Assembly: GCF_002105155.1 (NCBI RefSeq)
Contig: NW_019028979.1
Span: 1,364,001 to 1,428,000, forward strand
Direction of reading: 5' to 3'
DNA length: 64,000 bases
Source of the DNA: Lobosporangium transversale
Taxonomy: Eukaryota; Mortierellomycota; Mortierellomycetes; Mortierellales; Mortierellaceae
The notes beneath the pieces were generated by a model that worked only from the letters and a program-made list of their open reading frames with translations, did no database searches and was not told the origin of the DNA. The translations under genes were made by a program, and so were the position numbers. Positions 1 to 64,000 of this stretch are shown here, piece after piece. How positions within the stretch are numbered: the stretch's first letter is position 1; each line of letters begins with the position of its first letter.

Positions 1-2
1 CT

Positions 3-1202
3 CCGCTACCAGCATCATCACAACCACAGCCTTCATTGCCCTCAGAGCTTTTACTCTGTGCAACAGCTCGCAACATTTATCTCCTCAGTCAAGATCATCC
101 ACCACCACCAAATAGGCGTACAAAAACATATAGCTCGAGACTAGCATCGGCAAGAGACTCTTTGGAAAGCCTCCAGTCAGACCCTCCTGATGAAGGCTTG
201 ATTACCCATAATGAGCTGTTGATGTGGCACAGTAACCTATTTCAAGACGAAGACCCCGACTACGATTCAGATCCGTATTATGACTATACTATGGATGAGC
301 TTATGGGCACTGCGGACGATGATAGCAATAGTGGTGATAGTGAGAGTGATGATGACAACGATGACGATGACCCTTATGCGCATCACCACCATCACGATAA
401 TGATGTTGACATGGATGATCAGGATGATGAGGAGGAAGGAGTCCAGGAAGGAGGAGAAGGTCAGATTCCAGCTCTTTATACTATCTCTGTCGCACGTGCA
501 GCTGTTGCAAGAGCCGACGGACGACGATTTCATTTCCTGGAACATTTTGATCGCATCTTCAATATATTGCTGATCCCGGAACTAAATGTCCTCATTGCAG
601 CCAGCCAGAAGGGCGCAGTGACCATTTTTCGGTTGCTGAAGGTCTTAGACGATCCATCATGCTCAGAAACTTTGACAGCTGAAACTGCTACATCAGCAGC
701 AGGAGCATCGTCGACAACATTGCCCACGGGCTCAACGCGAAAAGGGAGTGTAGCAGAGTGTAGCATTAGCAGTATGGAGCATAAGCTTACTGGAGACGCG
801 CTGACAGGAGCAGGAGTAGACAACGAGGCAAGAAAGAGAATGAAAAAGAAGGCAGCGGCAGAGGGCGAAGGGATGGACCATTCAAACGATGACAAGAGCC
901 AGCATAACAGCCGCGACCATGACCGTGACAAAGAGCATGAGCCAAAGTTTAAAGCTACCAACAAGCCCGTGGAACGATTCGTACTCTTCCCAGAAGTATA
1001 TCTTCCTCGGCTGGAGCCCCCACCACAGCCACTCTTTGGTGTCTCGGTCGTCCCTCTATGTTCGCCTTCATCTTCGTCAGCATCTGCATCATCAGTGTTC
1101 CTGTTGCATCTGGCCTATATTGACACTCAGTTTTATAGTTATGAAATCCGTCTTCGAAACGAAAAGGATGATACTGTCGCTTTGAATAACATTTTTGTAT
1201 AG
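3..1202 (+). CDS. CRT10-like protein, 3' part (5' end outside window)
   Basis: The frame is open from the left edge and has no convincing start codon, so this is the C-terminal 399 residues of a longer protein. A long acidic Asp/Glu/His-rich stretch (about 260-470) is followed by a block reading ...HFLEHFDRIFNILLIPEL and then VLIAASQKGAVTIFRL. That block resembles the C-terminal end of fungal CRT10-family proteins, which in yeast repress ribonucleotide reductase genes. A low-complexity Ser/Lys insert follows, then a final block (FPEVYLPRLEPPPQPLFGV) and a tail ending in NNIFV. A long poly-T tract lies 40 bp past the stop and a T-rich 3' end is shared with many genes here. Function is inferred from one short conserved block; other WD40-like scaffold proteins remain possible. 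Confidence 0.55.
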   Translation, partial: PLPASSQPQPSLPSELLLCATARNIYLLSQDHPPPPNRRTKTYSSRLASARDSLESLQSDPPDEGLITHNELLMWHSNLFQDEDPDYDSDPYYDYTMDELMGTADDDSNSGDSESDDDNDDDDPYAHHHHHDNDVDMDDQDDEEEGVQEGGEGQIPALYTISVARAAVARADGRRFHFLEHFDRIFNILLIPELNVLIAASQKGAVTIFRLLKVLDDPSCSETLTAETATSAAGASSTTLPTGSTRKGSVAECSISSMEHKLTGDALTGAGVDNEARKRMKKKAAAEGEGMDHSNDDKSQHNSRDHDRDKEHEPKFKATNKPVERFVLFPEVYLPRLEPPPQPLFGVSVVPLCSPSSSSASASSVFLLHLAYIDTQFYSYEIRLRNEKDDTVALNNIFV

Positions 1203-1241
1203 TATATATAGTTTATCAAGAGACTTTCTTCCTCTTTGATT

Positions 1242-1276
<35 letters not shown>

Positions 1277-1395
1277 GGCTGTAAACGAATAAGGTTCATG
1301 TGAGAGGTTTTGTAATATTGGCACTATAGTTTTTTTTATTAGGCGACGTTGCAGCTTTAATGTCATGCTTCTGAACATCTTTGAAATATTCTTAT

Positions 1396-4300
1396 CTATA
1401 TCAAGATATAGTCATCTAGATCCTCTGCCACTGCAGGATGGTCACCTTCCGTGGCATTGCTCTTGTCTTGAGAATCAAGGCTTGCTTGAATTTGAGTACT
1501 TTTATGTTCGGATGTCTGTTCCTGTATTTGATCCTGTGCTTGTTCTTGGGCTTGATTCTGATGATTAATAGAGACAGGTGTAGACATGCGGATGTCCTCT
1601 CTGTCCTCCGAGGTATCGTCAAGGCGCATGGGTGACTCATTTCCTTGCTCATGCCCCTGCTCCTGCTCCTGCTCCTGCTCTTGTTGCTCAACATGCGATG
1701 CGTGGCGATGATGCCGCTGAGTAGGGTAATAAGGACAGGTCGACAAGTGTGATCGGGAGCCCAATGTCAATGATGACATTTCATATTGCTCAATCATTGC
1801 TGTACTAGCACTCGTTCTGAAAGTTGATGATGATGATGAGCCAGAGCCAGAGCCAGAGCCAGAGAGACATTGATTGCTCTCTGCTTCAAGTGTCTCCTGC
1901 GATGGATATGTATAGTGATGATGGAGATGCTGTCGAAGATGCTGACGCTGGAAATCGAGTAATTGACGCTGCTGCTTCATTAGCTTTCTCATTTCTGCAT
2001 AGTCGCGTTCAGCCTGCTCCAAGTCCTCCATCTGTTGCTCCAACTCCAATGCTTCATTCTCCTGTTGTTGTAGTTGCTCTAGTTGCTCTTGATCATTTGC
2101 CTCCATTGTTGTCGACATTGTGGTTATATCGACTGGTTCAGATCCTGATGCCGTCGCTGCCGCTGCCGCTGTCTCTGCAGCCTGCACAGCCAAGTTTTGG
2201 ACATGGGTCTCGGTCTCTCTCAAAGTCAGACCTAGATGGGCCATAATGGCAGACGAATGTTGTCCTCCTACCACCATCGATGCGACAGTTGATCCCATGA
2301 TTCTATAGTTTCTCTGGATGCTTGAAAGGGTTGCTGATGGTATCGCTGGATGATCTTGCATATACTGCCGAAGCTCCCGGACTCCCTTTCCTGAAAACAC
2401 ACAAAAGACTTCACGCTGATGTTCTGTAAACTCTGAAGGGGGAACTCTACAAAATTTTTGGTATCGTGGAGACATGAATGCTGGAACTCCTGTGACAGAA
2501 AGATGGGTTAACTTTGTACATTGGTTCACCAAGGCCGCCACAGCTGTGTCCGAAAGATGTACACAATATGATAGATGCACTCGCTCCAATGTCTGGGGCA
2601 CGACTTGGGAGACCAACATTGCATAAATACCATGATCGGTAATGTTGGAGCATTTGACCAAGCCAATCCTGCGAAGCTTTGGTAATTGGGCCATCGCGAA
2701 GACTGCAGCATCTGTAAGTTTAGAGCAGCAAGCCATATCAAGATATCGGATGCGAGTGCAGTGCTGTGTCAGTGTGGTAATGGCCTTGTCTGTCAATTTT
2801 GAGCAATGACCTAAATGCAGATAATGCAGATGCTTGCCCAGGATTTTGATTAAGCTGGCGCCCGCATCCGTGATTTTATCGCATTTTGTTAGAGCCAAGT
2901 TGCGGAGTCGGGGAGCAGCGGGTATAATCCTGGCTAAAGTCTCATCTGTGATGTGGGCACATGAAGTCAAGTTCAAGACACGAAGCTGCTCAAACCGAAT
3001 GGTGGATGATATGCCCTGCGATGGTGATGATGACGAAGTCAAAGCCAATGTAGATCCAATGGGAATAGAAGAAAACGCCTGATCCGTAAGGTTGGTGAGA
3101 AGTGTCATGTTGATATCCCGAATTTGAGATAGGGTCTTGAAGACGATGTGAATGGCGTTGTTGGTCATAAGGTTACAATTGGTGACATCAATCTCCATGA
3201 GCTGCGGACAGGACTGTATGAGCGCAAAGATGGATCGGTCTGTCAATAGAACACATTGGCCCAATTTGATCTAAATAGGAGACAAGACAGTTTTTATGTC
3301 AGGAAAAAAAGCAAATATCATGAGCAAAATTAGGAGAAAGGAGTTATCATTGTTGCCCCATGATGCATGCATAGCATGTGTTATTATGACGTGAATGTAG
3401 ATAAAAACAATAAAAATAATCAGTGAGGCGAGTGTGAAATATCCCAATTATCACACTACAGCAATAATATAGTTGTAATACGATTGGGTATAATTTGTTC
3501 CTTCAGGACACCAATCCAAATCATACGATACGATTAAAAAAAAAAAAAAAAAAAAGTATTATTCCACCACTCCATCCATGTCCTGGCTTTTGAATATAAA
3601 CTCTTCCGCCTATTGTGGAAAACAAAACAAAATCCCCCCAAGTGCACACTAAGAGGACTGATACAGAAGTAGGTATTGAAAAGATGTCCTATATTTAAAT
3701 AGGGATATGTTGGGTGTATGAACGTGGAGTGTGATGCTGATGAACTTACTCGCTTTAGGCTTCGGCAACTGGCTGCTAGTTTTATGATTGAGTCATCTGT
3801 CAAGGCTGCACAGCCTGTCAAGTAGAGTGTATGAAGCTTTGGGCAATGAACTGCAACATGTTCCAAAACTGAATCTGTGACAGCTGGGATGTCGGACAGA
3901 TCAAGGGAGTACAGTCCCCGCCCAACCTTCAAGATCTGTTTCAGCCCTTCCTCAGTGGTTTTAGTACAACCAGGCAACATCAATCGTTCAAGTCGAGTAC
4001 AGCGATCGAATTGTACCAGTAATTCATCTGTCAGATCGTGTGCCAACATTGAAAAGTTTAGTCTCCGGATATAGTCTGCATAAGGGAAGACGGTCTGGGA
4101 TCTGTCCAAGGAGAGTGTTGAGCAGATTTTATGAACAAGCGAAAGGTTCAGAAGTGAAGGGCGAGACCAGAGAAGGTCCATTCCACAAGAGCACCAGAGT
4201 TTGCAGACCAGGATTGCGGACCGCAAGTCCTGTGGAGTGGTCAGGAACCTGAAGATGTGCAAAGTGAGCTCCAGAGGGATTGTCAGGCAGTATTGCTGCT

Positions 4301-4898
4301 GTTCTAATGTCTTGTTCTGGGGTTGTTCATACTCTTGTTTATATACATGTGATGTCTGTTTTTGTTCTTTATCTTGCTCTTCTTGCTCTTCTTCTTCTTC
4401 TTCTTCTTCTTCTTCTTCTTCTTCTACTTCTTGCTCCTGTTCCCATTGTTCATCATTATCAGAGAGTTGTTGTATTGATTGATGATTATTTGTTGTAGAG
4501 GTAAGAGTGGAAGTAATACCAGTGTGGTCTAGGTCCATGTCGGAAGTGGAAGTGGAAGTGGAAGAAGAAGAGGAGGAGGATGATTTTTTAGCCTTGTCCT
4601 TGACTGAATGTGTACTTGTGCCAGTTAGACTTGTGGTTGTTGTGCCTGAGCAGTCTAAGGTTGCATAGACATCGTCTTGGTCTTGCTCAGCGCAGGGGGT
4701 AGTGCTCTGAGAGGAGGTAACGGAGAGTGAAGCGAGGGAAGAAGAAGGCAAGGGCAGTGACATGGGCAAGGGCGAAGGTGAGGGCGAAGGCGAGGATGGG
4801 GAAGACCGGAGAGGAGAAGAAGGTGAAGGAGGAGAGGATTGGAAAGGTTGTAATGTTGAATGTGAGTGTGAGGGAGAGTCGATATCCATGGTATCCAT
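1396..4898 (-). CDS. GRR1/AMN1-like F-box and leucine-rich-repeat protein
   Basis: Two exons, 4898-3750 and 3270-1396, are joined across a 479-nt intron (donor GTAAGT, acceptor TTTAG) without phase change, giving 1007 residues. A Ser/Pro-rich and poly-Glu N-terminus precedes a clear F-box (IPLELTLHIFRFL, then LVCKLWCSCGMDLLW). At least nine cysteine-containing LRRs follow, of the type LxxLxLxxCxxLTDxxI. The splice joins the LRRs exactly (LKR to IKLGQCVLLTD), which supports the intron. The last ~250 residues are Gln/Glu-rich coiled coil with QE repeats. This is the architecture of SCF substrate receptors such as yeast Grr1 and animal FBXL2/20, which recruit phosphorylated targets to Skp1-Cul1. 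It differs from the other F-box genes in the window, whose LRRs are more irregular. The start is the first ATG of two closely spaced in-frame ATGs. Confidence 0.85.
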
Positions 4899-4992
4899 TT
4901 GGTTTAGAAGGAAAGTAGAGGCAACAAACAGTTGCAGAGAGGAAGGAGTAAAGTAAGATGAACCGAAAAGAGAGGAAAGAATGAGAATGGAA

Positions 4993-5127
4993 TGTCAAGG
5001 TGAATGTGTCAATGTCAATGTAAAAGTGAATGTGAATGTGAATGTGAATGTGAATGTGAATGTGAATGTGAATGTGAATGTGAATGGGTAAATGTAAATG
5101 TAAATGTGAATGGAATGTGAATGTGAA
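4993..5127. repeat. GTGAAT hexanucleotide minisatellite
   Basis: A run of perfect GTGAAT units (about 5026-5085) with degenerate AATGTC/AATGTA units on both sides. It lies just upstream of the start of the GRR1-like gene, so on that gene's strand it reads ATTCAC and is probably in the promoter or 5' leader. Confidence 0.85.
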
Positions 5128-5933
5128 AAAAGAAAGGGAAAAAAGGGAGGAAAAGGGAAAAATAAAAAAAGGGTTAAAAAAAAAAAAAAATTAGTTTTTT
5201 GGGCCAGACAGACCCAAAAACCATTTTCACATTCATCAACATTTTAATCTCATGTTTAATCGAGAGGGCAATGTATTACAAAAGGCTTTTTTGGGGTCAA
5301 CACGTATGATCTTGACTAAAAAAGTTTTTCTTTCTTTTTGATCTTTGGTTTCAGGACAAAATGAACATGACAGTGGTATTCTTCCTTCCCCGATCTTGAG
5401 ATCTTCTTCTTGTCATGCAGAATAGCAATGCTCAGGCGATGCTTTCTTCCTCTTACGATAATATCTCTTTTGCCTGATCAAATCAACCCTTGGGAGGTCA
5501 GGGCAAGACAACGAAGTCATGCTTTCAATCCATGCTCGATTGGATCCACCATCAAGATCGAGTCAAATAATGCGCAATAACCTGGCCATGTATGATCTGA
5601 ATAACTGTTAAACCCCAATCCTTCCTTCCTTCCTCTCTTGCATCTCTATCGCTTTCTGTCCTACACACTAACGCATCATCATGTTCAAACATGGCTATCT
5701 CCATTACTAGCAAACATGTATTCCCAAGCTCATCATTCCATTTTAGTTTTATTTCTCTTTACTTTTTATTTTTTATTTATATTTTTGCTCACCTCCCCAT
5801 CTTTCTCCACTGTATCTCCCTATGCTCATAGCCTATTTATTTTAGAACAGAAATCGGACTTGATTAGAAACATGGAAAGCTGTGTGGTTCCTTTTGCTTT
5901 TACTGGCTGATATCTATACGACCTATAGACTCT

Positions 5934-5964
<31 letters not shown>

Positions 5965-6151
5965 AGCGCATGGATCACCATTTGGTGTCTGCGCTCTTGT
6001 TTGTTTTTTTTTTTAAAAAGCCTTTTTTGTGTTCTTGCAGATCTGTCAATAGCCACAATGTGTCAATTTATGTATTTCATCGTCGCCGACATTTATAAAA
6101 ATAAAATAAAAATAAAATAATAAAGTAATACACTTTTACTTTTTCCTTCAC
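5128..6151. other. Intergenic region without a recognisable gene
   Basis: About 1 kb between the upstream side of the GRR1-like gene and the 3' end of the next F-box gene. It holds A- and T-rich tracts (for example poly-T near 5939-5964) and T/C-rich stretches, but no ORF with family resemblance and no RNA gene that I can see. Confidence 0.6.
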
Positions 6152-8125
6152 CTAACTATTAGTCATGAACCTATGCTTTAACTTCCCCCCCACCACCGAG
6201 CTCATATAGTAGCCTGTTGCAGAATTTCCACAAAGACTTTCAAGCTTCGGCCAACTCTGGACCATCCACATGATCGCATCCTTGGATATCCTCATCCCTG
6301 ACCCAGTCATGAAATCTATACTTCTCAGTTCCTGTAATCTTTCCAGCTGCCCTAGTCCCGATTCCAAAAGCCATTCAATCCTTCCCCCCTGCTTACTCCC
6401 TGTTCTCTGAATATGATAGTTCCGGCCCAAATCAAGGTGTCTTAAGCGAGTCAGCTTTGATAGATGTTCAAATATTAAACGTGAAAGCCGTTGGTCTTCC
6501 CTACCATCACATTTCGTAGTCGAGCCCGAGTCCAAGCCCAATACCTCAGAGTCTGATTGTGAGTCTAAAAGACTGTACCGTGATCCTCGTTCTTTTGGTG
6601 CACCTGCCCGGGTCACGTCTATAAAAACTTTCCACGTTTGTAGTCCCAAACAAACCCAAGGCCCTACACTTGCGCCTTCCTCAATGTCTGACACGTGTAT
6701 ACAGTTGGCTGTCAAATGCTCCAACATTGGACAAGACATCAGCATTTGTTGAACCATCTTTCCTGTAATGTCTGAGCATAGACCCAGATCTAACGTTTGG
6801 ATTTGAGAAAAATACCTTCCCAGTGCACTCACTGATTGTTCTTGTAAACTAAGGCTCCGTAACCGAACTAGCTTCAACTTTGTCCCAGCCCGTTTTAATA
6901 GTTCTGTTAAAAACTCTTCTGGAATGACTCTACCCTTGCCTCGATTACAGGTGATAGAAATAGACTCAAGTCCTGGCCAATGACGCTGATTCTGGTCATG
7001 GTCATGGCCATTGCGTCCTCCTCCTTGCTTTTGACAATGACAACGATGACCTTGCAAGCCAATATATTCCGTTATGGCGTCTTCAACCCGCGTGTTGCGA
7101 TAGCTTTGGTGGATATTCCATTGTAGTGACAAAAGTCCAAAACTCTGTGCAATAAACACCTTGAATTGAGTCATAGGTGTCATCCCCCGAATATTCTCCA
7201 ACACTAAATCCTCAAGTCTCAACGATGGTTCAAACGATCCTTGATCGACAATTCCTCCTATCCTTCTCTCTACCTCTGTCTGTGTCTTCATTGATGATAA
7301 GAATGGATGGTCAATGAGTAAATCTGAAAGCCTTACTCTCTTTAGATGAGGACCTGCTGATCTCCAGAGAAGCATCAAATTAGCTAGGCCGATTTCTCGC
7401 CCAACTATACTCAGACTTGTCAGTCGTGCAGAAGAAGGGCCGAATAGATGGGACTGCGGGGGAAAACAATCCACAACAGCTTCCCAGAATGCCCTGGATG
7501 GTATATTGGCTGGTTTCGAGAATCCAAGATTGACGTCAAGAGCTCTCAATGTATGTCGGTTTCGACGAACAAATAAAGCGAGTCGGCTCCATGCGTCGAG
7601 GCTATCATCATCTGCATATTCTCTTTCGGCTTTCACATCGTCCTCATCGTCGTTGTTCCGGTGATAACTATCTTCCAGCTGGATGTTATTACTACCGCTG
7701 TCGCTCTGTACACTATCCTCGTCAGAGGCATCGCCTTCCGACGGTAGTAAGTCCCAATTAATGGGTTGATTTTCATGGATAGTTCTATGTGATTCAGTCC
7801 CAGGAAGGGATAAGTACTCTAATCTTGTGCAATAGATGCTGACTGAAATATCGTACTGGGTCAATGGCCCTCCGTCAAAGATCAGTGACCTTGTATTGTG
7901 TGCATTGGCTTGAAAGAGAGAACGGAAGTTTATTGGTAGCTCTGATGAGCGAGAACGTGACATGGATCGTGAAGTGTAAATGGACATATTTCGCCAAAGC
8001 AAAGGGGTGAAGGACTTCTGCCAGGCTTTGCAAACAACCATACACTGCAATAGATCTTTTCGCGTCAGACATAAACCCACAAGGAGCCGGATCTCAGGCA
8101 TGTCGAGGGGGCTATTTGTGTTCAT
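6152..8125 (-). CDS. F-box/LRR-like protein (657 aa)
   Basis: Single uninterrupted exon from ATG at 8125. The N-terminal F-box reads MPEIRLLVGLCLTRKDLLQC, then VCKAWQKSFTPLLWRN. It is followed by an acidic linker (about residues 135-175) and irregular leucine-rich repeats such as LRALDVNLGF and IQTLDLGLCSDITGKMV. Near the C-terminus is the tryptophan motif shared by most F-box proteins of this window (ISKDAIMWMVQSWPKLESLCG). Such proteins act as substrate adaptors of SCF ubiquitin ligases; the substrate cannot be read from sequence. It is longer than its neighbours because of the acidic insert. It is one of a cluster of same-family genes on both strands. Confidence 0.8.
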   Translation of the reverse strand: MNTNSPLDMPEIRLLVGLCLTRKDLLQCMVVCKAWQKSFTPLLWRNMSIYTSRSMSRSRSSELPINFRSLFQANAHNTRSLIFDGGPLTQYDISVSIYCTRLEYLSLPGTESHRTIHENQPINWDLLPSEGDASDEDSVQSDSGSNNIQLEDSYHRNNDDEDDVKAEREYADDDSLDAWSRLALFVRRNRHTLRALDVNLGFSKPANIPSRAFWEAVVDCFPPQSHLFGPSSARLTSLSIVGREIGLANLMLLWRSAGPHLKRVRLSDLLIDHPFLSSMKTQTEVERRIGGIVDQGSFEPSLRLEDLVLENIRGMTPMTQFKVFIAQSFGLLSLQWNIHQSYRNTRVEDAITEYIGLQGHRCHCQKQGGGRNGHDHDQNQRHWPGLESISITCNRGKGRVIPEEFLTELLKRAGTKLKLVRLRSLSLQEQSVSALGRYFSQIQTLDLGLCSDITGKMVQQMLMSCPMLEHLTANCIHVSDIEEGASVGPWVCLGLQTWKVFIDVTRAGAPKERGSRYSLLDSQSDSEVLGLDSGSTTKCDGREDQRLSRLIFEHLSKLTRLRHLDLGRNYHIQRTGSKQGGRIEWLLESGLGQLERLQELRSIDFMTGSGMRISKDAIMWMVQSWPKLESLCGNSATGYYMSSVVGGKLKHRFMTNS

Positions 8126-8279
8126 GCTGTTTACAATGGCATTTCAATGTAAAAGATGAGGAGCAATGATCAATTTAACAAAATGATCTTTTTGTTTGGT
8201 TTTATTTTATCGCATTTGCCCGAGCTCACGACTCTTAAAATGATCAGAGTTTAAATTGGTAAATACGGTTGAGAACGCG

Positions 8280-8880
8280 CACCAATTATTCATCATCCAC
8301 TGCAGATCTTCTTGTTCCAGAGAGCCTAAAATCCAACGAACGTTGAGCATACTGTAAAGGTTTATAGTACGGTGTCATGCCCCGGGAGATTCTGTCAACC
8401 GAGTATCTTCCGGTGTAGGTGCTCGAGTCAAACCCAAAGACTCAAGAGATGGCCACGATTAACGAATGTTCTGTGCTGACATCGTCACCAACGGAAACTC
8501 GGATAGATCTTGAAATGAGCACATCAAACGCGTGATATTTGGACATTGTTTGATCCATGTGGTCAGCCACCTCTCAGGACTATCAAGATGATCCATCTTA
8601 AACAGCTCCAAGGATCGCATTTGCGGGCAAACAGAGGTTACAACTCTTCAGAACTCAATCTCCTATGCCTTGTTTGTAAACGCAGCGTTCATCAAGGAAA
8701 TTGATTGTAAATTTGTCTTTTGAAATAGCACCTAAGCAAAGAGGCTGTCTGCATTCAGGATTTTCAAGGGTAGTAGGTTGGGACACTGACTCAACAGCTT
8801 AAAAGGAATCCTCTGCCAGACCTTGAGGTCTTTGAGGAGTGAACAATGCTCCATTTACTTCAACATATGAGACAAAGTTT
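8280..8880 (-). pseudogene. Decayed F-box/LRR gene, C-terminal part
   Basis: On the minus strand, short stretches in different frames match the middle and end of neighbouring F-box/LRR genes. One reads MRSLELFKMDHLDSPERWL and FPLVTMSAQNI, close to FPLSTMS in the gene at 23011-24438. Another near 8290-8350 reads LEQEDLQWMMNNW, the family's C-terminal tryptophan motif. They are separated by stop codons and shifts, and no F-box remains readable. I take it as a relic of a tandem copy of the adjacent gene at 9149-10585. The limits are approximate. Confidence 0.7.
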
Positions 8881-9148
8881 GCTCCTCATCATAAACCGCG
8901 AGTGAACGCCAGAGAATTGAAATGAAATGACTATACCATTGCTTGCAGACTCGCGTGCAGATGGGACTAGGTTCCTATGAAGATAGACCGCAATATAGAG
9001 TTCACACGTAGTTGAAAAAGGGTTTGCTTCACTTGTTTTCATCGACATGATAAATGGATATTTATATTTGAAATGTTGCAAAAAAGACAACGATATTGTT
9101 GTCACGACTGTTGCTATTATGTTAATGGATTACTACTATTGTCTTTAT
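8881..9148. other. Spacer between F-box relic and next gene
   Basis: Probably contains further N-terminal remains of the same decayed F-box copy, but nothing in it can be aligned by eye with confidence. Confidence 0.3.
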
Positions 9149-10585
9149 TTAGCTTCCATTGAATGTCCTCATATTCTCATATTTCTTGTTTAACAAGGCA
9201 CCATTCTTCGCTTGATCGCTGTTCATTGGGCCCATGACATCGATGAACTTTGGCCAATGGTCTATCATCCACTGCAAATCTTCCATCTCCATAGTCTGAT
9301 TAACTCTCTCTGTTAGATAAATATGCATCATACACTTGAGTGGCTCAAGTTTATCCAGGCCACTAATCACGCGGATGTCAAGAGATGGGTATGGGGAGTT
9401 GGAAGGGACATGTAAAAAAAGCGTGACCAGACGCTTTAGCTGCGATAGCAGCGCAAAGATAAATCTATGCGTAGATGGATTGCACTTGATAGGAAACTCA
9501 AATTCGATGCCGAAACTCTGCAAAGTCCCACTACAAGCCCAAGGCGTCGATTGACATTTCAAGACGTCATTCACAGGTGCATAAGCACCATGTAGCGTTA
9601 CTAGCTTCGGGCAAGATATTAAAATTTCATGGGTCATCTCCCATGTTACCACTCTGTGCTCCTTTGCTTCCTCATAAGTATCCGGAGACGGGAGCAAAAG
9701 CTTCTCAAGATGTGAGAAGTGGGGCCGTAAAGCTGCATATGATAGCGGACCAAAGTCTGAGCGCATAGTCCAAAGCTCCTTGATTTGTCGCATCCCACTT
9801 AGAACAGCCGCCAACGCCCTATCAGAAATGTTGCAGTATGATAATTCTAATCTTTCTAAACGAGGCCAGAGCTCCGTCACAGTAAGAGATGACAACATCC
9901 TCAAAGGAAGCGAGCCCGCATGGGACGAATAAGCCAAAGTCTGCAAATTGGGACAGCGAGCGATCCAGTTATCGATATCTTGCAGCGATATGCCATTGAC
10001 GACTGTTATTTCCAACTTCCGAAGCGGGGTAAACAGCAATGACGATGGTGGGCCTTGCGGTAAATGTGTCAAAGAGATTTTGAGCTTTTCTAAACGCGGG
10101 CAGATGTTCCAAAAGCAGCCGATTGATAGAATACTAAAGTCCAGTTTACACACTGATAAAGACTTGAGTTGTGGCAATCCTACCTCTGCAGTCCTCCAAA
10201 ATGAACACTCATCCGCAAACTTGACATCATATAGGTCGAGAGTGGAGAGTTGTTGTTTGAGGGCGAGGGTATGAGGGCCGAGGTCTTTTGTGGAGTTGAG
10301 GTTCATATAGGTCAGATTAGGCGAAAATAATACGAGATAGGCTTGCCTCTTTTTGCTGCTGCTGAACTTCTTGATAAGATGTCCATATTTAATTATTTGT
10401 GCAAGAGGAGGGAGCATCTTCCTGTTGTAATCAGAATCCTCAAAGCCATGCCAAAGAGAAGGGAAAAAGAATGTATGCCATTTCTTACACACAAGAATGC
10501 AACAGGCAAGATCTATGCGACGCAAGTATTTATTGATGGAACGGCGAAGCTCTGGTAACTCGAAAGGGCTTGTTACCTCTGGCAT
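9149..10585 (-). CDS. F-box/LRR-like protein (478 aa)
   Basis: Single exon. The frame extends 33 nt further upstream, but only from a TTG; the ATG at 10585 directly precedes the F-box (FELPELRRSINKYLRRIDLA, then VCKKWHTFFFPSLWHGF) and is chosen as the start. The body has weak LRRs of the form LxxLxLxxCxIxDxxLAAVLxGM, each 25-35 residues long. The C-terminus carries the motif MEDLQWMIDHWPKFIDVMG. It is most similar to the F-box gene at 23011-24438 (same block order: GMRQIKELW, ALRPHFSHLEKL, LISCPKLVTLHG). Likely role: substrate receptor of an SCF ubiquitin ligase. It lies 93 bp upstream of a shorter paralogue on the same strand, which suggests tandem duplication. Confidence 0.8.
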   Translation of the reverse strand: MPEVTSPFELPELRRSINKYLRRIDLACCILVCKKWHTFFFPSLWHGFEDSDYNRKMLPPLAQIIKYGHLIKKFSSSKKRQAYLVLFSPNLTYMNLNSTKDLGPHTLALKQQLSTLDLYDVKFADECSFWRTAEVGLPQLKSLSVCKLDFSILSIGCFWNICPRLEKLKISLTHLPQGPPSSLLFTPLRKLEITVVNGISLQDIDNWIARCPNLQTLAYSSHAGSLPLRMLSSLTVTELWPRLERLELSYCNISDRALAAVLSGMRQIKELWTMRSDFGPLSYAALRPHFSHLEKLLLPSPDTYEEAKEHRVVTWEMTHEILISCPKLVTLHGAYAPVNDVLKCQSTPWACSGTLQSFGIEFEFPIKCNPSTHRFIFALLSQLKRLVTLFLHVPSNSPYPSLDIRVISGLDKLEPLKCMMHIYLTERVNQTMEMEDLQWMIDHWPKFIDVMGPMNSDQAKNGALLNKKYENMRTFNGS

Positions 10586-10677
10586 GACAAAAAAAACAAA
10601 AACAAATGACTTTGTCAATTGAAGAGCTCAAAGAAGAAATACCGCAGCAGTATTTGTAGTAAATGCGATAAAACCCC

Positions 10678-11394
10678 TTAGAGCCCTTGATTCCATTCAA
10701 CCATGTGTTCTTCTTCTTCTTCTGAAGAGTCATTGTTCAATTCCTCAAATCTCTTCAAATGATTTGATTGAATGACCCACTGTTTCAACTCTTCCTTGGT
10801 GATACCCTTGACAGTTTTGACTACTAATACTTGGAGCTTTCTGAATTCCATCGTCGGGTCAGGCCCATAAGCGAGTGTAGTACGAATGAGTTTGAGTGTC
10901 TCAATCCTTTGACAAATCATCCAAAAGTGCGGCACCGCATAAAAATCAACCACAGTATCACGAATGATCAAATGTTGAAGTCGATGTAAGTTTGTAGATA
11001 CAGTCTGCCAGAATCCAGACGCGTCAAGAAATCTTACGCGGTCCAGACAAAGACTTGTCAAGTATACTTTCCCTTGAAGTATTGACCCACAGAGATCCAT
11101 CGCAGATGCCAAGGCCAGATCACAGAGCTGTGCAGAAAATACAAGCGAATAATGAAGCGCAGTTCCTTGTAAAGCTAGCTTCTTGACTAAATGTCCATGT
11201 CTATGATATGAACTAATGGGTGGGATCTGGTTGGATCGAAAGAGGTCGACAAGCATATGCCTCCAAAAGATTGGCATTATGACTACGTTCCATCTTCGAC
11301 AAACCCGAAGACAGCGCGCCTGGTCGTCTTTGGGGATGGAAAGAGCAATCTTATGGAATAATTCCGCCACCTGGAAAGGGTCCTTTGGTAGCAT
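10678..11394 (-). CDS. Short F-box protein, truncated relative to neighbours (238 aa)
   Basis: The start is ATG at 11394; four codons further upstream begin with TTG. The N-terminal half matches the gene at 9149-10585 in layout: F-box (FQVAELFHKIALSIPKDDQA, then VCRRWNVVIMPIFWRHML), a segment HGHLVKKLALQG, and an LRR part up to ITKEELKQWVIQSNHLKRF. It then ends in an acidic poly-Glu tail instead of the remaining ~230 residues. The C-terminal tryptophan motif is absent. It could be a functional short receptor, a decoy that binds Skp1 without most of the LRR domain, or a gene cut by a recent event. A TTCTTCTTCTTC run near the stop codes the acidic tail and is a plausible site of replication slippage. 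Confidence 0.65.
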   Translation of the reverse strand: MLPKDPFQVAELFHKIALSIPKDDQARCLRVCRRWNVVIMPIFWRHMLVDLFRSNQIPPISSYHRHGHLVKKLALQGTALHYSLVFSAQLCDLALASAMDLCGSILQGKVYLTSLCLDRVRFLDASGFWQTVSTNLHRLQHLIIRDTVVDFYAVPHFWMICQRIETLKLIRTTLAYGPDPTMEFRKLQVLVVKTVKGITKEELKQWVIQSNHLKRFEELNNDSSEEEEEHMVEWNQGL

Positions 11395-11634
11395 GATTTG
11401 ATTCAATGGGGCAACAATAAGTGGATATGCGTGAATAGGTGATACTGTTTTTTTTTCTTCAAGAAGTAAACTATCAAGTGAACATCAAAAAGATGTAAAG
11501 AGAAGACACTTGCATAAAATACTTACTGCGCGTTTTGATCTAAAAGAGGCTTTTTATTGGCTCATTTCATGTTTATATTGGTGGCAACACAGAGTCGGAA
11601 AAACTCGACAAATCAGGCTCTTTTCTCATTTCAC

Positions 11635-11665
<31 letters not shown>

Positions 11666-11681
11666 AAACAAGGAGGCCCAC

Positions 11682-12824
11682 ATGCTACAGACATTGTTCA
11701 GTCGAGGGTACAGACATGGAAAGCGCAGTACAATAGCATCGATCAGGACCATAGCGCTTGACATTGTCGTTCAAAAGCAGCCACAACAATGTCGCTCATT
11801 CATCAGTCTACCCAAGTTACCCAACCTACCCAACCTACTAAAACCACTCACGTCATCTAGGCAATACAAAGATCGCATCCTAGTCAAGTATTCGCAACAG
11901 GAGTTTTATGAACTTGTTGCTAACGTGGATGATTATCAGAATTTTTTGCCTTGGTGCACTTATTCAAAAATGTCTAAACCTTCGCCAGACAATACTGTTG
12001 AACCGGATCCAGCATTGAGCCGTCATCCAGGATCAGGGTCGGAAACAGACTTGAGGTCGAGCGTTACTGTCAGACATGGAGAGCTTGGTATAGGATTCAA
12101 TTCAGTTCAGGAACGATACGTCTCAACGGTGACTTGTCAGGAACCATGGACTGTTCGTGCTGTTTCATATGACTCAAAACTATTTAAAGAACTCGCTACC
12201 ACCTGGAGGTTCACTCCTAATATCCCAAAAGCCTCAACACTCGAGGCTACTCTGGACCACGAACTACAAGAGAGGCAGTTACTGACTAGACTTGCAGAAG
12301 AGGAGGACAATTCAGCCAGGAGAACAAGAAGAGACACATTGCCTTCAGAATCGTCGTCATTATCATCATCGTCAATATCATCTGTTTCAGCTTCAACTGC
12401 AATCCCAAAGCAACCGGAGCAGCATCGCAGGCTCACAGCGGCTTCAGTATTTGGTGCTTCCGCAATACCAAAGCCAAAAATGTTGACGGAAAACTCGCCG
12501 ACATCAGCCTCTTCTTCCATATCAGCAACGGGAGCTACGCCTTCAGCTCCAGAGTCAGATCTAGAAATTGAAGATGCTGGACCCACTCAGCAGCGACCCC
12601 TTCCTGTGCCACCAAAACAAACGATCAAGAGGATATCTTCGCCTTCAAATCTAGCAATGATGAAGCCAAGTGATTATCCTTCGTGTTGGGTGGATTTTGA
12701 AATCCAATTTGAGTTTGCATCGCCAGTGCACGCTTCCATGTCATCATTGTTCTTTGATCAAGTTAGCAAGGAGATGCTGAAGGCATTTATCAAAAGAGCG
12801 GAAACTCTATTTGGACCACGATAA
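11682..12824 (+). CDS. COQ10: Mitochondrial coenzyme Q-binding protein COQ10 (START domain)
   Basis: Single exon of 380 residues. The N-terminus is basic and Arg-rich, as in mitochondrial targeting peptides. The START/polyketide-cyclase fold begins at YKDRILVKYSQQEFYELVANVDDYQNFLPWC, with the family-typical F-LPWC block near residue 80. It continues through ERYVSTVTC and LATTWRF and ends with CWVDFEIQFEFASPVHA and the last helix VSKEMLKAFIKRAETLFGP. The family is normally ~200-230 aa; here a Ser/Thr/Pro-rich insert of ~130 residues sits between the WRF strand and the last strand pair. COQ10 binds ubiquinone and supports its delivery to respiratory complexes. The gene lies among F-box genes and divergently from the short F-box gene. 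Poly-A follows the stop by 8 bp. Confidence 0.88.
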   Translation: MLQTLFSRGYRHGKRSTIASIRTIALDIVVQKQPQQCRSFISLPKLPNLPNLLKPLTSSRQYKDRILVKYSQQEFYELVANVDDYQNFLPWCTYSKMSKPSPDNTVEPDPALSRHPGSGSETDLRSSVTVRHGELGIGFNSVQERYVSTVTCQEPWTVRAVSYDSKLFKELATTWRFTPNIPKASTLEATLDHELQERQLLTRLAEEEDNSARRTRRDTLPSESSSLSSSSISSVSASTAIPKQPEQHRRLTAASVFGASAIPKPKMLTENSPTSASSSISATGATPSAPESDLEIEDAGPTQQRPLPVPPKQTIKRISSPSNLAMMKPSDYPSCWVDFEIQFEFASPVHASMSSLFFDQVSKEMLKAFIKRAETLFGPR

Positions 12825-12825
12825 C

Positions 12826-12862
<37 letters not shown>

Positions 12863-13288
12863 CAATAGACAAGGAAGTAGTGTCACGGTTTAGAATTTTA
12901 TTCATAGATTCTCCTAAATAAAAAAAAAATAAAAAATAAAAAAAATCATGGAAGACATCCTTGGCTTCGGTTATGCTACGGCTACAGCTCTGATACTATA
13001 GCCCTTAGTAATTAGACCATCGAAATTTTAACGCCGTACCATTAACGAATTAACGGACACAGAGAGCATTGCTACACCCATTGTCAGTAGCAGATAAATC
13101 ATTACACTTGCGCTAATTGGGCTCAAATGTTACTATCACTGCGCTGCGGCTCAAATGTAAAAAGAGCTATTCACAAAAGCAATGATGGGTTTATTTTTTC
13201 ATTCTTCTTCACCCACTTCCTTTCTCTCGCCTCCTTCGCCTTTCCCTTCAGCACCAGCATTGGTATCCAATAAGCAGCATTGGGAATC
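12825..13288. other. Intergenic region with A-rich tracts
   Basis: Poly-A (about 12831-12860), A-rich stretches near 12920-12950, then mixed sequence and a T/C-rich leader before the next F-box gene. No gene seen. Confidence 0.6.
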
Positions 13289-15175
13289 ATGCCAAAGCAA
13301 AACAAGGTGCCTAACGAGATCTTCTTTCAGATCGGGCAGCTGTTAGATCTACGAAACCTTGCTCAATGTGCTCTAGTCTCTCGAGCATGGAATGCTGTAT
13401 TCAGCCCCATGATCTGGTCTAACATCGCATTGGGACCAAGCAGCCGTATAATTGAGAATATCACTCAAGAAAGGATTGCAAACAAGGCTCATCATGTAAA
13501 GCACCTAATCTTGGAAGGAGATTCCTCCCCTCAACAGTTTGAATTCATCATACAATGTTTTCACCTTCAGACCATTTCGTTCCACAGAACAACGCCTTAT
13601 TACTACGACAGCAACGACAATGGCAAGAGAGAGACCCGACGACAATGCTTCAAGCCCTGGAAAATTAGTTGTCGACAGATCTTTAAACAAAATCGAAGAA
13701 CTCTTCGTTCACTCAAACTCCATGACTGTGTCTTGCCTACGGGAGAATACTGTGGCCAACGCTCAACCTGGAGTCCATTTCTCAGTCTTGTTCGTTTTTC
13801 TCGCTCAGTCTTGACAACGCTACGACTTGTTAACAGTATTATCCCACCAGGACCACATCTTGAAGCCTTTTGGACAATCTGTGAGCAGTTGGAAATTCTT
13901 GAGCTTAGAGAAGTCCATTTTGAGATGACTTCAGTCCCCAAAGCAGAACGAGCTGCAATGGCATTAGCAGAAGGTTATCATAATAACTTGGGCAGGCGCC
14001 ATCAGGTGGTCCGTAGACGATTTCCATGCCTTAAAGAGTTAACACTCTGGAGATCCGGTCCTTACAATCCTCTTGCGCAGCTCGAACAGATCATCCGATG
14101 TGCACCACGATTAAAGTCCTTGATTTGGCGCTGTACACGACAAAGTTGGTTTCCCTATTATCGGTTCATTTATCTTATCACTGGAGATGTCGGATACTAT
14201 CGGCAGCCTACACCAAAACAACGCTTACATTGTATTCCTCTAGAGCCTTGTGCGGGACCATGTTGGCCTGACCTGGGGTCCTTGACGATTACTGACTTGT
14301 GGTTTTCCTCTTACTTTAAACCAGTCGATTGTGTGCCCATCATCCGGGCCATGAAACGACTTCACAAACTGGATGTGCCTCTCGAGCACATGAGCTGTGA
14401 CATGTTTATCCACATGTTCACCCAACACTCCTTGACAATAACCGACATTGACTGGCGTAGAGCCGATATGGATATGATTCCAGGATGGTTCGACACAATA
14501 ATGTCTTGTCCAAATTTAAAACGATTCGCTGTCAACAATATACATGCTTACGATTTGATTCAGCCCCACAAGGAATGGAAATTTTTACATCGACTAGAGG
14601 AATTCATGGCACCTATCAGCATTGATCCCAGTGGTTATAACCCTCCTCGAACTAGGCCATTGACAGAGGCCGAAATTGATGAACAATACTCTCTTATATT
14701 CTCGCTACTAGCCAAGATGAGAGCTCTAAAAGTGCTGGATGTGAGTCCAGGTAATACTCAAATATATTGCGCCCGATGGCATTTATTGACTTTGCCGCTG
14801 AAGCTTGACAAAGGGCTGCGTCAACTCTCAGAACTGAAAAACTTGGAGTGCTTCCGGTTTAAAGGACCTCAAAATATGGGGCGAGAGGAAGTGTACTGGA
14901 TAATCCAGAATTGGAAGATGTTACAAACCTTAGAGGGAGGTCTTTTGGCCCGTAATCGATCACGATACATTGAGAGGCCCAATGTCTGGGATTGCGCTTT
15001 GGCTCAGATCTTGAATCGCCACAGAATAAGTACTCCCAATAGTATATATCACCCCAATTATATTCGCAAAAACGGAGGAGTCGACTGGAGCGAACCTTGT
15101 GATCATGATTATTTCAAAGGTGACTCTATGATCGAGCCCGATATCAACACCTTGGACCTCGATCTCTTCAACTGA
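13289..15175 (+). CDS. F-box/LRR-like protein (628 aa)
   Basis: Single exon. ATG at 13289 is used; the frame opens three codons earlier only with TTG. The N-terminal F-box is NKVPNEIFFQIGQLLDLRNLA, then LVSRAWNAVFSPMIWSN. Next come HHVKHLILEGD, LRSLKLHDCVL and RCAPRLKSLIWRC. The C-terminal tryptophan motif is present (GREEVYWIIQNWKMLQTLEGG). After it comes a ~90-residue tail with an HGIST-like block (NRHRISTPNSIYHPNY) and an acidic end, an arrangement shared with the frame-broken copies at 25489-27328 and 38399-40015. It probably serves as an SCF substrate receptor, and these three loci form one subgroup of the family. Confidence 0.8.
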   Translation: MPKQNKVPNEIFFQIGQLLDLRNLAQCALVSRAWNAVFSPMIWSNIALGPSSRIIENITQERIANKAHHVKHLILEGDSSPQQFEFIIQCFHLQTISFHRTTPYYYDSNDNGKRETRRQCFKPWKISCRQIFKQNRRTLRSLKLHDCVLPTGEYCGQRSTWSPFLSLVRFSRSVLTTLRLVNSIIPPGPHLEAFWTICEQLEILELREVHFEMTSVPKAERAAMALAEGYHNNLGRRHQVVRRRFPCLKELTLWRSGPYNPLAQLEQIIRCAPRLKSLIWRCTRQSWFPYYRFIYLITGDVGYYRQPTPKQRLHCIPLEPCAGPCWPDLGSLTITDLWFSSYFKPVDCVPIIRAMKRLHKLDVPLEHMSCDMFIHMFTQHSLTITDIDWRRADMDMIPGWFDTIMSCPNLKRFAVNNIHAYDLIQPHKEWKFLHRLEEFMAPISIDPSGYNPPRTRPLTEAEIDEQYSLIFSLLAKMRALKVLDVSPGNTQIYCARWHLLTLPLKLDKGLRQLSELKNLECFRFKGPQNMGREEVYWIIQNWKMLQTLEGGLLARNRSRYIERPNVWDCALAQILNRHRISTPNSIYHPNYIRKNGGVDWSEPCDHDYFKGDSMIEPDINTLDLDLFN

Positions 15176-15348
15176 AAGACAAGCAAAGACATTTGTATAC
15201 ACAATAATAACGACTTGCGTTGCTGAATAGTAGTAATAAAGATTAGATTCAAAAAAACCACAGTATCCATATTTAATAATATTTATTGAGGACGAGAGGA
15301 GATGGATGAATGGTGGGGGATAAATGGTTGATAAAAAATCTTAGACGA

Positions 15349-18300
15349 TTACTGCTGCTGCTGGTGACCAGCTTTCCTGGCAGCCTCACGCTCTCTCCAA
15401 CCACCGGCAGTGGCAGCTCCGAACAAGGGGCGGGATGGTCCTTCCTCGCGGGGAGCCTCACGTGCAGGCTCGCGGCGGGAGTCAGTGCGAGGTCCTTCAC
15501 GTACAGGCTCACGACGAGAATCACGGGAATCACGGGAATCACGGGAATCGTTACCACGAGCGCCAGGAGGACGATATGCTCCGGTAGAAGGCGCAGGAGC
15601 GCTCTCGCCAGCGGCAGCTGCAGCAGCCTTGGCTGCCTCGCGCTCTCTCCAGCTTAGCTTCTCACCTCCAGAAGCGGATGGGATAAACTTTGGAGGCGTG
15701 ACAGGTGCAGCGGATCCAGTTCTTGAACTGGCCAGACGAGCTTCGATCTGCGACTCCTTCTCGCGCTGCTTGGCAGCGATAGCATCCAGCTGTCGCTTCC
15801 TCTCCTCATACTCGGCTCTCTCCTTTGCAAGTTGGGCCTCACGTTCAACACGTCTCTTCTCTTCTTCAACAGCACGATGAGCAGCTTCAGCTTCACGCTC
15901 GGCACGCTCCTTCTCTTCGCGGATTTTGCGCGCCTCGTTCTCGGCCTTGCGCTCTCTGTAAAGCTGAATACGCTTCTGTTTCTCCTCCTCGATTTTGAGA
16001 CGAGCAGCCTCGCGTTTTTGAGCAAATTCTTCCTTGCGCTTCTCCTCCATCTCGCGACGGACATTCTTGTAGTCGTCCAAAATCCTGATCATACGCTTCT
16101 TGAGTTCCAACTCGTATGCATGTTTGGTAGCAGCAGCTTCGCGATGAGCCTTAACAGCAGCCTCATGATAAAGACGATCTGCTTTCTGCTGGCGCTCGTA
16201 GTCCTTGGCCAAAAGAGGACGCTCCTCCAAACGCATAGCACGTTCGACGTGATCCAAACGCTTGCCAATGGCCTTTGTACGCGCAGCCATCTCGCTCTTC
16301 TCCTTCTCCAATTGCTTGATCTGGATGGCAACCAATTTTTCTCTGTCCATGTTCTCAAGGTCCTCATCGTTCAAGTCGACGCCTGATTTGTTCTTTAGAG
16401 ACTCGGCTAACTTGAGAGACTCACTCTTACGGATAGCTTCCTGCTCAGCACGGATACGCTCCTCTTCGCGCTTACGACGGTCCTCTGCAAGGCGGATCTT
16501 GAGAGCTTCCTGCTCAGCCTGCAGACGAAGGGCCTTTTCACGAGCTTCCTCCTTCTCTTTGCGAGCCAACATGGTCTCGATCAGTTCCTTCTTGCGTTCA
16601 ATAATAGCCTTGCGCTCGAGAGCAAGATTGTGTTCTTCCTTCATGCTAGCGAGAGCCTTGACAAAAGCAGCCTTCTTGGCTTCCTTCTTTTCCTCAACAA
16701 TCTCGGGTGAAATCATAGAAACAGTAGTGTTGAGGCAGGTGGCCAAGCGGGTGAGCTGAGTCCTCATGAGGTCGGAAGGCAATGACTGCAAGACAGGTCC
16801 GTCCGTCACCATCTTGTTCTCTGAAGCGAACAGATCGGTTTCAAAGGTCAAGGACTGAGTAGCGTGGTCGATACGGATTGACAATTCGCCCTTTTTGCAT
16901 CCCTGCATGATGAACTTTTCAATGGTGGCAGAGTCGTAGTTGAAAGGGGGGGCGAAAGAAGCTAACTGAATAACGAAATCCAACTTGACAGTGGTGTAAA
17001 CCTGTGACAACTGCTGGAACAGACGGGTCAAGATGACTTGATGAAGAGGTTTGACGTACTTGACAAGCTCGGGATCCTCGGTAAGTTTGGTCATGATAGG
17101 CTCGATCTTTTTGCAAATGGAGAGAGGATGAAATTGAACTTCAAGAATGTTGTACAACTCGCGAAGCTCGGGGCGGACGTGTCTGAGAATGTTTTTGCTG
17201 AGAGCCTCCTTCAAAAGACCAGCACGATTGGGAGAGCGACTAAGACCCAAAAGAGCAGCCAAACGATGGGATTTATTTTTGGACTCATCAATCTCATAGT
17301 TGCTGTCCTTGGATGAAATAACAGGGATTGCCAAAGCAGAAAGCAAGGCGAGAGAGGCCATGCGGGTCTGCTCCTCATCAGTGACAGATCTGTTCTGAGT
17401 TTTGACAAGGGTGTAGTACTTGTTCCAAGCAGCAGCGTGGAAGAGGTAGTTGTCAGAAACCATGAAAATCTTTGTCAACTTTTCATAATAGTTGGCCATC
17501 ATGAAAGGTTTGGGCATCTTCTTGGACATTGTCATAAGGTTGTGAATATCCTCGACAGAGCGGAAAGCCTCCTGCCACAACTCGAGCTCAGCTGCAGCGT
17601 TGAGCTGCTGGAAACGAGTGTCCAAGTGGCGCTGGAGAGACTCAGGCTCGTTGAGGTTGATAGAATGAGGTTGGTGGGCGTATTTGGCAACATTCTGAAG
17701 ATGATTTCGGAGAAGGTCGCAAAGGCGACGGAACTCGGTCTTGCGAGCGTATTTCAAGCAGAAGTGGAACGCCTGGTGAGCAGTTGTCTGATAGAGAGCC
17801 TCAAGACGGGCATTGTTCCTGAGAATGTCAAGTACAGTCCTGTATGCCTCCCAAAGGAACTTTAGCCAAGGGGTGACGACAGCACGATCAGTACGATCCT
17901 TGTTTTGTTCACCCGAAACGGTGCTGAGGAGGATGGACTCGGGGGTCTCAGTTGCCTCCAGATCGTCCAATCCGTCCAATGTGATCTTATCAGCCTTGGC
18001 CTGAGCCTCCTGGACCTTTTCCTCCGACAGCTGAATGAACTTTTTAATCACCAACTGGAAAGAGAGAAACGAAAAGATGAAAAGATATTGATTAGTCTTC
18101 TTCAGACCCTATTTACAAAACCATTTTTAAAAGAGTGAAGAGTAAGATAGAAACAATCCTACCTCGATGGTAGCAATGCTGGTGTTCTGAGAAATATTCT
18201 TGTATTGATGGAGACCCTCTTTGGCGATCTTGCCCTTGCGGAGCGAAACGCACAGCTCAACAAACTTGAGCATAATAGGCTCAAGTGAGACTAAAGGCAC

Positions 18301-18409
18301 GCTGCGGGATCTCTTGGAGATGATCACATCGTGAAGAGCCTCCAGGGCAGCAGCATTCTGGCCGACAGCAATGAGTTCTAGAGAACAGCACAAGTGTAGG
18401 CGAACGTGT

Positions 18410-18444
<35 letters not shown>

Positions 18445-18998
18445 ACGAAATTTCGTATATGCATGCGTGTGTATGTGTGTGTAAATGGAAAATACAAAAA
18501 AAAAGTTTCCAGGGGGAAGGTAATCTAATTGCAACTTGGGTTGGAGATCCCATTTCGCGCCAGATAAAGACGAGACGAGTCAAGTTAAAGAAAAAGTCGA
18601 GTTGGCTGATAAGATGCTTTGCTTTGTCAGGATGGGTGAACACAAATATAGAGGAGGAGTACATGGATGGATAGACCGATAGATTGATGGGTAGACGGGT
18701 AGATAGATAGAGAATAAAGGATAGATGGATGATAGAGCAAGTTCAAGGGCATGGATGTGTGTCAAGGTGTATCTGTTGGATGGGTGACGACACTTCGGTC
18801 TACTACTTGCTGGCCGCAGAAATTGCCTGTAAAATTTTGACAGGTAAACAGATCAAGCAAGACCTTTTTGATTGAATATTTTGTAGAGAAAACAAAATGA
18901 AAAAGATGTGGTGGAATGTATCTTTAAGGAATAGTAAAATGTATCCGTTTACCATCGGCTCTGCGAAGCACTGATTCTGGCTTTGCGAAAGGTGCCAT
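15349..18998 (-). CDS. TIF32: Translation initiation factor eIF3 subunit a
   Basis: Three exons, 18998-18953, 18377-18163 and 18054-15349, join in frame (phases 1, 0) to 988 residues. The first exon gives [16 protein letters not shown] and the second [18 protein letters not shown], the characteristic eIF3a start. The PCI domain lies in the middle (about residues 320-500). A very long charged coiled coil rich in EEKRR/REKE repeats follows. The C-terminal tail has Arg/Ser/Asp repeats ([12 protein letters not shown]) and two WREREAA motifs. eIF3a is the scaffold of the eIF3 complex on the 40S ribosome. Intron 1 (18952-18378) is 575 nt, long for this region, and contains a ~30-nt poly-A tract. 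The adjacent UGO1-like gene is transcribed divergently from the 5' side. Confidence 0.93.
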
Positions 18999-19209
18999 GA
19001 TGAAGAGAGGAGGGTGATGAGGTGAGAGGGAAAAAAAAAAAAAAAAAGATTTCAGTGTTGTGTTTGCATATCACCAAAATCTAATCAGACAACGACAACA
19101 CACACGCGCGCGCATAAAAAAAACGCCACTGAAATTGGAAGCTTTACACATTCACACATTCACACCTTGTGTTTTGTGTTTCGGAGACCATTTGCAAACG
19201 TGCGCTTCA

Positions 19210-20061
19210 ATGACATCGCCATTCAACTATCCGCCACCAGGGGGCGCTCCTAATGCAAATAGCACCTTAAGTCCATTGCGTCCGTTCTATGGCACTCAGC
19301 TAGATTCGCCATTGCAGTCTTATTACCAACATACTGCTCAGCTTGAACATGACCTTGCCAACACCCACGAAGTAGACCCTGATTCACAGGCTGCTACCAA
19401 AGAACTGCTCAGATATGGCCTCCTAAAGTATTTTACCCTTGCACTCGCATCTCCATTCGAGGTTGCACAAATCTTGATGCAGGTCGAATACTCGCCTACT
19501 GACGAAAGGGACGACACTGTTAACGACTGCCTTGATACAGCAGAACAGGTATTTTACTTTTTTTTTTCTTTTTCTTTTTCTTTTTGGCTTTTGAGCGCAA
19601 TCTTTTCAACATTATCAATTTGTGTATTTTGCATGCAACTGTGCCTTCATCTCACAATTGTCGATTCCTCACATAGGAGAGATATGATGAAGAGTTCCGA
19701 CGTGCCCAAGAGGCCGCTGAAGAGGAAGAGTTTTTCGAAAACGAATCGGAATCAGATGGTTACTATTCCAACAGCGCTCATACCGGCCATTTCCCCTCAC
19801 CTCGTTCTAACGTTAATAAATTGGACCCAAACTCTGCTGTGTTTAAGGAGCGCAAGCTGTTTGATCAGTCTGGATATTTGATCCGCGATGATGTCTATGA
19901 TGAAGATCTCAGACCTGCTTTTCAGTTGGCCCCAATTAATGGGGGTGTATATTCTGTAATGAAAGCTTTGTTCAATCATCCTACAGAAGGACTCTTCTCT
20001 CTTTGGAAAGGTATCGTCATACCGGATCCACATTCAGCTGGATGTGTATCTCCTCCTTTCT

Positions 20062-20101
<40 letters not shown>

Positions 20102-21078
20102 CGGTATTCGGGGTAGTCGACTCATCTTCCTATTATTCTAGGTCAATATACCAACTGGCTATACGAGATTTTGCATCTATTTGCCCAACCAACATTGGAG
20201 GCTACACTAAACGATACATTCGATCTATATGACGATGCTATCCCTCTGGTGCACCTTGATCGTGTTGGACCCAACATTGCTACTTTAGTCGCCTCCCATG
20301 TTGTTGTCGGATTCATCCTCTCTCCCTTGGAGCTCGTGCGCACTAGGTAAATACAAAGACAGTGTAAGCATTGCTTATGCTGCTTCTGTTGTTTTATTGC
20401 TTGATAAACATACACACCATCTTCTAATATAAACCTTTGAATTCTGGAAATATCATACATAGACTCATTGTACAGACAGCTGACCCAAAGCAGCGCAAAT
20501 ATACCAGCATGCTCAATTGCATTTCAACCATCATATCTGAGGAAGGTTTTACAGCACTTTGGGGCGGTGTCAACCTCTTGCCAACCCTTCTGTATCACAC
20601 AATCAACCCATTGCTTACCAACTGCATCCCTCTGGTCATTGATCGTGTTTTCAAAATTTCCGCCGAGGACTCGCCTTCCCTATATTCAGTTGCAGAATTG
20701 GGACTGGAAGTTCTGGATCTTTTGATTCGGTCGCCTCTGGAGACTGTGAGGAGACGTCTTCAGATCCAGATCCAAGCCAAGATCCCTGGGAAGCGTTATG
20801 AGACTGTGGTGGAGACAAGGAAGAGGCCTTATTCGGGCATCAAGGACTGTCTCTACAAGATTGTGCAGGAGGAAGGCGGAAAGCCTAGGAGGAGGAGACG
20901 ATCTAGAAAACAAATCGAGGATGGCGATGAAGCAGACAAACCAAAAATTCCATGGTATGGTGTATGGCGTGTCCGTCGTCTGTATACAGGATTAGGTATG
21001 TTTCTCACAGGCAATCTTGTTATGTTTGCGGTGAGCACTACATCCAACCTGAATACAGAAAGCCTCGAGGACTGGTAA
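19210..21078 (+). CDS. UGO1: UGO1-like mitochondrial outer-membrane carrier-fold protein
   Basis: Four exons (19210-19548, 19677-20010, 20142-20346, 20463-21078) join in frame to 497 residues. The start is MTSPFNYPPPGG; the frame is open further upstream but that part looks non-coding. Carrier-like segments are visible: LALASPFEVAQILMQVEY, VGFILSPLELVRTRLIVQT and LLIRSPLETVRRRLQIQ, each a variant of the PxEhhRxRh carrier signature. An acidic stretch (EEEEFFENESESD) lies between the first two. This degenerate carrier pattern with long soluble inserts fits Ugo1/SLC25A46-type proteins, which act in mitochondrial fusion rather than metabolite exchange. Introns 1 and 2 contain T-rich tracts, intron 2 with about 35 Ts. 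Assignment to Ugo1 rather than a divergent metabolite carrier is likely but not certain. Confidence 0.75.
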
Positions 21079-21286
21079 AGTTACAGCTGCACTAGATAAT
21101 AATGATAATAATGAACAGTGGGTAGTAATACACATGTTCGTTGGCCACATTGTTTTTAACACATTGATTCAGTATAATAAAAGAAAATAAAAGAGAAGGC
21201 TCCGGTCCATAATTTGTACGCCCTTAATACTATATTATAAAAAATGCGGAACTATACTATACATAACAAGGAGATGGCTTTTAGCT

Positions 21287-22818
21287 TTAAAACCCATATT
21301 TGGACTGTGTCTCGGCTTTTGTTCTGCGACTGGCAGCCCAACTGGCATTCAGCTGTTGTTCATTCGCTTTCGCCTGATATGCTAGTGACATGATATTGTG
21401 CTTCCGTTTTTGTCCTAAAGAAGGTTTCAAATGCTATAGGTAAAAAAAAAAAAAAAAAAAAAAAAATTAAGGAGCGGACGGACGTCAGCCGATGTACAAC
21501 ATAACCATGTATTACTTCTTTTTTTAAAATTACTTACTTCAATTGACGCAAGATTCACTGGCTTTGGTTGGCCACCGTTTGCTCCCATAGCCATCCGCAC
21601 ATGCTGTGCTTGACTCATCTGGTCCTTTGCAGAGATGTCGACTACATTGATTGGCATGTCTCGCGCCTTTCTCATACCTAGCTTATGTAACTATTGTAGA
21701 TGCGAACAAAAAAAAAAAAAAAAAAAAAAAAAAAGGTTAGGAAGGTCATTCTCTATCAAGTTCATAAGGATTTGTTATGAAATACTATAAGGACCATGGA
21801 ACAATTAAGCCCCAACACCTACTGCTGCTGTATCCAGCTCAACCATATTACTGCTATGGTTTTCTGAGGATCCCTGTAAAGTATGCGCATTCATATCCGC
21901 TGTGTATCCTTCATAATTCTGATATGCATACTGATCATTTGTAGGGTAGGCGTATTGATCATTTGTCATATATCCATATTGTTCATTCCCACTGTATGCA
22001 TATTCCTCATCACCCGTATAGGCGTATTGCTCATTCGTTGTTGAGACATCTACAGCTATCTGATTTTGTGCCTCCCGCTCCTCTGTAGTCAAAGGTTTCT
22101 TGTCGAAAAACAGTGGAATATAAGTGCTGGAAGCAGTTTTTCCAGACTTCGATGATGATCCCATTGATGAGCCAATGGCTGCATCCCCTAGTGGAAAGAA
22201 TGATACCGGTTCTTCGGCTTCGGTTTCACCTTCACCCTCATCGTCAGACTGATTTTCCTCAACTTCTCCCTTCATCGTATCGCTGGCTTTTCCTGAGACT
22301 GAGCCTTTAGTTGTAGCAGATGTTATTGCAAGAGTAGGAGTAGAAATGGTGGTTTTTTTAATTGTCCTTGGCATGAAGCTAGGCTTCGCTAAAGTCGATG
22401 CCGTAGTAGACGAATTTTGTCCGCTCTTGGGTGCAGGTAACATTGCAAACAGAGCGCCCACACCACTGCCTGCATTTTTGGTAGCAGCAGCCAGTTTGGC
22501 TTTTTTTCTAAACTCTGAATCTTCATCGGAATCAGAGTCAGATTCAAGAGTTGGGAGAGTATGGTATTTGCTGGTCTTTGGGATCGAGGGTATTGTCACA
22601 GTCTTCGTTGAGGCAGTAGAGTTGGGTGATTTACATTTCGGTGATGGTAATAAGTTGGAGAGTGAATGGATCTTTGATGGTGTTGTTATTGTGATACCTT
22701 CAGCTGTTGCTGATGTTGACGCCGCTCCCTCTGATGCGCGAGCACTTGTGGTGAAGATAGGAGTTGATTCTGTATCAGAGTCATCTGAATCTGATCCATA
22801 TGCTGCAAGAGCGTCCAT
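21287..22818 (-). CDS. PRCC-domain nuclear protein
   Basis: Three exons, 22818-21823, 21690-21538 and 21433-21287, all phase 0, give 431 residues. The N-terminus reads MDALAAYGSDSDDSDTES, a common PRCC-type start, followed by low-complexity Ser/Thr/Pro sequence. A short tandem motif of about eight residues containing (E/D)(E/Q)YAY is repeated five to six times near residues 275-310. The C-terminal exons supply the diagnostic PRCC end: QMSQAQ, then LGQKRKHNIMSLAYQAK and the final TKAETQSKYGF. The human PRCC protein is linked to splicing and mitotic checkpoint control. Both introns contain long poly-T tracts near the acceptor. The start codon is 192 bp from that of the divergent F-box gene, so the two share a promoter region. 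Confidence 0.88.
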
Positions 22819-23010
22819 GATGTGCTGTTATTGACGGACAAAAGCAAAAAAAGAGCTTTACTTCTTTTTAAGGCGAAGCGATGCATTTTGTCAGGTGTCA
22901 CGAGTCTGAATACCACACAAGAACCAACGATTTTCTCAGAAACGCAGCTTATCTCAACATTGCGTTTCATTCTTTCTTTTTCTTTATCAGCTTCGAATTC
23001 TCCCGTTGTC

Positions 23011-24438
23011 ATGCTTGAACCGAATGTATTCCAAATCCCAGAGCTCTGTGGGCGCATTGCGCGATATTTATCGATGCAAGATGCCATCAATTGTGTTCAG
23101 GTCTGCAAGGAATGGAACACCATTTTCATAAATGTTATCTGGTATACTATTGAAGTGGACGTTGAGACGAACTCGAAACTGCCAGATCAAGAGGCATTGG
23201 CCAAGCACTTCCAGTTTATCAGAAATCTCATTCTTCGAAACTCTTCATTGGATCTTATCCCATCTTCATGTCCAAACTTGCGCTCTCTAAGCATTGAGCG
23301 TGTCAGCTGTCTTCAAGCTAATATACTCCGTGGCAAACAACAACTGATTGCTCTAGAATTAAAAAGTGTCGAACTGGATGATGCCTCTGTGTTGTGGAAG
23401 TTAGTAGCATCAGAGCTTCATCAGCTTCGTGAGTTATATCTGATTGTTGCGGACATTGACCAGGACTCGATCGAGCACTTTTGGATGGTATGTTCGCGTT
23501 TATGCACCCTTCAGCTACGACGCGTTGAGTTATCTCGAGGACCAGATTCAGCTTTGGATTTCCCCCAGATGCGCTCTATGAAAATTGGTGTTTTAATCGG
23601 CCTAAACCTTGAAGACTATCGCGATTGGTTCAGTAACTGCCCCAATCTAACACACCTTCAGTGGGCCCACAGAACTACTTTCCCGTTGTCAACAATGTCA
23701 GTCCATGTTGTACGGGAATCTTGGTCACTGCTTCAATCATTGGATCTGCATCACGCAATCATTTCAGATAAAGACCTGGCAATGATTGTGGAAGGCATGA
23801 GGAAGGTCACAGAGTTGTTTGCTACTGTCGCCGGGATTGGCCCATATACGTTTTCAGCGCTGCGCCCTCATTTTGCTGGGCTTGAGGCTTTATCTTATCC
23901 ATTATCGCATCATACAAGGAGCCATCTCGGTGGAGATGTGACATGCAGGATGATCAACGAGGTTCTGACATCTTGTCCAAAATTGAGACAACTTGCAGTT
24001 GGAGCACTTCGGCCAGAAGACTTGTTATCAAAGAATGAACAGCCCTGGGTCTGTACAAGTTTGAGTGTGTTGAACTTCCAAATCGGATTCCCACGAATAA
24101 GCGATCCTGCGCTTCATCATGCTATTTTTGCACAACTTTCAAGGTTACACTCGCTTGAATTTCTAGGCATCACAGGGCCTGGAAACTCCGATGCTGAAAA
24201 TCGACAGTCGCTTGACTTCCGATTAAGTATGGGCTTATCCCAGCTTGCAACGTTAACCAGGCTCAAGCATATCCTACTTGAGGACGCAGAGCAGAATATG
24301 GAACTTGAGGATTTGCAGTGGCTTTTTGAAAACCTGCGTGGTCTGCAGGAGGTCTCGGGAAGGTTGAATATGGATGATAATAAGGAGCGTGAACTCCAAA
24401 CAACCATTGCGATGTTTAAGACAAATCGTTATCCTTGA
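23011..24438 (+). CDS. F-box/LRR-like protein (475 aa)
   Basis: Single exon. The frame is open from 22822, but the ATG at 23011 precedes the F-box (FQIPELCGRIARYLSMQDAI, then VCKEWNTIFINVIWYT), so it is taken as start. The LRR-like body includes LRSLSIERVSCL, LDLHHAIISDKDLAMIVEGM and ALRPHFAGLEAL. The C-terminal tryptophan motif is MELEDLQWLFENLRGLQEVSG. It is the closest readable relative of the gene at 9149-10585 and of the decayed copy at 8280-8880. Likely an SCF substrate receptor. It is divergent from the PRCC gene. Confidence 0.8.
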   Translation: MLEPNVFQIPELCGRIARYLSMQDAINCVQVCKEWNTIFINVIWYTIEVDVETNSKLPDQEALAKHFQFIRNLILRNSSLDLIPSSCPNLRSLSIERVSCLQANILRGKQQLIALELKSVELDDASVLWKLVASELHQLRELYLIVADIDQDSIEHFWMVCSRLCTLQLRRVELSRGPDSALDFPQMRSMKIGVLIGLNLEDYRDWFSNCPNLTHLQWAHRTTFPLSTMSVHVVRESWSLLQSLDLHHAIISDKDLAMIVEGMRKVTELFATVAGIGPYTFSALRPHFAGLEALSYPLSHHTRSHLGGDVTCRMINEVLTSCPKLRQLAVGALRPEDLLSKNEQPWVCTSLSVLNFQIGFPRISDPALHHAIFAQLSRLHSLEFLGITGPGNSDAENRQSLDFRLSMGLSQLATLTRLKHILLEDAEQNMELEDLQWLFENLRGLQEVSGRLNMDDNKERELQTTIAMFKTNRYP

Positions 24439-25488
24439 CAAATCTTAAAGGTGTTTGGTATTTTTTTAGTAGTAGTAATATACCTATGATAACTGATCAA
24501 ATCAAACCATAATGATCGAAACCTTTTACCCTCTATGGATATCCATTACAAATGTAAATTCTCTTTAATTGTTGAAAACGTAAATATGCAGGAGCCAACA
24601 TAAGGTCTGTTCAGGCTCCAATTTGATCGGGCAACTCTAGAAAGTAAGCAGGGCCGGTATGGCCCGAACTTTTACATAATGAGATCCTGTTCACCCATAA
24701 TCCGACCATATAATAAGTGGTTGGGTCTTTTTTGAATAGGAACATACAATGAATTGTCCTTCTAGCGCAGCAATAGTATATGTAGAGAGCGCCAAATGCA
24801 AGCATATTCCACACCGCAGAACACATCAAAGACCGGATCAACTTGAGGAACCGCTATGTCACGGGCACCTAAATTGAAAAGCGCAAGATTCCAATGCCCT
24901 GGAAGAGCCCGTCGGTGCTGAAAAGGATGTCAGTTAGATAAGCTGAGTACAGCTGTCGAAGCAGATCCTTGGACTGCTTTGACTTCTATTGTTCTAGGAC
25001 GCGGTACAAGTAATCTGTACAGAGCAGGCAATGTTTCTTATCGGCAAGGAAAAGGGAGTAGTTTTCTTTTAGGAGGTCTTGCTCTCCCCCCTACGTTGCT
25101 TTCACACCTTTCCTGTCCCGATATCCAGTGTTCCCCACCATCTTCTCATTCTTCGCGATGGTGAGAACGAATCCTAAGTTCCATACCCATTAATAACTAT
25201 CCAGCCTCTACTGTGTGGGTTCCGATGGTAGAACATGTTGCAGATAAATGATGTGTTTAGACAGCGCGCTATGCGTGTTACGCGTTTTGTCTGCTGAAAC
25301 CTCGTTTTTTGGGGAAGTACAACTTGGAGAATGAAAGAATGAGAACATTAGACAGAGAATTAAGCACATTCTTCTTCCATCAATGGAAAGTGACTCATTA
25401 TTTCGATTTAATGTGACACATCCATGCCGTCTCTTTTTTCCTTTATCTTCCTCCACCACCTTCGATAAACCTATAGGGACAAGACTTT
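24439..25488. other. Intergenic region without a recognisable gene
   Basis: About 1 kb of mixed sequence. A stretch near 24630-24680 faintly resembles the middle of 5S rRNA but does not fold convincingly. A TGACTCA (a Gcn4/AP-1 type site) occurs near 25389. No ORF here shows family resemblance. Confidence 0.5.
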
Positions 25489-27328
25489 ATGCCGCAGCAG
25501 CCATTGTCAGCAGCTATCCGTACGCTGGGCCTACCCGAAATTTCGTTCAGGATCGCTCACCTTCTGCAGACAAAGGATGCTCTCGCTTTCTCAGCTGTCT
25601 CCCGCTCCTTATATTATTCTCTCACACCATTTCTTTGGCAGGAGCTGCACATTGGTAAAACTGAGGAATATGAAGACTTGGAGCTTCAGAAGCCACTCTT
25701 CACAGGTTACAAAAGACATATCTCACTCAAATCTGTGAAGCTCCCTGCAGAGCCTTTGGAGCGCCAGAGGCTTTTGCAAGGCGTCTTTGGAAACAAGGTC
25801 TCGCTGATACGGTCTCTCCATATCCTTGATGAAGATGATATCGACGCTTCGTTCATACTAGGGGAGATGTGCACTAGTATCGAATCTGTCACTATCCATG
25901 GCTACTTCACAACCAAGTCAACTGACATAAATTTCAATAAGGATCAGATCAAGCGCTGCAAGATAATGGTTCAAAAAAATCTACCCATCTAAAGTCTTTG
26001 ACCTTAGTTGGATGGTCTTAGGCCGGGAGAATCGATTTGGAACCCACTCCTAAAATGTCATAAAGCCCAGAATTTGTGTTCGATGACTTTGAGGTGCTGC
26101 TCCATCCGAGGGCGGCATCTTAAAGCCATGTGGGCAGTCTTCGCTCAACTCGAAAGATTGGTGCTCTATAAAACTACTTTTGATTTGGAACATGGAACCA
26201 TGTCTCTCAAAGATGAAAACAGGAGTGAAAAGCGAGTGAGGTTTCCGCGGCTGCAGGAGTTTGAACTTTGGGGCTCACGTACAACAGAGCAATGGCTGGA
26301 TCTCGAGCTACTAATCGGGCAGTGCCCAGTACTCCGGAAGTTGAACTGGGTGATTGGTATCGACAAGATAGTTTATTTAGAGCATTTTTGTTCAGCTTTT
26401 TAAGGACTCTACATGGCCAGAACTTGTCTGGATTAGGGTCAAAAAAGATCGTACCCGATTTACAGATGATCTGTATGTCAGTATTTTACAAGCCGCCAAG
26501 CGTCCACTTGACCGCTTAGAGATGGACATCACTGGCCACCGCACCGACACTTTCAACTTGCTTCGAACGCATTTTGAAACTATTCAAACAATCAGTTTAA
26601 AATGCTGTTCCGATAACACGGGTGATTGGATCATTGAGGTGTTGACATCATGCCCCGCTCTAGAGTGTTTTAATGGTATGAGCATTACCGCGAAGCAGAT
26701 TATCGAATCCAAGCCTTGGGTCTGCCACCGATTACAAAAGTTGAGCCTCTTTATAGATATGGGATTCGAGGATAATGCGTTGACACGTCGATGGACTATT
26801 GATGAGCTGGAGCAATGTCGAAAGGTTTTTGGACTACTAGCAGCATTGAAGAACCTACAGATTTTGGACTTTCTCGGCTCGTTTTCAACCACGTGCGGCT
26901 ATTCGTTTTCATCCAGGTGCGGTTATTCGTCTTTACCTCATAATGCTCCTACGAACTCACGCTTCCGTCTTGTTCCTTTGCCTCTCCGGCTTAAAGCTGG
27001 CCTTGGTCTGCTCGCGGGGCTGACAAAGTTAGAGCAGGTCAGGTTTTGGGGACAACAGCAGAGAGTGCACATGGAAGAGTTGATTTGGATGAAGCTGCAT
27101 TGGGCTAATCTTAAAACTCTTGCAGGAGGATGGTCCGTCCAAACAGGAGGGGCACAGAAGAGTGCTAATCGATACTTTCGTGAAGGACTCTTGCGTGAAT
27201 GGTTGATAAAGCATGGAATCAGCACCTCAGGGTCCTATTATGTCTATGAATATCACGGAAACTTTTCGTCACACGACGTTGACTGGTGTGAAGGAAGCGA
27301 TAGTGAGGAGACTAGCCATGATAACTAG
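25489..27328 (+). pseudogene. F-box/LRR gene broken by frameshifts
   Basis: Coding sense runs from an F-box (LGLPEISFRIAHLLQTKDAL, then VSRSLYYSLTPFLWQEL) to a C-terminal tryptophan motif (VHMEELIWMKLHWANLKTLAGG) and the subgroup tail (LLREWLIKHGISTSG). The frame breaks at least three times. Near 25975 an A7 run shifts the reading (THLKSLTLVGWS appears in the next frame). Near 26020 it shifts back to RPGESIWNPLL. Near 26395 it shifts again to WPELVWIRVKKDR. No GT-AG intron explains these. The copy at 38399-40015 has the same block order and is also broken, so this subgroup seems to decay, unless the breaks are assembly indels. An intact relative in the window is the gene at 13289-15175. Confidence 0.75.
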
Positions 27329-28471
27329 AATCTCTAGCAAAGAAATACCCTACTACCCTATAGAAAAGAGAGAAAAAGAAAAAAAAAATTGTCTCAATAC
27401 CATTCTTAGCTGTGGTTAAAGTAATTTAGTCCGTCCTGTAAACAGAATATCGTTACATTGAATCCATGGGTGCAGGGATTAAAGTAAAGAGTAAATTCGT
27501 AGCTGAGGAGTGAAGATGTAAAAGAACACCTTCTGCAAAGATGGCAACCTGTAAAGAGTGATAAAAAGATATCGCAGTATTGATCTGTCACATCATTTAG
27601 TGTCACCAACATCCCATTAATGAAACAAAGCTCCATCACGATTTTTATTAGGTTAGGACCTGCGCGTTTGCTTCGAAGTGAATGAGACACTTGGGAAATC
27701 CTTGCCACCCTACTGACTGAAGGAAGGAAAAACGGCTAGGGTCAATAAGTAATGAGATTGATCCTGGTCCTACTTTTGTCTATGAACAGACAGAAATAGA
27801 AAGTATATTCCAATCGCTTTGCTCTCATTCTAATAAGAATCCAAGAGATCATGGGACCCTTTCATAAAACAGTTAAAATTAGAGGCAGTGGAAACATCTG
27901 ATCATCCTTTCTTCCTATGTGTCATCGATGTCACGTCTGAAAGTTGAATGCTAGTGGTGAAGAAGCATTCTGGAATAAGCTTCAAGGAGATAATAAAGGT
28001 TAAAACGCAAGCTTGATGTGGACGAAAAAGGGTATGAGTGGTGTACAGACTGTAACTAGTCCATCGACAAGACAGTTGGTTGGAAGGATACAGCCTGAAG
28101 GAATAAACTGATTGAGAGCCTTGACCAAAGAGGATGGCACTGACATGGATGAATCTGTGGGCGAAGATGTGCTCAGAGAATTTATAAATTGCTTTACCGT
28201 CCCTTTTTTTTTTTTTTTTTCTTTCTTCGTCTCTCCTACTCTTCTCACTTCATTCCTCCCTCTTTCCAACTCGTTTGAACAACCAAGTGCAGCTTTCCTT
28301 CATCATCCACTCTCCCTATATTTCCGTTCAACTCTTGATTCCTCTATCGTACTTTTTCATTTTGTAATTTGTAGTTTTTTCCTCACAGCATCTCGTCAAC
28401 TATCACAAAGATTCGCCCTTCCTTTAAACCAGGCGTATCCATTATATTCGGCATTTAACTGCTCCACCATC
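27329..28471. other. Intergenic region; one weak small reading frame
   Basis: About 1.1 kb. On the minus strand, 28148-28000 reads a 49-residue hydrophobic peptide starting MSVPSSLVKALNQFIPSG. It could be a small membrane protein or the last exon of something unrecognised, but nothing supports it beyond the frame. The rest is A/T-rich, with a T/C-rich leader before the transporter gene. Confidence 0.35.
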
Positions 28472-30923
28472 ATGCCAAGGACTGCGAACTCTGCCGAGAG
28501 CTCTGCTCCTTGTGACGAGCCAGGCGCAGGCACAAGTTCGATCTTTGATGGTAAGAAAGCAACACAACTGCTCTATGTATATCCAAGGATTTTTTTTAAT
28601 TTATCTCGCAAATTACAATCAACCGAGAGGATGCCAGCGATTTCAGATGACACAATAGAAACAGAGGATGATATGGAAGAGGAATTTGTCACACCATGAG
28701 ATGCATGGCATCTGAAAAAAAAAGTATTTTTATGGGAATAGAACTGCACCCCCTTTAACTTGGAAATTGCAGCATGTGGTTGGTTTGGTGGCGACATGTG
28801 TATGACATGAGTCTATGACAAACAGATGAGCCATCTTGATAGGCAGATCTCGTCATTGCATGCGCAGACGTGAACCACTTGTTCTTCATGTTTCACAAGG
28901 GACAAAAGGATATTTGCTAAACTTGTCTTGGTTAATTTTTTTTTTCCTCATAGTGTCAGTCAATATCCTGAATTGTACTGTGGGGTCAGGAATTTTAGCC
29001 TTACCGTTTGCGCTCAAGTAAGCATGATCATCTTGGCACCTACAGAACACAGAATGTGGGCCTAAGTGGGCCACATGAAAGGAACACCCCTTGAATACTG
29101 ACGTATATTTATTCTACTCCTTTTTTTTTTTTCCTTTCATCAGAGAGAGCGGGTTCGGACTTGGTCTTACACTATCAGTCGTAGTATCAGCTCTCTGCTG
29201 GTTTGCTCTCTATATACTCATCATCTCGGGAAAACGCATCGGTGTATACAAGTATCCCGCTCTCTGTGAAGGTAACATTATAGTAACGAACAAATTTGCA
29301 GCATATAACTGTATGGACGGTGATCCTGATTCTGACCTAGCAACTCTTTATTTTCTTTTCTGGGGCTACAGCAACTATGGGCCCATTTGGAAACTATCTA
29401 TTAAATGGAGTAATGTTTTTCCAATCGGTTGGTGCCTGCATCACATACTTGATCGTCGTAGGAGATACTATTCCTGTAGTTTTGGAGCTCGCTGGGATTG
29501 AAGCCACTCGACAATGGACTATTTTTATCTCGTCCTTGATCTTCGTAAGTCCGAGAACAACGCTTCGATGCAATACATAAATGCATGTTGTACGAAAACA
29601 AGCATGCTTTTGATTTAAAGCAGTAAACTGGTGCTTACTTTTTTGTGTTCAGATTCTTCCTTGGCTCTTTTATAGATCGATCGGATCTCTGACCACGGTT
29701 TCGATCGTCTCAGTGTTAACTCTTCCTCCCATTTTGCTCATTGTTGCTGTTCGTGGTTTTTATTATGCGCCTGAACATAAGCACTCATATGAATTCGTTG
29801 GTGATAATGTCTTCCCCGCAATTGGAGTCATGGCCTTTGCAATGCTTTCGACTCAGGTATGCAAGTGACTCATTATAGCACTCAATCTAGATATTGAACC
29901 AGGAACGATCAAGAGCAAAAAATAATGCTTACTAAAAAAAAAAAAATCTACTACTTTGCCATCTTCTGGGTATCATCTGATCACAGACTGCATTCCTCAA
30001 CTTCACGACGATGGCTCAGCCTACGCGCAAAGCATGGGGACAGGCCACTGCAATTGCTGTCTTCACTTCATGGCTGGCCTCCTTTGTATTTGCAATCTTT
30101 GGCTTCGTTGCATTTGGAGTCGATGTCCAGGCCAATATCTTCAACTCCTTTCCCCTCACAGATTACTATATCAATTTGGGACGCGGTCTTCTCGGGTTCT
30201 CCATGTATTTGACATTCCCACAAGCTGTGAGTAAAATATACATATATTCATATGGTAATACATTTAGTGGACGAATGCTATCTGAATCCTTTTATTCATG
30301 ATCTAGATATTTTACGCTTATTTGCTTTATAGTTCCTTCCTGCTCGTTCGTCCCTCCACAGTATCCTCGGTCACGAAGACAACACAAAATCACCCACAAT
30401 CAAAGAACACCTATACACCACCATTGCCCTCTTCATCCCCATCCTTGTTATTGGAGTCTTTGTTACAAACCTAGGTCTTCTATATCAGCTCATTGGAGGC
30501 TTCTGCTCCACCTTCCTCGCTTACATCATACCCGGCGCATGCTATTTTTTGGTTTTCTGGAGGAACGATTTCATCGGCAGCGTTGGTGGTCTCTCAAGCT
30601 TGCCTTCAAACGATGATGAGTATGGAGAAGATCGCTATGAGGATGATGAGGATTCATTGGATGATGAGCAGGAGCGTTTGATAAAACAAAAGTCGGCAGT
30701 GGTTAAAACATCCACCTCCTATGGAGCAACTTCGCCATCACTCTCTACACCTTCGTCATCTGCAACCGTTCTACAAACTACCGAAATTTCCAAGAGACGT
30801 AAGGAAGATCGTAAGACTGAATTGTGGTTAGATATCGGAGCAGGTGTACTTGTAGTCTTTGGTGTGTTTGTAATGCTCATTTCGACCGCAATTACCCTCA
30901 AAAAGATGCTTGAGGTTGTATAG
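28472..30923 (+). CDS. Amino acid/auxin permease family transporter
   Basis: Multi-exon gene. Exons I can place in phase: 28472-28550, 28954-29017, 29144-29271, 29372-29544, 29653-29856, 29987-30226 and 30333-30923. The segment between 28551 and 28953 may hold one more short exon (possibly encoding DDTIETEDDMEEE near 28645-28695) that I could not settle. The first membrane helix has the family signature NILNCTVGSGILALPFALK. About ten further hydrophobic segments follow, including a helix in LTTVSIVSVLTLPPILLIV and FLPARSSLHSIL after the sixth exon. A long acidic cytoplasmic loop (residues about EYGEDRYEDDEDSLDDEQ) precedes the last helix. Family members are proton-coupled amino acid transporters, often vacuolar (AVT) in fungi. 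The exact subgroup and substrate cannot be told. Confidence 0.82.
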
Positions 30924-31090
30924 TTGTACAATATGGAGGCTTTTTTTTTCAACTGTACATTATTTCTATTTTTAACCGCAGCAAAAGTTAGTATAATAGA
31001 GCAAGGTTCTCATTCCATTCCTTTACCTCATTAAAGAAGAAAAAAAAAAAAAAAAAAAAAAATCCCCTCCGGCTGTAACTATACTTTATT

Positions 31091-32746
31091 ATGGCGGTCT
31101 CTATTTCTACATCCGTCGTCAATATCAACCCATTGACAATTCCAGAACTCCTAGTACATTTGAGCGTGTATGTCGATTATACAGACCTTCTGAACTGCAT
31201 CCAGGTGTCCAAGGCCTGGTACCAGGCCTTCATACCCATGGTTTGGGATACCATTAAACTTACTTTTCCGCTCGAAGTTTGGAAACCGAAAGGACTGGAA
31301 GGGTCTCCTGTAGAAAACGTGTATAAGGAAGACGGCAATGATGAAGCTGTCAATTTTAAACAGAAAGCTCTCCAGAAGCATGCTCATTTAGTCCGACATA
31401 TCATTTTCTCACATGGAGTTGGTCCTGGCCACTCCATGGTATATTATCCTAACCTCTTAAGTTTAAGAGTCCTAAGGATCTTATCCAGTCAAGAAAACAT
31501 TCATGCTCTCCTTACAAAGTTACAGGATCAAACCCGAAACCAGAGTCATGATACTCTTGATAGTCTGGAACAACCACAGAAACAGCAACAACAATCCCTT
31601 CTTACTCACCTTGAACTTCGTGATCATGCGCATGACTTTATGTTTGGCGCCAAACTTGATACTATTCTCTTGAATTTGATGCTTGGCTTTCCAAATCTGA
31701 AAGACTTGCGATTGTACGAGCTGTCTATCCACACAGCCGAGGATATGATCCTTTTCATGAAGTTATGTGGGCAACTCGAGACCTTAGTACTAGTCAAAAC
31801 AACGCTAATGCCTCTCGACCATCCCGACCATCCCAACTTAAACTCTACAGTAACAACAGCCCTATTTCCAAAGATGAAAAAGATGAGGATTACGGTAGAA
31901 CGGCGGATGTCAGCACATGACCAACTCGACTGGATCAGTCGTTGCCCATCCTTGACTAGTCTTCAATGGTCCACATCACGATCTGTAGAACCGCTCCCAT
32001 TATCAAAATTCGGTCAGAGATTAACCGAAGGGACCTGGCCACTTCTTCAAGATCTTCAACTGACGAATGTGATAGCATCGGATGAAGTGTGGGCTGTTGT
32101 CATCCAAGGCATGACCCATATCCAGAAACTTTGTATCCCGGACGCTCAATTTGGTCCGCTGTCTATGAATGCACTTCGGCCTCATTTTCCACATCTTCAA
32201 TATTTGAATATCACGGCCCATAAACTCATCACAGGCCCCTTCATCCCAGAGATTTTGGCTTCCTGCCCTCGATTGGAGCATCTGGAGGCCGATCATGTCT
32301 GGGGTGAAGATATTTTGGAGGGCAAACCATGGGCATGCACTTTGTCACTGAAGCACCTCGAGATTTATTTCGAACTTCCTGCACCACCAATGACTTCCAA
32401 AACAAAAGAAATCCAACTGAATATCTTTTCAAGGTTGGCTCAACTACAGAATCTAGAGGTACTGGATGTCGGCAACCGAGAACCATTTTGGCCCTCAGCC
32501 CGTCGTGGAACTCTGGTGTTCCGGCTGGAAAATGGTCTAGGAACACTAGCACCAATTAGACGATTAAGGCGGCTACATGTGGGGATGAGTCATGATCAAG
32601 ATATGGGAATAGATGAAGTCCAATGGATGATAGAACATTGGAAAAACTTGAAGTTGCTCGACGGGAAAATTAACGAGCATTCTGATGTGAATGGCGATGT
32701 TAGAGCAACCCTGGCGAACGCCGGTATTCAAGTACTTCCGTATTAA
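31091..32746 (+). CDS. F-box/LRR-like protein (551 aa)
   Basis: Single exon from ATG at 31091. F-box: LTIPELLVHLSVYVDYTDLL, then VSKAWYQAFIPMVWDTI. The LRR-like body includes LGFPNLKDLRLYEL, LETLVLVKTTLM and ALRPHFPHLQYLNI. A Gln-rich stretch (QPQKQQQQ) lies near residue 160. The C-terminal tryptophan motif is present: GIDEVQWMIEHWKNLKLLDGK. Belongs to the same expanding family as the other single-exon F-box genes here. Predicted SCF adaptor. A ~25-nt poly-A tract sits 30-55 bp upstream of the start. Confidence 0.8.
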   Translation: MAVSISTSVVNINPLTIPELLVHLSVYVDYTDLLNCIQVSKAWYQAFIPMVWDTIKLTFPLEVWKPKGLEGSPVENVYKEDGNDEAVNFKQKALQKHAHLVRHIIFSHGVGPGHSMVYYPNLLSLRVLRILSSQENIHALLTKLQDQTRNQSHDTLDSLEQPQKQQQQSLLTHLELRDHAHDFMFGAKLDTILLNLMLGFPNLKDLRLYELSIHTAEDMILFMKLCGQLETLVLVKTTLMPLDHPDHPNLNSTVTTALFPKMKKMRITVERRMSAHDQLDWISRCPSLTSLQWSTSRSVEPLPLSKFGQRLTEGTWPLLQDLQLTNVIASDEVWAVVIQGMTHIQKLCIPDAQFGPLSMNALRPHFPHLQYLNITAHKLITGPFIPEILASCPRLEHLEADHVWGEDILEGKPWACTLSLKHLEIYFELPAPPMTSKTKEIQLNIFSRLAQLQNLEVLDVGNREPFWPSARRGTLVFRLENGLGTLAPIRRLRRLHVGMSHDQDMGIDEVQWMIEHWKNLKLLDGKINEHSDVNGDVRATLANAGIQVLPY

Positions 32747-32871
32747 TAGCTGTAGAGTAAATTAATTAAACGTCTACTTTTATGCATTTAATACAGATCC
32801 TTGTGCGCGTCTTTTTATTTCTTTACTTTAACTTGAAGAATGATTTACGACTAAATTTTTATTGCTAACGA

Positions 32872-35800
32872 TCATTCTTCGGATGCGGTATGAGTTGCCT
32901 GGTATCCAGTGGTTGCCAAATGGCTCTCAAGGTGCTCTAGAACGAATGGATACACTTCTTTGTAAGCCTTGTCGCCCACAATGCAATCCATGTGACCATA
33001 GCCTGCAATCACCTCACGCCTGTATTTGCTCTTGTAATCATATGCCATGTTGGTCATTGGCAACAGATCTCGAAGCTGCTCTACAGTCCTGAGCGTAGAT
33101 TCTGGAACGAATACTTGACTCTTAGCGCCATGAATCAATAACACAGGCACATTTTCAAAAGCCCTCTTCAAATTCTCAGGCGTAACCAAATCTTTGCCCT
33201 CAGTATCCATCAATGTCTGCGCCTTACACCAGCCATTGACCATTCCTTTCAAGGTCTCAATATTGATGGAGCCCATGACTTCGTCCAAATGATCATGGAA
33301 GTTATTGGATAGCTTGTCGTGCTCCCACAGCAAGCCATAGCAGAATGAAGCACGATGGCAAATAGCATTATTGCAGTATTCATGCAGAGGCATGGGCAAG
33401 AATCTCAGCGCGTTGTCAATCGCACGATCCAGCAATGTCACTTTGTTGGAGGGCTTTTCTACTGTTGGAGCATCTGATCCCTCTGCTTTAGATGAAGGCG
33501 AATGTGTGACCACATCAAATCCATCCTGGCCCAAGACCTTCTCGAACAATGGTACAAGTTGCAAGTTTTGCTTGATTTTGTTAGCGACTGAAATCAAGGG
33601 ACGAGTGGCGACTTGAAACGAGACTACCGATCCAACGCCCTCGATCTCGCCGTTTAACATACCAGCCCATAAAGTTAGAGAGCCGATACAATGAGCAACG
33701 ACTTGGATGTTTTTAACCCCCGTCTCTTTCAAGATGATCTTGATGGCGGCGGCATGGTCTCGTGCACCTCCATAAATGGGCGATTGGCGGTGGGAATCCT
33801 CAACGGTGACCGAGAGGCGCCAGTCAGAAAGCCAGACATCATAGTCATTTGCCAAGAGGAAGTCACACAGATTGTGAGGGATTAAGTCGGTGGCGAACAA
33901 TTCGGAGCTGATTGCAGCGCCATGAATCTTTACATGGATAATCATGAATTGAAGCAGAAAGGAAATTAAAGCAAAAATAGAAGTTTAGATACCTTTGCAA
34001 TTCCGCGAAAAGATAAGTGATTGAACAACTCTGTTAAAAAAAAAAAAAAAAATTAAAAGGCATTGCTTACCAATAGAACTGGGCCTTTCTTACCCTTGTA
34101 GCGGGTGAGGCGAGTGTTGAAGCCATCCGACGAGACAACACCGTATACCTGGGATGTAGGGCGCTGACGAGGATAGCTCTTTCGAGTTTTCGAATCTTCA
34201 GGGTATTTGAGCTCGTTCAAGAAGGGCAAATAGGTTTTAACAGTAGCATTGAGCGTAGAGACACTAAAATCCTTGATTGCCTTCAAATTGGCAGTGACAC
34301 TGGAGCTCTCACCCTAGAACCGATCCATAAAAAAAATAAAAAAATAAAAAAAAGTCCCTTATCCTTTAGACCTCATAGGTACTGATACGATATTGAGCAA
34401 AAAATGACAATCAGATGCCCAACTTACCCGAAAAGATGATATTTGACTGAAAAAGTCATCATCGTGTTCACCTAGCTTGCCACGTCCGAAAACTTTCTCA
34501 ACGCCATCTTCGACCTTGTATATAGTCACAAGGATACGCGATGGCTTGATCCATCCTTCAAGGACATGACCAGTAGAGATAGGCTTGCGACCCTCGAGGC
34601 GGTATCGATCTCCAGTAGCGCACAACAAGATCATCTTGTACAGGATGGCATGTTCGTCAGCAGGATCTTCCTCGGTTCCGGTATAGACCATGAATACACC
34701 AGTCTCGATCATCATGGGTTGATCTGACAGAGCTCTGCAGGACACAGTTCCTACAATCCTAGCACGATGATCTGTTCTCTTGAGGAACTCCTCAATAGGA
34801 CCTGTTGAAAGTGTGAGGACCACGTTCATGGTGGATCCCGCAGACCTAGCTTGATTGTCTGCTGTATCGAAATCCTCTGTCAGAATCACAGTCGAGAGGT
34901 GACCCTTCAACATCTCTGTAAAAGTAACTCCGGGTTTCTTTTTTGACTCTGCCTTCTCGGAAGACTTGCTCCAAGAGCCAAACATGGAGGGGAGCGTCCT
35001 GCTTGGTTGAGCTGTATCCTCATCAGAGTCAGAGGTATCACTTTTATCACCGGGGAATGGTTCAGAGACGATCAGTCCACGAACGTCACCCTCGGCATCA
35101 GCGACATCTTCGAGAGCAGATTTTCTAAGTTTCTGGGCCCATACATAAGATTCGGTTGCCTTTTCATCGTATGGAATAGGGAATTGGGGTGTCTTAAAGT
35201 CGATAGGGACTGTAGTAGCATCATACTTGATAGTCCAACCGCGATCGCGCGCTAAGAGAGCACATGCACGCTCTGCGAGCGCAGAGATGGTCAAGAAAGG
35301 GTTGACACCCAGTGACATGGGCATGGCAGCACCGTCCATGACGTACAATCCCTCATAGACCTCATCACCTTGCCCAGTGAAAACTTGTCCCTTGTGGTTG
35401 ATAACACCCTCAGCAGCAGTGCGCCCTATGCCACAGCCTCCAATTGGGTGGACCGTGACGATAGCATCATCCGTAGCAGAAGTCAATGGGTCACGAACAT
35501 ATACTCCGCGAACAGCCTCGGCAAGAGGTTCAAGCAACTTGTCCAGTCTCGCGAAGTTGCGGCTGGTACCGACGCCAGGCCACTGAATACGGATCCGATC
35601 GTCTTTCAGGAGCAATTCACCACGTGCATCATCGTGTGACATAACCAAGAAAGTCTGAGTGTTGGCCATAGCGCCTCTATAAACACCAGCTACATAAGAT
35701 GACAGCTCGCGTGCGTTCCTGCCAATCTTCTCCTGGAAGGTCAGATCCTGTGCGGTCTTGAATGACTTGCTCGATTTCTCGCACATGACTTGATAAATAC

Positions 35801-36932
35801 TCCTCAATAGCAATGCAGCTTGCGCGGGAACTGCACCTTCCTCCACGACATATCCATCCATGACATTGGGTGCATCACGATAATCAATCAGTCCTGTAAT
35901 GACAGGACCAACTTTTTTCTCAAACTTTTTGGGGTCTTCGTCTCCCATGGATACTCCATTCACGAGGGTTTCGCCATTGTAGGAAAACGCTAGGAACTAT
36001 GCATACCAGCAATACAAAAACAGGGTCGTGAGACAACTGATTTTCACATGAAGCTTTGCCCCCTTCTGAGCATTGAACTGTTTCGAACGCCTTGCATCGA
36101 ACAAAGCAGTCTCTACAGTTTTTTTTTTTTTTTTTTTTACTACTTACATCGCCATTTCCACTAAAGTGCTTGCCTAGTTGGTTTGAAGTCTGAAGCCCGC
36201 TCTTTTGAGAGCGTAGCAAGATCTCAGTCGTACCCAATGCGCCTGCTCCTAAGACAACAATGTCTGCAGTGACAAACATGGGTGCAATAGGAGCACCATG
36301 GTCTGCCAAGAATGTTGCCCGGCTTGAATCATGCCATTCAAAATACACAACATAGGGTGCTGGCTGATTGGGTTTTTTGTTAGACCGCTCGACACGAACG
36401 ACGTTACAGCAGGTGAAGATTTCAGCACCATGGTTCCATGCATCAGGAATATAGTTCATGAGCGTTGTGTTCTTGCTCCAATCATTAACTCCAGTGGTGT
36501 CATTGCCTGTGAGTGTACTGGCCTTTTGAAAAACACCTGCAGGGTTGAGCGCATCCTTGAAGTGAACCGTGATGGGTGGTCGGATAAAACGGTGATGAGC
36601 ACCTGCACCTTTGGCCTGAACCTCGAGTGTGGCGAGCTTGGGAAGGACAGGCCAGTCTTCAGGATAGGATGTAGGCTGGAGCATATCAATGGCACGTTGG
36701 AACGATTGGTCCAATAGTTCTTTATCCTGCCTGATCTCCTCTGGCCAAGTCTCGTCTTCGAAGATGCGGGGATCTGGCTTGAGAGCTGTATTAGCGTTCA
36801 AGAGTGATGTTCCTCCAAGGCTAGACCATTCATAAGATTAATAGAATAGTCATTAGATCTACTGCAGCACTTATTTTTCCCACAGCTTTAAGATGTTAAG
36901 TCTACTCTTAACCCCTGTTGCCAAAAAAACTA

Positions 36933-36963
<31 letters not shown>

Positions 36964-37309
36964 ATTGCTTAAAGTGCATTCCTCCATTCATTGCTTACCC
37001 GCATGCAACAAAGGCCCATTGATCCTTATTTTTGTGAATCTCATAAAGTCCGGTACGCTTGCCTTCATGCCCATGCTCACCGTTAAACTGAACTTCTGAA
37101 GCACATTTCAGTGTGTCTTCAGGGTATTCACCAGGCCACCGCTCTTCGCCACGCTCAAGAATACAAACACGCTTGCCAGCTCGTGCAAGGCGCGATGCAG
37201 CAATGGAGGCACCGTAGCCCGATCCTACTACAACTACATCGTAATGGCTCTTGAGTTTTGTTAAGGAAGAACCAATCCTTGGAGGACGATTTTTCTTGCG
37301 ATCAGGCAT
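32872..37309 (-). CDS. Bifunctional GMC (cholesterol-oxidase-like) oxidoreductase fused to alpha/beta hydrolase
   Basis: Five exons (37309-36999, 36820-36148, 35996-34428, 34313-34071, 33927-32872) join in frame to 1283 residues. The N-terminus has an FAD Rossmann motif (VVVGSGYGASIAASRLARAG) and a second piece reading ACGLGGTSLLNANTAL across the first splice. The GMC C-terminal signature follows (VHPIGGCGIG, then NPFLTISALAERA near residue 560). After a linker, the last ~370 residues form an alpha/beta hydrolase starting at IHGAAISSELFATDL across the last splice. Its nucleophile elbow reads VVAHCIGS and the histidine block is GYGHMDCIVG. Such fusions, with a cholesterol-oxidase-like domain and a C-terminal hydrolase, occur in fungi and actinobacteria. 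A sterol or lipid substrate is likely, but not shown by the sequence. Confidence 0.85.
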
Positions 37310-37407
37310 TGGATATGATATTTATTTAAATTAATTGAAGAAAGGGTATTTACAAATGATGTAGAAATGTGAATGAGCAACAGGTCAACGAATGAAAAAG
37401 AATGAGG

Positions 37408-38398
<991 letters not shown>

Positions 38399-40015
38399 AT
38401 GACAGAACCAACACCCACAGTCAAGGCTCGAGCAATTGACTTGCCGGAAATCCTTTTAAGATATCATGCTTTCTCAGCCCATCAGATCTCCTCGCCTGCT
38501 CCGCCGTATGTAAATCATTTCGTGCCGCGTTCGCACCCCTTGTTTGGAAAGACCTTCACTTTGAGGCGCCTTACCCGGTTAACAACAACCAAGCACCCTA
38601 TGCACGACGTATCAATTTCCAAAATAAAACATTCGGACAACCTGCCCATAACCCTGGGGACCATTTGAAGGAGCTACTGAAGGATCAGGACAAAGATTAC
38701 GCTATGATACTCGATGCAATTCAAGAAAAGGCTCATTGGATAAGATCCTTGTCCATTCATAGACATGATTCTGAACTGCCGCTCAAAGTTGGCAGCATCT
38801 GTAGAGAACTAGAATCTATCACTTTGGAGGGTCTGTCTTTGGTTCACCCCAAGCATACAAAGGAGTATGGGTTGCCTGTCAAACGATGATGACACGAAAT
38901 CGAGCGCACCTGAAATCGCTTACTCTCTTAAGATGGAAACTCCAAGGTCATAAACCATTGCGTGGTGAAAGCGCATGGAATCCCATTCTCAGGTGTGGTA
39001 ATGCTCAGAACCTACGATCTTTAAGTCTTACACAATGTGGCATCAGAGGGCGTCATATGGCGGTGTTTTGGACCATATGCCAGCGGTTGGAGACCTTGCA
39101 TTTGAATCATGTCTTCATGGACACAACCAAAGCTCTTGATGTCGACTCGAAGCCTCACGATTCAATGCCGCCAATAGCCATGGCGCTTCGATTCCCGCGA
39201 CTCCGGGAATTGTCCCTTCGCAATATGATCTACCATCAAGAGCATGAACAATTGAATCTTATCTGCCACTGTTCACTCCTTCAAACCCTTACCTGGTGTA
39301 CAAGATCAAGATACGATTTGACTGACTTTACAAATCGATTCATGAGGCATACAGCTGGGTGGTTGATATTTTAACCTCATGTCCTACGCTTCGAAAACTC
39401 ACAGCCAAGTTGCTCCAGGCTCGAGACATTATCGATGCCAAACCATTTGTCTGCCTTCAATTACAGGAGCTCCAAGTCTTTATAGACCTGAGATTTCCTT
39501 ACCACCGATTTACCAAGGATGAGTTGCATCAATGTAGAGCGGTGTTCAAAAGATTGTCAATCTTTACAAATCTTCGTGAACTGGATTTGGTCTCTATTAA
39601 TGACCCCTCCCATCCTCGCCAAAATATGGTGGGGCTTCCATTGAGGGTAAGGGCTGGATTGAGTCATTTGAGTGGATTAAAGAAGTTGGAGGCTGTTTAC
39701 TTTAGCGGACGACAAAAAGTGCACAAGGAGGACTTGATCTGGATGATCGATCATTGGAAGAGCCTCAGGCGCCTGACTGGTACTTGGCAAGTCTTGTTTG
39801 GAAACAAGGACTTGGTTCGTGACGATTTTTTTCATGAAGGAAAATTACAACAGTGGCTGAAGGAGCATGGTATCCAAACTGATGGCTGCCGATATGAGTT
39901 TTATAATCCCGGAGACATGGGGATCGTGGACTGCTGTGGGAGCTCTGACGATGAGCAAGAGGACATTGATGGTGCACCTCCAAAGCCCAGATCGAAAAGC
40001 GAAGAGAAAGCTTGA
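38399..40015 (+). pseudogene. F-box/LRR gene broken by frameshifts (second copy of subgroup)
   Basis: The first reading frame begins MTEPTPTVKARAIDLPEILLR. One shift later the true F-box continues as DLLACSAVCKSFRAAFAPLVWKDL. A second break at about 38889 separates ...GLPVKR from RAHLKSLTLLRWKL. A third, at about 39355, joins a fragment ending FTNRF to DILTSCPTLRKL, with roughly 70-100 residues of LRR missing compared with the copy at 25489-27328. The C-terminal part is intact: VHKEDLIWMIDHWKSLRRLTG, then LQQWLKEHGIQTDG. Same subgroup as 13289-15175 and 25489-27328. The internal loss argues for true decay rather than base-calling error alone. Confidence 0.78.
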
Positions 40016-40377
40016 ATAGATGGCTCAGAACAAAACGGAATGATATATACTTTGAATTGTTTTAAAACTATGATACTTTGGAGACAAATCGCCTTTAGAC
40101 AACATCAACATTGTTCTTGAGCTTGCCAGTGAGCTTTGATGAGCTCAACCTTCACATAAAGACATCCCCTTCCAGGTACATCTGTTGGAACAATCGCACA
40201 CATTAACAAGCCAACCAAAGACATAAAAAAACAAAATGAGGGCGCACAGCCTGGATGATGTCAGTTGATTTTATTTTTAATACTATTACTATTACTATTA
40301 CGACGACTGCGGCAGGCAAACTCATACCGAATTTCAAGAGGTTTGATGTTACAAGCAAAAAAAAAAAAAAAAAAGGA
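40016..40377. other. Spacer between F-box relic and bZIP gene
   Basis: About 360 bp with an 18-nt poly-A tract just past the bZIP stop codon. No gene seen; it presumably holds the 3' ends of the two convergent loci. Confidence 0.5.
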
Positions 40378-41489
40378 TTATGCAGAAGCACGACTAGTGA
40401 GAAGACTATGGGCCTCCGCAAGCTTGGCCTCCAACTGGGCAATGCGGGCACTCTGGTCAGCCTCCTTGGAGAGATGACCATTTTTCTCAGTTTCAAGAAT
40501 AGCAACCTTCATAGTGAGACGATTGTTAGTTGCCTCTAGCTCTGCAACCTTGGCTTCAAGCGTCTCCAATCGAACCAGCTTCTTAAGGCGTGAGCGACGG
40601 GCAGCGTCCGTGTTTTTAGCACGCTTGGCAATGATCTCCTCATTCTCCTCTGGAGGAGATAATGCGCGCTTCTTAGAAGCAGCTGAGGCAGGCACAAACT
40701 TGACAGCACTTACAGGGACAGGAACAGAGGTGATACTCTGCTCAACAGGCTCGGACTTTGGGACTACTGCGGGGGTAGTGTTCAATGGGGCAGCGCTGGA
40801 CGAAGTGTTAAGGACAGTTGCAGCATTGGCCTGAGCAATTACGGCGAGCTCCAAATCACGGCTCCAAGGGATGTTGAGCGCTGCTGCAGCCTGCTGGAGT
40901 GCAGCACTGGTCAACAGCGACGATGGAGCGGTCACTGAGGGGACCTTGACCTGAGCGGGCGCTGTAGATAGAACAGGGGCGACAATAGAAGGAGCAGGCG
41001 TCGAAACGGGGGTCACCAAATCATTGTTGACACCAAGGGCCATGTCAAAGAGAGAAGGGCCCATGACAGTGCCAAATGAATCAAATCCCAAGTCAGGAGA
41101 ATCATCCAGAGCAGAGAAGGGACTCGAAGTCAAAGAGACATCATCACCAGACAACACGCCCAATTGGAAATCATTGGCCAGCCACTCATCAAATCCACAA
41201 CCATTGTTTGTGACAGTAGCGGTAGAAGCAGGAGTGGCAAAAACGTCGTTGGTATCGTTGTTGACTGCAGGAAGTGCAACCTTGCCAACTATGAAAAAGA
41301 GGAAAAAAAAAAAAAAAGAAAAAAAAAAAAAGTGTCAAAATAGGAAGAATTTGAAGTAAGACAATTTTACGAATTATGACATTATACAAGTTGCTTACAT
41401 TGAGCAAGGGCAGACTCCAAAGCGTCTGCAGACTTGGTGAGCTTGGGATCGGTCATATCAAACATTGTGAAGTCGAAAGAGATGGCCAT
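40378..41489 (-). CDS. bZIP transcription factor of the GCN4/CPC1 type
   Basis: Two exons, 41489-41399 and 41288-40378, give 333 residues. The C-terminal basic region reads AKRAKNTDAARRSRLKKL, the invariant N-x-x-A-A-x-x-S/C-R spacing with the NTDAARRSR form typical of Gcn4/Cpc1. A leucine zipper follows (LETLEAKVAELEATNNRL, then heptads to LAEAHSLL). The N-terminal half is Ala/Pro/Ser-rich with an acidic/hydrophobic segment (GCGFDEWLANDFQLG), a plausible activation domain. Gcn4-type factors bind TGACTCA and switch on amino acid biosynthesis during starvation. The two upstream ORFs in the leader (separate entries) fit this type of gene strongly. Downstream are the F-box relic and a short spacer; upstream lies the palindrome. 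Confidence 0.88.
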
Positions 41490-41593
41490 TTTGGAGGATG
41501 TGATGGTAGGTGTTTAGTCGTATAAAAGAATGAATGGATAGATCTGAAAACGTAAAGACGTTACTCTTGCTCAAAGGTAGAGACGATAAGCTT

Positions 41594-41707
41594 TTAAGAG
41601 TGTAATAAAGAAAGTAAATAGGTTGAGGTAGCTACTACTACGATTGAGTTATTGATGTTGTTGATATTGTTATAGTTTAAGATGGGGAGGATAATTGAGG
41701 AAACCAT
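41594..41707 (-). promoter_or_regulatory. Upstream ORF 2 of the bZIP leader (37 codons)
   Basis: ATG at 41707 opens a 37-codon frame ending TAA at 41594, 104 bp before the main ATG. It is the longer, main-start-proximal uORF. In cpc-1 type genes the second uORF is of similar size and blocks translation of the main ORF when nutrients are plentiful. The role is inferred from position. Confidence 0.6.
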
Positions 41708-41889
41708 GGTGGGCTAACTTGTTTTAAACCGTAAAGGTTATAAAAGAGATGATTCTAAAAGGGTTAAAAGAGGGGAGCTACAAGGGTCTTGGAGGGGTAT
41801 GCGCAAAGGCTATACTTGAAAAGGTTCTGGTTCTTAAAATTGGTTGTTCTGGTGCGATATGGGGGTGTACAAAGAAGTACGAAGCGTAT

Positions 41890-41907
41890 TTAAGCGGAGA
41901 AGGCCAT
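41890..41907 (-). promoter_or_regulatory. Upstream ORF 1 of the bZIP leader (5 codons)
   Basis: ATG at 41907 opens a five-codon frame (M-A-F-S-A) ending TAA at 41890. It is the first of two uORFs, both upstream of the main start. No other ATG occurs on this strand between the two uORFs or between uORF2 and the main start. Function is inferred from the arrangement known for GCN4 and cpc-1. Confidence 0.55.
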
Positions 41908-42587
41908 CTTGGGCAAGATTATGAACGGTATGTGTGAAATGTAAAGCAAAAGAAGGGGTTGGATAGTACGTCCAATAAAGAAATATAATAAAAAGAAAAA
42001 AAGCTTAAGTGGTTTGTTTGGAGAATTGGAATAGTATAAATGGGAAGGGGATAAGGTAAGGAAGAAGAAAAGAAAAGAGAAAAGAGAAAAAGAAAAAGAG
42101 AGGGAAGAGAAAAACAAAAATAATAAAAAAGAAAACATGGGACATGTTTCCTGTTCCTTAAGGGCTTTGTCTACGATTATTTTTTTTTAAAGTTTTTTGC
42201 TCGGGTCTATCTTTCCCGCATCTCTCAGGAACATGAATATAATTGCGCAGATATTGTTATTCGTACACAGGTGTTACGCCAACCACAACAAAGCAATGTA
42301 CGTGGGGGTCATTGAAATGCTTTCCAAAAGCAGCGTGCAAGTTTATCATTGTTCTTTTGACAGGCTTAATTTCGTTCTTCTCACGGAAAAAAAGGTCTCG
42401 GCCATTTTGGGTGAGAAAAATGTTAGCCCTTGATCTTGTCATGTGCAAAAATAAAGTAGCAATAAATTAATAATGCAACGTGGAATGCTGCTTTTCAAGG
42501 GTCACTCAAAGGCAATATTATAGATTTTATACATGTATCATGTGGCCAGTCCCTGCATTTCCAGGTTCATATTCATGAACAGTGTAG
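41908..42587. other. Region between bZIP leader and palindrome
   Basis: Purine-rich stretch (about 42060-42135) and A/T-rich sequence; probably promoter of the bZIP gene. No gene seen. The last ~40 bp, immediately left of the palindrome, have no match to the sequence right of 50505. Confidence 0.5.
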
Positions 42588-42979
42588 TGCACATGACCTT
42601 TACAGAAATTACAAATGAATAAATTTATTTGGTATCACGTGCACTGGCCATCGATTATATTGCACTACCACTTACGTATCATGCATTCAGCGTCCCAAAA
42701 AATGCACTGTATACCTAGGCTATTTTTATGAAGTTTTCTAGGTACTCAGGCACCTTTTTTTTCACCTTTAATGCTGATTGGCGCAAATGAGATCACGCCA
42801 TGCAAGAAAAGGTTGATTTGTAATGTCAGGAATGAATGAGGATGAAGCTGACAAAAGGAAAGGTGAGAACAATAAATTGAAGTCCATTTTGCTTCTCATT
42901 CTTTCATTCCTCTTTAACTAATCTATCTCACAAAACCACGTCATTATATCTATCTACCCGCTTTCATATTACTTAAATT

Positions 42980-43642
42980 ATGTCTTCCTCTAACAACACT
43001 GCTTCCTCTTCCACCAGCCAAGTTGCTGGCAAAAAACGCGCTCGTGAGGAATTGGAAAACGACAAGAGCGCAAGTCGCCAGACCTCACCTTCCCTAGAAG
43101 GTCCACCTGCTGCCCTAGCGTTCCACTATGTGCCATGGGAACGTCCCACCAAAAATATACACGAAATCCAGAAGCTCTTTCTTGAGGGTCCATTCTGTAC
43201 TTTCAGGGAGCGGGAAGACAGTGAGCTTTATCAGGATGGCGATGAAGGGAGTCCTCGCAAGATCCTCTTTCTAGAGGGAGTGCTAAAACGCGATTTGTCC
43301 AGCAAACCCGTGACGCGTGGCAAATTTGAGATTTTCGGGCTTCATGAACCATCGCTGATCAAGCAGCTGAAGCGTCGTGACCTCAGGCTGATCAAAAACA
43401 CGGAATTGCAACGGTTAGAAGCGTTAGCTAGGGCCTCGCAACGTGCACCGGCTGCTGTCGTTTCAGTTGCAACAGAGACTGACCGTCCAGAGTCGACGCT
43501 AGAGATGTCAGAACGACAGCTCCGAACGGTTCTCACTGAACTGGAATCAGTTAATGTGGACTCGCCTCGTAACAAGCTTTTGCAAGAAAAAGCAGCACTG
43601 TTGTTAGATGTGTATAGAACCTTTAAACCAGTTGCGGAATAA
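42980..43642 (+). CDS. Companion protein of the palindrome, unknown function (left copy)
   Basis: Single exon, 220 residues, from ATG at 42980. The N-terminus is Ser/Thr-rich (SSSTSQ), followed by a basic KKRAREEL that could serve for nuclear import. The middle part (FHYVPWERPTKNIHEI, CTFREREDSELY, GLHEPSLIKQLKRRDLRL) looks folded, with alternating charged and hydrophobic residues. The C-terminal 60 residues are predicted helical. I recognise no family. Its 3' end is 88 bp from the stop of the recombinase gene on the other strand, i.e. convergent. It is repeated exactly at 49451-50113. As a second gene carried by a Crypton-like element it may be a cargo or accessory protein; that is inference. 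Confidence 0.6.
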   Translation: MSSSNNTASSSTSQVAGKKRAREELENDKSASRQTSPSLEGPPAALAFHYVPWERPTKNIHEIQKLFLEGPFCTFREREDSELYQDGDEGSPRKILFLEGVLKRDLSSKPVTRGKFEIFGLHEPSLIKQLKRRDLRLIKNTELQRLEALARASQRAPAAVVSVATETDRPESTLEMSERQLRTVLTELESVNVDSPRNKLLQEKAALLLDVYRTFKPVAE

Positions 43643-43730
43643 AGTGTTGTTTTCAAAAATATATATTATCATGAGTATAAAAAATTCGTACGGCGGTGCA
43701 CTTTGGAGAGTACATCAAAACCATAGCTTT

Positions 43731-46002
43731 TTATTTGCCCTTCTTCTTTTGGATAGACTTAAAGTACGCGTTTGAGGATCCAGCTTGCCTGATTGCAGTA
43801 TCCATTGTCGTTTTTGCCTTTATAACTCTGTCGTTCAGTGTTGGTCCTTCAGTCTTCAGGACCTCAGCCAGAGTAGCAAAGATAATTCTTCGCTTGAGCA
43901 TATACTGGTTCCTAAGATTAGGATTCCAGCCTTTGCGCCAGTCCTTTTGGAACCTATTCAAACTCCAAATCGATGGCTTTGCCCCCTGGGCCGTAAACCA
44001 TTCATCCCAAAGAGGAAAAAGAGGGGTGACCCTTGACAACATAGAGAAATTTGGGGCTGCAGCTCTGACCTGGTCAATTGGGAGCTGCAAGTAAGTCTCT
44101 GCAATCTTATCCGCTAAACATTCCAACTTCATTGTTTCCATGGCTTCATTTATCCCTCCATCTTCCTCTTGTTCCTGCACCTCGGGGTCTACTTGGTCTA
44201 GTTGCTCATTTTGGCCTGGTTGCTCGTCTTGGCCTGGTCGCTCATCCTGCTCTGGTTGCTGCTCCAAAGCATCCATCCCCCTTTGTTCAAATCCCCGCGG
44301 CTGCTCCTGGAGATGCTGCCTTGGAGGTATATGATGTATAAGGTCATTCAACTGTTGTTCTTGCTCTTTCGCTTGACGCTGCTCTTGTTGCGTCAGAATG
44401 CGATGCTCGTTCTCCATATCACTAGCTAAATGCCCAAAAGACCTGGCGGTTGTCTTCGTAAGGTTCGACATTACAGTTTGAAGCCCTTGTACGATGGTTA
44501 TCATCTCACGATGCATATGACTGCATGTTCTAGACCAGCCAGCATTACTATTCTCCGCTGTAGCTTGGAGTGCGCCCATAAAATCATCACGTACGTAATG
44601 ATCCAAAGATGACACGCTCGATTTGATGGCTTGAAGCTCTTGATGGATGACTGGAGCATTGAAACGGAGACTGTCGTTTGTTGGTGATTGTGTCTTCTGC
44701 ATGGCATCGTGAAGTCGCAAAGAAAACTCTTGGAACAGTTGCGACGAAAACACAGGGTTACTAGTGAAAACGTGGTGCTGGCTGTAGATACACAATGGAT
44801 CGCCATTGCACGCCATCAGAGCAACTGCATCTTGTAAAATAACCTTGCGCAAGTGGGCTAGGATAAGCATGATTCGCATGGCTGGAATGTACTCAGCTGG
44901 ATAAGGTACTGACTCATTGTCAGGACGATTCAGATCTTCGGGACGATCCATCATAACGTTCTCCATCCATCTGGCCCAATCGACATTGTCTGGAAACAGC
45001 TCCTCAATGAATGGAAAGATTTGCTTCTGTAATTCAACAGGCGGTATAACGGTGTTCCGCGGAAGCCAGAAATCCTCATTCTCGTGGAGAAATCCGGCCA
45101 TTTTAAATGGTACAGTCTGCGCTACCGGACTAAGGTAATGCGTTACCAAGCGGCGATGGTTCCAATTACCATGTTGGGCAATATCTTCGATGCTAGCCCC
45201 ATTGGCTTGCGCATGTTGCGCCCCAGCCTTACGGCCACTATGAGTAACCTTGGATGATGTGTAATGCGCTAGCTTCATCACCTCGCTTAGAGATCTGAGT
45301 ATGGCTATGCTATTGGTTAGGAAACAGAGTACAAAAACTTCATGTAATGGCGTATTTGCATTTCTGATAATTTCACTTGCCTGTAGAGAGTCGCAGCATC
45401 CATCGCTTTGTATTTGTCAGAGGCATGTACAAGGTACTGGGATTTCCAGTCATGCATGCGGAAATTTGGAGTAGATTCTTTCGTCTGTTGTGTAAGGTAA
45501 AGGGGTATTTTAATCATGGATGAATATTAATAGACAGCTTATATGCTGAGTTAATCTTCAACAGCAACCCATAGAAGCAGCCAATACGTACCATCCACTG
45601 CTCGAATAGATAAAAAGCGAGGCATCCAACAGGGCAAATCTCTACGTCCTTGTTACGAATAAATACAGAATGGAGCGTATGATCATTGTTCATTTTTCCT
45701 TGAGGGATTGCTATTACAATCCCAAGTGCGAACTGGTGTCCATTTCCAGCAGTCGCAAAGTGGTGGGGAAATAAGTGGCTCACTAAGGCATCTCGTATAC
45801 TTTGTCCCCGAGTGATCATAAAATGATTAAATGCAAAACACAGACGATTACGCGCGCCAACTAGCTTCTGTGTCCTGGAGACAGCACTCAGATGCTTATA
45901 GCTCCTGCTCCACGAGATCTTCATAAATTTCTTGAACATAGATAGAGGATATCCCGCACCAACTGTCAGTTGCAGAACGTCCTGGGACGACGTTCTTTTG
46001 TT
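43731..46002 (-). CDS. Crypton-type tyrosine recombinase with GCR1_C-like domain (left copy, 5' end missing)
   Basis: Mirror of the gene at 47091-49362. Exons 46002-45592, 45484-45381 and 45312-43731 join in frame. Catalytic residues of tyrosine recombinases are visible: Arg in FMITRGQSIRD, His-x-x-Arg in VTHSGRKAG, then GNWNHRRLVTHYLSP with the nucleophile Tyr. A Gln/Glu-rich linker follows, then a C-terminal GCR1_C-like block (WNPNLRNQYMLKRRII). The N-terminal core-binding domain, expected to be a few hundred residues, is not encoded in the 540 bp between exon one and the palindrome centre. So the gene is 5'-incomplete or its first exons lie in sequence I cannot recognise. Confidence 0.75.
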
Positions 46003-47090
46003 CTGGTTCAAAAGTAACGTTCATAATCTGTTTCTAGCTCTGCTGATATAAAAAAAAAAAATAAATAAATAAAGAAAGAAGGCGTGAGACTGAGGCCATA
46101 GAGGGTCGGCGTACGGCTCTAAGCAAATGGGATACATAATGGGTCCTTTGCTCAGAAGCACTCCTCCTCTCTTAGAGGGTGTTGGTATTGCGTTTTATTG
46201 AATCCATCTTTTTTTTTTTCTAAAGGGGTTACGGGGACAAGAGACAGGAACGCCGAGAAAGTAAATGAGTGAGTGGGAAGGAGAGCTTACTCGGTTTAGA
46301 AGGGTTTGGAAAGGTGTTGGGTGTAGCAATGAAGAAGGAAGAAAAGGAATGCATGAATGCATGAGACATTTTTTTTTTTTTTTTTTTTTTTCCCAGTATA
46401 GCCTGGGAGGTATTTGCAGAGGTTACAAGCAGGATTACAATTGGTGCGAAAACACAGTCACATATATACTTATTGAATACAAATTTTGTAATTTAAATTG
46501 TTAAGATTTCATTTTGTAATCCGATTACAGCAAACTACCGTTTATACTGAAACGGTAGTTTGCTGTAATCGGATTACAAAATGAAATCTTAACAATTTAA
46601 ATTACAAAATTTGTATTCAATAAGTATATATGTGACTGTGTTTTCGCACCAATTGTAATCCTGCTTGTAACCTCTGCAAATACCTCCCAGGCTATACTGG
46701 GAAAAAAAAAAAAAAAAAAAAAAATGTCTCATGCATTCATGCATTCCTTTTCTTCCTTCTTCATTGCTACACCCAACACCTTTCCAAACCCTTCTAAACC
46801 GAGTAAGCTCTCCTTCCCACTCACTCATTTACTTTCTCGGCGTTCCTGTCTCTTGTCCCCGTAACCCCTTTAGAAAAAAAAAAAGATGGATTCAATAAAA
46901 CGCAATACCAACACCCTCTAAGAGAGGAGGAGTGCTTCTGAGCAAAGGACCCATTATGTATCCCATTTGCTTAGAGCCGTACGCCGACCCTCTATGGCCT
47001 CAGTCTCACGCCTTCTTTCTTTATTTATTTATTTTTTTTTTTTATATCAGCAGAGCTAGAAACAGATTATGAACGTTACTTTTGAACCAG

Positions 47091-49362
47091 AACAAAAGAA
47101 CGTCGTCCCAGGACGTTCTGCAACTGACAGTTGGTGCGGGATATCCTCTATCTATGTTCAAGAAATTTATGAAGATCTCGTGGAGCAGGAGCTATAAGCA
47201 TCTGAGTGCTGTCTCCAGGACACAGAAGCTAGTTGGCGCGCGTAATCGTCTGTGTTTTGCATTTAATCATTTTATGATCACTCGGGGACAAAGTATACGA
47301 GATGCCTTAGTGAGCCACTTATTTCCCCACCACTTTGCGACTGCTGGAAATGGACACCAGTTCGCACTTGGGATTGTAATAGCAATCCCTCAAGGAAAAA
47401 TGAACAATGATCATACGCTCCATTCTGTATTTATTCGTAACAAGGACGTAGAGATTTGCCCTGTTGGATGCCTCGCTTTTTATCTATTCGAGCAGTGGAT
47501 GGTACGTATTGGCTGCTTCTATGGGTTGCTGTTGAAGATTAACTCAGCATATAAGCTGTCTATTAATATTCATCCATGATTAAAATACCCCTTTACCTTA
47601 CACAACAGACGAAAGAATCTACTCCAAATTTCCGCATGCATGACTGGAAATCCCAGTACCTTGTACATGCCTCTGACAAATACAAAGCGATGGATGCTGC
47701 GACTCTCTACAGGCAAGTGAAATTATCAGAAATGCAAATACGCCATTACATGAAGTTTTTGTACTCTGTTTCCTAACCAATAGCATAGCCATACTCAGAT
47801 CTCTAAGCGAGGTGATGAAGCTAGCGCATTACACATCATCCAAGGTTACTCATAGTGGCCGTAAGGCTGGGGCGCAACATGCGCAAGCCAATGGGGCTAG
47901 CATCGAAGATATTGCCCAACATGGTAATTGGAACCATCGCCGCTTGGTAACGCATTACCTTAGTCCGGTAGCGCAGACTGTACCATTTAAAATGGCCGGA
48001 TTTCTCCACGAGAATGAGGATTTCTGGCTTCCGCGGAACACCGTTATACCGCCTGTTGAATTACAGAAGCAAATCTTTCCATTCATTGAGGAGCTGTTTC
48101 CAGACAATGTCGATTGGGCCAGATGGATGGAGAACGTTATGATGGATCGTCCCGAAGATCTGAATCGTCCTGACAATGAGTCAGTACCTTATCCAGCTGA
48201 GTACATTCCAGCCATGCGAATCATGCTTATCCTAGCCCACTTGCGCAAGGTTATTTTACAAGATGCAGTTGCTCTGATGGCGTGCAATGGCGATCCATTG
48301 TGTATCTACAGCCAGCACCACGTTTTCACTAGTAACCCTGTGTTTTCGTCGCAACTGTTCCAAGAGTTTTCTTTGCGACTTCACGATGCCATGCAGAAGA
48401 CACAATCACCAACAAACGACAGTCTCCGTTTCAATGCTCCAGTCATCCATCAAGAGCTTCAAGCCATCAAATCGAGCGTGTCATCTTTGGATCATTACGT
48501 ACGTGATGATTTTATGGGCGCACTCCAAGCTACAGCGGAGAATAGTAATGCTGGCTGGTCTAGAACATGCAGTCATATGCATCGTGAGATGATAACCATC
48601 GTACAAGGGCTTCAAACTGTAATGTCGAACCTTACGAAGACAACCGCCAGGTCTTTTGGGCATTTAGCTAGTGATATGGAGAACGAGCATCGCATTCTGA
48701 CGCAACAAGAGCAGCGTCAAGCGAAAGAGCAAGAACAACAGTTGAATGACCTTATACATCATATACCTCCAAGGCAGCATCTCCAGGAGCAGCCGCGGGG
48801 ATTTGAACAAAGGGGGATGGATGCTTTGGAGCAGCAACCAGAGCAGGATGAGCGACCAGGCCAAGACGAGCAACCAGGCCAAAATGAGCAACTAGACCAA
48901 GTAGACCCCGAGGTGCAGGAACAAGAGGAAGATGGAGGGATAAATGAAGCCATGGAAACAATGAAGTTGGAATGTTTAGCGGATAAGATTGCAGAGACTT
49001 ACTTGCAGCTCCCAATTGACCAGGTCAGAGCTGCAGCCCCAAATTTCTCTATGTTGTCAAGGGTCACCCCTCTTTTTCCTCTTTGGGATGAATGGTTTAC
49101 GGCCCAGGGGGCAAAGCCATCGATTTGGAGTTTGAATAGGTTCCAAAAGGACTGGCGCAAAGGCTGGAATCCTAATCTTAGGAACCAGTATATGCTCAAG
49201 CGAAGAATTATCTTTGCTACTCTGGCTGAGGTCCTGAAGACTGAAGGACCAACACTGAACGACAGAGTTATAAAGGCAAAAACGACAATGGATACTGCAA
49301 TCAGGCAAGCTGGATCCTCAAACGCGTACTTTAAGTCTATCCAAAAGAAGAAGGGCAAATAA
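47091..49362 (+). CDS. Crypton-type tyrosine recombinase with GCR1_C-like domain (right copy, 5' end missing)
   Basis: Exons 47091-47501 (start uncertain), 47609-47712 and 47781-49362. Intron 1 is GT-AG; intron 2 uses a GC donor (TACAG^GCAAGT) with acceptor AATAG, and joining restores the frame (LYR^SIAILRSL). Catalytic residues: Arg of TRGQSIRD, His and Arg of THSGRKAG, Tyr of THYLSP. A Gln/Glu-rich region (about residues 290-380) separates the catalytic part from a GCR1_C-like DNA-binding block near the C-terminus. Members of this class (Cryptons) move by site-specific recombination through a circular DNA form. Upstream of 47091 an in-frame stop (47070) prevents extension. The protein is unlike the second recombinase at 51044-54507 except for the catalytic pattern. 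Confidence 0.75.
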
Positions 49363-49450
49363 AAAGCTATGGTTTTGATGTACTCTCCAAAGTGCACCGC
49401 CGTACGAATTTTTTATACTCATGATAATATATATTTTTGAAAACAACACT

Positions 49451-50113
49451 TTATTCCGCAACTGGTTTAAAGGTTCTATACACATCTAACAACAGTGCTG
49501 CTTTTTCTTGCAAAAGCTTGTTACGAGGCGAGTCCACATTAACTGATTCCAGTTCAGTGAGAACCGTTCGGAGCTGTCGTTCTGACATCTCTAGCGTCGA
49601 CTCTGGACGGTCAGTCTCTGTTGCAACTGAAACGACAGCAGCCGGTGCACGTTGCGAGGCCCTAGCTAACGCTTCTAACCGTTGCAATTCCGTGTTTTTG
49701 ATCAGCCTGAGGTCACGACGCTTCAGCTGCTTGATCAGCGATGGTTCATGAAGCCCGAAAATCTCAAATTTGCCACGCGTCACGGGTTTGCTGGACAAAT
49801 CGCGTTTTAGCACTCCCTCTAGAAAGAGGATCTTGCGAGGACTCCCTTCATCGCCATCCTGATAAAGCTCACTGTCTTCCCGCTCCCTGAAAGTACAGAA
49901 TGGACCCTCAAGAAAGAGCTTCTGGATTTCGTGTATATTTTTGGTGGGACGTTCCCATGGCACATAGTGGAACGCTAGGGCAGCAGGTGGACCTTCTAGG
50001 GAAGGTGAGGTCTGGCGACTTGCGCTCTTGTCGTTTTCCAATTCCTCACGAGCGCGTTTTTTGCCAGCAACTTGGCTGGTGGAAGAGGAAGCAGTGTTGT
50101 TAGAGGAAGACAT
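49451..50113 (-). CDS. Companion protein of the palindrome, unknown function (right copy)
   Basis: Exact mirror copy of the 220-residue gene at 42980-43642; ATG at 50113, stop at 49451. Promoter sequence up to the arm end (50114-50505) is also identical to the other copy, including a CACGTG at about 50454. It is convergent with the recombinase gene of the same arm. No family recognised. Confidence 0.6.
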   Translation of the reverse strand: MSSSNNTASSSTSQVAGKKRAREELENDKSASRQTSPSLEGPPAALAFHYVPWERPTKNIHEIQKLFLEGPFCTFREREDSELYQDGDEGSPRKILFLEGVLKRDLSSKPVTRGKFEIFGLHEPSLIKQLKRRDLRLIKNTELQRLEALARASQRAPAAVVSVATETDRPESTLEMSERQLRTVLTELESVNVDSPRNKLLQEKAALLLDVYRTFKPVAE

Positions 50114-50505
50114 AATTTAAGTAATATGAAAGCGGGTAGATAGATATAATGACGTGGTTTTGTGAGATAGATTAGTTAAAGAGGAATGAAAGAATGAGAA
50201 GCAAAATGGACTTCAATTTATTGTTCTCACCTTTCCTTTTGTCAGCTTCATCCTCATTCATTCCTGACATTACAAATCAACCTTTTCTTGCATGGCGTGA
50301 TCTCATTTGCGCCAATCAGCATTAAAGGTGAAAAAAAAGGTGCCTGAGTACCTAGAAAACTTCATAAAAATAGCCTAGGTATACAGTGCATTTTTTGGGA
50401 CGCTGAATGCATGATACGTAAGTGGTAGTGCAATATAATCGATGGCCAGTGCACGTGATACCAAATAAATTTATTCATTTGTAATTTCTGTAAAGGTCAT
50501 GTGCA

Positions 50506-51043
50506 GTATATAGAGCGAATCTGAATCAATATTAAGACAGGGAGTGCTCTGTGTCTTGAAATGTGACTGTCACTGCTCTGTGTCTTGTTTGTGTAACCAT
50601 TTTGGCGTATATTTAAGTCAAAGTGCGTATAATGTAGTCAATATAAACCACAGAATGCGTAAAATGTAGTGAAAACGGCGTATATTCCTTCCTTTTCAAT
50701 CATTAGTATTTCAGATACCTTGCTATTCTGGTATTATTTAACTTTTTACAGACCACATCTGGTCAAGTTAATCTAAACTAACATTCCCTTTATCCATACT
50801 CCATACTATTCGCCATTTATTTCCCTCAACGGAAATGAGGAGAAAGTGCGTTTAGACGCTACCAAACGCCAAACGGATCGCAAACGCGCGACTCACAAAC
50901 ATACCAATTTCTTTTTATTTTATTTTTTTGGCAAAGCAATTAATGCATTTAGTATTTTATTACTATATCTATTATTATATATGTTACTATCGTACATGCT
51001 TCTATATATGCTATTGTTACCTACCTGGGAAGTGTATTGTCAT
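50506..51043. other. Spacer between palindrome and second Crypton gene
   Basis: Contains a 14-bp direct repeat (TGCTCTGTGTCTTG at about 50537 and 50573) and related GCGTAT/AATGTAGT units between 50600 and 50700. These may be the end region of the second element, but I cannot place its boundary. Confidence 0.35.
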
Positions 51044-54000
51044 TTATTGGTCATCTTCAGGATCCTCTTGCTCCCTAGCTTTCATGGATATCAACAGTGA
51101 GTTAATAGTCTTTCCCTCATTTGCCTGTGACCACTCAGCAACAATGTCTTCAGGATTGCGACCTTCCCTTCGTGCTGCTTCGTTGATCAGCCTAATTAAC
51201 TCATATCGTCGATTGTAGGCCCTTTGGTCTGATGTATTCACTGGCCAACTCGGGTTCAATCTTTTAAATGCTGCAAGGGGCCCATGAAACTCATCCCAAG
51301 CATCTGCCACTGTGAGCTTTCCGCGGTCTGCTTTCCATTTGAAAGTGGCGCTTGATGAGCTGGGGCCTGGGGACGAGTGATGCGATGGCTCTGGCGCTCG
51401 TTGGAAGCAATGTAGAGGAGCTTGAACCAGCGATGAGTGCTGTTGAGGTACCTGTGGGGGACGCGTCGCAAACGGCTGCTGTTGAGGGACTCTGCGCAGA
51501 GCAGGATAGCTTGGCATAGTATGGGGATATGGCCCAAGAAGACCGGCTGAATTCAAGGGATGCGCTGGAGCTTGGCGAGCTGACGGATCCTGCAATAAAT
51601 GTATCACTATCTCCATTTGCTGCTTTAGCGTCGCGAGCTCTGAGCTCATGGCAGACAACTGCGCCCTTTGTTGTGCTTCTTGCTGTGCCATTTGTGCTCC
51701 TTGCCGAGCAATAGCTGCTTCAAGAGATGCATTCTGGTGACTAAGGCTGTTTAGCGCGTTGGAGACCACATGTTTGTCAACTGGGACTAATGGATTGACA
51801 ACATTGGCGCTCTGCTGATGCACTTCGATCGCACGAAGGAGCTCTCTCTGAAAGTCAAGGAACAGCTGACTCTCAAAGATTTCTGGAAGTGATTCTAAAA
51901 GCTTATTGCTCAGAGTCCTTCCTTTGCTGTCAGGCTTCAGGTACAGCACGGCGTCTTGAAGGATAACTCTCCTCATTTGTACCAGCAATAGTAGGAAAGC
52001 TCTTCGATCAATCATTGCGCTGTTCATGAGCTTATTGGCCGTTGCGGCGGAGCTTCCCGTAGTTTCTTCATCTTGATCCCTAGCCGCTGTCGAATGGCGC
52101 ATACGCTCCTGCCAGCCTCCCCAGTGCAGGTCGTCCTCCGTGATGAGATCCGGGTTTACATCTGTCATAGCATCATTACAATCCTTGACCCATTCCTCAT
52201 TCTCTCTAGCGCTGCTGTTAAAGTTCCCTTCGATCCAAGGGAAAATTTTCCTCTGCAGCTCCAAGTCAGGGATAACGAGATTACGCTCAAGGATATAAGG
52301 TTCCTGTTCCTTGTTGAAATGAGCCATATAAAACGCGCCAGTGGTGGGGTTCTTTGGAGCATAGAAACTCTCCATCTGTCCCATTACCCAACGCCCAAGG
52401 TGACGGATATGCTCCAAGCCTAAGCCCAGACGGTACGCATCTGATGTTCCTGCGTGTCGACCGGCGTGAGTGACCTTGGTCGAATAAACGCCACAGGTTC
52501 GCATCACAGAAGCTGTGGCATCGATTTGAGTCTTTGGTGCAACAGCATTCTTGCGAAGGCCTGCGTTGCGCTTCTCGATCGTACTAGCCGCGACCAAAAG
52601 CTTGATGTTGTACCAATCGTCAGGATCAGCGAAGTTTGGGACATCCTCCTTATCCAGCTATTATAGGAATGGTACGCGACCCAACATTTAACAACGAGCT
52701 AGGAAAGTACATAACCTATATTGCAGTAAGAAGAGACAAGAATGGCACAAATCTCTTACCATAAATCGTTCTAACATGTAGAAGCCAAACGCTCCTACAG
52801 TACACCTGTAAAAAACTTTATGACGAAAGGCGGTTGCATAAAGCTTAACACCCTTTTTATTTGTTTTGCCACGAGATATGCAAAACGTAAGTCCGAGAGC
52901 TGGCTGGGACCCACTTGCCGGATGGGAAGACATGATACTGAACACATCAGATAGGTTAAGATTGCGAATGTCTTCATCTCGCAGCAGCATATGGTGTCGT
53001 GCCAAGATGCAAAGGCGCTCACGCATATATTGAAATCTACCTTCCGCATGGTACACTCGCTTCCCTTTTAGCCGCAGCATTGGCTTCATACCCCACGTAT
53101 GGAGGGCCATCCGAATGAACTGCTTCTCATTATAGGGGTCGCGAATAGAACAGGTATCAGTGCGCGTCGATCCCTGGAATGAGGTGTCGTACACTAGTTT
53201 CCCCTCGTATTCCTCGATAGCCTCCTTCAGCGGGATATCCTTGCGCGGATGAGGTGCAGGGTTTGGCCAATCCACCTTTGATGACGCTTGCTCCTTGTAG
53301 AGATAAATTAATGCCTTCCTGGCACAATCCACTGTTTCTATCGAGATAGGCGCATAGATGAATCTTCGGCCAGTCTCATCAGTTTGCGGATGCGAAAGAA
53401 CTATATTTGGATTAAAATGAAGTGTCAGAATGTCAATTAAGAGTGAGCCACAGCTTTGAACAAGGTTATTTTGGTTACATGATTACACTAGATTTACTTT
53501 TTGCTCTTTCCGCAATGGAGGAGACCATGAGGGCTTGTGGTTCAGCAGACATGAGGGCCTCTTCTTCAGCTGGTTGCGAGTGATTTTGTTCCTCGTCTTC
53601 GCTTCCTGCATCGTCTTTGTCACCTTGGGAGGCTTCCTCAAACCCCTCAAATGCCGGAGTCTCATAAGGCTGTGAATTACGTTGGCTATAATTTTGCTCC
53701 AGCTCATGGACAACATCCTGAAAAATACTTTCCTCTGTCTCTGCTTTCCAAGCCTTTGGTTTTCTCTTATTTTCGCGAGTCAGCTTGCCCTCTAACACTG
53801 ATCTGGCCGCTTGTGATGAAGCCTTTCCAACGACGCCACTGAATCCCGCGTTTGAATCAATATATTTCTTTACTGTGCGCTTGAAAACAACCTCCTCGAA
53901 AAACTTTAACATTTTTCTTGCGTCAACGCTGCAGTCCCCTTTTTCTCTTGTGCTGCAGAACACCTATCATTTATATTGTATTTGCATATTTTGTATTACG

Positions 54001-54507
54001 AAGCATGAAAAAAAAAATTTGACTGTCCTAAAAAATAAAATAAACAAATAAACAAAATAATAAACTTACCTGCCAAGCTTTCAAGTATGTCTTGTACTGC
54101 AGCAATGTCTTTGAGGGATTCTTGTTGGCGAGGAGAGATTCGAGAACATGGTTAGCACAGGTTTTTCTCTGCTCTGCTGTTTCTTCAGACGAAAAAGGCG
54201 ACTGAAGGTGGCTGGAAGAGTTATCAGTTGTTGCACCGATAATCGTGTCTTGGGAGTAGATCCGCTTGCGAGGGGTGTGTTCCTCGGAGACGTTGTGGAC
54301 GCCTACAGAACAGGCCCTTCTTTTGCCCTCGCGGATCTCTCTCCTTTTTTCTTTTTCATCTCTGGCTTCCTTAGCCTTTCGTGCATAGCCACTTCTTCCT
54401 TCTTTCCCTTGCTTCACGCTAAATTCGAAGAAGGTCCCGCTTGGACCTGAGTTTATTGATGAAGAGGCAGCGTTGCCAGAAGAAGAAGAAGCGATAGTGC
54501 GGGGCAT
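51044..54507 (-). CDS. Second Crypton-type tyrosine recombinase with GCR1_C-like domain, apparently intact
   Basis: Four exons (54507-54070, 53963-53498, 53400-52760, 52657-51044) join in frame to 1052 residues. The first splice rebuilds a core-binding helix (TYLKAWQVFCSTREKG) and the second gives LSHPQTDETGRRF. The catalytic set is complete: Arg in HHMLLRDEDIRNLNLSDV, His and Arg in VTHAGRHAGTSDA, GRWVMGQMESFYAP with the nucleophile Tyr. A Gln/Pro-rich linker (about residues 770-900) and a GCR1_C-like domain (LNPSWPVNTSDQRAYNRR) follow. The N-terminus is Ser-rich with a Lys/Arg/Glu-rich stretch (KRREIREGKRR). No stop or shift interrupts it, so it could be active. The element's ends could not be defined; the gene points towards the palindrome. 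Confidence 0.82.
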
Positions 54508-55328
54508 CTTGATAGGTTACTTTATATTTTTTGTTGAGGGAATTGGGTAGATATTTGTGAGTACGATCAAGTGTTGCAAGTAGTGGTTATCGTAATAAAT
54601 AGCGATGATGTATAATGTATAAAAGAAAAGAATAAAAAAGAAAAATGTAAGCGAACATGGTTTTATACTTTTAGCTCATATTGTCAAGTCCAGTTCAAGA
54701 ATATACTCTCCTCATATTTCAATTGTTCAATCGCTATCTTAGTGAGCTTGATCAATTGTTAGCTTCCCTCAAGCGCGTTATTTTCCTTTGAGTACGGAAT
54801 GAGTACAGATGAGGAATGAGTGGAATGAGTGGAATGGAATGCGGGAATGAAGAATTGTATGAAGCAAGGTGTTGATCAGATCAGACCGCTTTGTGAGCGC
54901 GCTACGCGCGTGTAACTAAAGATACTTTTAGTTTCTACTTTTCAGTTAGATGTAGTGAAAAGACATGTGCCTGAATTCTAACCTCTGTGTCTCTGTGTCT
55001 GTACGTGAAACCTATGAAACATTTTGCCTATTAATGGGCATACACTGGAATTTGACTTAATAAACTATTACAGTATAAATATATATATATATCTATACTT
55101 TAATTTTTTATTTTCGCTTGTGGATCTCTGCATACAATTGTTCTTCTTTTAATCTTATTTCAATAGCCGAAGCAATAGTTTGGGATATCGTCGCCATTTG
55201 GTCACGAACATAGTGTAAAAATATATTGATTGAACTGATGGCCAGAAGCGAGGACAATATAGATATATATATATCGAGGAAGTGGGGCTTCTTGATATTT
55301 TATTATCACTATAGAGACGATATGATAC
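54508..55328. other. Upstream region of the second Crypton gene and spacer
   Basis: A TATA-like GTATAAAAG lies at about 54619 (on the plus strand) and GGAATGAGT repeats near 54800-54840. Nothing else recognisable; it probably holds the other end of the second Crypton element. Confidence 0.4.
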
Positions 55329-57386
55329 TTATGAAGGGACTGCTTGCTCCTCCTCTTTGTGTTTCCTTGAAGGCTTTTGTGAATTTACAGGGCTTATTTC
55401 ATGTTTAAGAGGAGGTGGAAGGAACGCAATCTGTGGACGATATTGAGAATCCTTGACTACTCGACTCTTTTGTACTGACTTGGGTAGATAATGGAAGACG
55501 ACATGTCGAAACAGCCTTTCGAACATCGTCTATTGATTACAAAAATACAAGCGTTAATCGATTGTTGTAAAACTATGTCAACCGGATTTTCATATACCCT
55601 TCTCCTCTTCTCAACTTTAAATGGCTTACATGACCATATTGCAGTTTAGCTGCAATTTGACTTGCTTCGTATTGTGTCTTTACATGATGATACCGTTGCG
55701 CATGATAACTTTTGAATGCTTTTTGAATTCTTCCAAAAGATAAAGGTTTAAGGTCATAAAGGCAGTTTGCTAAAACTACAGCGTCTTGCATTGCATTTAT
55801 AGCACCTTGGCCAGCACTTGGAAGCATCTATCGTGACCAAGAAAAAAAAAATTAGTAACAAAATAACTTGCTTTCATTAAAGATAATTGCCATATGTCCA
55901 GCACTAACCTTGTGTGCAGCTTAGAGAGACGCGATTTAGACAAAAAAAAAAAAAAAAACTTTAAGTAAAAGAAATAACTTTTTGCAAGACAATCCATTAG
56001 TTCATGAGACACATACCATCGCCAATCAACACTGTCCGACCATGGTGCCAAGTTTCATATAGGATATCTTCAAGGAAGACTCTGCTGATTAGGTCCTTTG
56101 GTGTAGCATCGATCAAGTCGCCAAGGATACCATATGGAGTCTTGAAGTGATATACCCTCTCGATCATTTTTTTATTGTGTGCAGAGGTCCACTCGGAATT
56201 CCGAAACTGCTCATCCGCTGATGCATCGGCAGTTAGTTGCAAGACAGCACCCCAGCATATTCTGTTCCCAGGCACTTGAATGACACTCCACTACAAGGAT
56301 GGTTATTTATAATAATGATGTGAATATTAAAACTATCAAGAAAGAAAAAAGTTTCTGAATTACATATTTTCTCAGGAACTGGTGTAACTCACTGCATATG
56401 GCGTTGACTTGTCGCCAACCATTAAGTTACTGTCACACGTCGGTCCTCCCAAACCAGGGTATTTAGATGGATCGAGCGCATTAGTCGTGCCTACTAGACA
56501 GATATAACCCTTTGATATCTCACGCTCATCTGAAGACGGCAATTTCTTTTGTTCAGAAAGCTCTTTGAACAAATTCTGGCGAACCGCGCTATAGGCTCCA
56601 TCTGCTCCTACTAAGATGTCACCATGAACGCATGTTCCATCTTTGAGACGCACCATGACACCTTCTTGGTTCTGTAAAAAACTCATGACTTTTTTGCCCA
56701 TTTGGATCTTGTGAGGAGGAATGCGATCATACAGCAACTTGTAGAGTTCGGGGCGAGGGAAAAGTGCGCTCTCATAACCAACGCTGCATCAAACAAATAA
56801 TAAAATAACAATACAGTAAATGATTGTGTATCATGTATCTTGTATTGCTTTCTAAAAGAGGAGGCGACAATCTATGCAAAAGTAAATGTATATACTCACA
56901 TTTTGTTATCTTCTTCACAACTATACTCTCCAATCTTCTTCATGTCGTGTGAGAAAATCCTGGTCATGGAACATGTAAACGAGATTTTGCGAAGATCCTC
57001 ATATAATCCCAGCTGCTCGAAGGCAGGAAGGATATTCGCTGTCAAACTCATGACAGAGCCTACAGTCCAATACAAAAATAGAGATTAAAATTGTGAGTTT
57101 CTATATATTTACAAAGTGACAAAAGGTGAGAGAGGAAGAAATGTGTATACATACCAAGAGGTACAACCTCTTTTGCACGCTCGAAAATCTGGTATGGGAT
57201 GTTTGCCTTTTCTAGGATGTTTGCCAAGAATAAGCCTGCAAGACCCCCACCAGAAATGATTACATGTGGGGGGCTATTGGAGATCTGTGGAGGTAATTCA
57301 CTCGATTTGAAGGATTTAAAGATGGGCTCGGGCGAGTATTCATCTTTGACCTCGTGTGTATCTTGAGCATTTAATGTTGAAGCCAT
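55329..57386 (-). CDS. FAD-dependent monooxygenase (UbiH/PHBH type)
   Basis: Seven exons: 57386-57155, 57059-56900, 56771-56393, 56290-56017, an 11-nt micro-exon 55919-55909, 55827-55630 and 55529-55329, giving 484 residues in one frame. Motifs: HVIISGGGLAGLFLANILEKA (dinucleotide-binding GxGxxG), DILVGADGAYSAVRQ (the DG motif), and GDAAHKMLPSAGQGA (the third FAD motif), the last assembled across the micro-exon. Family members hydroxylate aromatic or lipophilic substrates with NAD(P)H; the substrate here is unknown. The third exon start is unusual: a T5 run near 56764 spoils an expected GYESALFPRPELY, and an acceptor 13 nt later restores the frame. A real one-base insertion or sequencing error is possible. 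Confidence 0.82.
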
Positions 57387-57504
57387 GAGCGGGTCTTTTA
57401 ATTTTATTTTATTTTAATTTTTAATTTTAATTTTAACTTCCTTGAACAGGTTGAATGAATGACAGGAAAGAATGTAAATGAGAATGAAGAAGAGAGGAAT
57501 GTGG

Positions 57505-57540
<36 letters not shown>

Positions 57541-58410
57541 GAAGAGAATGTTTAGAACGAGGTAAACGTGTTTGTTCCTGAGCCTTCAATTCAATCCAAT
57601 AACGGCTCTTTTTCTTTTTCTTTTTTTTTTTATTTGTATAGATGTGCTGCAATGCATTCTTGGCAAAGTTGGGTGTTTTCACAAAGCGCTATTGCGCACA
57701 AAACAAATAAACAGACAAGGGTGTAGTTGTGCATTAATTTTTTTTTATTGTTTGCATGCTCCATCATTAATACATGAAATAAATTAAACCGGATATCGAT
57801 TTCCGTATTGGCAAATGACGGGAATGACAAAAAAGAAAAAAAGAAATCCTTTGTGCACTTTTTCATTGAGGCCAACCATACAAAGCCAAACGTTACCGAA
57901 TGTTATATACCGAACGATATTAAAAAAAAAAAAAGCCTTCATTAGACATGTTTACCATGTTTACCATGTTTACATGCAATTGTTTTAAATTGCTCAACAG
58001 AAGAGAGAAATGTATATAAATATATATATTAAATACCCATCTGTCCGTAAAGATAACCTTTTCGCCAAAGCAAAAAAGTATAAAATTGAGTTCTACTCTC
58101 TTACACTTGGACGATCTCGACTCAAGCGATATGATTTGCATTACAAAGCATAGCAGAGTACTCTCTCTGCTTCGGTTTCTTCATGCCCCTTCATCTATTC
58201 TAGACTTTGTCTCCATTACCAACAATGCTAGCTCCAGTATGCAGATTCATACTACTGGGCTGCTGAATAAGGAACAATACCTCCGATTTCTTTTTTTTAT
58301 CTTTTGTGCATGTGAATGTTAGAAGTGTATAGGGATACCCCCCTGATATCGCGTCGAAATGAAAACGCGATTGGACAACTACTATTTATAATAAATATGA
58401 AGGGATACCT
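57387..58410. other. Intergenic region without a recognisable gene
   Basis: About 1 kb between the monooxygenase and the F-box gene. Holds a poly-A tract (about 57511-57539), T-rich and A-rich stretches, and CATGTTTAC repeated three times near 57949-57975. Short open frames exist but look non-coding. Confidence 0.55.
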
Positions 58411-60558
58411 CTATCTCCATGCCTTTTCTTGTAACGGTGGCATGATAATCTCAATTTCGGGCCGGATTTTGTTAATAACTCTCTGAATCTCTTTCAAAGC
58501 ATAGTGTTTCTGCGCATGTCTATTTTCATTCGTTTGAAACCGCATATCAATCGTTTCCATCTCTGGCCATAAACACTCTTCCCGGTGAGCACGTCGTCCT
58601 TGGAAATAATTGATCAAATCTTGCACTTGACCAAGATGGGTCATGTCAACGCCATCAATTATTTCTCTTCCATGCTCGGACAGCTCTTTCTCATTTTTCT
58701 TCTCGTATGTCCGTTGTCCATGTTTTTGATCAGTCGCAATGTCAGGAAGCTTTATCTCCTTATTCTTGTTAAAAATACTGCCGTCGAACCTTGAACGAAC
58801 TAAAGGAAATGATACTCCAAGGCTCTGCTCTGATAGACTGACACTATCATCTTTGCAGTATAAATCATTTATAGTCCGAACAGCCTTCCAAAGTCGCAGC
58901 AGCCCTTTAACCGCACTAAATTGCCTCTTATGCACTTTTTCCCATTGCTGCTTCATCTGCTCCTGTGTATCATAATAATACTGCCGTTTCATCCAGTCAA
59001 TGCTATTCTCTTTCAAGGGCAAAGGATATCCTCTCAAGTACAGTTGCAGGGTCCTCAGACGCTTCAAACGTGACAATAAACACAAACTGACAGGCCCACG
59101 GATAAATACATTGGTCCTATTAATAGCCAGCTTTTCAAGATCAGGACACACCCGACTGATATATCCGAGAACCACACGCAATTGTTCCGCGAAATCCGTC
59201 ATGCCTACTCGATGCTGTTCATCAATCCGGATGTGCAGTGTCTTTAACTTTCGACAGGCCCAGACCCGCTGATTTAAGGGTACCAAGGGTGAGAGGAAGG
59301 ACTGTGAAACACATGGCTGACCAAAAAGCGCTTTGGTCACGTAGAGAAGGTCCAGAGGGAGATTTACCTCTAAGGCTTTGAAATGCTCCAATAATGGGCT
59401 TTCACACAAGAGTTGATGGACCCAGACCCCAATGCGTCGTTCGTCCGCCGCGGTGCTTCCTCTGCAAGGGCCTATAATTTCAACTGTCGTCAGTCGATTT
59501 ACCATTCGATGCGCATCCAAGAGGACGCATGCTGATGACAAGGGATGCCTGACCATACTGGCGGTAGAAACCCCCCAATGCTCCACCAACGGGAACTGCG
59601 CAATAGGCGCAGCCTCTTCATGAATGCTCGAGGGCTCGCACACAGAAACATGAAGGCTATCCAACTTTGGACAATAGGACGACAGGCGGCCAAAAAACGC
59701 TGTTCTCCTTTCCTTTGTGAGGAGAAAATTCTTCATAGGGCCGTCATTGGATCCCCTCTCCGAGACTGGCTGAGCATTGACAATTCGGAGCTCTGTCAAC
59801 TCGGGGCAAGATCGAAGGAATGACTCTAGGGCAGTCTCTGTCAAGCCTAGCTTTTCAAACGTAGCAGATCGCAATGGCCAAGGCCGCTTTTGCTTGATGT
59901 GAGCGCGAACATCGGCCAAATGGTCAGTAGAATCGTCTTGCTTAATATCGAGATCCTGCTCTTCCTCTAGCTTAGCTATGCTGTCTACTCTCCAAGGCGC
60001 ATAACTTGCTGCGACAGTTGCAACAGATAGTTCTTCAAGATTCGGGCATAGGCGCCTAGTCTCAGCCATAGAAATTTTCGCAGAATAAGGAACACTGTCC
60101 AAATGTAAGCAAGTCAGGCCAGGACCAAGGATACGCAGAAGTGGGAGCAATTGAGACCAAACATCGGTATTAAGGTCAGCACTGAAAAAAAACTGTCGGA
60201 TCTTGAGACCAAAGGAGTAAAATGAAGTAGCAGAGGAAGAGGCTAAAGACGCAAGGGCATTCCGGAGAATAGACCAGCTCGCTTCTTCTTGGCCAAGAGG
60301 CAGTCGTGCTGTGTAGAATTTAGGATAACTTCCTCGTTGGCAAGCCAGAGTATAGGCTAGTCCAAGCTTCTTTGCCATTACCTGTTCATTTACACCTTCC
60401 TTCAGATGGATGGCTGAAAAGTGGACTGTTCTCTTCAGGAGTACCCGAGCCATTCGATACCATTGATGTGACACCAGTGGGATATTGGTGCGGAGTGAAG
60501 CCTGTCCTACAAAGGATAAGATACGTTCAATGACCTCGGGAGGAAGTGCGGGCAGCAT
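58411..60558 (-). CDS. F-box/LRR-like protein (715 aa)
   Basis: Single exon from ATG at 60558. The F-box is at the very N-terminus: LPPEVIERILSFVGQASLR, then LVSHQWYRMARVLLKRTV. The body has leucine-rich segments (LTCLHLDSVPY, LEELSVATV, LTELRIVNAQP, LDSLHVSVCEP, LRTLQLYLRGYPL). It is longer than most F-box proteins in the window and lacks the C-terminal tryptophan motif, so it belongs to another subgroup. The last ~130 residues include an Asp/Lys/Glu-rich linker (EKKNEKELSEHGRE) and a helical tail. Predicted substrate receptor of an SCF ligase; target unknown. Confidence 0.8.
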   Translation of the reverse strand: MLPALPPEVIERILSFVGQASLRTNIPLVSHQWYRMARVLLKRTVHFSAIHLKEGVNEQVMAKKLGLAYTLACQRGSYPKFYTARLPLGQEEASWSILRNALASLASSSATSFYSFGLKIRQFFFSADLNTDVWSQLLPLLRILGPGLTCLHLDSVPYSAKISMAETRRLCPNLEELSVATVAASYAPWRVDSIAKLEEEQDLDIKQDDSTDHLADVRAHIKQKRPWPLRSATFEKLGLTETALESFLRSCPELTELRIVNAQPVSERGSNDGPMKNFLLTKERRTAFFGRLSSYCPKLDSLHVSVCEPSSIHEEAAPIAQFPLVEHWGVSTASMVRHPLSSACVLLDAHRMVNRLTTVEIIGPCRGSTAADERRIGVWVHQLLCESPLLEHFKALEVNLPLDLLYVTKALFGQPCVSQSFLSPLVPLNQRVWACRKLKTLHIRIDEQHRVGMTDFAEQLRVVLGYISRVCPDLEKLAINRTNVFIRGPVSLCLLSRLKRLRTLQLYLRGYPLPLKENSIDWMKRQYYYDTQEQMKQQWEKVHKRQFSAVKGLLRLWKAVRTINDLYCKDDSVSLSEQSLGVSFPLVRSRFDGSIFNKNKEIKLPDIATDQKHGQRTYEKKNEKELSEHGREIIDGVDMTHLGQVQDLINYFQGRRAHREECLWPEMETIDMRFQTNENRHAQKHYALKEIQRVINKIRPEIEIIMPPLQEKAWR

Positions 60559-61179
60559 GCTAGCTTTAGTCGGGATATTTATAGTAAGAGAGAGAAAAAG
60601 AGGAAGTCAGGTTATGATCATTGGCAAATGAGTTTTAATGATGACAGATGGCAATGAACCTTGAAATTGCCCAAAAGTCCAGACCATCTATGGCAATGGT
60701 GGCATGCTGCGCCCATGAGGCTTAATTAAATTGGCGTTTTTTAATGTTCATGTTCATGTATGTAGTGTGCCACAGAAATCAACTTCTGGCAGTCGGTTAT
60801 TAATATTTCTGTCGTCTTTACCGATCCGCGGACTACTGCCTAGACACCTAATATCCGTACAAGGTCATTTTTACCAAGTCAGTGAATTTTCTCTGGCAAT
60901 GTGTCGAAATGGAGGCTACCTATACCACTGTATTTGCTGCTTAGCACCAGCATCTACGTTGTTTTTGCATCGATCTTGGTCCTGTTGTGGTGTCTAACCG
61001 CTATATTATAACTATCAATACACGAGTAGCTTAGTGCTAAGTCGAGTCTACTACTATTTAAGGCCTCACCAAAGGCCATGATTAAGGGGTAAATATGTTC
61101 TCATTTATCCACTTCTCGCCTGACGATATCTAGTATTTCCTGCATATGCTCCTTTGAGACGGACATCCCTTTAGTATTG
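60559..61179. other. Intergenic region without a recognisable gene
   Basis: Promoter side of the 715-aa F-box gene followed by mixed sequence. I see no gene, repeat or RNA in it. Confidence 0.5.
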
Positions 61180-61560
61180 TTTCTTGTACTATTGTGCACC
61201 AATAATCTGGAAAAAGAATGCTATGTCCGACTTGGCCTTGATGTTGGAATAAATCTTTCGTCCTGATACTTCTGATGCTCCGTTCTTTGTATCTTGGAGG
61301 ACTACCATAAATTCCCCCCCATGAAGGTGGGGCAATGAGCCATCATACCATTCTTTCTTGATCTTCTCGCGCGGGGTGTATTACCTTTCCCAGCACGATC
61401 CTTGCTCCAGAGATTTTGCTGGCCTAGAATCATGCCATTTTTGAAACCATTCTCTGATGTGTCTTTTAACACCTTCTGGTTCAAGGATGTTAAAGGTATC
61501 GCCACCGCCCTATACTTAAATTATGACCAGTATGACTCCTCCATGTCTCCTACCCAGGAG
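61180..61560 (-). pseudogene. Decayed coding fragment, probably of a mobile element
   Basis: On the minus strand a nearly open frame reads GDTFNILEPEGVKRHIREWF, then a stop, then KIKKEWYDG and VLQDTKNGASEVSG and NIKAKSDIAFFFQIIGAQ. Sense-like residue composition over ~100 codons with one or two breaks points to decayed coding DNA. It lies next to the poly(A)-tailed repeats, so a retroelement origin is likely, but I do not recognise the protein. Confidence 0.3.
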
Positions 61561-61733
61561 TTTATCTATCATCTGTCCTGTCGCCATGAGCAGCTGTCCA
61601 CATCTCTCTTCAATCCATTGCCATCTTCAATGCTTTTCTAAACGCCTCCCTGCCTGCATCTCGGGCACCGCCTGCACCCATCTCTCGTAGATGCCCTTAC
61701 TTCACATCTCCTATACTTCTTCCCTCCTTCTTC

Positions 61734-62139
61734 TTTTTTTTTTTTTTTGATAACAAGGACCCACGAGGTCATGTAGGATTTATTTAGATGTTAGCTCTAT
61801 AAATGGGTTGCCCCATTACTGGGGTCGCAAATAAAGCGGTATCCAATAATCGGCCGAAGCCGCATCGTCATACTGCCACAGTACTACATCCTGTTCATAA
61901 ACCACGTCAGCATTGAGTAGACTTCCTTGGTCCCAGAGGACCTGTGGCACGGCTCTACTCCCTACTTGACCTGTTGTGCGCGAAGGTCATCCTTTAGCCG
62001 CTGTCCTCAATCATCAAAAATTTACAGCTTTCCAGGCGCTCCATAATCGCCAATTCCACCTGCTGCCGGTAGCTTGCCGCCACTCGCCGGTCTGCCTCAG
62101 TCCTGATCGCCTTCACATCTGCTGTTCGTCGTTGTCCCT

Positions 62140-62141
<2 letters not shown>
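61734..62141 (-). mobile_element. Poly(A)-tailed retroelement end, copy A
   Basis: Read on the minus strand, a 393-bp unit (62141-61749) ends in ...CCTTGTTATC followed by 15 As. It starts immediately after the poly-A of copy B. It differs from copy B by about six substitutions over 393 bp. The 3' poly-A and abrupt 5' end are typical of a 5'-truncated LINE-type copy. Decayed coding sense (LWDQGSLLNADVVYEQDVV) is visible on this strand. Confidence 0.6.
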
Positions 62142-62170
<29 letters not shown>

Positions 62171-62756
62171 GATAACAAGGACCCACGAGGTCATGTAGGA
62201 TTTATTTTGATGTTAGCTCTATAAATGGGTTGCCCCATTACTGGGGTCGCAAATAAAGCGGTATCCAATAATCGGCCGAAGCCGCATCGTTATACTGCCA
62301 CAGTACTACATCCTGTTCATAAACCACGTCAGCATTGAGTAGACTTCCTTGGTCCCAGAGGACCTGTGGCACGGCTCTACTCCCTACTTGGCCTGTTGTG
62401 CGCGAAGGTCATCCTTTAGCCGCTGTCCTCAATCATCAAAAATTTACAGCTTTCCAGGCGCTCCATAATCGCCAATTCCACCTGCTGCCGGTAGCTTGCC
62501 ACCACTCGCCGGTCTGCCCCAGTCCTGATCGCCTTCACATCTGCTGTTCGTCGTTGTCCCTGGTGAGAGCCAAAGAATTCACCTCTGCTACGTCTGTGCC
62601 TCCCAACACAGTTGCGTCCCCTGGCGCGTTTGCTCACAGAGGTGATACCATTTTCTCTTTCCCAGTTGACGGTGACTTTGCAGCGTCTGTTTGTAACTTA
62701 AGGATCTGCCTTAAGTCATCTTCCGCTGGTACATCGTTGAACTTAACACTATAAAA
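62142..62756 (-). mobile_element. Poly(A)-tailed retroelement end, copy B
   Basis: On the minus strand, from about 62756 down to GTTATC at 62171-62176, followed by a 29-nt poly-A (62170-62142). The last 393 bp duplicate copy A; the first ~190 bp are unique here and contain the frame FYSVKFNDVPAEDDL. Copy A and copy B are head-to-tail on this strand with no spacer. It ends ~110 bp before the tRNA-Trp gene. Confidence 0.6.
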
Positions 62757-62866
62757 CTGGGAGGATTGGTTTACAAGCATATTGAGAAGCATTATTAGTC
62801 ACGTGATAATTAAGGGTAGTATGAATATTAATAATATATAGTAATAATTGCACGTCCTCTAACGAA

Positions 62867-62939
62867 GGAGGATTGGCGCAATTGGCAGCGCGTCCGTCTC
62901 CAAAGCGGAAGGTCGGGAGTTCAAGTCTCTCATTCTCCA
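62867..62939 (+). tRNA. tRNA-Trp (anticodon CCA)
   Basis: A complete 73-nt cloverleaf without intron. Acceptor stem GGAGGAT / ATTCTCC with one G-T pair, then discriminator A. D stem GCGC/GCGC with GG in the loop. Anticodon stem TCCGT / GCGGA with loop CTCCAAA, anticodon CCA at 62900-62902. T stem GGGAG / CTCTC with loop TTCAAGT. All paired positions match standard tRNA numbering. A run of seven Ts eight bases later serves as Pol III terminator. Retroelement ends lie just upstream and a TIR element just downstream. Confidence 0.96.
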
Positions 62940-62946
62940 TCGAGTC

Positions 62947-62953
62947 TTTTTTT
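62947..62953 (+). terminator. RNA polymerase III terminator of tRNA-Trp
   Basis: T7 run starting 8 bp past the discriminator base of the tRNA gene, the usual oligo-T stop signal for RNA polymerase III. Confidence 0.85.
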
Positions 62954-63009
62954 ACTTCATGAAATAGAAAGAAAATTTGTTTTGGGTCATTTAGGACGCT
63001 ACCAATTAA

Positions 63010-63912
63010 TCATGTATTATCTCCTCAAAATTTTACTTGACCACTTTGCAAAACTCGAATGATGAAGGCGATATTCCTACATGGGGATCATCTCTTATTA
63101 AAGAATTAATCTATTTGGCAGCCTAGTTGCCAAATAACATTCATTATTTACTTGGCAGTAACTATTTTTTTTTTTTTTTTTTTTTTTCATTCCAAGGAAC
63201 CGTATTGTATTTAACGCTCATATTTTAAATTAATAAAGCTCTACGTCATAGTTATGTGTAGTGACATTGTCTTGTCTCATTTAGAAAACTAATGACTTTT
63301 TTTTTTTTTTTTTTTTTTCAAGTAGGTCGCTCATACAGCTTTGGAGGTGCTATTTGGAGATCAATGCCTATGAGAGGTTTTCGCTCGGAGCAAACGCGTC
63401 TCACCTGCTACCTAGACGTCTTCAATAAATCGTTCTCTAACCGTGTACATTGAAGGCTGTTTTGTGAAGATGTCATCGCCGCTGCCCTTAGTACCTCCGG
63501 CGGCATTAGCTGTGCAAGGCAATATATCCACAGAACGCTGCTTGTTTTACCACTGATGTTATGACCCTGTTATCAAAAAAAAAAAAAAAAAAAAAAAAAA
63601 AAGACTGTATTTGGCAGCCCAGCTGCCACCCAAGAGTGCGAAGTTAAGTGGCAGCCCCCAGAAGTAGGCTGCCAAATAGAGGCAAAAATTACTATTGGTA
63701 TGGGCTGCCAAATAGATTAATCCCTTATTAAAAACTTTGATGATACTAAGACTAAGAAATTGATTGCAATCAACATCCGATTAGGAGCGTGTCACCAAGT
63801 AATTTATGATCTCTTCTAGAATGTAGATATCTTCATCAACAAATATATGCCTGACAACCCCACAAACTTGGGGCTAAGTTACAAATATCTGAGTGCTCTG
63901 AATCTTAGACTA
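63010..63912 (+). pseudogene. Reading frame split by the TIR element
   Basis: If 63103-63732 (the element plus one copy of its target duplication) is left out, the flanks join in one frame of 59 codons (63010-63102 and 63733-63816) reading ...NSNDEGDIPTWGSSL | IKNFDDTKTKKLIAIN... A single TAG at 63817 follows, and the frame then stays open for about 38 more codons. Protein unknown. It looks like decayed coding DNA that was the target of the insertion. Confidence 0.45.
63103..63723. mobile_element. 621-bp TIR element with 9-bp target duplication (MULE-like, non-autonomous)
   Basis: The ends form 21-bp inverted repeats with one mismatch, each containing ATTAATCTATTTGGCAGCC. They are flanked by the direct repeat CTTATTAAA (63094-63102 and 63724-63732). 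Subterminal TTTGGCAGCC units recur in both orientations. No transposase is encoded. The interior holds two poly-T tracts (about 63163-63187 and 63297-63319) and a segment ending GTTATC plus a ~30-nt poly-A (63565-63602), possibly a retroelement nested inside. A 9-bp duplication is typical of Mutator-like elements, but the family call is inference. Confidence 0.65.
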
Positions 63913-64000
63913 ATGTACGCATCCCATTGCTGATAAAGTACTACTATATAAAACATTAAAGCATAATGAGAATATCGTACGAGCCTCATCATGAGTGAAG

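Follow-up and report, generated by a model that had tools for sequence, protein, structure and literature searches.

A perfect 8-kb palindrome of two inverted CryptonF-like elements in Lobosporangium transversale, and its possible origin by recombinase-type joining

What is the 8-kb palindrome at 42588..50505 of the window, the 64,000-nucleotide stretch of Lobosporangium transversale DNA analysed here, and how did it form? Mirror comparison about position 46546.5 showed that its two arms are perfect reverse complements over 3,956 bp with 0 mismatches, and the only mirror mismatches within the palindrome were the three pairs of the 6-bp centre; the arm length, centre and axis given in an earlier note were thus reproduced. 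A repeat search returned the same arms lengthened by three partly matching bases (42585-46543 and 46550-50508). The next three best of the 190 scored mirror axes matched at ~28%, which excludes chance as the source of the palindrome. The homopolymer reported to be equally long in both arms proved to be a T-run of 23 nt in each, and the mirrored features and identical proteins described earlier were recovered in the list of table-11 ORFs (compiled without intron modelling), in which the ORFs of one arm are present again in the other.

42588..46543, plus strand: left arm, a copy of Crypton A with an internal deletion (the whole element starts at 42584 or 42586, depending on core length)
46544..46549, no strand: 6-bp centre, ATACTG, the reverse complement of CAGTAT
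46550..50505, minus strand: right arm, a second A copy, inverted, whose outer end lacks the outermost left-end bases plus the core

Each arm is a fungal CryptonF-like DNA transposon with a tyrosine recombinase, here named A. Pfam identified NDC10_II and GCR1_C in the A recombinase. NDC10_II was above the cut-off in both recombinase ORFs, and GCR1_C (PF12550), the C-terminal DNA-binding domain of CryptonF, scored 24.0 bits against a cut-off of 23 at residues 413-481. Alignment of 10 proteins (8 of the 17 protein relatives plus A and its neighbour B) showed that H-x-x-R and Y are conserved in at least 90% of them; the first R was not located, and the arms are without the N-terminus. We take the conserved H-x-x-R and Y to be residues of the catalytic tetrad (R-H-R-Y). 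Seven of the 17 relatives were named, from Dissophora, Mortierella and kin. The 220-aa ORF near the left end had no Pfam match at E<=0.1.

42980..43642, plus strand: 220-aa ORF near the A left end (mirror 49451-50113, minus strand)
43731..45281, minus strand: C-terminal part of the A recombinase in the left arm, with the H-x-x-R and Y region and GCR1_C (Pfam, alignment)
45514..46011, minus strand: upstream ORF of the A recombinase in the left arm, with the first part of NDC10_II (Pfam)
46001..46002, no strand: point of the internal deletion (mirror 47091/47092), where C69 carries 1,025 bp encoding the recombinase N-terminus
46166, plus strand: private C common to both arms (mirror 46927), A at C40, C95, C13, C69 and C36
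47082..47579, plus strand: mirror of the upstream recombinase ORF in the right arm (ORF list)
47812..49362, plus strand: mirror of the C-terminal recombinase ORF in the right arm (ORF list)

Comparison of the A copies showed that the 1,025 bp present in C69, which correspond in alignment to roughly residues 56-342 of protein P0002 from Dissophora, are missing from the arms and from C40, C95 and C13, none of which carries the complete recombinase gene of an autonomous Crypton. The copies without the recombinase N-terminus were probably mobilised in trans, and internally deleted Crypton copies have spread in a fungus. The private base, found in both arms and in none of the five other copies that cover the position, indicates that one arm probably served as the template for the other. 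Among the origins listed in the earlier note, a very recent inverted duplication of a tyrosine-recombinase element is the one that this base and the CryptonF-like arms support.

We compared the junctions at the ends of A. CAGT flanks A on both sides at C40, C95, C13 and C69, and ordinary copies read CAGTGT-[A]-CAGTA and bear the short (4-6 bp) terminal direct repeats of CryptonF. The left junction CAGT-GTAG-TGCACATG was found at six of the seven A left ends seen (C40, C95, C13, C69, C87 and here; C36, which lacks its first 32 bp, was left out of the count), and the deviant seventh is the outer end of the right arm. On the other side, six of the seven A right ends seen read CCGTTT followed by CAGTA (CAGTAT at the right arm, C40 and C95), and the seventh, that of the left arm, ends at exactly the same base and is followed by ATACTG. 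The centre consists of a right end, ATACTG and an inverted right end. At the outer right junction, an A left end that has lost a few bases meets CAGTAT-B with the CAGTAT intact, and the sequence around 50505 reads GGTCATGTG-CAGTATATAG. Exact pattern search of the assembly found the centre and outer junction sequences once each, only here.

42580..42585, plus strand: CAGTGT, left insertion core of the left A copy, the normal left junction (copy comparison)
50504..50509, plus strand: CAGTAT, core at the abnormal outer junction of the A left end with B, its CA common to both partners
50510..55070, plus strand: Crypton B, multi-copy, whose minus-strand recombinase ORFs point to the palindrome
51044-52597 and 52688-53332 (span 51044..53332), minus strand: B recombinase ORFs (Pfam)
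55071..55076, plus strand: CAGTAT, right core of B, followed by host sequence

The right flank of the palindrome is a second multi-copy Crypton family, B (50504-55070). The flanks do differ, as had been claimed, but the right one, the left end of this family, is not unique. In the B ORFs, NDC10_II scored 27.1 bits (above the cut-off of 26.3) and 24.3 bits (below it), and GCR1_C scored 17.7 bits, below the cut-off of 23. The B core is CAGTAT on the left; on the right it is CAGTAT in four of the five non-tandem right ends seen and CAATAT in the fifth. Five direct tandem B junctions read R-CAGTAT-L, and tandem arrays of B occur at C82, C48 and C12. These tandems are, as sequences, compatible with the circular transposition intermediates that PMC3212892 describes as proposed for Cryptons. 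Two Crypton families are stacked in apparently one CAGT site, and ~12.5 kb of repeats separates the host sequence on the left, which runs to 42579, from that on the right, which resumes at 55071. By assembly search, the host stretches 41400-42591 and 55071-56500 are single-copy except for short matches. Had B inserted within the inverted A copy, at its left end, the odd outer junction would need no rearrangement; this was considered and rejected, the right flank of B at 55071 being CAGTATAAATATATA and not the remainder of an A left end.

We propose that a single Crypton insertion was duplicated in place and in inverted orientation by recombinase-type joining at its right end, a reading to which we give an even chance. 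Copy comparison suggests that A first entered a CAGT site and came to be bordered by CAGTGT to the left and CAGTAT to the right. Another A molecule of this locus, for example a circle excised from the sister copy, would then have joined inverted at the resident right end. Strand cuts 6 bp apart, followed by right-to-right joining, would leave exactly one 6-bp overlap between the arms, and the overlap carried by the incoming strand would be ATACTG, matching the centre. The other end of the incoming copy would have been joined to the resident CAGTAT core with loss of ~4 bp of its left end, either through the CACT next to CAGT or by imprecise end joining, and B would have entered this core as well, either earlier or later than the duplication. 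That the second copy came from the same site and was joined inverted within a 6-bp recombinase overlap is, for this single case, a proposition that we find evenly balanced.

Recombinase joining is favoured by the positions of the abnormal junctions, both of which coincide with element ends. The string predicted for an inverted join equalled that observed over 30 bases, of which 24 are arm ends by construction under a post hoc model; the informative part is the 6 centre bases and the boundary position. To judge from the sequences of the left and right cores of B and of its tandem junctions, the core behaves like a recombinase overlap. Tn916 and Tn1549, conjugative transposons that likewise use a tyrosine recombinase, offer a parallel: in the cited sections of PMC5871717, their 5-7 nt crossover region may be heterologous, Tn916-type recombinases exchange strands with almost no homology across it, and the circular intermediate has a heteroduplex joint. 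Those elements are bacterial and conjugative, unlike the Cryptons here with their preferred CAGT core, and the comparison concerns the way of working only.

Several points stand against recombinase joining. Elsewhere, the core at the A and B junctions seen is CAGT (once CAAT), and joining CAGTAT inverted needs mismatches at 6 of 6 overlap bases; we have seen no report that Cryptons can join without a matching overlap. A clean exchange predicts GGTCATGTGCACTCAGTAT..., against the observed outer junction GGTCATGTGCAGTAT..., with 4 bp missing. In normal copies the left core seems to belong to the element and the right core to the target, and the inverted copy has it the other way round. By exact patterns, the assembly also has a single R-R' junction for A and neither R-R' nor L-L' for B. 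Little weight attaches to the orientation of the centre, which any crossover of the two arms would flip. Because the recombinase N-terminus is absent from the arms, an enzyme encoded at another place would be required.

Of the rival origins, the one that survives best, though unlikely, is template switching by fold-back while the DNA was being replicated or a break repaired. Here, a strand 6-9 nt past the A right end (CAGTATAAA, if A bordered the host now right of B) would have snapped back, its AAA pairing with the TTT of CCGTTT over a 6-nt loop; A would have been copied backwards nearly to its left end, and the strand rejoined at CAGTAT through the 2-bp CA microhomology, which is present at the outer junction. 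The host right of B starts CAGTATAAAT, so that the junction before B would be CCGTTT-CAGTAT-AAA, in which 6 nt separate the halves of a 3-bp inverted repeat (recognised by eye; outside the six longest of the scan). Yeast inversion junctions occur at existing interrupted inverted repeats of 2-14 bp in the data cited from PMC10766183, but most of the repeats used, spacer included, spanned 40-80 bp there. Template switching leaves unexplained why copying stopped a few bases from the other element end and resumed exactly at the departure point, which are both coincidences unless set by element-specific nicks, and a simple snap-back from the left-flank side would give a centre of CAGTAT, not ATACTG, unless it flipped later. 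The palindrome resembles the products of yeast ODIRA or hairpin-capped inverted amplification in having inverted copies that meet at short inverted repeats with a short spacer between them. As presented in the cited part of PMC10766183, those processes yield inverted triplications or capped linear molecules with an origin, whereas one element is duplicated here, in only two copies, with both breakpoints at element boundaries.

Next comes the improbable case that the palindrome is an assembly error or reflects chimaeric (fold-back) reads and that the genome has a single A between the left host and B. The 0 mismatches, T-run included, the long repeat block between the host flanks and the breaks in or near other A copies (the left end of one lies 142 bp from the start of contig C87, and contig C40 starts 823 bp ahead of another) would all agree with this. 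A perfect 8-kb palindrome is also expected to be unstable. Repeat collapse alone, however, would not make two junction sequences found only here, and chimaeric reads should not change template precisely where an element ends, nor regain the opposite flank at the core with few bases lost.

Two independent A insertions in opposite orientation at neighbouring sites are very unlikely: CAGT is used by both A and B, and one-site arrays are known from the B tandems, but the arms have in common a base that none of 5 other copies carries, neither the left end nor the left core of the inverted copy is normal when read in its own orientation, and at most 6 bp of host sequence lies between the arms. Conversion, which had been suggested to keep the arms identical, may have acted but need not be invoked, since C40, C95 and C13 depart from the arms at only a handful of positions in 4 kb.

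We compared the locus with CryptonF elements, the tyrosine-recombinase DNA transposons of fungi and oomycetes; most of those in fungi reportedly carry terminal direct repeats of 6 bp (Kojima and Jurka 2011, PMC3212892). A is like them in having a putative Crypton-type recombinase with GCR1_C, and A and B in having short direct repeats (CAGT for A, the 6-bp CAGTAT for B); the elements here differ from those described there in the fusion of two copies right end to right end into a perfect palindrome. The word "palindrome" had no match in the main text of that paper, and no title on Crypton palindromes was among the matches listed from the open-licence literature. Not seen in the earlier note were B as the right neighbour, the centre as the reverse complement of the insertion core, and the lost left-end bases of the right copy.

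If recombinase joining is the true origin, the centre would be a direct imprint of Crypton strand exchange with an overlap of 6 bp, would suggest that a eukaryotic Crypton recombinase joins ends without a matching overlap, and would reveal a route by which tyrosine-recombinase transposons give long perfect palindromes that are fragile and potentially silencing. If the palindrome is a fold-back or assembly product, it has little import beyond caution about repeats in assembly.

We give only the faintest chance to the further idea that the palindrome is a natural hairpin-RNA trap that silences its own A family, a fungal counterpart of maize Mu killer built by transposon recombination. Read-through from the minus-strand ORFs of B, which end at 51044, into the right arm would produce a perfect 3.9-kb hairpin RNA, and this would feed RNA silencing of A elements, including copies with the recombinase N-terminus. 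In the cited text of PMC3440606, Mu killer likewise duplicates part of a DNA transposon in inverted orientation; it is proposed to give a hairpin RNA of about 4 kb, and silencing of the active element is reported.

Head-to-head pairing was also considered as a general habit of these elements and was rejected, as exact-match patterns found one R-R' junction for A in the assembly and, for B, no R-R' or L-L' pair with 0-30 bp between. An inverted Crypton-like pair at C51 was considered as a second palindrome and set aside as a separate case with a 4,980-bp centre and unclean outer ends; its inverted copies, of 3,941 and 3,940 bp, are 99.85% alike, with 3 mismatches and 3 gaps.

Mirror comparison of the window (G000:C1:1364001-1428000, in an assembly of 42.7 Mb and 127 contigs) identified 42588-46543 and 46550-50505 as two arms of 3,956 bp that mirror each other without a mismatch, as reverse complements, and are separated by ATACTG, bearing out as written the palindrome described in the earlier note. 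The unique flanks assumed there stood in part: the arm sequences diverge outside 42588 and 50505, where a repeat search added three partly matching bases, but the right flank is not unique, as a second Crypton family (B) starts at 50504. The array runs host, CAGTGT, A (the CryptonF-like element of the arms), ATACTG, inverted A, CAGTAT, B, CAGTAT and host, with 12.5 kb of repeats between the two host flanks. Searched against the assembly, the host stretches that border the array (1.2 kb on the palindrome side, 1.4 kb beyond B) returned only short matches elsewhere. The palindrome appears to be a real inverted duplication of recent date, bounded by the ends of a CryptonF-like element that carries an internal deletion, and it represents a single locus.

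The ORFs of one arm are identical to the mirror ORFs of the other, and the recombinase ORFs of A are:
43731-45281, minus strand, recombinase ORF with NDC10_II and GCR1_C, both above the Pfam cut-offs
45514-46011, minus strand, recombinase ORF with NDC10_II, above the Pfam cut-off

Homology search listed 17 proteins, including P0001 (100% identical), which is probably the window's own protein. Seven of the 17 bear an organism name (Dissophora ornata, two; Benniella, Mortierella alpina, Gamsiella, Linnemannia and Haplosporangium), all of them Mortierellaceae. H-x-x-R and Y, presumably the catalytic residues, were kept in at least 90% of the sequences in an alignment of 10 proteins (A, B and 8 from the homology list of 17). 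The arms are predicted to be Crypton elements.

Near-identical A copies were found on contigs C40, C95 and C13, and the start of C87 carries the 142-bp end of another. The C69 copy contains 1,025 bp more than the arms, and the more diverged C36 copy (97%) contains 1,223 bp more. This extra DNA corresponds in alignment to the N-terminus of the Dissophora protein (in C69, to about residues 56-342), so the arms and the C40, C95 and C13 copies are internal-deletion derivatives, presumably mobilised in trans. Two 1-bp gaps also separate C69 from the arms, one of them within ORF 45514-46011. The stretch 42815-43658, with a 220-aa ORF lacking a Pfam match (42980-43642, plus strand), has full-length or partial matches of 70-79% identity on C68, C73, C60, C3, C43, C97 and others, where the rest of A is mostly unmatched; this ORF is possibly an accessory gene common to several elements.

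The left end of A reads CAGTGTAGTGCACATG at six of the seven left ends seen (C40, C95, C13, C69, C87 and the left arm; C36, without its first 32 bp, was omitted from the count); only the right arm departs from this, at its outer end. The right end reads CCGTTT followed by CAGTA at six of seven (C13, C36, C40, C69, C95 and the right arm), a count to which one pattern search contributed that itself required CAGT within 12 bases; the exception is that of the left arm, where ATACTG comes next. The left core is constantly CAGTGT, and the right core varies past CAGTA, its sixth base being T (C40, C95, right arm), A (C13, C69) or C (C36). These left- and right-end cores point to CAGT as the insertion site of A.

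Copy comparison at 46166 found C in both arms and A in C40, C95, C13, C69 and C36 (the C87 end lay outside this comparison). One arm probably derives from the other. The T-run is 23 long in both arms and C69, 22 in C40 and C95, and 21 in C13, counts that may include sequencing error.

The palindrome centre (CCGTTT-ATACTG-AAACGG) and the outer right junction (GGTCATGTG-CAGTAT-ATAGAGCG) each occur at one site in the assembly. A modelled join of two right ends with a 6-bp overlap, devised after the fact, matched the centre at 30 of 30 bases, 24 of which are arm ends by construction. A clean exchange predicts GGTCATGTGCACT-CAGTAT at the outer side, and the observed sequence is 4 bp short (6 bp if the core is 4). 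Taking arm identity, the private base at 46166, the element ends, the cores and the neighbouring B as observed, we infer that a second A copy, from a circle or a sister copy, would have been joined in inverted orientation by an enzyme supplied in trans, with a few bases lost on its outer side; B would have inserted before or after this. According to PMC3212892, terminal direct repeats of 6 bp are found in most CryptonF elements of fungi, a typical tyrosine-recombinase site is a 6-8 bp segment between two inverted repeats, and Cryptons have been proposed to move through circular intermediates. Tn1549, according to PMC5871717, performs strand exchange at minimal homology and integrates at TTTT-n6-AAAA. 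The palindrome centre is TTT-n6-AAA; this motif comes from the right-end sequence of A, and the likeness may be a coincidence. Two observations count against recombinase joining: core inheritance in the inverted copy is the reverse of that in normal copies, and exact-pattern searches of the assembly (A R-R', B R-R' and L-L') found no second head-to-head case.

Alternatively, the palindrome could have arisen by snap-back at the pre-B right junction of A (CCGTTT-CAGTAT-AAAT; three pairs and a 6-nt loop), a pairing read by eye that assumes that A then bordered the present right-hand host sequence. In yeast, interrupted repeats as short as 2-14 bp give rise to inverted junctions (PMC10766183), and snap-back also yields the observed centre, but it leaves unexplained why the other breakpoint coincides with the left end of A. 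That the palindrome is an assembly product, for which contig breaks inside or close to copies of A (on C87 and C40) and the long run of repeats between the host flanks speak, is unlikely; both breakpoints are at element ends, which is not expected from random breakage or chimaeric reads. Two separate A insertions would need an unseen donor carrying the same private base.

The neighbouring B element ends within the window:
55070, right end of B, followed by CAGTATAAATATATA and host sequence

A 3.4-kb query of B gave 13 matches of at least 3 kb at 94-100% identity, the window's own counted. Some copies are in direct tandem (G000:C82:1-17300, C48:17600-26800 and C12:20700-28400), with five junctions of right end, CAGTAT and left end, an arrangement that could stem from successive insertions at one core or from the insertion of multimeric circles. 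At the right end of the C48 array (L035:734), CAATAT follows B in place of CAGTAT. This suggests a right core that is the target's own, and tolerance of one overlap mismatch. Genome-wide, GCR1_C gave 49 matches at E<=1, 34 of them above the cut-off, and NDC10_II gave 90 at E<=0.001, counted by exon. Beyond A and B, score groups (near C2/C35/C58/C44 and C95/C54/C76/C50) suggest more Crypton families, some forming direct tandem pairs. An inverted Crypton-like pair with NDC10_II matches (G000:C51:821850-825790 and 830771-834710; L040-L042) consists of copies of ~3.94 kb, 99.85% alike, with a partly repetitive separation of 4,980 bp and outer ends that are not clean. The window also contains a 300-bp direct repeat (61728-62027 and 62150-62449; 98% identical, 422 bp start to start).
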